Shown here: positions 1-44,533 of the stretch, in pieces
Numbering within the stretch: the first letter of the stretch is position 1
Layout of the letters: every line of letters starts with the position of its first letter
From: Conexibacter sp.
GTDB lineage: Bacteria; Actinomycetota; Thermoleophilia; Solirubrobacterales; Solirubrobacteraceae
Direction: 5' to 3'
DNA length: 44,533 nucleotides
Assembly: GCA_025964325.1 (NCBI GenBank)
Contig: JAOPZA010000226.1
Span: 1 to 44,533, forward strand
The notes under the pieces: generated by a model
What the model saw: only the letters and a program-made list of their open reading frames with translations
The model's database searches: none
Told to the model about the DNA's origin: nothing
Position numbers and translations under genes: made by a program

Positions 1-1423
1 CGACGCCCGCGGCGGCCCCACGCGGCGGCGTCCCCGTCTCCCCCCGCGCCCGCCGCCGCAGCGCGAGCGCGGCCGAGCCGGCGGTCAGCGCGCACGCGAA
101 CGCCAGCACGACGCCGATCACGAGCAGGAGACCGAAGCCGCGCACCATCGGGATCGGCGACAGCAGCAGCACGAGGAACCCGGTCGCGGTGGCGAGGCCG
201 GCGGCGGCGATCGTCGGCGCGCCGGCGCGAGCGGCGCGACCGACCGCCTCCGCGCCGCTGTGCCCCGCGTCGCGCTGCTCCTCGACGCGCGACTGGAACT
301 GGATCGCGTAGTCGACGGCGAGGCCGATCAGCACCGGCAGGACGGCGATCGACGCCATCGTCAGCCCGACCCCGGCGACCGCCATCGCCCCGAACGTCAG
401 GCCGGTGGCGGCGAGGGCGATCAGCAGCGGCAGCAGGCGAAGTCGCGCGCGGAAGACGAGCAGCAGCGCGACCGCCATCGCGACGATCGCCCCGACGAGC
501 AGCAGCGCGATCGCGCCAGTGAGGCTGTGCGAGAGGTCGCTGACGACGACGGGGACGCCCGAGACGACGAAGCTGCCGCCGTGCCGGGACGCGAACATCG
601 GCATCCGCGTCGCCGCCCGGATCAGGCTGATCGCGCGCTCCCGCTGGCCCTGCGTCAGGTCGGGCCGCAGGCGCACCTGGATCAGCGCCGCGTCGCGGTT
701 CGGGAAGAGGTAGGCGAACTGCGCCTTCGGCACGTCGGCGCCGCGCTGCGGGTCGAAGACGATCTGCGAGACGAAGGCCTTGTTGTCGAGCTGCGGCAGG
801 CCCTGCAGACCCGAGGAGAGGGCGGCGCGAGAGAGGTCGGTCGTGACCTGCCGCTTCGCCGTCGCCCGCGCCGCGCTGTCGGCCGCTGCCTGCTGGGCCG
901 GGCTCAGGCCGGCCCGCTTCGCCGCCTGGCGCGCGGCCGCGGCGGCATCCGCGACCTGCTGCTGGCCGGCCGACACCTGGCCGAGGAAGACCTGCTGGAT
1001 CGCGTTCGCGGACTCGTTCAGGAACGTCGCGGGGCCGTAGACGACGTGGGTGGGCTTCAGCTTCGCGATCCCCGCGCAGGCGCTGTGCGCCCCGCCGTAG
1101 GGCGCTCTGCCGCTGGGCACGTGGCCGCCGAGGCAGCCCTCGAGCTGCAGCAGCCGCAGGAGGTCGTCGGTCAGCACGAGGTCCGTCACCCGCTCGCGCA
1201 CGAGCACGTCGACGGCGTCGTCGCCGAAGCGGCGATGGAGGTCCTGCGTCGCGCGGTAGGCGTCGGAAGAGCGGCTCGCGAGCGTGTCGGTCCCGGTGCT
1301 CGGCTTCAGCCCGAGCGCCAGCGCGCCGCCGCCGAGCGCGAGCGCGCCGACGAGCGCCAGCACGAGCAGTGGGCGAGCCGCGGCGGCTCGGGCGATGCGC
1401 TCGAGGCTCTCCCGTACCCGCAC
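1..1423 (-). CDS. MMPL/RND-family transporter, N-terminal part (runs off left edge)
   Basis: I read this from the reverse strand. A GTG start at 1423-1421 lies 2 nt after the stop of the last Mce gene, and the frame stays open to base 1, so about 474 codons are present and the C-terminal half is missing. The protein begins with a short basic segment and a first membrane helix (about residues 17-38). A large soluble porter-type loop follows, including Gln/Ala-rich coiled-coil-like sequence at about 155-190. Next come clustered membrane helices with the motif GLAVDYAIQFQSR, the D-Y-A-I-Q signature of MMPL/HpnN-type RND pumps. Its place as the last gene of an mce operon suggests a role in moving the same hydrophobic cargo, or in returning lipids to the envelope. 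That is inferred from position and from MmpL function in mycobacteria; the substrate is unknown. Confidence 0.87.
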   Translation of the reverse strand, partial: MRVRESLERIARAAAARPLLVLALVGALALGGGALALGLKPSTGTDTLASRSSDAYRATQDLHRRFGDDAVDVLVRERVTDLVLTDDLLRLLQLEGCLGGHVPSGRAPYGGAHSACAGIAKLKPTHVVYGPATFLNESANAIQQVFLGQVSAGQQQVADAAAAARQAAKRAGLSPAQQAAADSAARATAKRQVTTDLSRAALSSGLQGLPQLDNKAFVSQIVFDPQRGADVPKAQFAYLFPNRDAALIQVRLRPDLTQGQRERAISLIRAATRMPMFASRHGGSFVVSGVPVVVSDLSHSLTGAIALLLVGAIVAMAVALLLVFRARLRLLPLLIALAATGLTFGAMAVAGVGLTMASIAVLPVLIGLAVDYAIQFQSRVEEQRDAGHSGAEAVGRAARAGAPTIAAAGLATATGFLVLLLSPIPMVRGFGLLLVIGVVLAFACALTAGSAALALRRRARGETGTPPRGAAAGV

Positions 1424-1425
1424 GG

Positions 1426-3009
1426 TCAGGGGAGGTGCGCGCTGCCGGCGCCCGCGCCGCCGTTGGCGCCCGCGACGCCGACCGCTCTCGTCGACGCGCT
1501 CGCCGCGGGCGGCTCCGCGATCACGTGCGGGAAGTCGGTGCCGAAGCTCGGCGTCTTGCCCTGGGCCTTGCAGGCCGGGGCCGGGACGTTGGCGGGGTTG
1601 TAGGCGAAGGCGATCGCTCTGATCAGGTTCCCGGCGTTCGGCGACAGGCCGCCGACGATCGTCGCGAGGTCGGCCGGCAGGTTGACCGTCGGCCGCGGCC
1701 CGCTCGGGCACTGGCGGTTCTCGAAGACCGAGAGGCCGCTGGCGAGCTGGTTCATCGCAGCCGGGAAGCGATACGGATTCGGACGGTTCGAGGCGATCCG
1801 CTGCGGATAGCTCGCGAGCGCCTCCGGGCTGACCGGGCTCAGCGTCCGCAGGAAGTGCATGTACGGGTTCGTCGCGTTGCCGTCGTTGCCGCTGCCCTGT
1901 GACGCCGCGGCCGTGTTCCCGATCAGGGCGTCGAGCTCGGGCAGGTACTGCGCGACGAAGTTCAGCAGCGGGTTGAGGCTGCGCGTGAACGGATCGAGCT
2001 GTCCGAGCAGCGGTCGCAGGTCGCCGAGGATGCGCTGGAAGGCCGGCAGTCCGGTCTTCGACGCCGTGATCAGCGGCCCGAGGTCGACGAAGAACGCCTT
2101 GAACGACGGAGCGAGCTTGGCCGCCGCCTGCAGCGTCGGGCTGAGCTGCCGGGCGACCGGGCGCAGCTGCGTCACGAGCGGATTCGTGTCGTGGGCGAAG
2201 CGGTCGAGCCGGTTGAGCGTCGCGGTCGACTCGCGCTCGAACGTCGGGAAGGCGCGGAACGCCGCCTGCAGCTGCGTGTTTCTGCTCGCGATCGTGCCGA
2301 ACACGGTGTTCGAGTTGCGGATCAGCGCCGCCAGCTGACCGTTGCGCTCGCTCAGCGCGTCGAAGACGACGCCGGTGTTCCTGACGAACTGGGTCACCGC
2401 CGGCTGCTGCTCGTTCAGCAGTCTCACGAGTGTGTTCGTGTCGCTCGCGAACGGCGACAGGTTGCCGAGCGCGGCGTTGATGTCGACGCCCCGTCCGTTG
2501 AGGCCCGCGGCCGTCGACTGCATCCAGATCTGGAAGTCCTTGCGCGTTCTGGGGTCGAGCGAACGGAAGATCTCGTCGAGCTCGACCGTCTTCTGGACCT
2601 GGCCGACCGGCAGCGTGCCGCCGTCCGCGAGTCCCTGACCGGCGTGGCGGACGCCGGGCGTGAGCTCGACGTAGGTCTCCCCCAGCAGCGTCTTCTGCCG
2701 CAGGATCGCCTTCGTGTCCTTCGGGATCGGCGCGTAGCGCTGGTCGAGCTCGATCGTCGCGTCGGTCGTGTCGCCCGGTCCGAGCGCGAGCTTGACGACT
2801 CTGCCGACCGGAACGCCGGAGATCCGCACGTCGGCCTCCTGCGCCAGCTGCGTCGCCTCCGGGAAGTCGACGTGGACCTGGTAGCCCTTCGGCTTCAGCG
2901 GCACGGTCCCGCCGAAGGCGACCCACAGGAACAGCAGCAGCCCGAAGCAGGAGAGCGCGAAGCCCGCCATCACGAGGATCCGACCGAGGGTGGGTGCCTG
3001 CTTCTGCAT
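1426..3009 (-). CDS. Mce family protein, sixth of operon (MceF position)
   Basis: This 527-residue Mce/MlaD protein has an N-terminal membrane anchor (about residues 13-33). The MlaD beta-barrel domain (about 40-120) shows ATQLAQEADVRISGVPVGRV and LLGETYVELTPG. A long alpha-helical region of the kind that forms lipid-conducting needles follows (about 145-340). The C-terminal part is less ordered and Ala/Gly-rich. ATG follows the TAG of the upstream mce gene with no gap, so translation is probably coupled. Mce proteins form hexameric tunnels that carry lipids from the cell surface to YrbE/MceG permease complexes; six different Mce genes here fit a heterohexamer. The paralogue letter is assigned from order only. 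Confidence 0.93.
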   Translation of the reverse strand: MQKQAPTLGRILVMAGFALSCFGLLLFLWVAFGGTVPLKPKGYQVHVDFPEATQLAQEADVRISGVPVGRVVKLALGPGDTTDATIELDQRYAPIPKDTKAILRQKTLLGETYVELTPGVRHAGQGLADGGTLPVGQVQKTVELDEIFRSLDPRTRKDFQIWMQSTAAGLNGRGVDINAALGNLSPFASDTNTLVRLLNEQQPAVTQFVRNTGVVFDALSERNGQLAALIRNSNTVFGTIASRNTQLQAAFRAFPTFERESTATLNRLDRFAHDTNPLVTQLRPVARQLSPTLQAAAKLAPSFKAFFVDLGPLITASKTGLPAFQRILGDLRPLLGQLDPFTRSLNPLLNFVAQYLPELDALIGNTAAASQGSGNDGNATNPYMHFLRTLSPVSPEALASYPQRIASNRPNPYRFPAAMNQLASGLSVFENRQCPSGPRPTVNLPADLATIVGGLSPNAGNLIRAIAFAYNPANVPAPACKAQGKTPSFGTDFPHVIAEPPAASASTRAVGVAGANGGAGAGSAHLP

Positions 3010-4431
3010 CTACGGCGCTCTCGTCGTGGTCGTCGTGGCCGTCGTGGTCGTCGTACCGGGCGACGGTGTCGCCGTCGCGGCCGGCAATCCGCCGGGCGGG
3101 CAGAAGCTCGGCTCGGCCTTCGTCAGCGTCGGCAGGAGCGAGAGCTGGGCGATCAGCGCGAGTGCGGCCGCCCCCTGTCTGTCCGTGTTGCGGAGGCCGT
3201 TGAGTCCCGACGACGATGTGCAGGAGACGCCGACGACCGCCCGCCGCACCGGCCCCAGCGCGTCCTGCCCCGTGAGGTTGTTGTTCATCAGATGGTTGAG
3301 CCAGGCGACGTAGAAGAGGTAGCCCTCCTGCTTGCCGGGCGGGTTGTAGGCGAGCAGGTTGAAGAGGTCGTTGAGCGAGCCGAACGCGGTGCTCAGCGGC
3401 TTCGCGCCAGCTGCGAGATCGCTCGACGCGCCGCGCAGGCTCTTGACGACCGGCGTCGCCGTCGTCGTGAACGGCGCGAGCTGGTGCTCGATCACCGGCG
3501 TCGACTGCTGCAGGAACGGCCGCGTCGCCGCGAGCGCGGGGCCGAGCGCCCGCGCGGTCGGGCGCAGCGCCTCGAGCGTCGGCCCGAGCTGATCGGCGAA
3601 GCGCTTCGTTCTGACGAGCGCGGTCCGCGTCTGCTGCAGGGTTCCGGGCAGCAGGTCGAGCGTCTTCTGCAGGCTGTCGGTCTGGTCCGCGAACCGTCTG
3701 AACACCGCGTTCGAGCTGCTGACGAACGTCTGCAGCTGCGTGTCGCGGCTCCCGAGCTCGTTGGTGATGAGCCCGAAGTTGTGGATCACGCGGCGGAGGT
3801 TCGTGCGCCGCTGCGCGACGAGCTGCGTGATCTGCTGGATGTCCCGCGCGGTCGGGTCGAAGCGGCGGAAGACCTGGGCGAGGTCGCGGCCCTGGCCGTT
3901 GAGGCCGGTCGCCGCGCCGTTCAGCAACAGCTGCAGGTAGTTGCGCGTGTCGACGTCGAGCGAGCTGAGGATCTCGTCGAGGTTGACGTCCGGCTGCGTC
4001 TGGGAGACCGGGATCGTCGCCCCGCTCTCGAGCCGCTTGCCGCCGGCGGAGCTGCCGGGATCCAGCTCGACGATCATGTCCTTCAGACCGGTCTTCGGAC
4101 GCAGCAGCATCGTCGCGTTCGGGTAGACGTCGTCGTATCTCGGCTTGATCCGCATCGTCACGACCGCCCGTCCGTCGACGAGGTCGACGTTCGAGATCTC
4201 GCCCACCTGCACGCCGGCGATGTCGACCGTCTGCCCCTGCCCCGGCGTGATCGCCTGGGCGGTCGAGAACTCGCCCTTCAGCGTGTAGTAGGAGCGGCCG
4301 AAGACCGGCACCCAGCCCGGCAGGTAGATGCGCTGATGGGCGAGGATGTAGCCGCCGACGACGGCTGCGAGCACGACGAGCGCGACGATCGCGATGAAGT
4401 CGCGCAGGTGCTTGCGGATCGCGGTCCTCAT
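3010..4431 (-). CDS. Mce family protein, fifth of operon (MceE position)
   Basis: This 473-residue protein has an N-terminal helix (about residues 11-32) and an MlaD domain with the typical VDIAGVQVGEISNVDL and LRPKTGLKDMIVELDPG segments. A long helical domain rich in Gln, Leu and Thr follows. The tail has the segment SPGTTTTTATTTTTRAP, a Thr/Pro stretch that could be a flexible or glycosylated wall-spanning end. In mycobacterial operons the fifth Mce is often a lipoprotein (LprK), but no lipobox cysteine is visible here; the anchor looks like a plain membrane helix. It overlaps the upstream mce gene by ATGA. Confidence 0.93.
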   Translation of the reverse strand: MRTAIRKHLRDFIAIVALVVLAAVVGGYILAHQRIYLPGWVPVFGRSYYTLKGEFSTAQAITPGQGQTVDIAGVQVGEISNVDLVDGRAVVTMRIKPRYDDVYPNATMLLRPKTGLKDMIVELDPGSSAGGKRLESGATIPVSQTQPDVNLDEILSSLDVDTRNYLQLLLNGAATGLNGQGRDLAQVFRRFDPTARDIQQITQLVAQRRTNLRRVIHNFGLITNELGSRDTQLQTFVSSSNAVFRRFADQTDSLQKTLDLLPGTLQQTRTALVRTKRFADQLGPTLEALRPTARALGPALAATRPFLQQSTPVIEHQLAPFTTTATPVVKSLRGASSDLAAGAKPLSTAFGSLNDLFNLLAYNPPGKQEGYLFYVAWLNHLMNNNLTGQDALGPVRRAVVGVSCTSSSGLNGLRNTDRQGAAALALIAQLSLLPTLTKAEPSFCPPGGLPAATATPSPGTTTTTATTTTTRAP

Positions 4432-6038
4432 CTGGTCGTTCCCCGCCCGGCGCTCGACGTCTGCGCCGCACCCTCGAAGAGGTTCTGATCGGCCGGGTTG
4501 GTGTCGCCGGCGACCGGTGCCGGCGTCGGGATCACCTTCTGCGTCGGCGGCTTTCCGGGGCCTGCCTGCGGCCCGTTCACGTCCGGCACCGGGTTCTGGT
4601 AGCAGGGTCTGCCGTCGTTGTAGCCGAGCGGCTTCGACGGCAGCAGCGGGCTCGTCCCGAGGATCGCGAGCGGGGCGTTCGCCACCACCCGTCTGTTACC
4701 GCCCAGACGTCTCGCGATGCCGAAGTCGATCGCGTGGTTGCCTCCCGGAAGCGCCCCGCGGATGTAGCTGCCGTTGCCGTCGAAGTTCTGTCCCTCGCCG
4801 GCCATCCCGACCAGCGAGGTCCAGAACTCCTTGTAGTTCTCGACGATGCTGCCATCCGCGCGCCGCGTCGTCAGGGCGCCGTCCTTGACGCCGACGCCGA
4901 TCGTCGGCAGGACGACCTGCGAGAAGCACTTGTTGAGCGTGTCGATCTGCGGCAGCAGCTTGATCGACTCGCTCTGCAGCGCGGCGAGGTCGGTGGTCGC
5001 AGGCGCGAGCTGAGCGAGCAGGCCGCCGAGCTTGTCCGGCGCGAGCAGCGCCCGGGTCTGCGCGATCCAGGGGAAGGCGGCGTCGATCGTCGCCGCGGTC
5101 TGCTGCACGCCGGGCAGGATCTCGCGGGCGAACGCGCGCGTTGACGGGAAGGCGGCGTCGAGGCTGACGAAGGCATCGCGTGCGGCCGTGAGCGTCGGGC
5201 CGAGCAGCCGCACCGTCGCCGCCAGCTGCACGCTCTGCGACGCCGTCACCGCCGCCGTCTGGTTGAAGTTGACGAGCAGATCCTGCAGCTGCCCCTCACG
5301 ACCGGCGAGCGCCTTCGACAGTCTCGCGACACCGGCGATCGCGTTGGAGAGGTCGTGGTTCTCGGTGCCGAGCAGCGCGCTGTTGACGAGCGCCGTGCCC
5401 CTGAACGCGGCGCCGGCCGAGTCGTAGGACTTGTTCAGCGCCTGCGCGCCGGTGAGGCCGCGCGTGGCCGGGTCCTGCATCGCGTTCTCCGCCGCGGTCG
5501 GCTTCGAGCTGAGCGCCGTGCCGTACTCCCGCAGCAGCGTCTGCAGATCCTCGCGCGAGTTCGACTGCAGCGCGGTCAGGACCTGGTCGAGCTGGACCGG
5601 CGTCGAGGTCTGCGTCACGCCGATCGTGCCGCCGTCCGGCACGTCCGGCGCCGACGGCGATCCCGGTCTGACGTCGACGAAGAAGTTGCCCTCGAGGAAG
5701 ATGCGCGGCCGGATCTTGAGCGTCGCGTCGCGATGGATCGGCAGGCCCTTGTCGTCGACGTCCATCGTCACGTCGGTCAGGTTCGTGTCCTTGTAGCGGC
5801 TGACGCTCGAGACCTTGCCGACGTTGACGCCCGCGATCCGCACCGGCGAGCCCTTCTTGATGTTGTTCGACGACTGGAACACCGCATGGATGCGGTAGCC
5901 GTGCGTGAACGGGATGTGCTTGGTGAAGCCGAGGTAGATGCCGATCGCGAGGATCACGAGCGTGAGCAGCCCGACTCGCAGGGGGCTCCACGGGACGCGG
6001 CGGCGCGGTGCTCTATCGGGTCTCGGCGCGCGTGCCAT
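4428..6038 (-). CDS. Mce family protein, fourth of operon (MceD position)
   Basis: This 536-residue protein has a basic N-terminus, then one membrane helix (about residues 20-40). The MlaD domain follows, with SPVRIAGVNVGKVSSVSRY and RIFLEGNFFVDVRPGSPSAPD. The helical needle region contains many LQ/LA heptad-like segments (about 130-360). The C-terminal 90 residues are Pro/Gly/Asn-rich. The start codon overlaps the upstream stop by one base (TGATG). Family and fold are clear; cargo is not predictable from sequence alone. Confidence 0.93.
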   Translation of the reverse strand: MARAPRPDRAPRRRVPWSPLRVGLLTLVILAIGIYLGFTKHIPFTHGYRIHAVFQSSNNIKKGSPVRIAGVNVGKVSSVSRYKDTNLTDVTMDVDDKGLPIHRDATLKIRPRIFLEGNFFVDVRPGSPSAPDVPDGGTIGVTQTSTPVQLDQVLTALQSNSREDLQTLLREYGTALSSKPTAAENAMQDPATRGLTGAQALNKSYDSAGAAFRGTALVNSALLGTENHDLSNAIAGVARLSKALAGREGQLQDLLVNFNQTAAVTASQSVQLAATVRLLGPTLTAARDAFVSLDAAFPSTRAFAREILPGVQQTAATIDAAFPWIAQTRALLAPDKLGGLLAQLAPATTDLAALQSESIKLLPQIDTLNKCFSQVVLPTIGVGVKDGALTTRRADGSIVENYKEFWTSLVGMAGEGQNFDGNGSYIRGALPGGNHAIDFGIARRLGGNRRVVANAPLAILGTSPLLPSKPLGYNDGRPCYQNPVPDVNGPQAGPGKPPTQKVIPTPAPVAGDTNPADQNLFEGAAQTSSAGRGTTR

Positions 6039-7504
6039 CAGCCTGCGGGGGTCGGGTTGGGATCGCCGTTGAGGTCCTTCGGGACCTTCGTCGTCTTCGT
6101 CGGATGCTGGCCGGGCGGGTTCCCGATCACGGCCTGGCCGGGGACGTAGCGCTCGTTGCCGGCGACGCAGGCGTCCGGCTGTCCGTAGCCGCCGACGAGC
6201 GGATAGGCGTTCGCGTGCAGGTGGTTGGTCCCGGGATCGCCGTTCTTGCCGACGGCGGCGCCGTTACCCGGAGCGGCGGCCGGACCGGCCTCGCCGTTGA
6301 CACCGATCGGACCGGGGACCGCGGTGATGCGCGCCCAGTTGCCCTGGTTCGCGGTGTCGCCGTCGCTCAACGCGCTTGCGGCGTTGTTCAGCACGATCGC
6401 GAGGTAGTTGCAGCGGATCTGCGCGCCGGCGAGATTGGCGATCGTCGGCGCGAGCGCCTGCGCCGTCCCGGTCAGGCCGTCGATCCCGAGCGGCACCTGC
6501 GGATCGTTCGCGAAGCTCTCGAGCGACGCGAAGGCGTCGCCGACCCGCTGGTTCAGCGCCGGCGACTGCCGCAGCGTCTTCGTGCCGGCGGTGAAGGCGT
6601 CGGCCAGCAGCGGCGAGGAGGTCTTGAGCGCCGCGACACCCGGCCGCAGCTCACGGAAGAAGGCGGTCGAATTGGCGAGGAAGGTCCGCTGGTACGGGAA
6701 GACGCGGGTCGCCGTGTCGAGTGCCGCCGGGCCGCCGCTGATCGTGTCCTGCAGGTACGGGCGCGCGATCGCGGCGAACGCGTCGAAGGTCGTCGCGAGG
6801 TTGCCGAACAGCGCCGCCTGGGTCTCGGCGACCGGGGCGACGATCGCCGCCGTCCGCTCGAGCGCGGGGAAGAAGCGCCCGAGGCCGGTGTTCGGGTCGG
6901 CGAGGTTGCGCATCACCGGCGTGAGGTTCCTCAGCAGCGGGTCGAAGTCGAGGATCGCCGAGTTGATGTCCTTGCCGCGGCCCGCGAGCGCGTTGCCGAA
7001 CTCGCGCAGGTTGACCTTCTGCGCGTCCCGGGTCTTCTTGTCGAACATGTTGAAGACCTGGTCGATCTCGACCGGCGCCGGCGTCGCCTGGCGGAGCGGG
7101 ATCGTCGCGCCGTTCTTGAAGCCCTGGCGCGAGTGCCCGCGCGTGATCTCGAGGTACTTCAGGCTGATCGCCGAGCGCGGCCGGACGATCAGCGTCGAGT
7201 CGTCCGGGAGCGGCTTGACGTTCGTGTCGAGCTTCAGCGTCAGCTCGGCCGAGACGCTGCCGTCCTTGTGCGTGACCGGGACGATGGCGGAGATGAAGCC
7301 GACGCGGTCGCCGCCGATCCGCACCTCGTTGCCGTCCACGAGACTGGCCGCGTTCGCGACCTGCGCCTTGAGCTCGTAGGTCGGCACGAACGGCAAACCG
7401 TTGTTGGCGTTGTAGGCGAGGAAGACGGCGACGATCACGACCAGCACGGTCGCCGCGCCGATCAGGATCGGATTCGCCGCCACGGAGTTGCCACGCCGCC
7501 TCAT
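6038..7504 (-). CDS. Mce family protein, third of operon (MceC position)
   Basis: I set the start at ATG 7504-7502 because it overlaps the upstream mce stop as ATGA and gives a normal Mce N-terminus: MRRRGNS, then a helix at about 10-29. The frame continues upstream, but that stretch is antisense-like and overlaps the preceding gene. The product is 488 residues. The MlaD domain contains GNEVRIGGDRVGFIS and RSAISLKYLEITRG. It is followed by the helical region and a Gly/Asn/Pro-rich tail containing GVNGEAGPAAAPGNGAAVGK, which probably lies outside the structured hexamer. Confidence 0.92.
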   Translation of the reverse strand: MRRRGNSVAANPILIGAATVLVVIVAVFLAYNANNGLPFVPTYELKAQVANAASLVDGNEVRIGGDRVGFISAIVPVTHKDGSVSAELTLKLDTNVKPLPDDSTLIVRPRSAISLKYLEITRGHSRQGFKNGATIPLRQATPAPVEIDQVFNMFDKKTRDAQKVNLREFGNALAGRGKDINSAILDFDPLLRNLTPVMRNLADPNTGLGRFFPALERTAAIVAPVAETQAALFGNLATTFDAFAAIARPYLQDTISGGPAALDTATRVFPYQRTFLANSTAFFRELRPGVAALKTSSPLLADAFTAGTKTLRQSPALNQRVGDAFASLESFANDPQVPLGIDGLTGTAQALAPTIANLAGAQIRCNYLAIVLNNAASALSDGDTANQGNWARITAVPGPIGVNGEAGPAAAPGNGAAVGKNGDPGTNHLHANAYPLVGGYGQPDACVAGNERYVPGQAVIGNPPGQHPTKTTKVPKDLNGDPNPTPAG

Positions 7505-8889
7505 CTCGTGCCTCTCCCACCGAGGAGGTAGCTGAGCAGGCCGCTGCGCGCGGCGCTGCTGGCCGTTGACGATGTCGCCGCGGCCTGCGTCGCCGCGGCA
7601 CCGCCACCCTGCGATCCCGCGTTCGCCTGTGCCGCAGCGCTCGCGCCGTTGGCGAAGTCGGTGAAGGTCGACGGGCAGCCGCCCTGCTGGAGCACGTAGA
7701 CCTGACAGGTTCCGACGTACAGATACGCCCGCAGGAAGTGGCTGACCGAGTCGAAGCCGTTCAGCGTGCCCGTGAGGTTCAGGATCACGTCTGCCAACCG
7801 GTTGAAGCCGGAGTTCCTCTGGAGGTTCTGCAGCCCGGCGCCGAGCTGGGCCGCGACCGGCTTCACGACGGTCGCGAACCGCTGGACGTCCTTGATCACC
7901 GGCGCCGCTGCGGGCAGCGCCTTCGAGCCGACGTCGGCGGCGGTGCCGAGCGTCTTGATCGCGGGCAGCGCCGCCGTGCTGAACGGGCCCAGTTGCTGGA
8001 AGACCTGGTTGACCGACGGCGCGGCGGCGTGGAGGTCCGCGAGGACCGGCGTCGCCTGGTCGGCGAGCTGGCCGAGGCGCTGCGCGGTCGGCCCGAGCTG
8101 GGTGAGGAAGGGCGGCAGCTTCTGCAGGTTCGCCTGGAGCGCGCTGCCGCGCTCGGCCGTCGCGGTCGCGGTCGCGCCGGCCTTGTCGATGAAGTCGCCG
8201 AGCCTGCCGCGCTCGCGGGCGAGCGGTGCGAGCGCGAGGTCGGAGTTGGTCGCGAGGTCGGCGAGCACCTTGTTCTGGCCGGCGAGCACCTTCAGCACGC
8301 GATCCGTCTGCGCGAGCGCGGGATCGGCGCGCCGGATCACGCTGCGCAGCGCGTCGCCGTTGCCGGCCAGCCCGGTGCCGAGCTCGTTGAGGATCAGCGC
8401 GAATCGCTGGCGCTCCGGCAGGCGCATGACGTCGCCGAGCAGGTCGACGTCGACCGGCGAGGACGTCCGCGCCAGCGGCAGCAGGTACTCGCCCTTGCCC
8501 GGGCCGCTCGTGATCTTGCTCAGCGGCGGCGAAGGTCTCGCGCTCTCGCTCTTCGGCTCGGTCGGCTGGCATTCGACGAACTTCTCGCCGATCAGCGACT
8601 GCGGCCGGATCGTGCAGCTCGCGTCCTGCTTGAAGTCCTTGAAGGCCGGGTCGTCGATCCGGAGCACAACGACGGCCTTCTTGTCCGCCGTGATGTCGAG
8701 CGCGGCGACGGTGCCGATCTTCGCGCCCGCGACCTTGACGTCCTCGCCCGGCACGAGGTAGCCGGCGTTGTCGAAGATCGCCCGCACCTCGTAGCCGCCC
8801 CCCCCGCCGTCGTCCGACGCGCCGGTGCCGACCACGAGCACGACGAGCACCGCCGCCACCAGCAGTCCGATCGCGAGCAGCCGTCTCAT
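7501..8889 (-). CDS. Mce family protein, second of operon (MceB position)
   Basis: The start ATG 8889-8887 overlaps the upstream stop (ATGA) and begins MRRLLAIGLLVAAVLVVLVV, a clean membrane anchor. The longer upstream open frame is not used. At 462 residues it carries an MlaD domain with GEDVKVAGAKIGTVAALDI and RPQSLIGEKFVECQPTEP, then a long helical stretch. The C-terminal 50 residues are low-complexity Ala/Gly/Ser/Thr/Gln. A GTCQVYVLQQGGCPS segment near 400 has a cysteine pair that could form a disulfide outside the membrane. Confidence 0.92.
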   Translation of the reverse strand: MRRLLAIGLLVAAVLVVLVVGTGASDDGGGGGYEVRAIFDNAGYLVPGEDVKVAGAKIGTVAALDITADKKAVVVLRIDDPAFKDFKQDASCTIRPQSLIGEKFVECQPTEPKSESARPSPPLSKITSGPGKGEYLLPLARTSSPVDVDLLGDVMRLPERQRFALILNELGTGLAGNGDALRSVIRRADPALAQTDRVLKVLAGQNKVLADLATNSDLALAPLARERGRLGDFIDKAGATATATAERGSALQANLQKLPPFLTQLGPTAQRLGQLADQATPVLADLHAAAPSVNQVFQQLGPFSTAALPAIKTLGTAADVGSKALPAAAPVIKDVQRFATVVKPVAAQLGAGLQNLQRNSGFNRLADVILNLTGTLNGFDSVSHFLRAYLYVGTCQVYVLQQGGCPSTFTDFANGASAAAQANAGSQGGGAAATQAAATSSTASSAARSGLLSYLLGGRGTR

Positions 8890-10226
8890 GGTCCGGGGAC
8901 CAGCTCCTTGGCAGCGCAGTCGAAGCCCGCGGGCAGATAGGGGTTCGACCCGTCGGGACGCGGCTGGCTCGCGGAGCCGGGGCAGCGGCGGACGTTGCCG
9001 GTGTCGAGCTGCGAGAGGCGCTGGTTCGGCGTGACCGGGTTGAGGATCGAGCTGCCGTCGGCGTTCTGCTGGAACTGGAACGCGCCCGACAGCGGCATCA
9101 CGCGGACGTAGTGGCCGTTGGCGTCGTAGTTCGCGCCGGCCTCGCCGAAGTCGCGGAACCAGCCGACGAGATCGGGCGCGTACGGCCGCGCGTAGTCGAT
9201 CACCGGCTGGCCCTTGCGGAGCGCCGCGATGCCGCTCGTCGACGTCCGGCTCACCGCTGTCGCGAGCTGCGGCGTCTGGCGCAGGATGTCGGTCAGGTCG
9301 TTGTTGGCGCCCGGCGTGCTGACGATCGCGCTGAGCTGCTGGAACGTCGGCGTCGCCTCGTCGATCAGGGGCCGCAGCGCGGAGAAGAACGGCGCCAGCC
9401 GCTTCGTCGCCGTCTTCGACGCGTCGACGAGCGGCGTCATGTCGTCGAGCGTCGAGCGCAGGTCGACGAAGGTCGAGTTGGCCTGCCGCAGCGTGTCCGG
9501 AAGGACCTGGAGCGCCTGGCCGAGCGACTGGTTCTGGCTCCCGATCGCGCCCATCGTCGTGCTGAGGTTGCCGACCAGGGCCGAGAGCGAGTCGCGTCGC
9601 TGCGCGATCGCGCTCATCACCTGACCGCCGCTGACGAGCGCGTCGGTCAGCGTCTGCGTGTCGCGCGTCAGCTCGCGCATCACCTGCGAGGTCGTCGAGA
9701 GCGCGGGGTTGAACTGTCTGGCCGCCTCGTTGACCTGCGCGGTCTTGCCCTGGTACTGCGTCGCCGAGCCCTGGATCACGTCCTGCAGGCCCTTGCGCGT
9801 GCGCGCGTCGAAGGTGTTGAAGAGCTGGTCGAGGTCGACGACCGAGGTCGTCTGCTCGGTGCCGAGCGTCGCGCCGGCCCGCAGCTTCGGGCCGTTGTTG
9901 GGACCCGGCGTCAGCTGGATGAAGCGATTCGCGACGCCGGACAGCGACTGCAGCCGGATCGTCGCCGTCGTCCCCTGGTGCAGCGGCGCGTACGGCTCCT
10001 GCACCGAGATCGTGATCTTCGCCTGGTTGTCGTTCGTCAGCGAGATCGCGTCGACGTTGCCGATCCGGCGGCCCCCGACGGTGACGTTGTCGCCCTTCAC
10101 GATCTGGCCGGCGTTGTCGAACAGCAACGCGTAGCTCGTCGTCCCGCTGCCCGACAGCAGCACGATCGCGACGATCGCGACGACGATCACGAGCGCGCCG
10201 GCGGCGGCGCCGCGGGCGATCGTCAT
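8886..10226 (-). CDS. Mce family protein, first of operon (MceA position)
   Basis: The protein has an N-terminal membrane helix (MTIARGAAAGALVIVVAIVA) and an MlaD domain with GDNVTVGGRRIGNVDAI and LSGVANRFIQLTPG. The helical needle domain and a Pro/Asn-rich C-terminus follow. I prefer ATG 10226-10224, which has a GGGG purine run about 8 nt upstream. A GTG at 10253 would add nine residues and cannot be excluded. This is the only mce gene with a sizeable gap before it (about 70-100 nt after the ATPase stop), so differential translation or a secondary promoter is possible; I saw no convincing -10 there. Confidence 0.91.
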   Translation of the reverse strand: MTIARGAAAGALVIVVAIVAIVLLSGSGTTSYALLFDNAGQIVKGDNVTVGGRRIGNVDAISLTNDNQAKITISVQEPYAPLHQGTTATIRLQSLSGVANRFIQLTPGPNNGPKLRAGATLGTEQTTSVVDLDQLFNTFDARTRKGLQDVIQGSATQYQGKTAQVNEAARQFNPALSTTSQVMRELTRDTQTLTDALVSGGQVMSAIAQRRDSLSALVGNLSTTMGAIGSQNQSLGQALQVLPDTLRQANSTFVDLRSTLDDMTPLVDASKTATKRLAPFFSALRPLIDEATPTFQQLSAIVSTPGANNDLTDILRQTPQLATAVSRTSTSGIAALRKGQPVIDYARPYAPDLVGWFRDFGEAGANYDANGHYVRVMPLSGAFQFQQNADGSSILNPVTPNQRLSQLDTGNVRRCPGSASQPRPDGSNPYLPAGFDCAAKELVPGP

Positions 10227-10325
10227 CGCGGAGCCCCGTGCGAGCGGCGGCACAGAGCCTGGGAGCAGGAATCAGACAAGGCTCAGGTTCAAGTCGAGGG
10301 TGAGGTTCGGACCAGGGTCGGTCCG

Positions 10326-11357
10326 CTATTCCATCCCGAGCGGGCCTTGCGACTCGCCGCTGAGGAACTGCCGCACGAACGGGTTCTCCGACGCGAACAG
10401 GTCGGCCGCCGGGCCGGACTCGACGATCCGCCCGCGCCACAGCACGGCGATGAACTCGGCGACGCGCCGCGCGCTGGCGATGTCGTGCGTGATGACGACG
10501 TAGGCGCCGCCGTTCTCCTCGTGGATCTCCTTGATCAGCTCGCACAGCAGCGCCGTGCGAACCGGGTCGAGCCCCGAGTCGGGCTCGTCGAACAGCACGA
10601 TGTCGGGATCGAGCACGAGCGCGCGTGCGAAGCCCGCGCGCTTGCGCATGCCGCCGGAGAGCTCGTTCGGCATCTTGTCGTTCGCGTCGCCGAGACCGAC
10701 CTCGCGCAGCCGCCCGTTGACGATCTCCGCGATCTCCTCCTCGCCCTTGTCCGTGTGCTGGCGCAGCGGGAAGGCGACGTTGTCGTAGAGGTTCATCGAG
10801 CCGAACAGCGCGCCGTCCTGGAACAGCACGCCGAACTTTCTGCGCATCTCGAACAGCTCGTCGTCGATCATGTTCGGAACCGACTCGCCATGGACGAGGA
10901 TGTCGCCCTGGTCGGGGTAGAGCAGCCCGACCATGTGCTTGATGCAGACCGACTTGCCGGTGCCGGACGGACCGAGGATCATCGAGATTCTGTTCTCGGG
11001 GATCCCGAGGTTGAGCCCCCGCAGGACGCGGTTGCGGCCGAACGCCTTGTGCACGTCGAGGAACTCGATCGCGTCCTCGACGCCCTCGACCGAGTGCTTC
11101 GTGCCGGTGTGCCAGCGGAACTCCTCCTGGTCGGTCCGCGGGCGCGACTCCGAGACGACCGAGATCCGCGAGCTCGGGTCGCCGTCGAGCTCGTCGGGAG
11201 CCTCCGTCTCGGCGTCCTCCACCTGGAGGCCGTAGCCGGCCACGTCGACCTCGGCACGCTCCGGCTCCCCGGCCAGCTCGGGCTCGTCGTCGCGGAACGC
11301 CTCGGCCGGCCTCTCCTCCGCGTCCGGGCGGTCCTTGTCGAAATCCGAGCGGCTCAC
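10326..11357 (-). CDS. mceG: MceG/Mkl-like ABC transporter ATPase
   Basis: This ATPase energises the YrbE/Mce lipid importer. The Walker A motif is GPSGTGKS, and GVLFQDGALFGSMNLYDN gives the Q-loop. The signature is LSGGM, Walker B is DIVLFDEPDSGLDP and the H-loop is ITHD. The segment around GALFGSMNLYDN and DEPDSGLDPVRTA closely resembles the mycobacterial Mkl core as I know it. The start is GTG 11357, with GGAGG 5 nt upstream overlapping the permease stop; a TTG at 11369 is an alternative. About 95 acidic, Pro/Glu-rich residues precede the ABC domain, which is unusual. The protein ends at QFLSGESQGPLGME, without the C-terminal extension of Mkl. Confidence 0.93.
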   Translation of the reverse strand: MSRSDFDKDRPDAEERPAEAFRDDEPELAGEPERAEVDVAGYGLQVEDAETEAPDELDGDPSSRISVVSESRPRTDQEEFRWHTGTKHSVEGVEDAIEFLDVHKAFGRNRVLRGLNLGIPENRISMILGPSGTGKSVCIKHMVGLLYPDQGDILVHGESVPNMIDDELFEMRRKFGVLFQDGALFGSMNLYDNVAFPLRQHTDKGEEEIAEIVNGRLREVGLGDANDKMPNELSGGMRKRAGFARALVLDPDIVLFDEPDSGLDPVRTALLCELIKEIHEENGGAYVVITHDIASARRVAEFIAVLWRGRIVESGPAADLFASENPFVRQFLSGESQGPLGME

Positions 11358-11358
11358 A

Positions 11359-12156
11359 TCAGCCTCCAATCGGCGCGCGTGGGTTTGCCCCCCAGAACAC
11401 CTGGGTGCCGAGCATGCCGATCAGGTGGACGAGGACGATGTTGAGCACCATCGACTTCGCGGTCGCGGTGCCCACCCCGACGGGGCCGCCGCGCGCGTTG
11501 TAGCCGTAGTAGCACCCGACGAGCACGATGACGGTCGCCATCGCCATCGCCTTGATGGCGCTGAAGAGCAGGTCCGGCGGGTTCTGGAACATCCAGAAGA
11601 TCAGCGAGTAGCCGCCCGCGGAGACCTCGTGGATCTGCACGACGACCGCCAGGTAGCTGGCGAAGAAGCCGGCGCCGACGGAGGCGATGTAGACGAACGG
11701 CAGGACCATCCACGAGGCCAGCAGGCGGGTCGCGCAGAGGAAGGTCATCGAGTTGATGCCCATCACCTCGAGCGCGTCGATCTCGTCCGAGATCCGCATC
11801 GAACCCAGCTCGGCGACGATCCCGGTGCCGACCTTCGCCGCCATCATGTAGCCGAAGGCGTACGGGACGAGCTCGCGGAGGTCGCACCAGGCGGCGAAGA
11901 CGCCGGCGTAGGTCGGCGTCCCGGTGCCGCGCGTGAAGTACGCGCCCTCGATCCCGCACTGCAGGCCGATGATGAAGACGAGGCCGCAGATCACGAGCGT
12001 CGAGCTGAGGATCAGGATGCCGGCCTGGCGCAGCGCCTCGCCGAAGAAGCGGAAGACGCGGCCACCGAAGACCTGGCCGAGGACCTGGCCGCAGAAGCCG
12101 GCGATCTCGCCGAACGTCTCGATCCAGGCGCGCGGCGCTGCCAGCAGGCCGTTCAT
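11359..12156 (-). CDS. yrbEB: YrbE/MlaE-family ABC permease, second subunit
   Basis: This 265-residue membrane subunit of the Mce lipid transporter matches MlaE-family size. The start is ATG 12156, overlapping the upstream permease stop as ATGA; the longer upstream frame is antisense-like. Helices are visible around residues 40-65, 140-165, 190-215 and 225-255. The family-typical cytoplasmic segment is SMRISDEIDALEVMGINSMTF, where EIDAL contacts the ATPase in MlaE proteins. With its partner it should form the heterodimeric inner-membrane platform below the Mce hexamer. Confidence 0.93.
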   Translation of the reverse strand: MNGLLAAPRAWIETFGEIAGFCGQVLGQVFGGRVFRFFGEALRQAGILILSSTLVICGLVFIIGLQCGIEGAYFTRGTGTPTYAGVFAAWCDLRELVPYAFGYMMAAKVGTGIVAELGSMRISDEIDALEVMGINSMTFLCATRLLASWMVLPFVYIASVGAGFFASYLAVVVQIHEVSAGGYSLIFWMFQNPPDLLFSAIKAMAMATVIVLVGCYYGYNARGGPVGVGTATAKSMVLNIVLVHLIGMLGTQVFWGANPRAPIGG

Positions 12157-12959
12157 CGCGGGATGTTGAGGGCCGGATGGGTGGCGAGCAGGGTCTGCGT
12201 GAAGACGTAGTTGAACGCGAAGACGCCCATGAAGGCGATCACGACCGCCTGGTTGACGGCGCGGCCGACGCCCTCGGCGCCGCCCGAGGCGGTCATGCCC
12301 TTGTAGCAGCAGACGATCGCGATGATCGCCCCGAAGAGCGTCGTCTTCACGATCGAGCCCCACAGGTCGGTGGTGGAGGCGTTCGTGAAGAAGGTGGCCC
12401 AGAACGGGCCGAGCGGCTCACCGTTGACGAGCGTCGCGATGATGCCGCCGAAGATGCCGAAGATCAGGGCGTAGACGTCGAACAGGCCGGTGACGAGCAT
12501 CAGCGCGAGGAAGCGCGGGACGACGAGGTTCTTGACCGGGTCGACGCCGAGCACCTGCAGCGCGTCGAGCTCCTCGCGGATCTTGCGCGCGCCGAGGTCG
12601 GCGGTGATCGCGGTGCCGGCGACGCCGGCCAGCACGATCGCGTCGACGAACGGCGCGAACTCGCGGATCGAGGCCAGCACGTAGAAGCCGCCGAGGCGGT
12701 CGAGGGCGCCGAAGAGGACGAGGAAGTTGGCCGCCTGGATGCCGACGGCGCCGTAGCCGAACGCGATCGTCGAGATCAGCAGCGGGAACCAGCAGAGCTT
12801 CAGCGCGAAGAGGAACTGGGAGACGAACTCACCGCCATAGGGGTACGGCGGTCTGATGGCGGAGACGATCGTCTTCCCCGTCAGGATCATCATGTCGCCG
12901 ACCTCTTCGAGGAGGTTCCTCGTGGGGAGAAGCGCTCGATCAGCGACCGCTCGGACCAT
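12153..12959 (-). CDS. yrbEA: YrbE/MlaE-family ABC permease, first subunit
   Basis: First gene of the mce operon. The MlaE family is recognised by several helices and by LGARKIREELDALQVLGVDP, the EELDAL coupling segment. Later motifs such as GGAEGVGRAVNQAVV are also typical. I chose ATG 12959 because it has a GGGAGG Shine-Dalgarno 10 nt upstream. ATG 12992 would add 11 residues and lacks an SD. The product is 268 residues. It pairs with the second permease directly downstream (ATGA overlap). Confidence 0.92.
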   Translation of the reverse strand: MVRAVADRALLPTRNLLEEVGDMMILTGKTIVSAIRPPYPYGGEFVSQFLFALKLCWFPLLISTIAFGYGAVGIQAANFLVLFGALDRLGGFYVLASIREFAPFVDAIVLAGVAGTAITADLGARKIREELDALQVLGVDPVKNLVVPRFLALMLVTGLFDVYALIFGIFGGIIATLVNGEPLGPFWATFFTNASTTDLWGSIVKTTLFGAIIAIVCCYKGMTASGGAEGVGRAVNQAVVIAFMGVFAFNYVFTQTLLATHPALNIPR

Positions 12960-13025
12960 CTCTCCAGTTCCTCCCAATCTCTCTCTCGCCATGAAAGCGC
13001 CGGAACGGCGCCTTCATCGGGCAAC

Positions 13026-13055
13026 AGCGTATGACACGCACTCGACACCTGCCAA
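13026..13055 (-). promoter_or_regulatory. Candidate promoter of the mce operon
   Basis: On the minus strand TTGGCA (13055-13050), an 18-bp spacer and TACGCT (13031-13026) form a sigma70-type promoter about 70 nt before the chosen yrbEA start. It is one of the few in the window with both boxes recognisable. Confidence 0.5.
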
Positions 13056-13058
13056 ACG

Positions 13059-13082
13059 GGAACCGTCGCGTCCGTCGGTTCC
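13059..13082. promoter_or_regulatory. Inverted repeat upstream of mce promoter
   Basis: Perfect 7-bp arms GGAACCG / CGGTTCC with a 10-bp spacer lie just upstream of the -35 box of the mce promoter and in the control region of the divergent lipoprotein gene. The position suits a regulator site. No matching regulator gene is adjacent. Confidence 0.35.
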
Positions 13083-13196
13083 GGAGACAGCGCGTTCTAT
13101 AGGGATGTGGGAAGGGGTCTGTGCAGGGAACTCCGCGCCGCGCGCGGCCGGCCAGCGAGCGCGCCGCTACCGGCGGATCGGGAGCCGACCCGGTGG

Positions 13197-13202
13197 TATG
13201 TT
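13197..13202 (+). promoter_or_regulatory. -10 element for lipoprotein gene, leaderless arrangement
   Basis: TATGTT lies 9 nt before GTG 13212. At that distance transcription would begin at or next to the start codon. No -35 or SD is evident. Confidence 0.4.
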
Positions 13203-13211
13203 GGCCGCGCT

Positions 13212-13829
13212 GTGCCGAGGAGAGGAGCGATCCTGCGACGTGGGACGGCAGCCACCGCGGCTGCCTCGTTGGTGCTCGTCTCGGGCTGCGGCGGCGGCGC
13301 GCGCCAGGACGCCGCCGACCGCGACGCGACCTACCGCGTCACCGTCCCGCGCGCGAGCTTCCCGGCTCACCAGGACCTCGCCGCGGCGACCGAGCTGCGG
13401 ATCGCCGTGCACAACGACGACGACCGCGCGATCCCGAACCTGGCCGCGACGATCACCGCCGGCGACGGCGGCACGTCGATCGCGGCCTTCGGCCAGCAGA
13501 GCCCCGTCAGCGGGCAGGCCTCGAGCTCCCGGCCGGTCTGGATCGTCGACGCCGGTCCCGCCGACGGCGACAGCGCGTACGCGAACACGTGGGCGATCGG
13601 CCGGCTCGCGCCCGGCGCGACGAAGACCTTCGTCTGGCGCGTCACGCCGATCACCCCGGGCAGCTACCGGATCCGCTACGCGCTCTACGGCAGCCTCGCC
13701 GGCAAGTCGAAGCTGCAGCTGAAGTCGGGCGCCACGCCCCATGGCGTGTTCCACGTGCGCGTGAGCGGCAGACCCGCCCAGACGAAGGTCACGCCCGGCG
13801 GCCGGATCGTCAGCGTCGCGGGTAACTGA
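13212..13829 (+). CDS. Putative lipoprotein, function unknown
   Basis: The 205-residue product starts with a basic segment (VPRRGAILRRG), then a hydrophobic stretch ending in LVSGC, a clear lipobox. The mature protein would be lipid-anchored at the Cys near residue 26. The rest looks like an all-beta domain: repeated alternating segments, and WAIGRLAPGATKTFVWRVTPITPGSYRIRYAL, which resembles CARDB/NEW1-like beta-sandwich proteins that bind or present surface ligands. I do not recognise the exact family. GTG 13212 is preceded by TATGTT 9 nt upstream and no SD, so the mRNA is probably leaderless. An in-frame upstream start would place the lipobox too far in. The gene is divergent from the mce operon, so a role with it is possible. 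Confidence 0.72.
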   Translation: MPRRGAILRRGTAATAAASLVLVSGCGGGARQDAADRDATYRVTVPRASFPAHQDLAAATELRIAVHNDDDRAIPNLAATITAGDGGTSIAAFGQQSPVSGQASSSRPVWIVDAGPADGDSAYANTWAIGRLAPGATKTFVWRVTPITPGSYRIRYALYGSLAGKSKLQLKSGATPHGVFHVRVSGRPAQTKVTPGGRIVSVAGN

Positions 13830-13928
13830 TCGCGGCGCCCCTGCCGCGCGATCAGCCGCCGGCTGAAGCGCGTCAGCCGTCAACGCACGGAGGCCCGCAG
13901 CGTTCGCACGCCACGGGCCTCCGCGTTG
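13826..13928. terminator. Hairpins between convergent lipoprotein and glnB genes
   Basis: Two strong stems lie here. CTGATCGCG/CGCGATCAG (13826-13834 with 13847-13855) includes the lipoprotein stop codon. GGAGGCCCG/CGGGCCTCC (13889-13897 with 13914-13922) is extended by outer CAACG/CGTTG pairing. A third, CGGCACCG/CGGTGCCG, follows at about 13936-13961. None has a U-tract, which is common in very GC-rich actinobacteria. They probably terminate transcription from both sides. Confidence 0.55.
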
Positions 13929-13980
13929 CACGGACCGGCACCGCCCGTCATTACGGTGCCGGAGCCGAGATGGAGTCGAG

Positions 13981-14349
13981 CTAGACCGTCGCCGCTGCTC
14001 CCGGATGCGCCTGGAGCGTCTCCTCCCCGGCCTCGCCGGTGCGGATGCGATACGCCTGCTCGACGGGGATCACGAAGATCTTGCCGTCGCCGATCGACCC
14101 GGTCCTCGCGTGTCTGAGGATCGTGTCGACGATCGTCTGCAGGTCGCTGTCGGCGACCACGCATTCGATCTTGATCTTCGGCCGCAGGTAGTTCGTCACG
14201 GACGACCCGCGGTACTGCTCGGTGATACCTCTCTGACGGCCGGAGCCCTTGACCTCCGTGATCGAGAGGGACGGGAATCCCAGCTCGAGCAGGTCGTTGC
14301 GGATCGGCTCGAACGCCTCGTGGCGAATGTACGCGACGACGAGCTTCAT
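13981..14349 (-). CDS. glnB: Nitrogen regulatory protein PII
   Basis: This 122-residue protein has the standard PII length and layout: TEVKGSGRQRG, then the T-loop ITEQYRGSSVTNYLRPKIKIE, then the TGSIGDGKIFVIPVE ATP/2-oxoglutarate-binding segment with the GDGKIFV Lys. Counting from Met1, Tyr46 and Ser49 are present, but position 51, the uridylylation/adenylylation Tyr in enterobacterial and most actinobacterial PII proteins, is Val. Covalent control by GlnD at that site is therefore unlikely; Ser49 is kept as in cyanobacterial PII. The start overlaps the amtB stop (ATGA), so it is the second gene of an amtB-glnB operon. Its expected partner is AmtB, whose pore PII plugs. Confidence 0.95.
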   Translation of the reverse strand: MKLVVAYIRHEAFEPIRNDLLELGFPSLSITEVKGSGRQRGITEQYRGSSVTNYLRPKIKIECVVADSDLQTIVDTILRHARTGSIGDGKIFVIPVEQAYRIRTGEAGEETLQAHPGAAATV

Positions 14350-15809
14350 GCGGGCACCTCCGTCGGGTTCACGGCCGCTCTTCCGGGCTGCGGGCCCACG
14401 AGCCCGGGCGGCATCGCGCCGATCAGCTCAGGGGCCGGGATGAACTGCTCCGGATACCCATACATGCCGTGCTCGGAGATGTCCAGGCCGGCGTCCTCCT
14501 CCTCCGGGGTGACCCGCAGTCCGTACGTCTTCTTGATCAGGTAGAAGACGACCGAGCTGAACACGAAGACGAACGCGAACACCACCACGACCCCGAGCGC
14601 CTGGGCGCCGAGCTGGTGGAACGAGCCGTTGTAGACGAGGCCCGCCTTGCCGACGCCGTTGAATCTCGCGAGGTCGGGGTTCGTGAAGAGCCCGCACGCG
14701 AGCGTGCCCCAGATGCCGGCGAGACCGTGCGCCGACAGCGCGCCGACCGGGTCGTCGATGTATCTGTCGATCGCGTAGACGCCGAGTACCACGATCACTC
14801 CGGCGACCGCGCCGATGACGACGGCGGCCCACGGCTCCACGTAGCCCGAGCCGGCCGTGATCGCGACGAGCGCGGCGATCGCGCCGTTCCCCGCCATGCC
14901 GATGTCGAACGACTTCGTTCTCAGCTTCGCCGTCAGCAACGCCGTCAGCACGCCGGCGCAGGCCGCCAGCTGGGTGGTCACGACGATCTCGGTGAAGCGA
15001 CCGTCGAGCGCGTTGAGCGTCGAGCCCGGGTTGAAGCCGAACCAGCCGAACCAGAGGATCAGGACCCCGAGCCCGAAGAGCGGCATGTTGTGACCTGGGA
15101 TCGGTCGCGGTCTCCCGTCCGCGCCGTACTTCCCGCGCCGCGGCCCGAGCTGGAGCAGCACGGCGAGCGCGCCGACCGCCCCGATCAGGTGGACGGCGGT
15201 CGAGCCGGCGAAGTCCTGCATGCCGATGTTCGCCTGCAGCCAGCCACCGCCGAAGACCCAGTGCGAGGCGATCGGGTAGATCAGCGAGGAGAAGACGACG
15301 GCGTAGATCGCGTAGACGCCGAACTTGATGCGCTCGAGCGTGGTGCCCCACACGATCGCGAGCGACACCGCGCAGAAGACGAACTGGAAGAACCACTTCG
15401 CCTCGATCGTCGCGTCCGACAGGCCCATGATCGGGAAGGCTTGCAGCGGGTCGCCGAAGTCGCGCAGGAAGAAGCCCTTATGACCGATGATGTCGCCGGC
15501 GCCGAAGGCGAAGGCGAAGCCGACAGCCCAATAGCAGAGCCCCGCGATCGAGAAGTTCATCAGGATCTTCGCGACCACCGTGCCAGCGTTCTTACCGCGC
15601 GAGAACCCGATCTCGAGGAACGCGAAGCCGGCCTGCATGAACATCACGACCAGTCCGGCCACGATGACCCAAATCGAGTTGATGCCCACCGATGCCGGGA
15701 GTCTTCCGGCACCGGCGGCGTCGAAGGTGTCGGCGAACGCCGCCCCCGGCACCAGCAATAAGGCCACGAGCGCGAGCAATGCCGCGCCGGTGATCGTCCT
15801 ACGCTTCAT
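14346..15809 (-). CDS. amtB: Ammonium transporter AmtB
   Basis: This 487-residue Amt/MEP/Rh channel conducts ammonium into the cell. A cleavable signal sequence (MKRRTITGAALLALVALLLV, ending near AFA-DT) precedes 11 expected helices. The pore histidines are seen in STAVHLIGAVGAL and ALSAHGLAGIWGTLACGLF, the counterparts of His168 and His318. The cytoplasmic tail of about 70 residues is where PII docks. ATG 15809 has an ideal SD (GGAGGG, 4 nt spacing), and TACCGT at 15831-15826 is a plausible -10, giving a short leader. The gene is the first of an operon with glnB and is divergent from the glutamine synthetase. Confidence 0.96.
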   Translation of the reverse strand: MKRRTITGAALLALVALLLVPGAAFADTFDAAGAGRLPASVGINSIWVIVAGLVVMFMQAGFAFLEIGFSRGKNAGTVVAKILMNFSIAGLCYWAVGFAFAFGAGDIIGHKGFFLRDFGDPLQAFPIMGLSDATIEAKWFFQFVFCAVSLAIVWGTTLERIKFGVYAIYAVVFSSLIYPIASHWVFGGGWLQANIGMQDFAGSTAVHLIGAVGALAVLLQLGPRRGKYGADGRPRPIPGHNMPLFGLGVLILWFGWFGFNPGSTLNALDGRFTEIVVTTQLAACAGVLTALLTAKLRTKSFDIGMAGNGAIAALVAITAGSGYVEPWAAVVIGAVAGVIVVLGVYAIDRYIDDPVGALSAHGLAGIWGTLACGLFTNPDLARFNGVGKAGLVYNGSFHQLGAQALGVVVVFAFVFVFSSVVFYLIKKTYGLRVTPEEEDAGLDISEHGMYGYPEQFIPAPELIGAMPPGLVGPQPGRAAVNPTEVPA

Positions 15810-16111
15810 TTTCCCTCCTGGTTTGACGGTATGGGGCGAGTCTGCGGGAGGGTCGGCGTGCGATCTTTGGCCCGATGGCGAGAGTTCATCGGCGGGGGTG
15901 CTCCACGAGGGCGTGCGGCGATGGCGAGGGCCGTCCACTACGAGCCCGGCGCGCCACGCTCTTAGTGTCTCGCGCGCGCGGGTGCCCAGCCGGAGGGCGT
16001 TTCCTCCCCTCGGCGCACCGGTTTGGACACTTGGATAGTGCCGGCGCGGCGGCGACCTCCTAGGCTTGACCGCGCACGGAAATCTCTCGTCCGAGAAGGA
16101 ACTTCCCGTCT
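15810..16111. other. Divergent control region amtB / glutamine synthetase
   Basis: This 302-bp region without a gene drives amtB leftward and the GSIII gene rightward. It contains the amtB -10 (15826-15831), a short inverted repeat CCGATG/CATCGG (about 15872-15892) and TAGGCT at 16061-16066 as a -10 for the synthetase. I could not recognise a GlnR- or NtcA-type consensus with confidence. Confidence 0.5.
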
Positions 16112-18265
<2,154 letters not shown>

Positions 18266-18269
18266 CCGT

Positions 18270-18291
18270 CTCAGCGTTTCGCGCTGAGTTT
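18270..18291 (+). terminator. Terminator after glutamine synthetase
   Basis: CTCAGCG/CGCTGAG stem with a 5-nt loop, followed by TTTC, starts 5 nt after the stop codon. Confidence 0.7.
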
Positions 18292-18326
18292 CAAGGTTCT
18301 CGCGCCCGTCCAGCGCGAGTGACATA

Positions 18327-18371
18327 AACGCCCTCCGGCGCTGCTCTCCCCGCGGAGCGCCGGAGGGCGTT
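18327..18371. terminator. Long perfect hairpin between glnN and metH
   Basis: Sixteen-base-pair perfect arms AACGCCCTCCGGCGCT / AGCGCCGGAGGGCGTT flank a 13-nt loop. The element separates the GSIII unit from metH. It may be a second terminator or a dispersed palindrome; no U-tract follows. Confidence 0.6.
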
Positions 18372-18436
18372 GCCCTTCCCGTAGCCCGGGCGAACCAACC
18401 TTGCCAGGCTCGTGTCAAGGTTGGCCCGCGCGCTGC

Positions 18437-18442
18437 TAGCAT
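18437..18442 (+). promoter_or_regulatory. -10 element for metH, leaderless arrangement
   Basis: TAGCAT lies 8 nt before ATG 18451, with no SD between. The short distance leaves no room for a cobalamin riboswitch in the leader. Confidence 0.45.
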
Positions 18443-18450
18443 CAGCCGCC

Positions 18451-21400
18451 ATGCGCGACTACCTCGATGCCATCAACCGCCGGGTCGTCGTCTTCGACGG
18501 CGGCATGGGCGCCACGCTCGAGCAGTTCGAGCTGACGCAGGAGGACTACGGCGGACTCGCCGGCAAGTGCCACGAGGCGCTGATCCTCAACCGCCCCGAC
18601 GTGATCGAGGGCGTGCACACGGCGATGCTCGAGGCCGGCGCCGAGGTGGTCGAGACCGACACCTTCCAGGCATCCCGGCTGAAGCTCGAGGAGTGGGGAC
18701 TGGGCGAGCACACGCTCGAGATCAACCGCCGCGGCGCGGAGATCGCGCGCAAGGCCGCCGGGGAGCACCGCTTCGTCGCCGGCTCGATCGGGCCGACCGG
18801 CTTCCTCCCCGCCTCCGACGACCCGACGCTCGGCAACATCAGCTTCCGGCAGCTCGTCGACGTCTTCGCGCAGCAGGCGCAAGGCCTCGTCGAGGGCGGC
18901 GCCGACCTGATCATGATCGAGACGGCGCAGGACATCCTCGAGGTCAAGGCCGCCATCTTCGGCGCCCGCGAGGCGTTCAAGCTGACCGGTCGCACGCTGC
19001 CGATCCAGTGCTCGGTCTCGCTCCTGCCGAATGGCGGCAAGATGCTGCTCGGCACCGACATCTCGGCCGTGCTGACGACGCTGACCGCCCTCGACGTCCA
19101 GGCGATCGGGCTCAACTGCTCGACCGGGCCGGAGGACATGCGCGACGCGATCCGCTTCCTCGGCGAGCACTCGCCCCTCCCCGTCCACTGCATCCCGAAC
19201 GCCGGGCTGCCGCTGCAGGGGCCGGACGGCGAGACGATCTTCCCCGAGCAGCCGGACCCGCTGGCCGAGAGCCTGCAGGAGTTCGTCGAGCGCTACGGCG
19301 TCGGGATCGTCGGCGGCTGCTGCGGCACGAGCCCCGAGCACATCGCCGCGCTCGTCGACCGCGTCGGCGGCCGCGAGCTGGGCGGCGCCCGCCCCGCGCC
19401 GCGCACCCCGCTCGTCTCCTCGATGATCGCGGACACCCCGATCGCGCAGGAGCCGCGCCCGACGATCGTCGGCGAACGGGTCAACTCGCAGGGCTCGCGC
19501 AGAGCGAAGGCGCTGCTGCTGGCCGACGACTACGACGGCCTGCTGCAGATCGCCGAGGGCCAGGTCGAGGGCGGCGCCCACATCCTCGACCTCTGCGTCG
19601 CGCTGACCGAGCGCCAGGACGAGGCCGAGCAGATGAGCACGCTCGTCAAGCGCATCTCGCTCGCGCTGCCCGCCCCGATCCAGATCGACTCGACCGAGCC
19701 GGACGTGATGCAGGCGGCGCTCGAGCAGATCCCGGGCCGCGCGATCGTCAACTCCGTCAACCTCGAGGCGGGCCGCGCGAAGCTCGACACCGTCGTCCCG
19801 CTCTGCCTCCAGCACGGCGCCGCGCTGATCGCGCTGACGATCGACGAGGAGTCGATGGCGAAGACGCGCCAGCGCAAGGTCGACGTCGCGAAGCGGATCC
19901 ACGGCTACGTCGTCGACGAGCACGGCATGGACCCGCAGCTGCTGATCTTCGACGCGCTCACCTTCACGCTCGCGACCGGCTCCGACGAGTTCAAGGACTC
20001 GGCCGTCGAGACGATCGAGGGGATCCGCGCGATCAAGGCCGAGCTGCCCGGCGTCCTCACCTCGCTCGGCGTCTCGAACGTCTCCTTCGGGTTCGGCAAG
20101 CCCGCGCGCGAGGTGCTCAACTCGGTCTTCCTGCACCACTGCGTCGAGGCCGGGCTCGACCTCGCGATGGTGCACCCCGCCGACGTGACGCCGTACGGCG
20201 AGATCCCGCAGCTCGAACGCGACCTCGCCGACGACCTCGTCTTCAACCGCCGCGAGGACGCGACGCAGCGCTTCATCGAGCACTTCGAGGAGAGAGGCGA
20301 GTCGGCCGCCGACGAGGTCGCCGACCCGACCGCCGGAATGGAGCCCGAGGAGGCCCTCCACTTCCACATCCTGCGTCGCAAGAAGGACGGCGTCGAGGAC
20401 TGGATCGACGCCTCCGTCGAGAAGCTCGGGGCCGTCCCGACGCTCAACGACGTGCTGCTGCCGGCGATGAGAGAGGTCGGCGACAGATTCGGCGCCGGCG
20501 AGCTGATCCTCCCCTTCGTGCTGCAGTCGGCCGAGGTGATGAAGAAGGCGGTCGCGCGGCTCGAGAACTACCTCGACCGCATGGAGGGCTACACGAAGGG
20601 CACGGTCGTGCTGGCGACGGTCTTCGGCGACGTGCACGACATCGGCAAGTCGCTCGTCAACACGATCCTGACGAACAACGGCTACACCGTCGTCGACCTC
20701 GGCAAGCAGGTCCCGATCGCGACGATCCTCGACGCCGCGCAGGAGCACGACGCCACCGCGATCGGCCTCTCGGCGCTGCTCGTCTCGACCTCCAAGCAGA
20801 TGCCGCTCGCCGTGCAGGAGCTGCACGCCCGCGGGCTCCCCTACCCCGTGCTGATCGGCGGCGCCGCGATCAACCGCGACTTCGGCTTCCGCATCCTCTA
20901 CCCGAACGGGAGAGCGGACGACGCCGTCTACGAGCCGGGCGTCTTCTACTGCAAGGACGCGTTCGAGGGCCTCGCGAGAATGGACCAGCTGGTCGAGCCC
21001 GACGCGCGCCAAGCGCTCGTCGGGAGAACGCGCGAGGCCGCCAGGAAGCTGCGCGAGAAGCCGGTCGTCGTCGACGACGGTCCGCCGACCGACGACGCCT
21101 CCGTGCGTTCCGCAGCGCGAACCGACAGCCCCGTCCCGACGCCGCCGTGGTGGGGCGAGCGCGAGATCGAGGTCCCGCTCGACGAGGTCTGGCACCACCT
21201 CGACACGCACGTCCTGTTCAAGCTCCACTGGGGCGGTAGAGGCGTCAAGGGCGACGCCTGGACCGAGCTCCTCCGCGACAACTTCCAGCCCCGCCTCGAG
21301 CGGATGTGGCGCGAGCAGACCTACCTGCACCCGCGCGCGAAGCTCGGCTACTTCCCCTGCAACAGCGAGGGCAACGAGCTGATCGTCTTCGACCCGGAGG

Positions 21401-22056
21401 ATCACGACCGCGAGCTCGACCGGCTCGTCTTCCCGCGCCAGCCGCGGCACGACCGCATCTGCCTCGCCGACTTCTACCGTCCGCTCAGTTCCGGCGAGAG
21501 AGACGTCTGCGCGCTGCAGGTCGTGACCGCCGGCGACGAGGTCACCGAGCTGATGGCGCAGCTGGAGCGAGACGGCGAGTTCGCCGAGCAGCTCTACACG
21601 CACGGCCTCGGCGTGCAGACGGCCGAGGGCATGGCCGAATGGCTGCACGCGAGAGTCCGCAGCGACCTCGGCATCGATCGCGACCAGGGACGCCGCTACT
21701 CGTGGGGCTACCCCGCCTGCCCAGAGCAGTCGGAGCACGAGAAGGTCTTCGCCCTCCTCGACGCGCCGTCGATCGGCATGCGCCTGTCCGGTGGCTACGC
21801 CGTCGAGCCCGAGCAGTCGACGGTCGCGATCGTCGCGCACCATCCCCAGGCCGTCTACTTCGGCATGAAGAGCGGCTCGCTGCCGAAGGAGAAGGCGCCG
21901 GACGACCTCGTCGCCGGCTCCGAGCGCGACCCCGGCCTCGTCGATCCCGACCGCCTCGAGGCCGAGCCGCGCGAGGGCGCGGTCGAGGAAGAGGCCGTCG
22001 AGCGCGCGCCGGACGGGGCCGGCGCTACAGCGTCGCCGGCGGGCTCGCCTCGCTGA
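18451..22056 (+). CDS. metH: Cobalamin-dependent methionine synthase
   Basis: This 1201-residue modular enzyme transfers the methyl group of methyltetrahydrofolate to homocysteine through B12. Modules in order: a homocysteine-binding TIM barrel (about 1-310; zinc cysteines in GLNCSTGP and GGCCGTSPEH); a pterin-binding barrel (about 330-600; GERVNSQGSRRAK, IDSTEPDVMQAALEQ); a helical cap and B12 domain (about 640-890; DVHDIGK supplies the cobalt-ligand His, with GLSALLVST and GGAAINRDF); and an AdoMet reactivation domain (about 920-1180; GYPACPEQSEHEKVFALL, SGGYAVEPEQSTVAIVAHHP). The C-terminal 40 residues are a Glu-rich tail. All four modules are intact. The last 32 bp overlap the convergent XRE gene. 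Confidence 0.96.
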   Translation: MRDYLDAINRRVVVFDGGMGATLEQFELTQEDYGGLAGKCHEALILNRPDVIEGVHTAMLEAGAEVVETDTFQASRLKLEEWGLGEHTLEINRRGAEIARKAAGEHRFVAGSIGPTGFLPASDDPTLGNISFRQLVDVFAQQAQGLVEGGADLIMIETAQDILEVKAAIFGAREAFKLTGRTLPIQCSVSLLPNGGKMLLGTDISAVLTTLTALDVQAIGLNCSTGPEDMRDAIRFLGEHSPLPVHCIPNAGLPLQGPDGETIFPEQPDPLAESLQEFVERYGVGIVGGCCGTSPEHIAALVDRVGGRELGGARPAPRTPLVSSMIADTPIAQEPRPTIVGERVNSQGSRRAKALLLADDYDGLLQIAEGQVEGGAHILDLCVALTERQDEAEQMSTLVKRISLALPAPIQIDSTEPDVMQAALEQIPGRAIVNSVNLEAGRAKLDTVVPLCLQHGAALIALTIDEESMAKTRQRKVDVAKRIHGYVVDEHGMDPQLLIFDALTFTLATGSDEFKDSAVETIEGIRAIKAELPGVLTSLGVSNVSFGFGKPAREVLNSVFLHHCVEAGLDLAMVHPADVTPYGEIPQLERDLADDLVFNRREDATQRFIEHFEERGESAADEVADPTAGMEPEEALHFHILRRKKDGVEDWIDASVEKLGAVPTLNDVLLPAMREVGDRFGAGELILPFVLQSAEVMKKAVARLENYLDRMEGYTKGTVVLATVFGDVHDIGKSLVNTILTNNGYTVVDLGKQVPIATILDAAQEHDATAIGLSALLVSTSKQMPLAVQELHARGLPYPVLIGGAAINRDFGFRILYPNGRADDAVYEPGVFYCKDAFEGLARMDQLVEPDARQALVGRTREAARKLREKPVVVDDGPPTDDASVRSAARTDSPVPTPPWWGEREIEVPLDEVWHHLDTHVLFKLHWGGRGVKGDAWTELLRDNFQPRLERMWREQTYLHPRAKLGYFPCNSEGNELIVFDPEDHDRELDRLVFPRQPRHDRICLADFYRPLSSGERDVCALQVVTAGDEVTELMAQLERDGEFAEQLYTHGLGVQTAEGMAEWLHARVRSDLGIDRDQGRRYSWGYPACPEQSEHEKVFALLDAPSIGMRLSGGYAVEPEQSTVAIVAHHPQAVYFGMKSGSLPKEKAPDDLVAGSERDPGLVDPDRLEAEPREGAVEEEAVERAPDGAGATASPAGSPR

Positions 22057-22345
22057 GCGCCGCGCCGAGGTCGAGCTCGGCGTTCGCCTCCGCCTCCGTG
22101 ACGAGCTCGGCGAGGCGGACCCCGAGACCGAGCGCGATCCGCTGCTGGGTCAGCAGCGTCGGGTTGATCTCGCCGCGCTCGATGCTGCCGATGTAGTTGC
22201 GCGGGATGCCGGAGCGCTGCTCCAGCTCGGCCCGCGTCAGGTGCAGGCGCTCACGACGGCCCCGGACCGCGACGCCGAAGCGATCGAGGATCGGCGCTCG
22301 GTGCGGGCTGTCGGAACGACGTCGGTCGAGCGTGCGCGTGCCCAT
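22025..22345 (-). CDS. XRE-family helix-turn-helix regulator
   Basis: The 106-residue product has one HTH_3/XRE domain, from about residue 20 to 80: FGVAVRGRRERLHLTRAELE, then GIPRNYIGSIERGEINPTLLT. The recognition helix lies around RNYIGSIERG. A short acidic, Ala-rich tail follows. No sensor domain is present, so it resembles small XRE regulators that bind alone or with a partner. ATG 22345 is chosen because TACCGT lies 10 nt upstream; the frame continues to 22426 without a clear reason to use it. The 3' end overlaps metH tail to tail by 32 bp. Confidence 0.8.
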   Translation of the reverse strand: MGTRTLDRRRSDSPHRAPILDRFGVAVRGRRERLHLTRAELEQRSGIPRNYIGSIERGEINPTLLTQQRIALGLGVRLAELVTEAEANAELDLGAALSEASPPATL

Positions 22346-22355
22346 TTGGGATCCC

Positions 22356-22361
22356 ACGGTA
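22356..22361 (-). promoter_or_regulatory. -10 element for XRE regulator
   Basis: TACCGT on the minus strand lies 10 nt before ATG 22345. It is followed by GGGATCCC, a palindrome at the likely transcription start, so self-repression is conceivable. Confidence 0.35.
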
Positions 22362-22468
22362 CCAGCCGCCCTGGGGTTCGCTGCAACAGCAGATGCAGTG
22401 CGCTGGACGGATGGCCGAGATTGCACGCCTCGCGGACGCCGCCCCTCGACGTCGCCGGGCCCGACCTG

Positions 22469-24808
22469 CTACGAGGCTTCGGCGCGGTGGTGGTGCTGCG
22501 AGGAGCCCGAGCTGCTGCGCGGATGGGCCCGCAGCTCGACGGGCGCGGTCTGCATCGCCCGCAGCCTCACGTCCTTCCAGGAGAGCCCTTCCTTCACCAG
22601 CGCCGGCATGCCCATGATCACGGCGGTCGCGATCTCGACCGCCTGCAGGATGATGCCGTAGCCGATCGCGTCGGCCTTCGAGATGTGGTAGCCGCCGCTC
22701 AGCACGACGACGCAGGCGGCCTGGAAGATGCCGAGGTTCGACGGCGTCGCCGGCAGCACGGCCGTGACGTTCACGGCGAACAGGACGCCGGCGGCCGCGC
22801 CGGCGCCGGCCTGGTGGTCGAGCCCGAGCGCGACCAGGAGCAGGTAGCAGGAGAGCCACTGCAGCGACCAGGCCGCGAGCTGCGCGACGACCGCGATGGC
22901 GCCGAGCTTCGGCTCGCGGAAGACGCTCAGGCCCGAGCGCACCTGTGCGAGCGCGCGCACGGCGCGGCCGGTCAGCTCGCGCAGCTTCGCGAAGCGGGAG
23001 TGGCGCGCCGCGCTCAGCAGCTGCGGCGCGACGAGCACGCCGACGAGCAGCACGACGGGTGCGATCACGACCGCCAGGAGCGCGTCGTGGTGGCCCTGGA
23101 AGATCCCCACCGAGGAGAACGTGACGATCCCGAGGATCACGAGCGCGAGGATGTTCAGGAAGGCCTGCGAGACGATCGTCCCGAGCACGACCGGCAGGTG
23201 CTCGCGCGGACGACCGGTGCGGCGCGCGACGATCAGCGCGCGCGAGGGCTCGCCGAGGCGCGCCGGCAGCGTCGCCGACATCAGGACGCCGATGAACGTG
23301 CCCTGCATCGCGTCGCGCAACCGCACCCGCGCATGCGGCAGCGCGGCTCGCAGGATCGCGTGCCACGAGATCCCGCGGACGGCCATCGAGGCGCACATCA
23401 CGCCGAGGCCGGCGAGCACCAACGGCGGGCTCGAGTTGAGCAGCGCGTCGCCGATCGCGTGGAGGCCGATGCGCCGGAAGGCGAGCACGGTGCCGACGAG
23501 CGCGGCGAGGGCGAAGACCAGCATCGCGACCCGGCGCAGCAGTGCGACGGCCGGCCGGCGCGAGCCCGCCGGGGGCGGCGGCTCGAGGCTCGCCAGCCGC
23601 TGCGCCGGGACGCGCGGCTTCATGTCGGTCGGCTTCAAGCCGATCCGCACCGCGGCGCGCTCCGCGGTCGAGCGCGGCGCAGGCGTCGCGAGCGCGTCGC
23701 CGTAGGCCTCCATCACGTCGGCGGCGACACGCGGCCAGGCGAAGCGCTCGGCGCGGACGACGGCGGCCTGTCCGAGGGCGACGCGCCGGGTCGGGTCGAG
23801 CCACAGGTCCCGCAGCGTCTCGGCCAGCGCGGTCGCATCCCCGCGCGGCACCAGCACGCCGTCGAGGCCGTCGCGCACGACGTCGCGGTAGCCGGCGATG
23901 TCGGAGGCGACGACCGGCGTGCCGGCCGCGAACGCCTCCGTCAGCACCATCCCGAAGCTCTCGCCGCCGAGCGACGGCGCACACAGCACGTCGGCGCCCT
24001 CGACCGCCCGCTGCTTCTCGGCGTCGTCGACGCGACCGAGGATCTCGATCCCATGGTCGTCGAGCAGCAGCGGAGCGACCTCCTCGCGGTTCGCCCCGAC
24101 GATCGTCAGCCGCACCGGGATGTGCTCGCGCAGCGCCTCGAAGGCGCGCAGCAGCACCGGCAGTCCCTTGCGCTCGACCGCCTGACCGACGAAGACGATC
24201 CGCAGGTGGTCGGCCGGCGGCGGGCGTTCGTCGCTCGTCTCCGGGATCGCGACGCCGTTCGGGATGATGCGGTAGCGGCCGCCGAAGAAGCGCTGCGCCG
24301 TCCAGGCCGCAGCCTCGGAGACGGCGACGCGAACGTGGAGGTGGTTGAGCACTCGTCGCGCGCCGAACACGTTCGCCATGTGGTTCGGGATGCGGCTCGT
24401 CGAGTAGGCGTGGAAGGTGCCGACGAGCGGCGCGGTCGCCGTCACGGTCGCGTCCCAGCCCAGCACCGGCGCGACCGGCTCGTGCAGGTGGATGACGTCG
24501 TAGCGGCCGGAGCGCAGCTCGGTGCGCAGCTTGCTGATCCCGTACGCGTTGACCGACAGGTTCGAGACCGCCCCGTTCATCGGGAAGCCCATCGTGCGGC
24601 CCAGCGGGATCAGGTAGTCGGGGGCCGGACGGCGCTGAGGAGCGGCGCCGCGGTGCAGGACCGAGGCACGCCGATCGTCCGGATCCCAGGGCGCCAGTAC
24701 GCGCACGTCATGACCATCGGCGAGGAACTGCTCGGCGAGAGCCTCGATATGGCGGGTGACGCCGCCCGGATACGTCCACGAGTAGGGCGAAACCAGGGCT
24801 ACACGCAT
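22469..24808 (-). CDS. Fused GT4 glycosyltransferase and flippase-like membrane protein
   Basis: This 779-residue protein has two parts. Residues about 1-385 form a GT-B fold GT4 enzyme with YSWTYPGGVTRHIEALA, GTFHAYS (catalytic His), VFVGQAVERKGL and the E-x7-E motif in GESFGMVLTEAFAAGTPVV. It resembles PimA, the phosphatidylinositol mannosyltransferase. After a Pro-rich linker (about 390-430), residues about 430-735 are a multi-helix LPG-synthase-TM/UPF0104-type domain with LPARLGEPSRALIVARR and LPATPSNLGIFQAACVVVL. The tail is Ser/His-rich (SSSGSSQHHH). The fusion suggests that sugar is added to a lipid at the inner face and the product is flipped or handed on by the same polypeptide. The substrate is inferred only from PimA similarity. 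Confidence 0.9.
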   Translation of the reverse strand: MRVALVSPYSWTYPGGVTRHIEALAEQFLADGHDVRVLAPWDPDDRRASVLHRGAAPQRRPAPDYLIPLGRTMGFPMNGAVSNLSVNAYGISKLRTELRSGRYDVIHLHEPVAPVLGWDATVTATAPLVGTFHAYSTSRIPNHMANVFGARRVLNHLHVRVAVSEAAAWTAQRFFGGRYRIIPNGVAIPETSDERPPPADHLRIVFVGQAVERKGLPVLLRAFEALREHIPVRLTIVGANREEVAPLLLDDHGIEILGRVDDAEKQRAVEGADVLCAPSLGGESFGMVLTEAFAAGTPVVASDIAGYRDVVRDGLDGVLVPRGDATALAETLRDLWLDPTRRVALGQAAVVRAERFAWPRVAADVMEAYGDALATPAPRSTAERAAVRIGLKPTDMKPRVPAQRLASLEPPPPAGSRRPAVALLRRVAMLVFALAALVGTVLAFRRIGLHAIGDALLNSSPPLVLAGLGVMCASMAVRGISWHAILRAALPHARVRLRDAMQGTFIGVLMSATLPARLGEPSRALIVARRTGRPREHLPVVLGTIVSQAFLNILALVILGIVTFSSVGIFQGHHDALLAVVIAPVVLLVGVLVAPQLLSAARHSRFAKLRELTGRAVRALAQVRSGLSVFREPKLGAIAVVAQLAAWSLQWLSCYLLLVALGLDHQAGAGAAAGVLFAVNVTAVLPATPSNLGIFQAACVVVLSGGYHISKADAIGYGIILQAVEIATAVIMGMPALVKEGLSWKDVRLRAMQTAPVELRAHPRSSSGSSQHHHRAEAS

Positions 24809-24816
24809 CGTTGCGA

Positions 24817-24822
24817 ATGCTA
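24817..24822 (-). promoter_or_regulatory. -10 element for glycosyltransferase-flippase gene
   Basis: TAGCAT lies 8 nt before ATG 24808 without an SD. This is the same hexamer and spacing as at metH. The rest of the gap to 25038 shows no further gene and no convincing signal. Confidence 0.45.
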
Positions 24823-25038
24823 GCGCGGATAGCGGCGGGATTGCCCCGCTTTCCCCAGACTTTCACCGAGCTCTCATGCGGTCGGAGCATGCGAGATCGG
24901 CAATTCGCCAGAGCGAGACTCCCGACGCGGGCGGGGCGTCGTCGAATGCGGTTGCGCCATCCTTGCTGACGGCGCGGCGCCAACTGCGTGTGTCGACGCG
25001 GCTGCCGCCAGAGCGGCCGCGCGGAACGGCGCTGGGCG

Positions 25039-25407
25039 CTAGACGGCGGAGACCGCTTCCTCGTCCGCGACGCGGAACGAGGAGCCGCAACCGCAGGCGG
25101 CGGTCACGTTGGGGTTCTCGACCTTGAAGCCGGCGCCCTGGAGGTCGTCGACGTAGTCGATCGTCGAGCCGCTGACGTAGGGAAGGCTGGGCGTGTCGAC
25201 GAGCAGGCGGATGCCCTTGTCCTCGAAGACGGCGTCGTCGTCGCGCTGCTGGTCGAAGGCGAGCGCATACTGGAAGCCAGAGCAGCCGCCGCCGCGGACG
25301 CCGACGCGCAAGCCGGCCAGATCGGCCTCGGAACCCTGGGAGGAGAGAAACTCGCGGACCTTCTCGGCGCCTCTGTCGGTGAGCGTGATCATCGGTGCGT
25401 TCTCCAT
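25039..25407 (-). CDS. erpA: HesB/IscA-family iron-sulfur carrier (ErpA-like)
   Basis: This 122-residue A-type carrier delivers Fe-S clusters to apo-proteins. The three conserved cysteines are in GGGCSGFQYALAFD and in ACGCGSSFRV near the C-terminus, the standard C-x(60-70)-C-G-C pattern. I use ATG 25407; ATG 25392 (MITLTDRGAEKVREFL) with GGAG 9 nt upstream is equally good. The gene is divergent from bolA and the CGFS glutaredoxin and shares a palindromic control region with them. All three belong to Fe-S trafficking. Confidence 0.95.
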   Translation of the reverse strand: MENAPMITLTDRGAEKVREFLSSQGSEADLAGLRVGVRGGGCSGFQYALAFDQQRDDDAVFEDKGIRLLVDTPSLPYVSGSTIDYVDDLQGAGFKVENPNVTAACGCGSSFRVADEEAVSAV

Positions 25408-25465
25408 CACGTTTGCTGGCTGCTCAGGTGGCCGGAAACCGCCGCCCACCTCCATCACTTCATTC

Positions 25466-25487
25466 AGTGTAGCGACCTCGCTACCCT
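25466..25487. promoter_or_regulatory. Bidirectional promoter with perfect palindrome between erpA and bolA
   Basis: GTAGCGACCTCGCTAC (25469-25484) has perfect 7-bp arms around CC. A minus-strand -10, TACACT (25471-25466), overlaps its left edge. A plus-strand -10, TACCCT (25482-25487), overlaps its right edge, so one bound regulator could block both promoters. TACCCT ends 8 nt before the bolA ATG (leaderless-type spacing); erpA would have a leader of about 50 nt. An Rrf2/IscR-SufR type Fe-S sensor is a natural candidate, but that is inference. Confidence 0.55.
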
Positions 25488-25495
25488 CTGAGGAG

Positions 25496-25714
25496 ATGGC
25501 AACGAACGAAGAGCTCAAGGAGCGGATCGAGGCCGGCATCCCCGGCGCCACCGCCGAGGTGAGCGGCGACGGCCACCACTTCGAGGCCGTCGTGGCCGCG
25601 ACGCAGTTCACCGGTCTGAGCCGGATCGCCCAGCATCGTCTCGTCTACGACGTGTTCGGCGACGAGCTCGGTGGCCGCATCCATGCCCTCTCCCTGCAGA
25701 CCAAGGTTCAGTGA
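25496..25714 (+). CDS. bolA: BolA family protein
   Basis: This 72-residue BolA domain has the pattern ELKERIEAGIPGATAEVSGDGHHFEAVVAATQF, then LSRIAQHRLVYDVFGDELGGRIHALSLQT. The invariant C-terminal His (RIHAL) and the GDGHHF loop provide ligands when BolA binds a [2Fe-2S] cluster with a CGFS glutaredoxin. That partner follows 10 nt downstream in the same operon. The length and the absence of extensions match BolA/IbaG proteins. ATG 25496 sits directly after GAGGAG with a -10 at 25482, so translation is probably leaderless. Confidence 0.94.
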   Translation: MATNEELKERIEAGIPGATAEVSGDGHHFEAVVAATQFTGLSRIAQHRLVYDVFGDELGGRIHALSLQTKVQ

Positions 25715-25724
25715 GGACTTCCAC

Positions 25725-26135
25725 GTGAGCGACGAGACGACGAATCCCCTCCGCGACGCGATCAGACAAGCGATCGACGAGAACGCCGTGATCCTCTTCA
25801 TGAAGGGCACACCGGAACAGCCGATGTGCGGCTTCTCCGCGCGCACCGCGGGCGCGCTGCAGACGCTCGACACGCCCTTCGCGGCGGTCGACATCCTGCC
25901 CGACCCCCGTATCCGTCAGGAGCTGTCGGCGCTGTCGAACTGGCCGACGATCCCCCAGCTGTTCGTCAACGGCGAGCTCGTCGGCGGCGCCGACATCGTC
26001 GCCGAGATGTACGAGAGCGGCGAGCTGGCGCAGCTGCTCGGCGCCGAGCAGCCGGGCGAGGCGCCGACCGAGGCGCCGGCGGCAGCGCCGCGCGAGGGCG
26101 CGCCGCTGCCGGTCGAGAACCGCCTCGGCAGCTAG
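25725..26135 (+). CDS. Monothiol CGFS glutaredoxin (Grx4-type)
   Basis: This 136-residue protein has the family hallmarks: a KGTPEQPMCGFSARTAG active site with CGFS, SNWPTIPQLFVNGELVGGADI (TVP-like cis-Pro and GG-D glutathione site), and a helix ending in QLLGA. Such proteins bind glutathione-ligated [2Fe-2S] clusters and pair with BolA. The last 30 residues are an Ala/Pro/Glu-rich tail not found in most family members. GTG 25725 has GAGG 9 nt upstream. The frame is open to 25671 but that would overlap bolA. Its stop overlaps the convergent peptidase gene by 4 bp. Confidence 0.94.
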   Translation: MSDETTNPLRDAIRQAIDENAVILFMKGTPEQPMCGFSARTAGALQTLDTPFAAVDILPDPRIRQELSALSNWPTIPQLFVNGELVGGADIVAEMYESGELAQLLGAEQPGEAPTEAPAAAPREGAPLPVENRLGS

Positions 26136-27856
26136 CGCTTCGGCGCGAGGACGCGCAGCTCGAGGGCGGCATCGCCCTCGAGCCGCAGGCGCGGGTCGAC
26201 GAACGCGCGCCAGCGACGCCTGCCGGCCTTCGCGGTCACGCCGTCGGAGCGCTGCGCTCTCGCGAAGCCGGCGAACACCTCGGCCAGCGACTGCGCGCCG
26301 TCGCTTCTGGACGGCGGCGCCGAGCTGGCACCCCCGGAGAGCGAGACGAGGATGTCGCCCAGGGCCGAAGGGTCCGACGCCTCGTCGGGAGCCGTTCCGG
26401 CGAGGCTGATCGTCGTGCGCCCCGGCCGCAGGTCGCGCGGGATCGGGAGCCGCAGCCTCAGCGTCCGCAGCGCTCCGCGGTAGAGCCGCACGCGGGCGGT
26501 GACCGACGCGGTCGCGCCCGCGCGCACGACCGCCGGCGCCCGCGCGGCGAGCATCGTGCCGAGCGCGAGACCGCGCGCGAGCGTGACCTCGGCACGCACA
26601 CCCGTCACGTGCAGGCCGGCGTAGCGAGCGCCGTCGATCGCCCCGAGGGCGGTCGTCAGATCGCCGCTCATCGAGGTCGCCAGCGGCGCCGGCTGCCCCT
26701 CGGCGACGCTGCCCGTCAGGACGTAGCGGTTGCAGAAGCGCAGCCGGCGGCGCGTCTCCCGCAGCCCGACGCTTACGCACATGCGGCCGCTCTCGCTTGC
26801 GGGCGCCCCGTCGAAGACCGTCGTGACCGCCTGCGCGACGGCGGCCGGCGCGACCGCGACGAGCGCCGCCTGACCAGTCGGCTCGCCGACGTCGACCTCC
26901 TGCGCGACGTCGCTGCGCTGGCGCACGGTGCGGTTGCGGTCGGCGTCGTGGACCGTGACCGTGACCGGGATCGTCGCCGGCGCCGCGCCGACGCTGCCGA
27001 CGACGCCCTGCAGTGCGTCGCTCGAGAGCGTGCCGAGCACGTGGCCGGGCGCGGCGAGCTTGTACGCGCTGTCGGTGTCGGTGTTGAGCGGGTTGTCGAT
27101 CACGGTGTAGACGTAGGCGTCCTGCAGCGGCAACGAGCGGCGTCCGGCGCCGTCGAACTCGTGGCCGAAGCCGTAGACGGTCGGGCCGTCGCGATAGGTG
27201 ACGGTTCCGATCGCGCTGGCCGAGAGCGCGCCGGTCGAGAGCGCCACCGCCATCGACGCGCCCGGCACCAGCCGCTGGCGCGGGAAGGTCCCGAGCGGGC
27301 CGGCCGGCGCCGCCACGATCGCGCGGCCGCTGCGTTGCGCGGCCTGCTGGGCGACGGCGCGCAGCGACGGCGTCAGGCCGCTGAGCGTGAGCGGGCCCGT
27401 CAGCGTCCGCGCGTCACGCAGCAACTGCGGCGCGACGCGCGTGCCGCTCGGCGGCCGGATCGGCAGGCCGAGCATCTGCTCGATCGGCGTGACGAGTCCG
27501 ACATCGTTGCCGTACTGCCCGATCGTCGCCGAGATCGCGCCGGCGTTGCCGATCACGCCCTTGGCGTCGGGGCAGTACACGGGCGAGCCGGAGAAGCCGG
27601 AGGCGATCCCGCTGGCCGCGACCGCCGGGCCCGAGACCCGCACGAGGATGCGCGCGCCGGTGCCGTCGGTGTCGGCGACGACGTCGAGCACGGCGACGTC
27701 GAACGAGGCGATCTTGGTCCCCTGCACCACCGTGCGGGCGGTGCACGTCATGCCGCGGTGGATCTCCTTCAGCGGCATGATCGCGTCCCGCGCGCTCGCC
27801 GTCGGGGAGATCGCCGCCGCGCCCAGGACCGCCAGCGTGAGGGCGCGCGCGAACAC
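26132..27856 (-). CDS. SpoIVB-type S55-family serine peptidase, exported
   Basis: The 574-residue product has an N-terminal signal or anchor (FARALTLAVLGAAAISPTASA). The sequence MPLKEIHRGMTCTARTVVQGTKIASFDVAVLDVV leads into ASGFSGSPVYCPDAKGVIG, the GxSGSP nucleophile motif of peptidase family S55. A TYRDGPTVYGFGHEFDGAG segment follows about 130 residues later with the FGH-type histidine. This order matches the large non-sporulation S55 proteins, not SpoIVB itself, where His precedes Ser. The C-terminal 300 residues are beta-rich and unassigned. GTG 27856 is chosen because TACAGT lies 7 nt upstream and the signal peptide then starts properly. The substrate is unknown. Confidence 0.82.
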   Translation of the reverse strand: MFARALTLAVLGAAAISPTASARDAIMPLKEIHRGMTCTARTVVQGTKIASFDVAVLDVVADTDGTGARILVRVSGPAVAASGIASGFSGSPVYCPDAKGVIGNAGAISATIGQYGNDVGLVTPIEQMLGLPIRPPSGTRVAPQLLRDARTLTGPLTLSGLTPSLRAVAQQAAQRSGRAIVAAPAGPLGTFPRQRLVPGASMAVALSTGALSASAIGTVTYRDGPTVYGFGHEFDGAGRRSLPLQDAYVYTVIDNPLNTDTDSAYKLAAPGHVLGTLSSDALQGVVGSVGAAPATIPVTVTVHDADRNRTVRQRSDVAQEVDVGEPTGQAALVAVAPAAVAQAVTTVFDGAPASESGRMCVSVGLRETRRRLRFCNRYVLTGSVAEGQPAPLATSMSGDLTTALGAIDGARYAGLHVTGVRAEVTLARGLALGTMLAARAPAVVRAGATASVTARVRLYRGALRTLRLRLPIPRDLRPGRTTISLAGTAPDEASDPSALGDILVSLSGGASSAPPSRSDGAQSLAEVFAGFARAQRSDGVTAKAGRRRWRAFVDPRLRLEGDAALELRVLAPKR

Positions 27857-27863
27857 GCCGCGC

Positions 27864-27946
27864 ACTGTAGAGGTTGGCCACCGCTGGCGGCGCGGTCGGA
27901 CGCCGCTCACCGACCGCCGTCCCTCGACGGCCCGATCGTCTAGGGT
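27864..27946. promoter_or_regulatory. Divergent leaderless promoters of S55 peptidase and degV
   Basis: Minus strand: TACAGT (27869-27864), 7 nt before GTG 27856. Plus strand: TAGGGT (27941-27946), 8 nt before ATG 27955. Neither start has an SD. Confidence 0.45.
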
Positions 27947-27954
27947 GGCGCGCG

Positions 27955-28815
27955 ATGGCGCCGGTCGCAATCGTCACCGACACCTGTCACTACCTCCCCC
28001 GGCAGCTCGTCGCCGCACGTGGCATTCACGAGGTGAGCCTGTACGTCCATTGGGACGAGCGCGAGGATCGCGAGTCGGACCTGCCGGACTTCGACGCCTA
28101 CTACCGCTTCCTGACGACGACCGGCGAGCTGCCGACGACGTCGCAGCCGTCGATCGGCGACTTCCTCGCCGTCTACGAGCCGCTGCTGGCGGAGGGCCGC
28201 GAGATCGTCTCGATCCACCTCGCCGGCGGGATGTCGGGCACGGTCGGGTCGGCCGAGCAGGCGAAGCAGCAGCTCGAGGGCCGCGGCGGCGACCGCGTCC
28301 ACGTGCTCGACTCGGCCAGCGCCTGCGGCGGCGAGGGGATCGTCGTGCTCGCCGCGCATGCCGCGGCCGCGCGCGGCGCCAGCGCCGAGGCGGTGATCGC
28401 CCATGCGCGCGACGCCCGCGCGGCGATGAAGATGTGGTTCGCGATCGACACGCTCGAGTACCTGCGCCGCGGAGGCCGGATCGCAGCCGCGCAGGCATGG
28501 CTCGGCTCCGCCCTGCGGATCAAGCCGATCCTCACGGTCGAGCAAGAGATCACGCCGATCGAGCGCGTCCGCACCTCGGGGCGCGCCTTCGAGCGGCTCG
28601 TCGAGTACATGCACACGCTGCACGACGACGGCGCCGACGCCTGGGTCGTCCAGCACATCCAAGCACCCGAGCAGGCCGGCAGACTGGTCGAGATCGGCCG
28701 CCAGCTCTACGGCACCGATCCCGCGTTCGTCTCCGAGATCGGGCCCGTGATCGGCACGCACGTCGGGCCCGGGCTGCTCGGCGTCGGCGCCGCCCCGAGT
28801 CGCTTCCTCTCCTAG
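27955..28815 (+). CDS. DegV family protein (fatty-acid binding)
   Basis: This 286-residue protein shows the DegV pattern: VAIVTDTCHYLPRQLV at the N-terminus, TTSQPSIGDFL, HLAGGMSGTVGSAEQA (the SGT fatty-acid carboxylate site), DSASACGGEGIVVLAAHA, and IDTLEYLRRGGRIAAAQAWLGSALRIKPIL. DegV/FakB-like proteins bind acyl chains; in firmicutes FakB presents them to FakA kinase. No kinase gene is in the window, so whether this one works in acyl-phosphate formation is open. ATG 27955 has a -10 at 8 nt and no SD; the frame upstream (to 27874) overlaps the divergent promoter. Confidence 0.92.
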   Translation: MAPVAIVTDTCHYLPRQLVAARGIHEVSLYVHWDEREDRESDLPDFDAYYRFLTTTGELPTTSQPSIGDFLAVYEPLLAEGREIVSIHLAGGMSGTVGSAEQAKQQLEGRGGDRVHVLDSASACGGEGIVVLAAHAAAARGASAEAVIAHARDARAAMKMWFAIDTLEYLRRGGRIAAAQAWLGSALRIKPILTVEQEITPIERVRTSGRAFERLVEYMHTLHDDGADAWVVQHIQAPEQAGRLVEIGRQLYGTDPAFVSEIGPVIGTHVGPGLLGVGAAPSRFLS

Positions 28816-28838
28816 CGACCGCCGCCAAGCGGACGCCC

Positions 28839-29001
28839 GTGTCCCGATTCGCAGGTTCGGGCGCAGTGTGCGGGATGCTCGGGTGTGCCTGGCGACGCTC
28901 GCCGGCGGCCTGCCTCGTACTCGACGTACTCGGCCGGCCGCCGGCGGGCGCCAGCTGCATGCGCGCGCGGAAACCGTCACCGAACTTCGGAATCGGGACA
29001 C
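28839..29001. repeat. 163-bp nested palindromic element
   Basis: The outer arms are GTGTCCCGATTC (28839-28850) and GAATCGGGACAC (28990-29001), a perfect 12-bp inverted repeat that extends to 19 of 22 matched positions inward. An inner stem pairs CTGGCG...CGCCGGCGGCC (28889-28910) with GGCCGCCGGCGGGCGCCAG (28936-28954). The centre holds a direct repeat CGTACTCG-A-CGTACTCG with paired GTAC. It fills almost the whole gap between convergent degV and the AI-2E permease gene, and its right end includes the first base of the latter's stop codon. It could be a REP/MITE-like repeat or a two-way terminator. Confidence 0.7.
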
Positions 29002-30119
29002 TAGGGCAACTCGATCGCGTCGGACGGCGTCTCCGGCGGCGCGGCGGCGCCGGGCTCGCTCGCGACGTCGGCACCGGCCGGCAGCTCGACGCGCGGCCGG
29101 CGGTGATCCCACGCGTCGCGCGCGACGATCTGGATCGCGGCGGCGATCGGGATCGCGACGAGCGCGCCGAGCACGCCGAGCAGCTCCGCGCCGATCAGGA
29201 TCGCGACGATCACGACGAGCGGGTGCACGTCGACCGTTCTGCGGTAGATCAGCGGCTGGATCAGGTGGTTCTCGACCTGCTGGTAGACGACGGCGACGAT
29301 CACCCACACGATCGTCGCGCTCGGGAAGTTCACGAACGCGGTCACGATCGCGACGATCACGGCGCCGATCGTCGCGCCGACGAGCGGGATCAGGTCGAGG
29401 AAGCCGACGAGGATCGCGAGCGGCACGGCGAACGGGACGCCCAGCAGCGTGAGCGTCACGTACGTCACCGCGCCCGCGATCAGACTGATCACCAGGTTGC
29501 CCGCGACGTAGCCGGAGACGGCGCCGTAGATCTCGTCGGCGATCCGGCGCAGCCGGGGTTCTCGCGTCGGCCCGGTGAGCCCGAAGAGGAAGCCGACCAG
29601 CCGCCGTCCGTCGAGCAGCAGGAAGAACGTCATCGTCAGCACCGTCAGCAGCTGGACGAGGGCGCTGAAGACGCCGACCGTCAGGCTACTCAGCGTCCCG
29701 GCGGCGGAGCCGAGCTTCGACGGCAGCGTCGCCGCCTGCTGCTCGAGTCTTCTGCTGATGTGGTACCGGTTGTCGTACTTGCGAACGGTCTTGTTCTGAC
29801 GGATGTCGCGGATGTAGCGCGGGGCGTCCTTCGCGAGACCTTCGACCTGCGTCACGATCGGCGGCACGACGAGCAGCCCGATCCCGACGACGCTCGCGAA
29901 CAGCAGCAGGTAGACGATCAGGATCGAGAGGGCACGCTTGATGCCGCGACGCGCGAAGAAGGCGACCGCCGGGCCGAGCGCGACCGCGAGGAAGACGGAG
30001 ATCAGGACGAGGCCCAGCACCCGTCGCACGAGCCACAGGAGATAGAGCGCTCCCGCAAGCGCGGCGACCGTGAAGAAGACGCGGGCGATTGCTCGATATG
30101 ACGGGGTGCCGGCCATCAT
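29001..30119 (-). CDS. AI-2E transporter family (YdiK/PerM-like) permease
   Basis: This 372-residue membrane protein matches the 350-370-residue family. N-terminal helices are at about 10-55 and 60-85. A soluble amphipathic middle region follows (about 90-150), then helices at about 150-175, 205-330. The family motif region is LLGVPFAVPLAILVGFLDLIPLVGATIGAVI and QQVENHLIQPLIYRRTVDVHPLVVI. The C-terminal 40 residues are Pro/Ala/Glu-rich and cytoplasmic. Members include the autoinducer-2 exporter TqsA and Na+/H+ antiporters, so the substrate cannot be assigned. Start ATG 30119 (or 30116) has TAGGCT 9 nt upstream. Confidence 0.92.
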   Translation of the reverse strand: MMAGTPSYRAIARVFFTVAALAGALYLLWLVRRVLGLVLISVFLAVALGPAVAFFARRGIKRALSILIVYLLLFASVVGIGLLVVPPIVTQVEGLAKDAPRYIRDIRQNKTVRKYDNRYHISRRLEQQAATLPSKLGSAAGTLSSLTVGVFSALVQLLTVLTMTFFLLLDGRRLVGFLFGLTGPTREPRLRRIADEIYGAVSGYVAGNLVISLIAGAVTYVTLTLLGVPFAVPLAILVGFLDLIPLVGATIGAVIVAIVTAFVNFPSATIVWVIVAVVYQQVENHLIQPLIYRRTVDVHPLVVIVAILIGAELLGVLGALVAIPIAAAIQIVARDAWDHRRPRVELPAGADVASEPGAAAPPETPSDAIELP

Positions 30120-30128
30120 CCGGGTCGC

Positions 30129-30134
30129 AGCCTA
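30129..30134 (-). promoter_or_regulatory. -10 element for AI-2E family permease
   Basis: TAGGCT on the minus strand lies 9 nt before ATG 30119, a leaderless-type spacing without an SD. Confidence 0.4.
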
Positions 30135-30239
30135 GGGTGTCCGGACGCGCTGCATCTCATGCGTGAGGATGAGACTCGATCGGCGTGGGTATAGGGCGGC
30201 AGACGTGTATCGGGGACACGCCGACAGAGGAGCAACTGC

Positions 30240-30488
30240 ATGACGTTTGTGACGATCGCCATCATCGCGTTCGCCTGGCTGGCCTTTTCGGTCATCGTCG
30301 TCGCGATCTGCGCGGCGGCCGGTCGCGCGGAGCAGGCCCACAAGCACGAGCCCGCTCCGCAGCGCTCGCCCGTCCGGGCACCGCGCGCGCAGACCTATCC
30401 GCGCTTCTTCACGAGCTTCAGCCGCTCCGCCGTGAAGCGACCCCTCGCGGGCTTCAGCGCGTCGGCGATCAGACGCCCGGCTCGCTGA
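30240..30488 (+). CDS. Small single-helix membrane protein, unknown
   Basis: The 82-residue product has one N-terminal membrane helix (VTIAIIAFAWLAFSVIVVAICAAAG) followed by a basic, Pro/Arg-rich cytoplasmic or surface tail. It has a good SD (GAGGAG, 6 nt from ATG) and TATAGG at about 30189 as a -10, so unlike its neighbours it has a normal leader. I do not recognise a family. It converges on the DUF3618 gene. Confidence 0.6.
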   Translation: MTFVTIAIIAFAWLAFSVIVVAICAAAGRAEQAHKHEPAPQRSPVRAPRAQTYPRFFTSFSRSAVKRPLAGFSASAIRRPAR

Positions 30489-30503
30489 GCCGCAGCGCGT
30501 CCC

Positions 30504-30749
30504 TCAGCGACGGCGGCGCCGACGGCGGCGGCCGCCGAACACGATGCCGCCGACGGCGGCGATCCCGCCGCCGATGACGAAGCCGGCGACGGCGGCGGCG
30601 ATCACGGCTTCGCGCTCGTAGCGCAGCAGCTGCTTGCGCCAGTCGGTCAACTCGGTGACCTCACCGCGCAGCTTCTCGAGCGAGACGCCGAGCTCCTTGC
30701 GGTTCTCCTCGATCGAGGCGCGGATCTGCTCGGGTGTGCGTGCCGGCAT
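30504..30749 (-). CDS. DUF3618 family small membrane protein
   Basis: This 81-residue protein begins RTPEQIRASIEENRKELGVSLEKL, the DUF3618 signature. A short charged segment and a Gly/Ala-rich membrane helix (AVIAAAVAGFVIGGGIAAVGGIVFG) follow, and it ends in eight arginines. The start overlaps the upstream gene (ATGA). DUF3618 genes usually travel with the holin-like and DUF4235 genes found next to it here. Their role at the actinobacterial envelope is not established. Confidence 0.82.
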   Translation of the reverse strand: MPARTPEQIRASIEENRKELGVSLEKLRGEVTELTDWRKQLLRYEREAVIAAAVAGFVIGGGIAAVGGIVFGGRRRRRRRR

Positions 30750-31180
30750 CAGGCCTGCCCTCTGTCGGAGACCGTCTCGCGGATCTTCCTCGCCTCGTCG
30801 ATCGCCATCGTCGGGACCGGCGGAGCGCCGCTGCGGACCGCTCGGTAGGCGAGCATCCCGGCGAGCGCGCCGAGCACGAAGAGCGCGACGGCGACGATCA
30901 GGAAGCCGACCCAGTAGTTCGAGCCCCAGTTGATCGCCCGCCAGACGCCCCAGGCGGCGGCGTCGAGCAGGAAGAGGAGGCCGACGACGACGAAGATCCC
31001 GGCCGCGGCGCCGACGACGATCCCCTTGACGAGCTTCGTGACCTTCTCGGAGACCTCGGCCTTCGCGAGCTCGATCTCCTCGCGCACGAGCAGCGACGCG
31101 CGCTCGGAGACCTCCGTGATCGCCCGCGCGATCGACGCGCTGTCGTCGTCAGCGGGCAAGGCGCTTGAGGACGAGGGCAA
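30749..31180 (-). CDS. Holin superfamily III / DUF1469-type membrane protein
   Basis: This product of about 143 residues has an amphipathic N-terminal helix with SIARAITEVSERASLLVREEIELAKAEVSEKVTKLVKG, a hallmark of the actinobacterial phage_holin_3_6/DUF1469 family. Two membrane helices follow (about 55-77 and 88-112). The start is uncertain: TTG 31180 and a later in-frame TTG are possible, both inside the end of the upstream gene and without an SD, so translational coupling is likely. The name reflects homology; there is no evidence for lysis function in this setting. Confidence 0.8.
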   Translation of the reverse strand: MPSSSSALPADDDSASIARAITEVSERASLLVREEIELAKAEVSEKVTKLVKGIVVGAAAGIFVVVGLLFLLDAAAWGVWRAINWGSNYWVGFLIVAVALFVLGALAGMLAYRAVRSGAPPVPTMAIDEARKIRETVSDRGQA

Positions 31181-31430
31181 GGACGAGTCCGCCGCCGAAC
31201 GCGGCGGCGACCTTCAGCTCGGGGCGGTCGTCGGGGATCGCGGGGACGGCGGCGTTCGCGCGCGAGAGCGGCGAGACGGCCGGGCCGGAACCGGTCGGCC
31301 TCGACGACGAGGGCTTGGGGGCCGACGCCGCGGCGTCGCCCTGCAGGGGGCGCATCGTGTTGAGCGGCGTGCTCTCGGTCGTCGCCTGCTCGCTCGCCGG
31401 GCGGGACGGCTGGGAGGGCTCGCCGCTCAT
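31149..31430 (-). CDS. Small Ser/Pro/Ala-rich protein with C-terminal membrane helix
   Basis: The 93-residue product has about 65 residues of low-complexity Ser/Pro/Ala/Thr. A segment DRPELKVAAAFGGGLVLALVLKRLAR follows, with one short hydrophobic helix and a basic end. ELKVAAAFGGG...KRLA recalls the C-terminal part of proteins encoded beside DUF3618 and holin genes. I cannot name the family. ATG 31430 overlaps the preceding small gene as ATGA. The 3' end overlaps the holin-like gene by 32 bp. Confidence 0.65.
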   Translation of the reverse strand: MSGEPSQPSRPASEQATTESTPLNTMRPLQGDAAASAPKPSSSRPTGSGPAVSPLSRANAAVPAIPDDRPELKVAAAFGGGLVLALVLKRLAR

Positions 31431-31576
31431 TCGGGCGGCTCCTCCCCGAAGGCGCGCACCCAGATCATCGTCGCGAGCCGCTGCGTCGCGATGCTGGCGA
31501 GCGCGCCGATCGCGGCCAGCAGGCCGGACCACACGAGTCGCTTGACGAGATCGCTTTCCTTCATCAGGTCTGGCAT
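31427..31576 (-). CDS. DUF4235-like mini protein (49 residues)
   Basis: I read this on the reverse strand. It starts MPDLMKESDLVKRLVWSGLL and ends WVRAFGEEPPE. A single hydrophobic segment and the terminal W-x(4)-GEEPP match the DUF4235 pattern, but it is about half to two thirds of the usual length. ATG 31576 directly follows the TetR stop codon, and its own stop overlaps the next ATG (ATGA), so it is embedded in the operon. The tight spacing argues that it is a real gene. Confidence 0.7.
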   Translation of the reverse strand: MPDLMKESDLVKRLVWSGLLAAIGALASIATQRLATMIWVRAFGEEPPE

Positions 31577-32212
31577 TCAATCAGCTCTCCCGGCGGCAGG
31601 TCGTTGACCCTCTTTTCGTTCGAGCCCGCCGCAGATCGTCTCGACGATGAGGTACTTGGCCTCCTCGTATTCCCGCTCCCCCGTCGGCAGCAACGCGAAG
31701 ATCCAGCCGGTCAGCACCTGTTCGACCGCGCCATAGAAGGCGAGCGCGGCGAAGTCCGGCGTGACGTCGGAGCGCAGGACGCCCTCGCGTTGCGCCCGCT
31801 CGACGATCGTCGCGATCTGGTCGTAGGCCTCGCGGATCTTGGGCAGGTGCGTGCGGCCGAACGTGTTCGCCGCGCGCGTCACCTCGACGATGATGACCTT
31901 CATCAGCTCGGGGTCGTGGCGGTAGGAGTCGACGATGAACGACGCGATCGCGAAGAGCTTCTCGCGCACCGGGATCTCCTGCCCGTCGACCTCCTGGATC
32001 GCGTGCAGCAGCACGTCCCAGCGCTCGAGGAAGAGCGTGTCGAGGATCTCGTCCTTCGACGTGAAGTAGTGGTAGACGAGGCCATACGCGACGCCCGCCT
32101 CGTCCGCGATGTCGGACACGCGGCAGGTGTGGAAGCCCTGCCGTGCGAAGACGCGCACGGCAGCGTCGAGGATCACGCGCCGCTTGTCGACGGCCGGCTC
32201 GCTGCGCGCCAT
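31577..32212 (-). CDS. TetR/AcrR family regulator (FadR-like)
   Basis: This 211-residue protein has an N-terminal TetR HTH (about 8-55): KRRVILDAAVRVFARQGFHTC, then ISDIADEAGVAYGLVYHYF-type sequence with the recognition helix at VAYGLVYHYFTSKDEIL. The all-helical ligand domain contains SFIVDSYRHDPELMKVIIVEVTRAAN, as in acyl-CoA-responsive regulators. ATG 32212 overlaps the nitrilase stop (ATGA). The operator-like repeat at 33098-33113 upstream of the nitrilase suggests that it controls its own operon. The ligand is inferred, not shown. Confidence 0.93.
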   Translation of the reverse strand: MARSEPAVDKRRVILDAAVRVFARQGFHTCRVSDIADEAGVAYGLVYHYFTSKDEILDTLFLERWDVLLHAIQEVDGQEIPVREKLFAIASFIVDSYRHDPELMKVIIVEVTRAANTFGRTHLPKIREAYDQIATIVERAQREGVLRSDVTPDFAALAFYGAVEQVLTGWIFALLPTGEREYEEAKYLIVETICGGLERKEGQRPAAGRAD

Positions 32213-33069
32213 CAGGCCTCGCCCTCCGCCGGCCATGCGTATGCGTCCGGCCGGCGGTTCGCGAGCGACGGCAGCGACGCGCGGATCTCGCGCTGGCGCG
32301 CGAGGTCGAGCTCGGCGACGACGTGGCACTCGCGGTCCGGCGCGGTCGCGAGCACGACACCCCACGGGTCGACGATCAGCGAGCGGCCGCCGCAGCGGGT
32401 GCCGGGCGGGGCGACGCCGATCTGGTTCGGAGCGACCATGAAGCACTGGTTCTCGATCGCGCGCGCCCGCAGCAGCGGCTCCCAGTGGTCGCGCGTCGTC
32501 GCGAGCGTGAACGCGGACGGCAACGTGACGACGAGCGCGCCGCGCAGCGCGAGGATCCGGAACAGCTCCGGGAAGCGCAGGTCGTAGCAGATCGCCATGC
32601 CGAGCGAGACGGGGGTCGCCGGCGGGACCGCTGCCGCCGCGAGCGCGCTGGTGACGATCTCCTCCCCCGCCTCGGCGCCGTCGGACTCGCGGTAGACGTC
32701 GCCGCCGACCTCGACGTCGAACAGGTGCAGCTTGCGATAGACCGCACGCAGCTCGCCGTCGGGGCCGACGTGCACGCTCGTGTTGGCGATCCGCTCGCGG
32801 GCGGCCGGATTCGGCTGCTCCGCGATCGAGCCGGCCACGAGGTCGATCGCGAGCTCGCGCGCGGTCGCGCGGGCCCAGCCGATCGCCGGGCCGTCGAGCG
32901 GCTCGGCGCCCGCCGCGAGCTGCTCCCGCGTTCCCAGCAGGCTCCATCTCTCCGGCAGCACGACGAGCTCGGCGCCGTCCTTGGCGGCGGCGCGCACGAG
33001 GCGGTCGGCGGTCGAGAGGTTGCGATCTCGATCGTCGGTAGAGTTCAGCTGGATCGCCGCGGCGCGCAC
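32212..33069 (-). CDS. Nitrilase-superfamily amidase (Nit2/omega-amidase-like)
   Basis: This 285-residue C-N hydrolase has the full Glu-Lys-Cys triad: Glu40 in VVLPERW, Lys in YRKLHLFDVEV, and Cys in GMAICYDLRFPELFR. HLFD and CYDLRFPE are typical of the Nit1/Nit2 branch (omega-amidase or deaminated-glutathione amidase) that hydrolyses amides of short dicarboxylates. The start is GTG 33069 with GGAGG 10 nt upstream. It is the first gene of the nitrilase-TetR-small protein operon. Link to the nearby acyl-CoA genes is possible but unproven. Confidence 0.93.
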   Translation of the reverse strand: MRAAAIQLNSTDDRDRNLSTADRLVRAAAKDGAELVVLPERWSLLGTREQLAAGAEPLDGPAIGWARATARELAIDLVAGSIAEQPNPAARERIANTSVHVGPDGELRAVYRKLHLFDVEVGGDVYRESDGAEAGEEIVTSALAAAAVPPATPVSLGMAICYDLRFPELFRILALRGALVVTLPSAFTLATTRDHWEPLLRARAIENQCFMVAPNQIGVAPPGTRCGGRSLIVDPWGVVLATAPDRECHVVAELDLARQREIRASLPSLANRRPDAYAWPAEGEA

Positions 33070-33097
33070 GGGGTCGAGTCCTCCGGAGCAGAGCAGA

Positions 33098-33131
33098 CTG
33101 ACTGGTCAGTCAGCCACGAGCTGGAAGGATA
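33098..33131 (-). promoter_or_regulatory. Nitrilase-tetR operon promoter with FadR-like operator
   Basis: CTGACT-GGTC-AGTCAG (33098-33113) is an inverted repeat with 6-bp arms, resembling the TGAnTGA..TCAnTCA operators of Bacillus-type FadR/TetR proteins. A -10, TATCCT (33131-33126, minus strand), lies 12 nt before it, so the repeat covers the predicted transcription start. Confidence 0.55.
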
Positions 33132-33172
33132 CCGCGCATCTCCGCCGATCCCCAGCCTTCCCATCGCGGCCG

Positions 33173-33877
33173 CTACGGCGCCGCGCGGCCGCCGACGCTC
33201 GCGCGCTCGTGCTGCCGGCGCAGCTCCGCCAGCAGCTGCTTCGAGTGCATCGCGCCGATCAGCTCGCGCAGCGGTTCGGCGCCGGAGGCGATGATCTCGA
33301 CCGCGCGGTCCTCCTCGACGGTGCCGGCGAGGCGGCCGAGCAGGACCCGCACCTCCTCCTCGACGAGCGGCGCGAGCGCCTCGCGGTAGCGGATCGTGTC
33401 GTAGACGGTGAAGCCGATCGCCTCGTCGTAGCCGCCGGCGCGGAAGCGCGAGATCGCCTCGATGATCTTCACGTCGTCGGCGTCGTAGCCGTAGCCGTTG
33501 GGGGTCAGCACGTCGAGCTGCTCGAGCCGCTCGAGCACGTTGCCGGGAACGTCGTAGGCCTCGCCCACGGCGCGGCGCGACGTGCGCCCCAGCTCGCGCG
33601 CCGCGACCGCGCGCTCGACGATCCGATCCTCCAGCGCGATCAGCGCCTCGAGCCGCTCGGGCGCGTCGCGCAGCAGCTCGCGGATCACACGCAGCGGCAT
33701 GAAGCGCTCCTCCTGCAGCCGCTTGATGAGGCGGATCCGGTCGACGTAGTCGGGCGGATACCAGGCCATGTTGCGGCTCGTGCGCACGACGTCGTCGGTC
33801 TCGCCCAGCAGGCCCTCGCGCAGGTAGTGCTTGATCGTGCCCGTGCTGACGCCGGAGCGCTCCGCCAGCTCGCTCAT
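33173..33877 (-). CDS. MerR family transcriptional regulator
   Basis: This product of about 234 residues has an N-terminal MerR winged helix (MSELAERSGVSTGTIKHYLREGLL, then YPPDYVDRIRLIKRLQEERFMPLRVIREL). A coiled-coil linker (LIALEDRIVERAVAARELG) and a second, larger helical effector domain with a partial repeat of a DNA-binding-like motif (VLERLEQLDVLTPNGYGYDADDVKIIEAI) follow. I chose ATG 33877. A TTG at 33964 would overlap the CoA-transferase gene and add a tail encoded by a palindromic repeat. It is the last gene of the acyl-CoA operon and, like LiuR in liu clusters, probably regulates it. Confidence 0.9.
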   Translation of the reverse strand: MSELAERSGVSTGTIKHYLREGLLGETDDVVRTSRNMAWYPPDYVDRIRLIKRLQEERFMPLRVIRELLRDAPERLEALIALEDRIVERAVAARELGRTSRRAVGEAYDVPGNVLERLEQLDVLTPNGYGYDADDVKIIEAISRFRAGGYDEAIGFTVYDTIRYREALAPLVEEEVRVLLGRLAGTVEEDRAVEIIASGAEPLRELIGAMHSKQLLAELRRQHERASVGGRAAP

Positions 33878-33915
33878 CTTCAACAGGCCGTCCGCCCGCC
33901 CGGTCGCGTACGAGG

Positions 33916-33938
33916 AGGATCGGCCTCTGGCCGATCCT
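33916..33938. repeat. Palindromic repeat 1
   Basis: Ten-base-pair perfect arms AGGATCGGCC/GGCCGATCCT with loop TCT. It lies just before the MerR ATG. In the long-start MerR frame it reads GSARGRSS, nearly the same peptide as repeat 2. Confidence 0.75.
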
Positions 33939-33956
33939 TCAGCCGATTTCACGCGC

Positions 33957-35236
33957 TCAGGCAAGGAACGATCTCCGTGGCCCGTCGCCGGAGGATCGGC
34001 CCCCGGCCGATCCTCCGATGGAATCGGCGTCAGCCGATTCGACCGCTCCCGCGACAGCTCCCGACGCCTTCAACGCCGCGATCTCGGCCGCGTCGTAGCC
34101 GGCGGCGGCGAGCACCGCGTCGGTGTGCTCGCCGAGGACGGGGCCCGGCGCCCGCGCCGCGTCGCCCGGCGTGCGGCTGAGCTTGATCGGCAGCCCCAGC
34201 AGCCGGACCGGCTCGGCCGCGCCGGGCTGGTCGAGGCCGACCACCATCTCGCGCGCGCGCACGAGCTCGGAGTCGAGCGCCTCGCCGAGCTCGAGCAGCG
34301 GCTCGAGGCAGCAGTCGTGCTCACCGGCGAACGCCTCCCACTGTGCACGGGTGCGGCCGCGGAAGATCCGCTCGACGTCGCGGTGGGCGTCGGAGCCCGC
34401 GCCCTCGAACTGACGCTCGATCAGGTCCTCGCGCCCCACGCCGCGGCACCACGCCTGCCAGAACTTCGGCTCGAGCGCCCCGAGCGTCACCCAGCCGTCC
34501 TCGCATGCGTAGGGCCGGTAGCAGAGCAGCGAGCCGGAGAGCGGGAGCCGCCCGCGCCGCGGCGCCTGGCCGTCGGCGAAGAACTGCGCGGCGACCATCG
34601 CCAGCCACGACAGCGAGCCGTCGAACATCGAGATGTCGACGACCTGCCCCTTCCCCGAGCGCTCGCGCTCCCGCAGCGCGGCGAGGATCCCGACCGCCGC
34701 CATCAGCGCGCCGCCGCCGATGTCGGCGATCTGGCCGGCCGCCTGCACCGGCGCTCCGCCCGCCTCGCCGGTCAGTCCCAGCAGGCCGTTGAGGCCGAGG
34801 TAGTTCATGTCGTGACCGGCGCGCTGCGCCGCCGGGCCGTCCTGGCCGTAGCCGGTGATCGCGCAGTAGACGAGGCCCGCGTTCGCCTGCGCGAGCCGCT
34901 CGTAGCCGACGCCGAGGCGGTCGAGCACACCCGGCCGGAAGGACTCCAGCAGCACGTCGTGGTCGGCCGCCAGCCGCAGCAGCACCTCGCGCCCGCGCTC
35001 CGACTTGAGGTCGATGCGGATCGAGCGCTTGTTGCGGTTGAGCGAGAGGAACAGCGCCGACCGCGCGCTCTCCTCGACGCCCTCGACGTACGGCGGCGAC
35101 CAGCGGATGTAGTCGCCGATGCCGGTGTCCTCGACCTTCAGCACCTCGGCACCGAGGTCGGCCAGCAGCAGCGAGCAGAAGCCGCCCGGCAGCAGCCGGC
35201 TCAGGTCGAGGACCCGCAGCCCTGTCAACGGCCCAC

Positions 35237-35240
<4 letters not shown>
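33957..35240 (-). CDS. CaiB/BaiF type III CoA-transferase
   Basis: This 427-residue enzyme moves CoA between acyl-CoA and carboxylic acids. It begins GPLTGLRVLDLSRLLPGGFCSLLLADLGAEVLKVED, the family N-terminus. Later come NRNKRSIRIDLKSERG, LLESFRPGVLDRLGVGYERL and GYGQDGPAAQRAGHDMNYLGLNGLL; an Asp in this region (RAGHD) is the catalytic residue in the family. GTG 35240 overlaps the BKACE stop (GTGA). The last 25 residues (VESADADSIGGSAGGRSSGD) are encoded by two palindromic repeats and are not part of the normal fold. Confidence 0.94.
33989..34017. repeat. Palindromic repeat 2
   Basis: Thirteen-base-pair perfect arms CGGAGGATCGGCC/GGCCGATCCTCCG with loop CCC. In the CoA-transferase frame it reads IGGSAGGRSSG. 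It shares GAGGATCGGCC with repeat 1. Confidence 0.8.
34021..34040. repeat. Palindromic repeat 3
   Basis: GAATCGGC/GCCGATTC arms (8 bp) with loop GTCA, 3 bp from repeat 2. It encodes ESADADS in the CoA-transferase tail. Confidence 0.65.
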
Positions 35241-36174
<934 letters not shown>

Positions 36175-36178
<4 letters not shown>

Positions 36179-37749
36179 ACGGGCACCACTCCATGTCGCT
36201 TCCATGGCCGCTCGACGCGCTTGCCCTCGGCCATCTCGAGCGCGCGGCAGATCGTCGGGCGCGTCTCGCGCGGGTCGATCACGTCGTCGATCATCCCGTT
36301 TCCGGCGGCGACGTAGACGTCGATGACCTCGCGGTAGGCGGCGACCAGCTCGGCCTTTCTGGCGGCCGGGTCCTCGGCCTCCTCGAGCGCTCGGCGCATG
36401 ACGATCTCGACCGCGCCCTCCGCCCCCATCACGCTGATCTCGGCGCTCGGCCAGGCGACGATCAGGTCGGGCTCGTAGGCCTTCCCGCACATCACGTAGT
36501 AGCCGGCGCCGTAGGCCTTGCGCACGACGACGGTGACCTTCGGCACGGTCGCGTTCGCGACCGCGTAGAGCATCTTCGCGCCGTGGCGGATGATGCCGGC
36601 CGCCTCGACCTTCGTGCCGACCATGAAGCCGGGGACGTCCTGCAGGAACAGCAGCGGGATGCCGTAGGCGTTGCAGAGGTTGACGAAGCGCGCGGCCTTG
36701 TCGGCGGAGTCGATGTCGAGGATGCCGCCGAGCTGTCTCGGCTGGTTGGCGACGATCCCGACGGAGCGACCGTCGAAGCGCGCGAAGCAGGTGATGATCG
36801 TCTTCGCCCACTGCGGCTTCAGGTCGAACCAGACGCCGTCGTCGACGATCCGCCGGATCACCTCGTACATGTCGTAGGCCTTGCGGTTGGACTCCGGCAG
36901 CACGTCGAGCAGCTCGTCGTCCATGCGGTCGACCGGGTCGCTGCTCGGCCGCCGCGGCGGCGCGACCTCGCAGTGCTGGGGCATGTAGGAGAGGTACTGC
37001 TTGATGCGCTCGACGCACTCGACGTCGTCGGCCACCTCGAGGTCGCCGACGCCGGACGTGCGGCAGTGCACGCGCGAGCCGCCGAGCTCCTCCTGCGTGA
37101 CGTCCTCCCCGATGGCGGCGCGCACGAGGTGCGGTCCGGCGAGCGCCATCGAGCCGCGCCCCTTCACCATCGGCACGAAGTCGGCGAGGCCGGGGATGTA
37201 CGCGGTGCCCGCCGCGCACGGGCCCATCAGCGCCGCGACCTGTGGGATCACGCCGCTCATCACGACCTCCTCGCGGAAGAGGTGGCCGGAGCCGGCGAAG
37301 AGCGAGCCGACCGCCTCCTGGATGCGCGCACCGGCCGAGTCGAGCAGCCACACGAAGGGGATCCGCTTCGACAGCGCCAGCTCGCGCAGGCGCGTCACCT
37401 TGATCTCCCCCGTCATCCCCATCGAGCCCGCCATCACGGTGAAGTCGTAGGCGCAGACGGCGACCATGCGGCCGTCGACCTTTCCGTAGCCGGTGATCAC
37501 GCCGTCGGCCGGCGCGACCTTGCCCTCGAGCGCGCGGACCGAGAAGTGGATGCCGGCGTGGATGCCGAGCTCGGTGAAGCTGCCGTCGTCGATCAGCAGC
37601 GCGATCCGCTCGCGCGCGGTCAGCTTCTCGGCCGCGTGCTGCTTCGCGATCTTCTCCTCGCCGCCGCCGATCCGAGCGCTCGCACGGCGTGCGTGCAGGT
37701 CCTCGACGAGCGGCCGCAGCAGGCTCCGGGGCGTCAGCGCCCGGTCCAT
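36175..37749 (-). CDS. Acyl-CoA carboxylase carboxyltransferase (beta) subunit
   Basis: This 524-residue protein matches the 510-540-residue PccB/MccB type. N-terminal half: HAAEKLTARERIALLIDDGSF, GKVDGRMVAVCAYDFTVMAGSMG (acyl-CoA site), LDSAGARIQEAVGSL. C-terminal half: RFDGRSVGIVANQPRQLGGILDIDSADKAARF, LFLQDVPGFMVGTKVE (biotin pocket), and VRKAYGAGYYVMCG. It transfers CO2 from carboxybiotin to an acyl-CoA. No biotin carboxylase/BCCP alpha subunit is encoded in the window, so it must use one from elsewhere. ATG 37749 lies inside the last 16 bp of the enoyl-CoA hydratase gene. The cluster (acyl-CoA dehydrogenase, hydratase, MerR) favours a methylcrotonyl-CoA-like substrate, but propionyl- or acetyl-CoA cannot be ruled out. 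Confidence 0.93.
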
Positions 37750-38519
37750 CTCGGCTCCCGTCTCTCGAAGAAGGCGCTGACGCCCTCCTGGATGTCCTCG
37801 CTCGCGAACGCGATCGTCAGCTGCGACTGCAGGAACGCGAGCGCATCCTCGAACGCCATGTCCTGCTGACGGTAGATCGCATCCTTGCCCAGCCGCATCA
37901 TCAACGGCGACTTCGCCGCCAACCGGGTCGCCCAGTCGGCGACGGCCGCGTCGAACTCGGCGGCCGGCACGACCCGGTTGACGAGCCCGATCCGCTCCGC
38001 CTCACGCGCCTCGATCTGCTCTCCCAGCAGCAGCAGCTCGGTCGTCTTCTTGCGGCCGACGTTGCGGTAGATCAGCGCCATGATCATGAACGGGAAGACC
38101 CCGACGTCGATCTCCGGCGTCCCGAACCGCACGCCATCCCGCGCGACGATCAGGTCGCATGCGAGCGCAAGCCCCAGCGCCCCCGCCAGCACATGCCCGT
38201 TCGCCGCGCAGAGCGTCGGCTTCCCCAACTGGCCGATCAACGCGAACAATCGCGGAAAGCGGCCGATCCCGGCGTGCTTGAGCACCAACGGCACCTCCGC
38301 CGCGAAAGCGCCCAGGTTCCCACCCGAGGAGAACACCTTCTCGTGCGTCGAGGTCAGCACCACGCACCGCACAGCGTCATCGTCGCGCGCCGCCACGAAC
38401 GCCGCCAGCAGATCGTCGAGCAACGCATCCGAGAGCGCATTGCGCGTCTCCGGCTGATCCAGCGCAATCGTCGCCACGCCGTCGACGACGGCGTAGCGCA
38501 GGGTGCCGTAGGGGGACAA
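37734..38519 (-). CDS. Enoyl-CoA hydratase/isomerase family protein
   Basis: This 261-residue crotonase has RYAVVDGVATIALDQPETRNALSDALLDDL at the N-terminus, SSGGNLGAFAAE (oxyanion-hole loop) and CAANGHVLAGALGLALACDLIVARDGVRFGTPEIDVGVFP. The catalytic Glu of the classical hydratase loop (ACDLIVA...FGTPEI) is at the GTPE position. I chose TTG 38519 because GGAGG lies 4 nt upstream and the family N-terminus then fits. A GTG at 38564 would begin inside a regulatory palindrome. It is the first gene of the operon. It could hydrate methylglutaconyl-CoA, by analogy with LiuC. Confidence 0.9.
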   Translation of the reverse strand: MSPYGTLRYAVVDGVATIALDQPETRNALSDALLDDLLAAFVAARDDDAVRCVVLTSTHEKVFSSGGNLGAFAAEVPLVLKHAGIGRFPRLFALIGQLGKPTLCAANGHVLAGALGLALACDLIVARDGVRFGTPEIDVGVFPFMIMALIYRNVGRKKTTELLLLGEQIEAREAERIGLVNRVVPAAEFDAAVADWATRLAAKSPLMMRLGKDAIYRQQDMAFEDALAFLQSQLTIAFASEDIQEGVSAFFERREPRWTGR

Positions 38520-38540
38520 GCGGCCTCCGTGTCGCCGTCG

Positions 38541-38592
38541 AGAGTGGGACGTGCCACTTCCCACTCTGACGGATCGACCCGCGACCCGTCAA
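38541..38592 (-). promoter_or_regulatory. Acyl-CoA operon promoter with palindromic operator
   Basis: On the minus strand, -35 TTGACG (38592-38587), a 17-bp spacer and a weak -10 TCAGAG (38569-38564). A perfect inverted repeat AGAGTGGGA/TCCCACTCT (38541-38549 and 38559-38567, 9-bp spacer) covers the -10 and start site. Confidence 0.5.
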
Positions 38593-38879
38593 GCGACGCG
38601 CCGCGACGCCGAGTCGTGCAACGGCGATCGCTGGGTGGGGACTCGGTGTCGGGCACGACGAACGTGCCAGGTCGCTTCTCGTCGATGAAGCGCGCGAAGG
38701 GCGGTGGCTGGACCTACACGGCGCCCCACGACACCTTCCCCGGCTGGTACCTCGCGACCGCGGGCGGGCGCGTACCGGCGCCGTGGAAAGTAGGAAGTCC
38801 TACTGTTTACTTGGCCGGTGGGTTGCGGTAGCGTCGGCGCGACCGAGGACGAACGAACGCGCAGAGGAGAGATCGCGAG
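38570..38879. other. Intergenic region between the divergent acyl-CoA units
   Basis: The 360 bp between the hydratase and acyl-CoA dehydrogenase genes hold the two palindromic operators and promoters described separately. A plus-strand frame from GTG 38646 to TAG 38831 (61 codons, containing GGGWTYTAPHDTFPGWYLATA) looks faintly protein-like. It has no SD, and its stop codon lies in the -10 box of the next gene, so I do not call it a gene. It may be a remnant. Confidence 0.4.
38789..38834 (+). promoter_or_regulatory. Acyl-CoA dehydrogenase promoter with palindromic operator
   Basis: AGTAGGAAGTCCTACT (38789-38804) is a perfect 7-bp inverted repeat around AG. It lies 1 bp upstream of -35 TTTACT (38806-38811), which is followed by a 17-bp spacer and -10 TAGCGT (38829-38834). 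This is the best-formed promoter in the window. Confidence 0.62.
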
Positions 38880-40094
38880 ATGGCCAGCGCCGCCGACGAT
38901 GTGCTGAAGCCCGACTTCGGCGCCCAGCGCAAGCACTTCATCTTCGAGGAGGAGCACGACCGGCTGCGCGAGTCGATCCGCCGCTTCGTCGAGACGGAGC
39001 TGACGCCCCACGCCGAGGAGTGGGAGGAGACGACGTTTCCCGACTCGGTCTTCCATCGCATGGGCGAGCTCGGCTTCCTCGGCCTCTCCGTGCCCGAGCA
39101 GTACGGCGGCCAGGGCGGCGACTACTACGCCAACCTCGTGCTGGCCGAGGAGCTGACGCGGGCGAACTCCGGCGGCCTCGCGATGGGCGTCGCCGTCCAC
39201 ACCGACATGGCGACGCCGCCGATCCTCGCATTCGGCACCGAGGAGCAGAGACAGCGCTACGTGACGCCGTCGATGCGCGGCCAGAAGATCGCCTGCCTCG
39301 GCATCACGGAGCCCGATGCCGGCTCCGACGTCGCCGGGATCAAGACGCGCGCCGTGCGCGACGGCGACGAGTACGTGATCAACGGCTCGAAGACCTACAT
39401 CACCAACGGGCACCGCGCTGACTACATCGTGCTCCTGACGAAGACCGACCCCGACGCCGGCCGGGCACACGAGGGCGAAGCCCGAGGGTCGGGCTTCACG
39501 CTCTTCATCGTCGACATGGACCTGCCGGGCGTGATCCGCGAGAGAAAGCTCGTCAAGCTCGGGATGCACAGCTCCGACACCGCGCTGCTCGCGTTCCAGG
39601 ACGTGCGCGTCCCGGCCGACGCGGTCCTCGGCGAGGCCGGCAAGGGCTTCTACCACATCATGTGGGAGCTCCAGGGCGAGCGGCTGATCGGCGCCGCCGG
39701 CTGCGTCGCCGGTGCGCAGCTCTGCTTCGAGAAGACGCTCCAGTACGCGAAGGAGCGGACCGCCTTCGGCCGGCAGATCGGGAAGTTCCAGGTCACACGC
39801 CACAAGTTCGCCGAGATGGCGACGAAGATCGAGAGCGCGCGGCAGATGGTCTACGTGACCGCCTGGCGCTTCAGCAACGGCGAGTACCCGGTGCGTGAGA
39901 TCTCGATGGCGAAGCTGCACGCCGCGCGCGTCGCGGTCGAGGTGGCCGACGAGTGCATCCAGATCCACGGCGGCGCCGGCTACATGAAGGAGTACGGCGT
40001 CGAGCGCGTCTGGCGCGACATGCGGCTCAACCGCATCGGCGCCGGCACCGACGAGGTCATGCTCGACGTGATCGGGCGTTCCTACGGACTCTAG
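38880..40094 (+). CDS. Acyl-CoA dehydrogenase, isovaleryl-CoA-dehydrogenase-like
   Basis: This 404-residue flavoprotein forms the alpha,beta double bond of an acyl-CoA. Motifs: FGAQRKHFIFEEEHDRLRESIRRF, LGITEPDAGSDVAGIKTRA (FAD), ERTAFGRQIGKFQ, IHGGAGYMKEYGVERVWRDMR. The usual catalytic Glu near the C-terminus (YEGT) is replaced by IGAGTDEV, as in isovaleryl-CoA dehydrogenase. A Glu in helix G (Glu267, in LQGERL) supplies the base, as in IVD/LCAD. A short insertion, AHEGEARGSG, is encoded by a palindromic repeat. SD-like GAGGAG lies upstream of ATG 38880. It is divergent from the hydratase-carboxyltransferase operon, which fits a leucine-like branched-acyl route. Confidence 0.94.
   Translation: MASAADDVLKPDFGAQRKHFIFEEEHDRLRESIRRFVETELTPHAEEWEETTFPDSVFHRMGELGFLGLSVPEQYGGQGGDYYANLVLAEELTRANSGGLAMGVAVHTDMATPPILAFGTEEQRQRYVTPSMRGQKIACLGITEPDAGSDVAGIKTRAVRDGDEYVINGSKTYITNGHRADYIVLLTKTDPDAGRAHEGEARGSGFTLFIVDMDLPGVIRERKLVKLGMHSSDTALLAFQDVRVPADAVLGEAGKGFYHIMWELQGERLIGAAGCVAGAQLCFEKTLQYAKERTAFGRQIGKFQVTRHKFAEMATKIESARQMVYVTAWRFSNGEYPVREISMAKLHAARVAVEVADECIQIHGGAGYMKEYGVERVWRDMRLNRIGAGTDEVMLDVIGRSYGL
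39477..39497. repeat. Palindromic repeat 5, inside acyl-CoA dehydrogenase
   Basis: Perfect 9-bp arms GAAGCCCGA/TCGGGCTTC with loop GGG. In frame it encodes EARGSGF, inside a surface loop where most family members have only a few residues. Confidence 0.75.
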
Positions 40095-40106
40095 AGAGGA
40101 CTGCGC

Positions 40107-40514
40107 ATGAGCGAGCAGCAGCAGGAGATCGTCGCCGGCGACGGCTATGCCGTCGGCTGCCTCGAGGCGCTGGGACAGGGCCCGGGCTTCCGCAAGATCC
40201 GCAGCGGCCTCGGCGTGACCGCGTTCGGCATCAACGCGATCGTGATGCCGCCGGGCTACGAGACCGGCGGCCATTACCACGAGGAGCAGGAGGAGACGTA
40301 CTTCGTGCACGCCGGCCGGATCGCGATGACGTTCGGCGACGGCACGACCCACGAGCTGGGACCGGGCGGGATCGCCCGCGTCGACGCGCACACGGTGCGC
40401 GCGGTCAAGAACGTCGGCGAGGGCGAGGCCGTCTACGTGATCGCCGGCGGCAAGGACGGCTACGTCGGTCGCGACGGGAGGCTCGTGGACGGCGAGGGGG
40501 CGCCGGGGCGGTAG
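40107..40514 (+). CDS. Cupin-domain protein
   Basis: This 135-residue single-domain cupin has motif 1 GGHYHEEQEETYFVHAGRIAMTFGDG, with two His and a Glu for metal binding. Motif 2, GGIARVDAHTVRAVKNVGEG, has a His. It starts 12 nt after the acyl-CoA dehydrogenase stop with SD GAGGA, so it is co-transcribed. The function is not predictable: such proteins range from small dioxygenases and isomerases to binding proteins. Confidence 0.85.
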   Translation: MSEQQQEIVAGDGYAVGCLEALGQGPGFRKIRSGLGVTAFGINAIVMPPGYETGGHYHEEQEETYFVHAGRIAMTFGDGTTHELGPGGIARVDAHTVRAVKNVGEGEAVYVIAGGKDGYVGRDGRLVDGEGAPGR

Positions 40515-40558
40515 CGCGCGCTCGGGTGCGACCGGCTCCCTCGTCGGGCGCCTGCCCC

Positions 40559-40564
40559 TAGAGT
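40559..40564 (+). promoter_or_regulatory. -10-like element before SDR gene
   Basis: TAGAGT lies 42 nt before ATG 40607, which has its own SD (AGGAG). It is a possible separate promoter; no clear -35 was seen. Confidence 0.3.
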
Positions 40565-40606
40565 CCGCGGCCAACCTCGAACCCGGCAACACAGGAGCGT
40601 TCACGC

Positions 40607-41434
40607 ATGGGAGTACTGGACGACAAGGTCGCGATCGTCACGGGCAGCGCGCGCGGCATCGGACGCGCGACGGCGGAGCTGCTGTCCGAGCACGGCGCGA
40701 AGGTCCTGATCAACGACCTCGACGGCGACGTCGCCCAGCAGACCGCCTCCGAGATCGCCGGCGAGACGACCGTCTACGCCGGGGACCTGACGAAGGGCGA
40801 CGCGCCCGACCAGCTCGTCCGGACGGCGATCGACACGTGGGGCAAGATCGACATCGTCGTCAACAACGCCGGCTACACGCTCGACGCGCCGATCCACAGA
40901 CTGAGCGACGACTGGTGGCAGCGGATGCTCGACATCCACGTGACGGTGCCGTTCAGAGTGATCCGCGCGGCCGCGCCGCACCTGCGCGAGCCGGCGAAGC
41001 AGGAGCGCGAGGAGGGGCGCGAGGTCTATCGCAAGATCGTCAACGTCTCCTCCACCTCCGGCACGATGGGCAACGCCGGCCAGGCGAACTACTCGGCCGC
41101 CAAGTCAGCGGTCGTCGGCCTGACGAAGACGCTGGCGAAGGAGTGGGGCCAGTTCAAGGTGAACTCCAACGCGGTCGCGTTCGGCTTCGTCGACACGCGC
41201 CTGACGCAGTCGAAGGACGACGCCAACAGAATGGTGATCGACGGCGAGGAGGTCCAGCTCGGGATCCCCGACCAGCTGCGCGGGATGTCGCAGATGCTGA
41301 TCCCGCTCGGCCGCGCGGCCTCGCCGCGGGAGGCAGCCGGCGGCGTCTTCTTCCTCTGCTCGCCGTGGTCGAACTACGTTCACGGCCAGGTGCTGAACGT
41401 CACCGGCGGGCTCTTCACCGGGATGACGACCTGA
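40607..41434 (+). CDS. Short-chain dehydrogenase/reductase (FabG-like)
   Basis: This 275-residue classical SDR has TGSARGIGRA (NAD(P) glycine motif), VVNNAG, and the catalytic Ser-Tyr-Lys set in NVSSTSGTMGNAGQANYSAAKSAVVGLTKTLAKEW. VTGGLFTGM lies at the C-terminus. An Asp after the second strand (LINDLDGD) favours NAD(H). The sequence resembles 3-hydroxyacyl-CoA or 3-oxoacyl reductases of the FabG type, so in this cluster it could oxidise the hydroxyacyl product of the hydratase to the beta-keto compound that BKACE cleaves. A stretch after HLREPAKQ is longer than usual (EREEGREVYRK). ATG 40607 has AGGAG 10 nt upstream. Confidence 0.93.
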   Translation: MGVLDDKVAIVTGSARGIGRATAELLSEHGAKVLINDLDGDVAQQTASEIAGETTVYAGDLTKGDAPDQLVRTAIDTWGKIDIVVNNAGYTLDAPIHRLSDDWWQRMLDIHVTVPFRVIRAAAPHLREPAKQEREEGREVYRKIVNVSSTSGTMGNAGQANYSAAKSAVVGLTKTLAKEWGQFKVNSNAVAFGFVDTRLTQSKDDANRMVIDGEEVQLGIPDQLRGMSQMLIPLGRAASPREAAGGVFFLCSPWSNYVHGQVLNVTGGLFTGMTT

Positions 41435-41437
41435 GCG

Positions 41438-41465
41438 GCGCTCCGCGCCGCCGCTAGCGGAGCGC
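41438..41465. terminator. Bidirectional terminator between SDR and aminotransferase
   Basis: Stem GCGCTCCGC/GCGGAGCGC (9 bp) with a 10-nt loop fills the 19-bp gap between the convergent stops and overlaps the aminotransferase stop codon. A smaller GGCGC-TCC-GCGCC hairpin is nested in the left arm. Confidence 0.6.
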
Positions 41466-42545
41466 GGCGAGCAGGCGGTCGAGGTCGTCGTCGTTCGACC
41501 AGCCGCCGACGGAGGCGCGCACCAGCTCGCCGCCGGGCAGCGGGCGGACGACGACGCCGGCCGCCGCGAGCCGCTCGACGGTCGCCTGGGGATCGTCCTC
41601 GCGCCAGGCGACGAGCGTCGTGCGATCGCGGCCGAGCACCTGCCGGCCGCGCTCGCGCAGGGCATCGGCGGCCCGCTCGGCGAGGGCGTGCGCCCGCGCG
41701 AGGACGGCGTCCCAGCCGGCCGCGCCGAGCGTCTCGAGCGCCGCCAGCGCGTGCGCCAGCGACGCGCTCGGGAGCGCCGGCGTGTCGTAGGCGCGGGCGT
41801 CACGGGCCGGCTCGCTGTCGAGCCCGGCGGACGCGTCGGCAAGGTTGAGGTAGCCGGGCGTGAGCGGGCGCAGCCGCTCGCGCAGCGAAGGCGAGACGTA
41901 GAGCATGCCGCTGCCGTCGGGGCCGCAGAGCCACTTCTGGCCCGAGCCCGCATAGGCGTCGGCGCCGAGCGCGGCGACGTCGATCGCGACCGCGCCGACG
42001 CCCTGGGCGCCGTCGAGCAGGACCGGCGCGTCGAGCTCGCGCAGCGCCGCGGGGGCGAGCGCGCCGCTGATCCAGCTGACGTGCGAGCAGACGACGAGCC
42101 GCGTGCGCGGACCGGCGGCGTCGGCGATCGCGGCGAACGGCGCGGTCCGCACCTCGATCCCGCGGGCGCGCAGCCCGGCGAGCGGCCCGTAGACGCCGGG
42201 ATGCTCGTCGACGCTCGTGAGCACCTCGTCGCCCGGCTGCAGGTCGAGCGAGCTCAGTACGCGACCGATCCCGTCGGTCGTCGACGTCGTCAGCGCGACG
42301 TCGGCGGGCGCGGCGCCGAGGCGGGCGGCGTAGGCGCTGCGCAGCGCATCTCTGTGGGCGCGCTGGCGCTCGACGTGCGGCAGGCCGCCGCGGCCCTGGT
42401 CCTCCTCGCGACGCAGCTCGTCGCACGCGGCCGCCGTCGCCGCGAGCGGGACGGGACCGTTCGTCCCGGCGTTGAGATACGCGAGCCGGCTGAGGACGGG
42501 GAACCGCGCGCGGAGCGTGGCGAGCCCGTCCTCGGCCGCGCTCAC
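41454..42545 (-). CDS. Class V aminotransferase (PLP-dependent, cysteine desulfurase-like fold)
   Basis: This 363-residue fold type I PLP enzyme starts VSAAEDGLATLRARFPVLSRLAYLNAGTNGPVP, the class V N-terminus. It has TTSTTDGIGRVL (phosphate loop), VVCSHVSWISGALAP, VLLDGAQGVGAVAIDVAALGADAYAGSGQKWLCGP (Asp and the PLP lysine) and SGMLYVSPSLR. It lacks the cysteine loop of IscS/SufS, so an isopenicillin-N-epimerase/CsdB-like or unassigned transaminase or lyase is more likely than Fe-S desulfurase. GTG 42545 overlaps the pyrophosphatase stop (GTGA). The substrate is unknown. Confidence 0.91.
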   Translation of the reverse strand: MSAAEDGLATLRARFPVLSRLAYLNAGTNGPVPLAATAAACDELRREEDQGRGGLPHVERQRAHRDALRSAYAARLGAAPADVALTTSTTDGIGRVLSSLDLQPGDEVLTSVDEHPGVYGPLAGLRARGIEVRTAPFAAIADAAGPRTRLVVCSHVSWISGALAPAALRELDAPVLLDGAQGVGAVAIDVAALGADAYAGSGQKWLCGPDGSGMLYVSPSLRERLRPLTPGYLNLADASAGLDSEPARDARAYDTPALPSASLAHALAALETLGAAGWDAVLARAHALAERAADALRERGRQVLGRDRTTLVAWREDDPQATVERLAAAGVVVRPLPGGELVRASVGGWSNDDDLDRLLAALR

Positions 42546-43069
42546 CCGTTCAGCGCCTTCCCTGCCTCGCGTTCGCGCTGCTGCACCAGCCAGCGCTCGT
42601 GCGCCTCGACGATCTCTCTGACCGCCTCCTCCTTCGGGTACCAACCGTCGACCTCGACGATCTTGCCCTCGGGCTGCTTGTAGATCGAGAAGAAGTGCGA
42701 GATCTCGTCGCGCAACGGCACCGAGATGTCGTCCAGCTCGTTCATCCAGTTCCAGTTCGGGTCCTGCAGCGGGACGCAGAGGACCTTGTCGTCGATGCCC
42801 TTGTCGTCGCTCATCTTGAAGAGCGCGATCGGCTTCACGGGGATCACGCAGCCGGGGAACGTCGGCTCCGAGACGGTGACCATCATGTCCAGCGGGTCGC
42901 CGTCCAGGCCGAGGGTCTCCGGGATGAACCCGTAGTCCGTCGGATAGACGACGGACGAGAAGAGGAAGCGATCGAATCTGATCGCGCCGAGCTCTTCGTC
43001 CCATTCGTATTTGTTGCGGCTGCCCTTCGGAATCTCGACAAGGCAGTGCAGGAGATCCGTGTTCATCAT
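42542..43069 (-). CDS. ppa: Inorganic pyrophosphatase, family I
   Basis: This 175-residue soluble enzyme splits pyrophosphate to phosphate. It contains EIPKGSRNKYEWD, SSVVYPTDYGFIPETLGLDGDPLDMMVT, where DGDPLD is the metal-binding signature, and VPLRDEISHFFSIYK. Length and motifs equal the family I bacterial type. ATG 43069 and 43066 are adjacent alternatives; TATTGT lies 8 nt upstream and no SD is visible. The downstream aminotransferase is co-transcribed. Confidence 0.96.
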   Translation of the reverse strand: MMNTDLLHCLVEIPKGSRNKYEWDEELGAIRFDRFLFSSVVYPTDYGFIPETLGLDGDPLDMMVTVSEPTFPGCVIPVKPIALFKMSDDKGIDDKVLCVPLQDPNWNWMNELDDISVPLRDEISHFFSIYKQPEGKIVEVDGWYPKEEAVREIVEAHERWLVQQREREAGKALNG

Positions 43070-43077
43070 TCACCTGC

Positions 43078-43133
43078 ACAATACGGGAGCGTCCCGCGAT
43101 TAGGCGCCGCGAGCGCCCCGCGGACCGTACGAT
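43078..43133. promoter_or_regulatory. Divergent leaderless promoters of ppa and CDF exporter
   Basis: Minus strand: TATTGT (43083-43078), 8 nt before ATG 43069. Plus strand: TACGAT (43128-43133), 6 nt before GTG 43140. The whole intergenic gap is only 70 bp. Confidence 0.45.
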
Positions 43134-43139
43134 GACCTC

Positions 43140-44156
43140 GTGAGCGCGCACGACCACGCCGAGCACGACCAGGGGCACAGCCACCGCGGTCACACGCACG
43201 CGCACGGCGCGGATGCGACGACGCGGGCGCTCACGACCGCCCTCGTCCTGATCCTCTGCTTCATGGCGGTCGAGGTCGTGATCGGCGCGATCGCCGGCTC
43301 GCTGGCGCTGCTCTCCGACGCCGCGCACATGCTGACCGACGCGGCCGCGCTCGGGCTCTCGCTGTTCGCCGCGCGGATCGCGAAGCGGCCGGCCAGAGGG
43401 GCGATGACCTACGGCTTCGGGCGCGTCGAGATCCTCAGCGCGCAGGCGAACGGGCTGACGCTCGTCCTGCTCGCGCTCGTGATCGTCTTCGAGGCGATCA
43501 CCCGGCTCGTCTCGCCGCCCGACGTCCAGGGCACGCTCGTGCTGATCGTCGCGCTCGTCGGGATCGTCGTGAACCTCGCGGCGACGTTCGTGCTCTCGGG
43601 CGCGAACCGCGAGAGCCTCAACGTCGAGGGCAGCTTCCAGCACATCCTGACCGACCTCTTCGCCTTCGTCGCGACCGCGATCGCCGGCGCCGTGATCCTC
43701 GCGACCGGCTTCGCGCGCGCCGACGCGCTCGCCTCCCTGCTCGTCGCGGCGCTGATGCTGAGAGCCGGCGTCGGGCTCGTGCGGGCCTCCGCGCGCGTCT
43801 TCCTCGAGGCCGCCCCCGAGGGCCTCGACCCGCAGGAGATCGGCACCGCGCTGGCCGCCCACGCCGGCGTCGTCGAAGTCCACGACCTCCACGTGTGGGA
43901 GGTCACCTCCGGCTTCCCCGCCCTCTCCGCACACGTGACGGCGCGGGCCGGGCTCGACTGCCACGAGCTGCGCCACGAGCTCCAGCGGCTGCTGAGCGAG
44001 CGCTTCGAGGTCAGGCACTCGACGCTCCAGGTCGATCACGAGGCGGCGCCGCAGCCGCCGATCGCGATCGAGGTGGCCGGCGGCGATCGCGGCGCCGTGC
44101 GCGACCACGACCGCGACTACACGCCCCCCAACGCCAACACGCAGCCCGAGAAGTAG
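43140..44156 (+). CDS. Cation diffusion facilitator (zinc/cobalt exporter)
   Basis: This 338-residue CDF protein exports divalent metal in exchange for protons. The His-rich N-terminus (HDHAEHDQGHSHRGHTHAHG) is a metal-binding tail. Six helices follow, with the metal-site motifs SLALLSDAAHMLTDAAALGL in helix II (H-x3-D) and SFQHILTDLFAFVATAIAG in helix V (H-x3-D). Two His-x3-Asp pairs mark a zinc-type exporter. The cytoplasmic domain (about 220-310) contains VVEVHDLHVWEVTSGFPALSAHV. GTG 43140 has a -10 at 6 nt, so it is probably leaderless. Its end overlaps the convergent SDR by 40 bp. Confidence 0.95.
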   Translation: MSAHDHAEHDQGHSHRGHTHAHGADATTRALTTALVLILCFMAVEVVIGAIAGSLALLSDAAHMLTDAAALGLSLFAARIAKRPARGAMTYGFGRVEILSAQANGLTLVLLALVIVFEAITRLVSPPDVQGTLVLIVALVGIVVNLAATFVLSGANRESLNVEGSFQHILTDLFAFVATAIAGAVILATGFARADALASLLVAALMLRAGVGLVRASARVFLEAAPEGLDPQEIGTALAAHAGVVEVHDLHVWEVTSGFPALSAHVTARAGLDCHELRHELQRLLSERFEVRHSTLQVDHEAAPQPPIAIEVAGGDRGAVRDHDRDYTPPNANTQPEK

Positions 44157-44533
44157 TCCCCCGCGGGCGAGGCGAGGTAGGCGGCCAGCGCGCTCAGCTC
44201 GTCGTCGACCGTCTGCGGTCCTGGGGTGATCGCGACCGTGCGGACGCCGAAGCGCGACCACTCGATCGACAGCGTGCGCGCGAGGTTCTCGACCGCCGAC
44301 CGCGCGCCGGCGGCATGGGGGTCCGCGGCGGGAGCCGGCGCGACGAACGCGATCCGGCCGCCGCGCTCGTCGGGCAGGAAGGCGGCGGTGGCCACAGCCC
44401 GCGCCGCGACCCAGGCGCCGTCGAGCGCCGCGCGGAAGCCCTCCGCCCCGCCCGCAGCGGCGAACGCCGGTCGCAGGTCGTGCACGAGCGCGTCGACGCC
44501 GCCGTGGGCCGCGAGCGCGGCGCCGACCCGCGC
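44117..44533 (-). CDS. SDR-fold protein lacking catalytic residues, C-terminal part
   Basis: The frame is open to the right edge, so the N-terminal cofactor region lies outside the window. About 138 codons are present, starting in ARVGAALAAHGGVDALVHDLR, which corresponds to the SDR segment before the NNAG motif, here VHDL. The active site is lost: where classical SDRs have S...Y-x3-K, this one reads APAPAADPHAAGARSAVENLARTLSIEW, with His for Tyr and Arg for Lys. The rest (RTVAITPGPQTVDDELSALAAYLASPAGDYFSGCVLALGGV) keeps the fold. It may be a non-catalytic or substrate-binding SDR. Confidence 0.75.
   Translation of the reverse strand, partial: ARVGAALAAHGGVDALVHDLRPAFAAAGGAEGFRAALDGAWVAARAVATAAFLPDERGGRIAFVAPAPAADPHAAGARSAVENLARTLSIEWSRFGVRTVAITPGPQTVDDELSALAAYLASPAGDYFSGCVLALGGV

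What the first reader, a model, noticed from the sequence alone, without database searches (positions are those of the whole stretch)
25408..25495. Bidirectional Fe-S promoter with a single perfect palindrome between erpA and bolA-grx
GTAGCGACCTCGCTAC overlaps the -10 boxes on both strands. One regulator could control an A-type Fe-S carrier and a BolA/CGFS-glutaredoxin pair at the same time, making a compact Fe-S trafficking regulon of three genes. The bolA transcript would be leaderless and erpA leadered, so their translation may respond differently to stress.
Basis: partly seen in the sequence, partly recalled or inferred. Interest (0 to 1): 0.56.

Follow-up and report, generated by a model that had tools for sequence, protein, structure and literature searches.

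The report
Thiol-gene switch between erpA and bolA
The palindrome is just two back-to-back promoter boxes, but one of them carries a conserved control element that the same soil bacteria also place in front of their thioredoxin, cysteine and sulfur-transfer genes, pointing to an undescribed redox-gene control system.

Summary
The palindrome GTAGCGACCTCGCTAC (25469-25484) is real, but palindromes of its size are ordinary in this window. It occurs once in the 4.34-Mb genome and is kept in 2 of 51 relatives with divergent erpA and bolA. It is two divergent -10 boxes back to back, not an operator. The bolA box (25482-25487) makes a leaderless mRNA likely.

The erpA box belongs to a different, strongly conserved 20-bp element (25455-25474, minus strand; consensus CGCTATACTTTnTGAAGTA) that covers the -10 and the predicted start. 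In its own genome the core occurs exactly four times: before erpA, trxA, trxB and an ABC exporter. Across the order it also precedes moeZ, cysK, cysE, a redoxin and a sigma-70 gene. This is largely the SigR/SigH thiol-stress gene set, but SigH-type promoters were not found (0 of 110) and no SigH_actino sigma passed its cut-off (0 of 41 genomes). I read it as the operator of an unidentified repressor.

bolA-grx has no element of its own. Spacing between the two -10 boxes clusters near whole helical turns (strong overall, weak in strictly new cases), so the erpA-bound regulator may also act on bolA. Regulator, sign and starts are inferred.

The parts
25039..25392 (-). erpA, A-type Fe-S carrier (MITLTDRG...), start ATG at 25392
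   Evidence: PF01521; NCBIfam ErpA over cut-off; start aligned in relatives
25402..25405 (-). GGAG Shine-Dalgarno-like sequence of erpA
   Evidence: sequence; GGAG also before erpA in several same-genus relatives
25455..25474 (-). conserved control element CGCTACACTGAATGAAGTGA (candidate operator), covering erpA -10 to predicted start
   Evidence: matrix score 20.2 against a best of 3.0 in 799,240 background positions; core is one of exactly four sites in the genome
25466..25471 (-). -10 box of erpA, TACACT
   Evidence: sequence; part of the conserved element
25459..25459 (-). predicted erpA transcription start (seventh base after the -10)
   Evidence: inference from the -10 position; not mapped
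25469..25484 (.). the palindrome GTAGCGACCTCGCTAC: two divergent -10 boxes with CGC extensions, back to back
   Evidence: kept as a unit in 2 of 51 relatives
25482..25487 (+). -10 box of bolA, TACCCT, 8 nt before the ATG
   Evidence: TAnnnT at gap 5-10 in 41 of 51 and 121 of 130 relatives
25496..25714 (+). bolA, probably leaderless
   Evidence: PF01722; -10 spacing
25725..26135 (+). grx, CGFS monothiol glutaredoxin, downstream of bolA (GTG start)
   Evidence: PF00462; NCBIfam Grx4 over cut-off

Best explanation
The palindrome is the chance-compact form of two back-to-back extended -10 boxes. The working part is a 20-bp element on the erpA side (CGCTAYACTnnnTGAAGY, dyad core near TACTTnnnnAAGTA) that contains the erpA -10 box and reaches the predicted start. 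An unidentified DNA-binding protein probably binds it and represses erpA by blocking RNA polymerase, together with trxA, trxB and an ABC exporter in this genome and with moeZ, cysK, cysE and redoxins in relatives; a thiol, sulfur or Fe-S signal would lift it. bolA-grx is transcribed the other way from a leaderless -10-only promoter. Because that promoter tends to sit near whole helical turns from the element, the bound protein may also touch polymerase on the bolA side. Shown: element, its genes, leaderless geometry, spacing pattern. Inferred: the protein, repression, the signal, and any effect on bolA.
For: Core CTAYACTNNNTGAAGY: exactly 4 sites in the 4.34-Mb genome, 32 sites in 8 of 11 genomes, reversed control 0; all 32 precede erpA, trxA, trxB, cysK, moeZ, a redoxin or the ABC exporter. 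Strict motif: 93 of 151 genomes of the order, reversed control 0. Downstream genes of 115 distinct sites: moeZ 37, trxA 33, redoxin 13, cysK 12, ABC 5, trxB 4, erpA 3, sigma-70 2, cysE 1, one unrelated, four without a readable gene. A matrix from 114 such sites scores the erpA strand above every background position in 34 of 36 and 117 of 130 family loci. CGC and the A after the motif are conserved outside the searched letters. bolA -10: 121 of 130; TAnnnT is the general leaderless signal of the genus. -10 to -10 spacing: 35 merged events under 60 bp, z 12.9 at 10.5 bp, with flat controls.
Against: No regulator was found: no motif lies near Rrf2 or suf genes (42 loci), a NarL-type regulator beside moeZ does not follow the motif across genomes, and Rrf2 numbers do not either. 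13 of 130 family loci lack a convincing element, and it is missing from most of two sister families (2 of 10 and 0 of 5 have it). The dyad is imperfect; this species' own site is degenerate in the half nearer the -10. Spacing was noticed post hoc: strictly new events alone give p 0.20 (Rayleigh) or 0.056 (same phase), and no phasing is seen beyond 60 bp; 15-bp spacing in 8 loci and 4-5-bp in 5 are off phase.
Confidence: 0.7

Rival explanations
1. One reading: the palindrome itself is the operator of one regulator that controls erpA and bolA-grx together.
For: It lies exactly between and on both -10 boxes; the nearest relative keeps the arms with a changed centre.
Against: Kept in 2 of 51 relatives; once in the genome; the two halves drift apart from 2 to 127 bp; chance-level abundance.
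Confidence: 0.06
2. The element is not an operator but a promoter read by a dedicated sigma factor, so erpA, trxA, trxB and the rest form a sigma regulon.
For: The element contains its own -10 and its position relative to the start is fixed; a sigma-70 gene carries it in two loci.
Against: No conserved -35 region; conservation runs past the predicted start; near-palindromic core; SigH-type promoters absent in 110 of 110 regions.
Confidence: 0.17
3. The regulator acts on erpA only; the spacing pattern with bolA is a post hoc coincidence or a bias in how DNA is inserted and lost.
For: Strictly new events are weak (p 0.056 for the same phase, 12 events); no phasing beyond 60 bp; bolA has no element of its own.
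Against: Whole set: z 12.9 for 35 events under 60 bp, 0 of 2000 scrambled sets as high; distances to the erpA start and intergenic lengths show no phasing.
Confidence: 0.45
4. The bound regulator represses both erpA and bolA, by covering erpA's start and the upstream half of the bolA promoter.
For: In the window the element is centred 33.5 bp before the bolA start, inside a polymerase footprint (geometry).
Against: At 40-63 bp upstream simple blocking of bolA is unlikely, yet spacing there still falls at 41-43, 52-54 and 62-65, which looks more like activation.
Confidence: 0.2

Closest known systems
SigR (Streptomyces) / SigH (Mycobacterium) thiol-stress regulon
   Same: Much the same genes: thioredoxin system, mec-cysO-cysM and moeZ are direct SigH targets in PMC4803200 (passages read; its table also lists Rv2204c, which I recall to be an A-type carrier).
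   Different: SigH uses GGAAYR-N17-GTT: 0 of 110 element promoters have it and 0 of 41 relatives have a SigH_actino sigma over the cut-off. Here one element overlaps a housekeeping-type -10.
Bidirectional promoters of the Grainger group (PMC12825309, passages read)
   Same: Divergent genes with linked function, symmetric -10 sequences, polymerases that probably cannot both bind.
   Different: There the -10 is shared and starts are mostly 10, 18 or 23 bp apart; here the -10 boxes are separate (10 bp apart) and the predicted starts are 37 bp apart, and in relatives much further.
Leaderless actinobacterial promoters with TANNNT (PMC3160421, passages read)
   Same: TAnnnT 6-10 nt before the start codon and no -35, as measured here in the genus.
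   Different: bolA adds a frequent CGC before the box.
Rrf2-type Fe-S and cysteine regulators (IscR, SufR, CymR; from memory)
   Same: They control Fe-S, cysteine and sulfur genes and bind imperfect palindromes over promoters.
   Different: No element in front of the Rrf2 or suf genes tested; Rrf2 numbers do not track the element.

Membership tests
SigR/SigH regulon | promoters GGAAYR-N17-GTT | tested here: not met
   0 of 110 element promoters, none in the erpA-bolA region
SigR/SigH regulon | a SigH_actino-type sigma factor in the genome | tested here: not met
   0 of 41 genomes over the TIGR02947 cut-off, best 87.1 against 251.55 bits; one of 14 control genomes passes
SigR/SigH regulon | target set with thioredoxin system, moeZ and cysteine synthesis | tested here: met
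   gene tally against passages of PMC4803200
Bidirectional promoter | shared -10 element, starts about 10-23 bp apart | tested here: not met
   -10 boxes 10 bp apart, predicted starts 37 bp apart; starts not mapped
Bidirectional promoter | mutual exclusion of polymerases | not testable with these tools
   overlapping footprints predicted only
Leaderless gene (bolA) | -10 box 6-10 nt before the start codon | tested here: met
   121 of 130 loci at gap 5-10; 3.1 of 51 expected
Leaderless gene (bolA) | mapped 5' end at the start codon | not testable with these tools
   no transcript data
Rrf2-regulated operator | site at the Rrf2 gene or suf operon | tested here: not met
   no match in 42 Rrf2 and suf loci; operator forms far from the motif could be missed
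Rrf2-regulated operator | regulator present where the motif is and absent elsewhere | tested here: inconclusive
   2-5 Rrf2 genes in all 30 genomes, motif-bearing or not
ErpA | NCBIfam ErpA cut-off | tested here: met
   118.6 against 117 bits

The most novel reading that the evidence does not exclude
One thiol- or Fe-S-sensing regulator uses a single operator with two faces: bound, it blocks erpA (with trxA, trxB, cysK and moeZ) and at the same time helps polymerase onto the leaderless bolA-grx promoter, whose distance is held near whole helical turns. In Solirubrobacterales this system has replaced the SigR/SigH sigma factor as controller of the thiol-stress gene set.
Probability: 0.3. Interest if true: 0.78.

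Novelty: new variant of a known kind. Interest (0 to 1): 0.58.

Why it matters
It would show that a whole thiol-stress gene set can be kept while its controller is swapped, from an ECF sigma factor to what looks like an operator-binding protein, in an order of soil actinobacteria whose redox regulation I did not find described. It also gives a small, testable regulon with only four sites in this genome, and a natural series of spacings for testing promoter coupling between an Fe-S carrier gene and its glutaredoxin-BolA partners. GrxD feeding clusters to ErpA in E. coli (PMC11327457, abstract) makes joint control of these genes sensible.

Tried and rejected
Palindrome as operator: rejected. Palindrome plus suf/Rrf2 genes: no element near 42 Rrf2 and suf loci. 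NarL-type response regulator beside moeZ as the binding protein: it is missing at E<=1e-55 in the own genome and other motif-bearing genomes and present in motif-free G037 and G038 (only the 20 best candidates per genome are scored there, so misses are possible). Rrf2 subfamily by presence and absence: no contrast. My type-by-type sorting of Rrf2 genes misread minus-strand loci and was not used. The symmetric pattern TACTTNNNNAAGTA alone is not above its reversed control, so symmetry by itself is not the signal; the asymmetric core with the -10 is. Leaderless erpA with an N-terminal extension: the frame is open here but shifted in the nearest relative (sequences), so the SD-led start is preferred.

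Spacing test: seen post hoc on 20 loci, then tested on 130. Two of 132 stretches were dropped because erpA was not in them; 109 of 130 had both an element above background and a bolA -10 and enter the spacing counts. With all spacings the best period is 11.5, with those under 60 bp 10.5-11. Only-new events: p 0.20 and 0.056. Matrix scores are partly circular for the letters of the strict pattern; from the strict letters themselves I judged that none of the divergent family erpA sites was in the training set, without a separate call for it.

Full report
What was claimed. A perfect palindrome between erpA and bolA-grx was said to overlap both -10 boxes and to serve one regulator of three Fe-S genes.

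Check. The palindrome is at 25469-25484. Its arms overlap the -10 boxes TACACT (25471-25466, minus) and TACCCT (25482-25487, plus). Sixty-two repeats of this size class lie in the window and 59-68 in shuffles; 8 of 300 shuffled intergenic regions have one. The pattern GTAGCGNNNNCGCTAC occurs once in 4,336,881 bases. Genes are as named.

Conservation. Of 61 genomes 60 have the BolA protein. In 51 of these 60, erpA lies divergently and next to it; the other nine belong to one sister family with another order of genes, two of them without erpA in the stretch fetched. Only 2 of the 51 keep the 16-mer; the half boxes TAGCG and CGCTA, found together in 20 of 51, lie 2 to 127 bp apart. So the palindrome is not the conserved unit. 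The -10 boxes are: TAnnnT stands 5-10 nt before the bolA start in 41 of 51, with 3.1 expected. In 400 kb of a same-genus complete genome TAnnnT piles up 6-10 nt before ATG-started frames while the reversed control is flat, and no -35 signal is seen; this is the leaderless signal described for actinobacteria (PMC3160421, passages).

A different element. Reading the 51 regions, the erpA side shows CGCTAYACT followed by TnnTGAAG in most of the family. A pattern for it, CTTYNNNAAGTRTAGC, had 53 listed sites in 37 genomes against 5 for the reversed control. Most sites were not at erpA but before thioredoxin, thioredoxin reductase, cysteine synthase, serine acetyltransferase, a glutaredoxin-like protein, a MoeZ-type rhodanese/adenylyltransferase and a sigma-70 gene. 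The stricter CTAYACTTTNTGAAGT has sites in 93 of 151 genomes of the order and none for the reversed control; an 18-letter form gives 65 stretches in 84,980 species, nearly all labelled Solirubrobacterales, Thermoleophilia or actinobacteria without a finer name. The 115 distinct sites examined fall before moeZ 37, trxA 33, redoxin 13, cysK 12, ABC exporter 5, trxB 4, erpA 3, sigma-70 2, cysE 1, one unrelated frame in a record labelled Maribacter, and four without a readable gene. Family names of representatives; the exporter passes no cut-off among the 25 families shown there.

In this genome the core CTAYACTNNNTGAAGY has exactly four sites: erpA (window 25457-25472), trxA, trxB and the exporter. 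Across 11 genomes there are 32 sites in eight, none in three, and none in the reversed control; all 32 are before genes of this set. A 20-column matrix from 114 sites gives the window site 20.2 where the best of 799,240 background positions reaches 3.0. In the family 34 of 36 loci beat the background, and 117 of 130 in the enlarged set of 132 genomes; in two sister families 2 of 10 and 0 of 5. Good hits on the bolA strand are the same site read backwards.

How it probably works. The element runs from before the -10 to past the predicted start, so a protein there would block polymerase. Conservation outside the searched letters (CGC before, A after) and a near-dyad core fit a dimeric protein; some erpA sites swap the inner pair in step (for example ACTTTGGAAAGT and ACTTCGGGAAGT, sequences). 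I therefore infer a repressor. Its gene was not found: neither Rrf2 nor a NarL-type neighbour fits.

Relation to known regulons. SigH of M. tuberculosis directly controls thioredoxin reductase genes, mec-cysO-cysM and moeZ through GGAAYR-N17-GTT (PMC4803200, passages); SigR plays this part in Streptomyces (PMC4921905, passages). Here 0 of 110 element promoters carry that signal and 0 of 41 genomes have a SigH_actino sigma over the cut-off. The gene set looks kept and the control exchanged; this is a comparison of gene lists, not a demonstrated replacement. In some genomes moeZ, a ThiS/CysO-like gene, a JAB/Mec-like gene and cysK lie together, near suf genes and a cysteine-bearing Rrf2 gene (names by resemblance).

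Does it reach bolA? In 109 of 130 loci both boxes can be placed. Their spacing piles up at 8-10, 18-21, 29-31 and 38-43 bp. Merging near-equal spacings within each of 23 genera leaves 45 events; the 35 under 60 bp give z 12.9 (p 2.5e-6) at 10.5 bp, 0 of 2000 phase-scrambled sets reach the observed value, and intergenic length or distance to the erpA start show nothing (z 0.76, 1.19). The element's centre then lies about 32, 42, 53 and 63 bp before the bolA start, positions at which activators often sit (from memory). Against it: I noticed the pattern before testing it; the 12 strictly new events under 60 bp give p 0.20, or 0.056 for the same phase, while all 20 new-locus events give 0.0025; 15-bp spacing in eight loci and 4-5-bp in five do not fit, and nothing is seen beyond 60 bp. 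I rate coupling as possible, not shown.

Verdict. Observation real but ordinary; interpretation wrong about the palindrome, right about the leaderless bolA, and perhaps right in spirit that one regulator touches both promoters. The finding worth keeping is the element and its gene set.

Noticed in passing
L020, L024, L027, L032, L037 (erpA-bolA regions, sister family f4): All five carry another conserved sequence at erpA, GACTrCrGTCCATTTTA (by eye), with a palindromic GACTrCrGTC next to a TAAAAT box, as if erpA control had been exchanged again.
   Followed up: no
L234, L240, L260, L264, L271 and, in part, L203, L242, L265: A histidine kinase/NarL-type regulator pair and a cysteine-bearing Rrf2 gene lie near moeZ with the element and suf genes in several genomes of the order.
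   Followed up: partly
L192, L198, L285 (family f3): In these loci of the sister family in which erpA is not beside bolA, erpA still has the element; the frame begins 7 nt after the -10, that is, inside the element.
   Followed up: no
L085, L202, L238: A sigma-70 family gene carries the element, so the system may feed into a further sigma factor.
   Followed up: no
G000:C9:19016-19031 (L276, L299, L334) and relatives: An MsbA-like ABC exporter of unknown substrate carries the element in all seven genomes of the genus searched, with its start codon next to it; a thiol or redox substrate would be a guess.
   Followed up: partly
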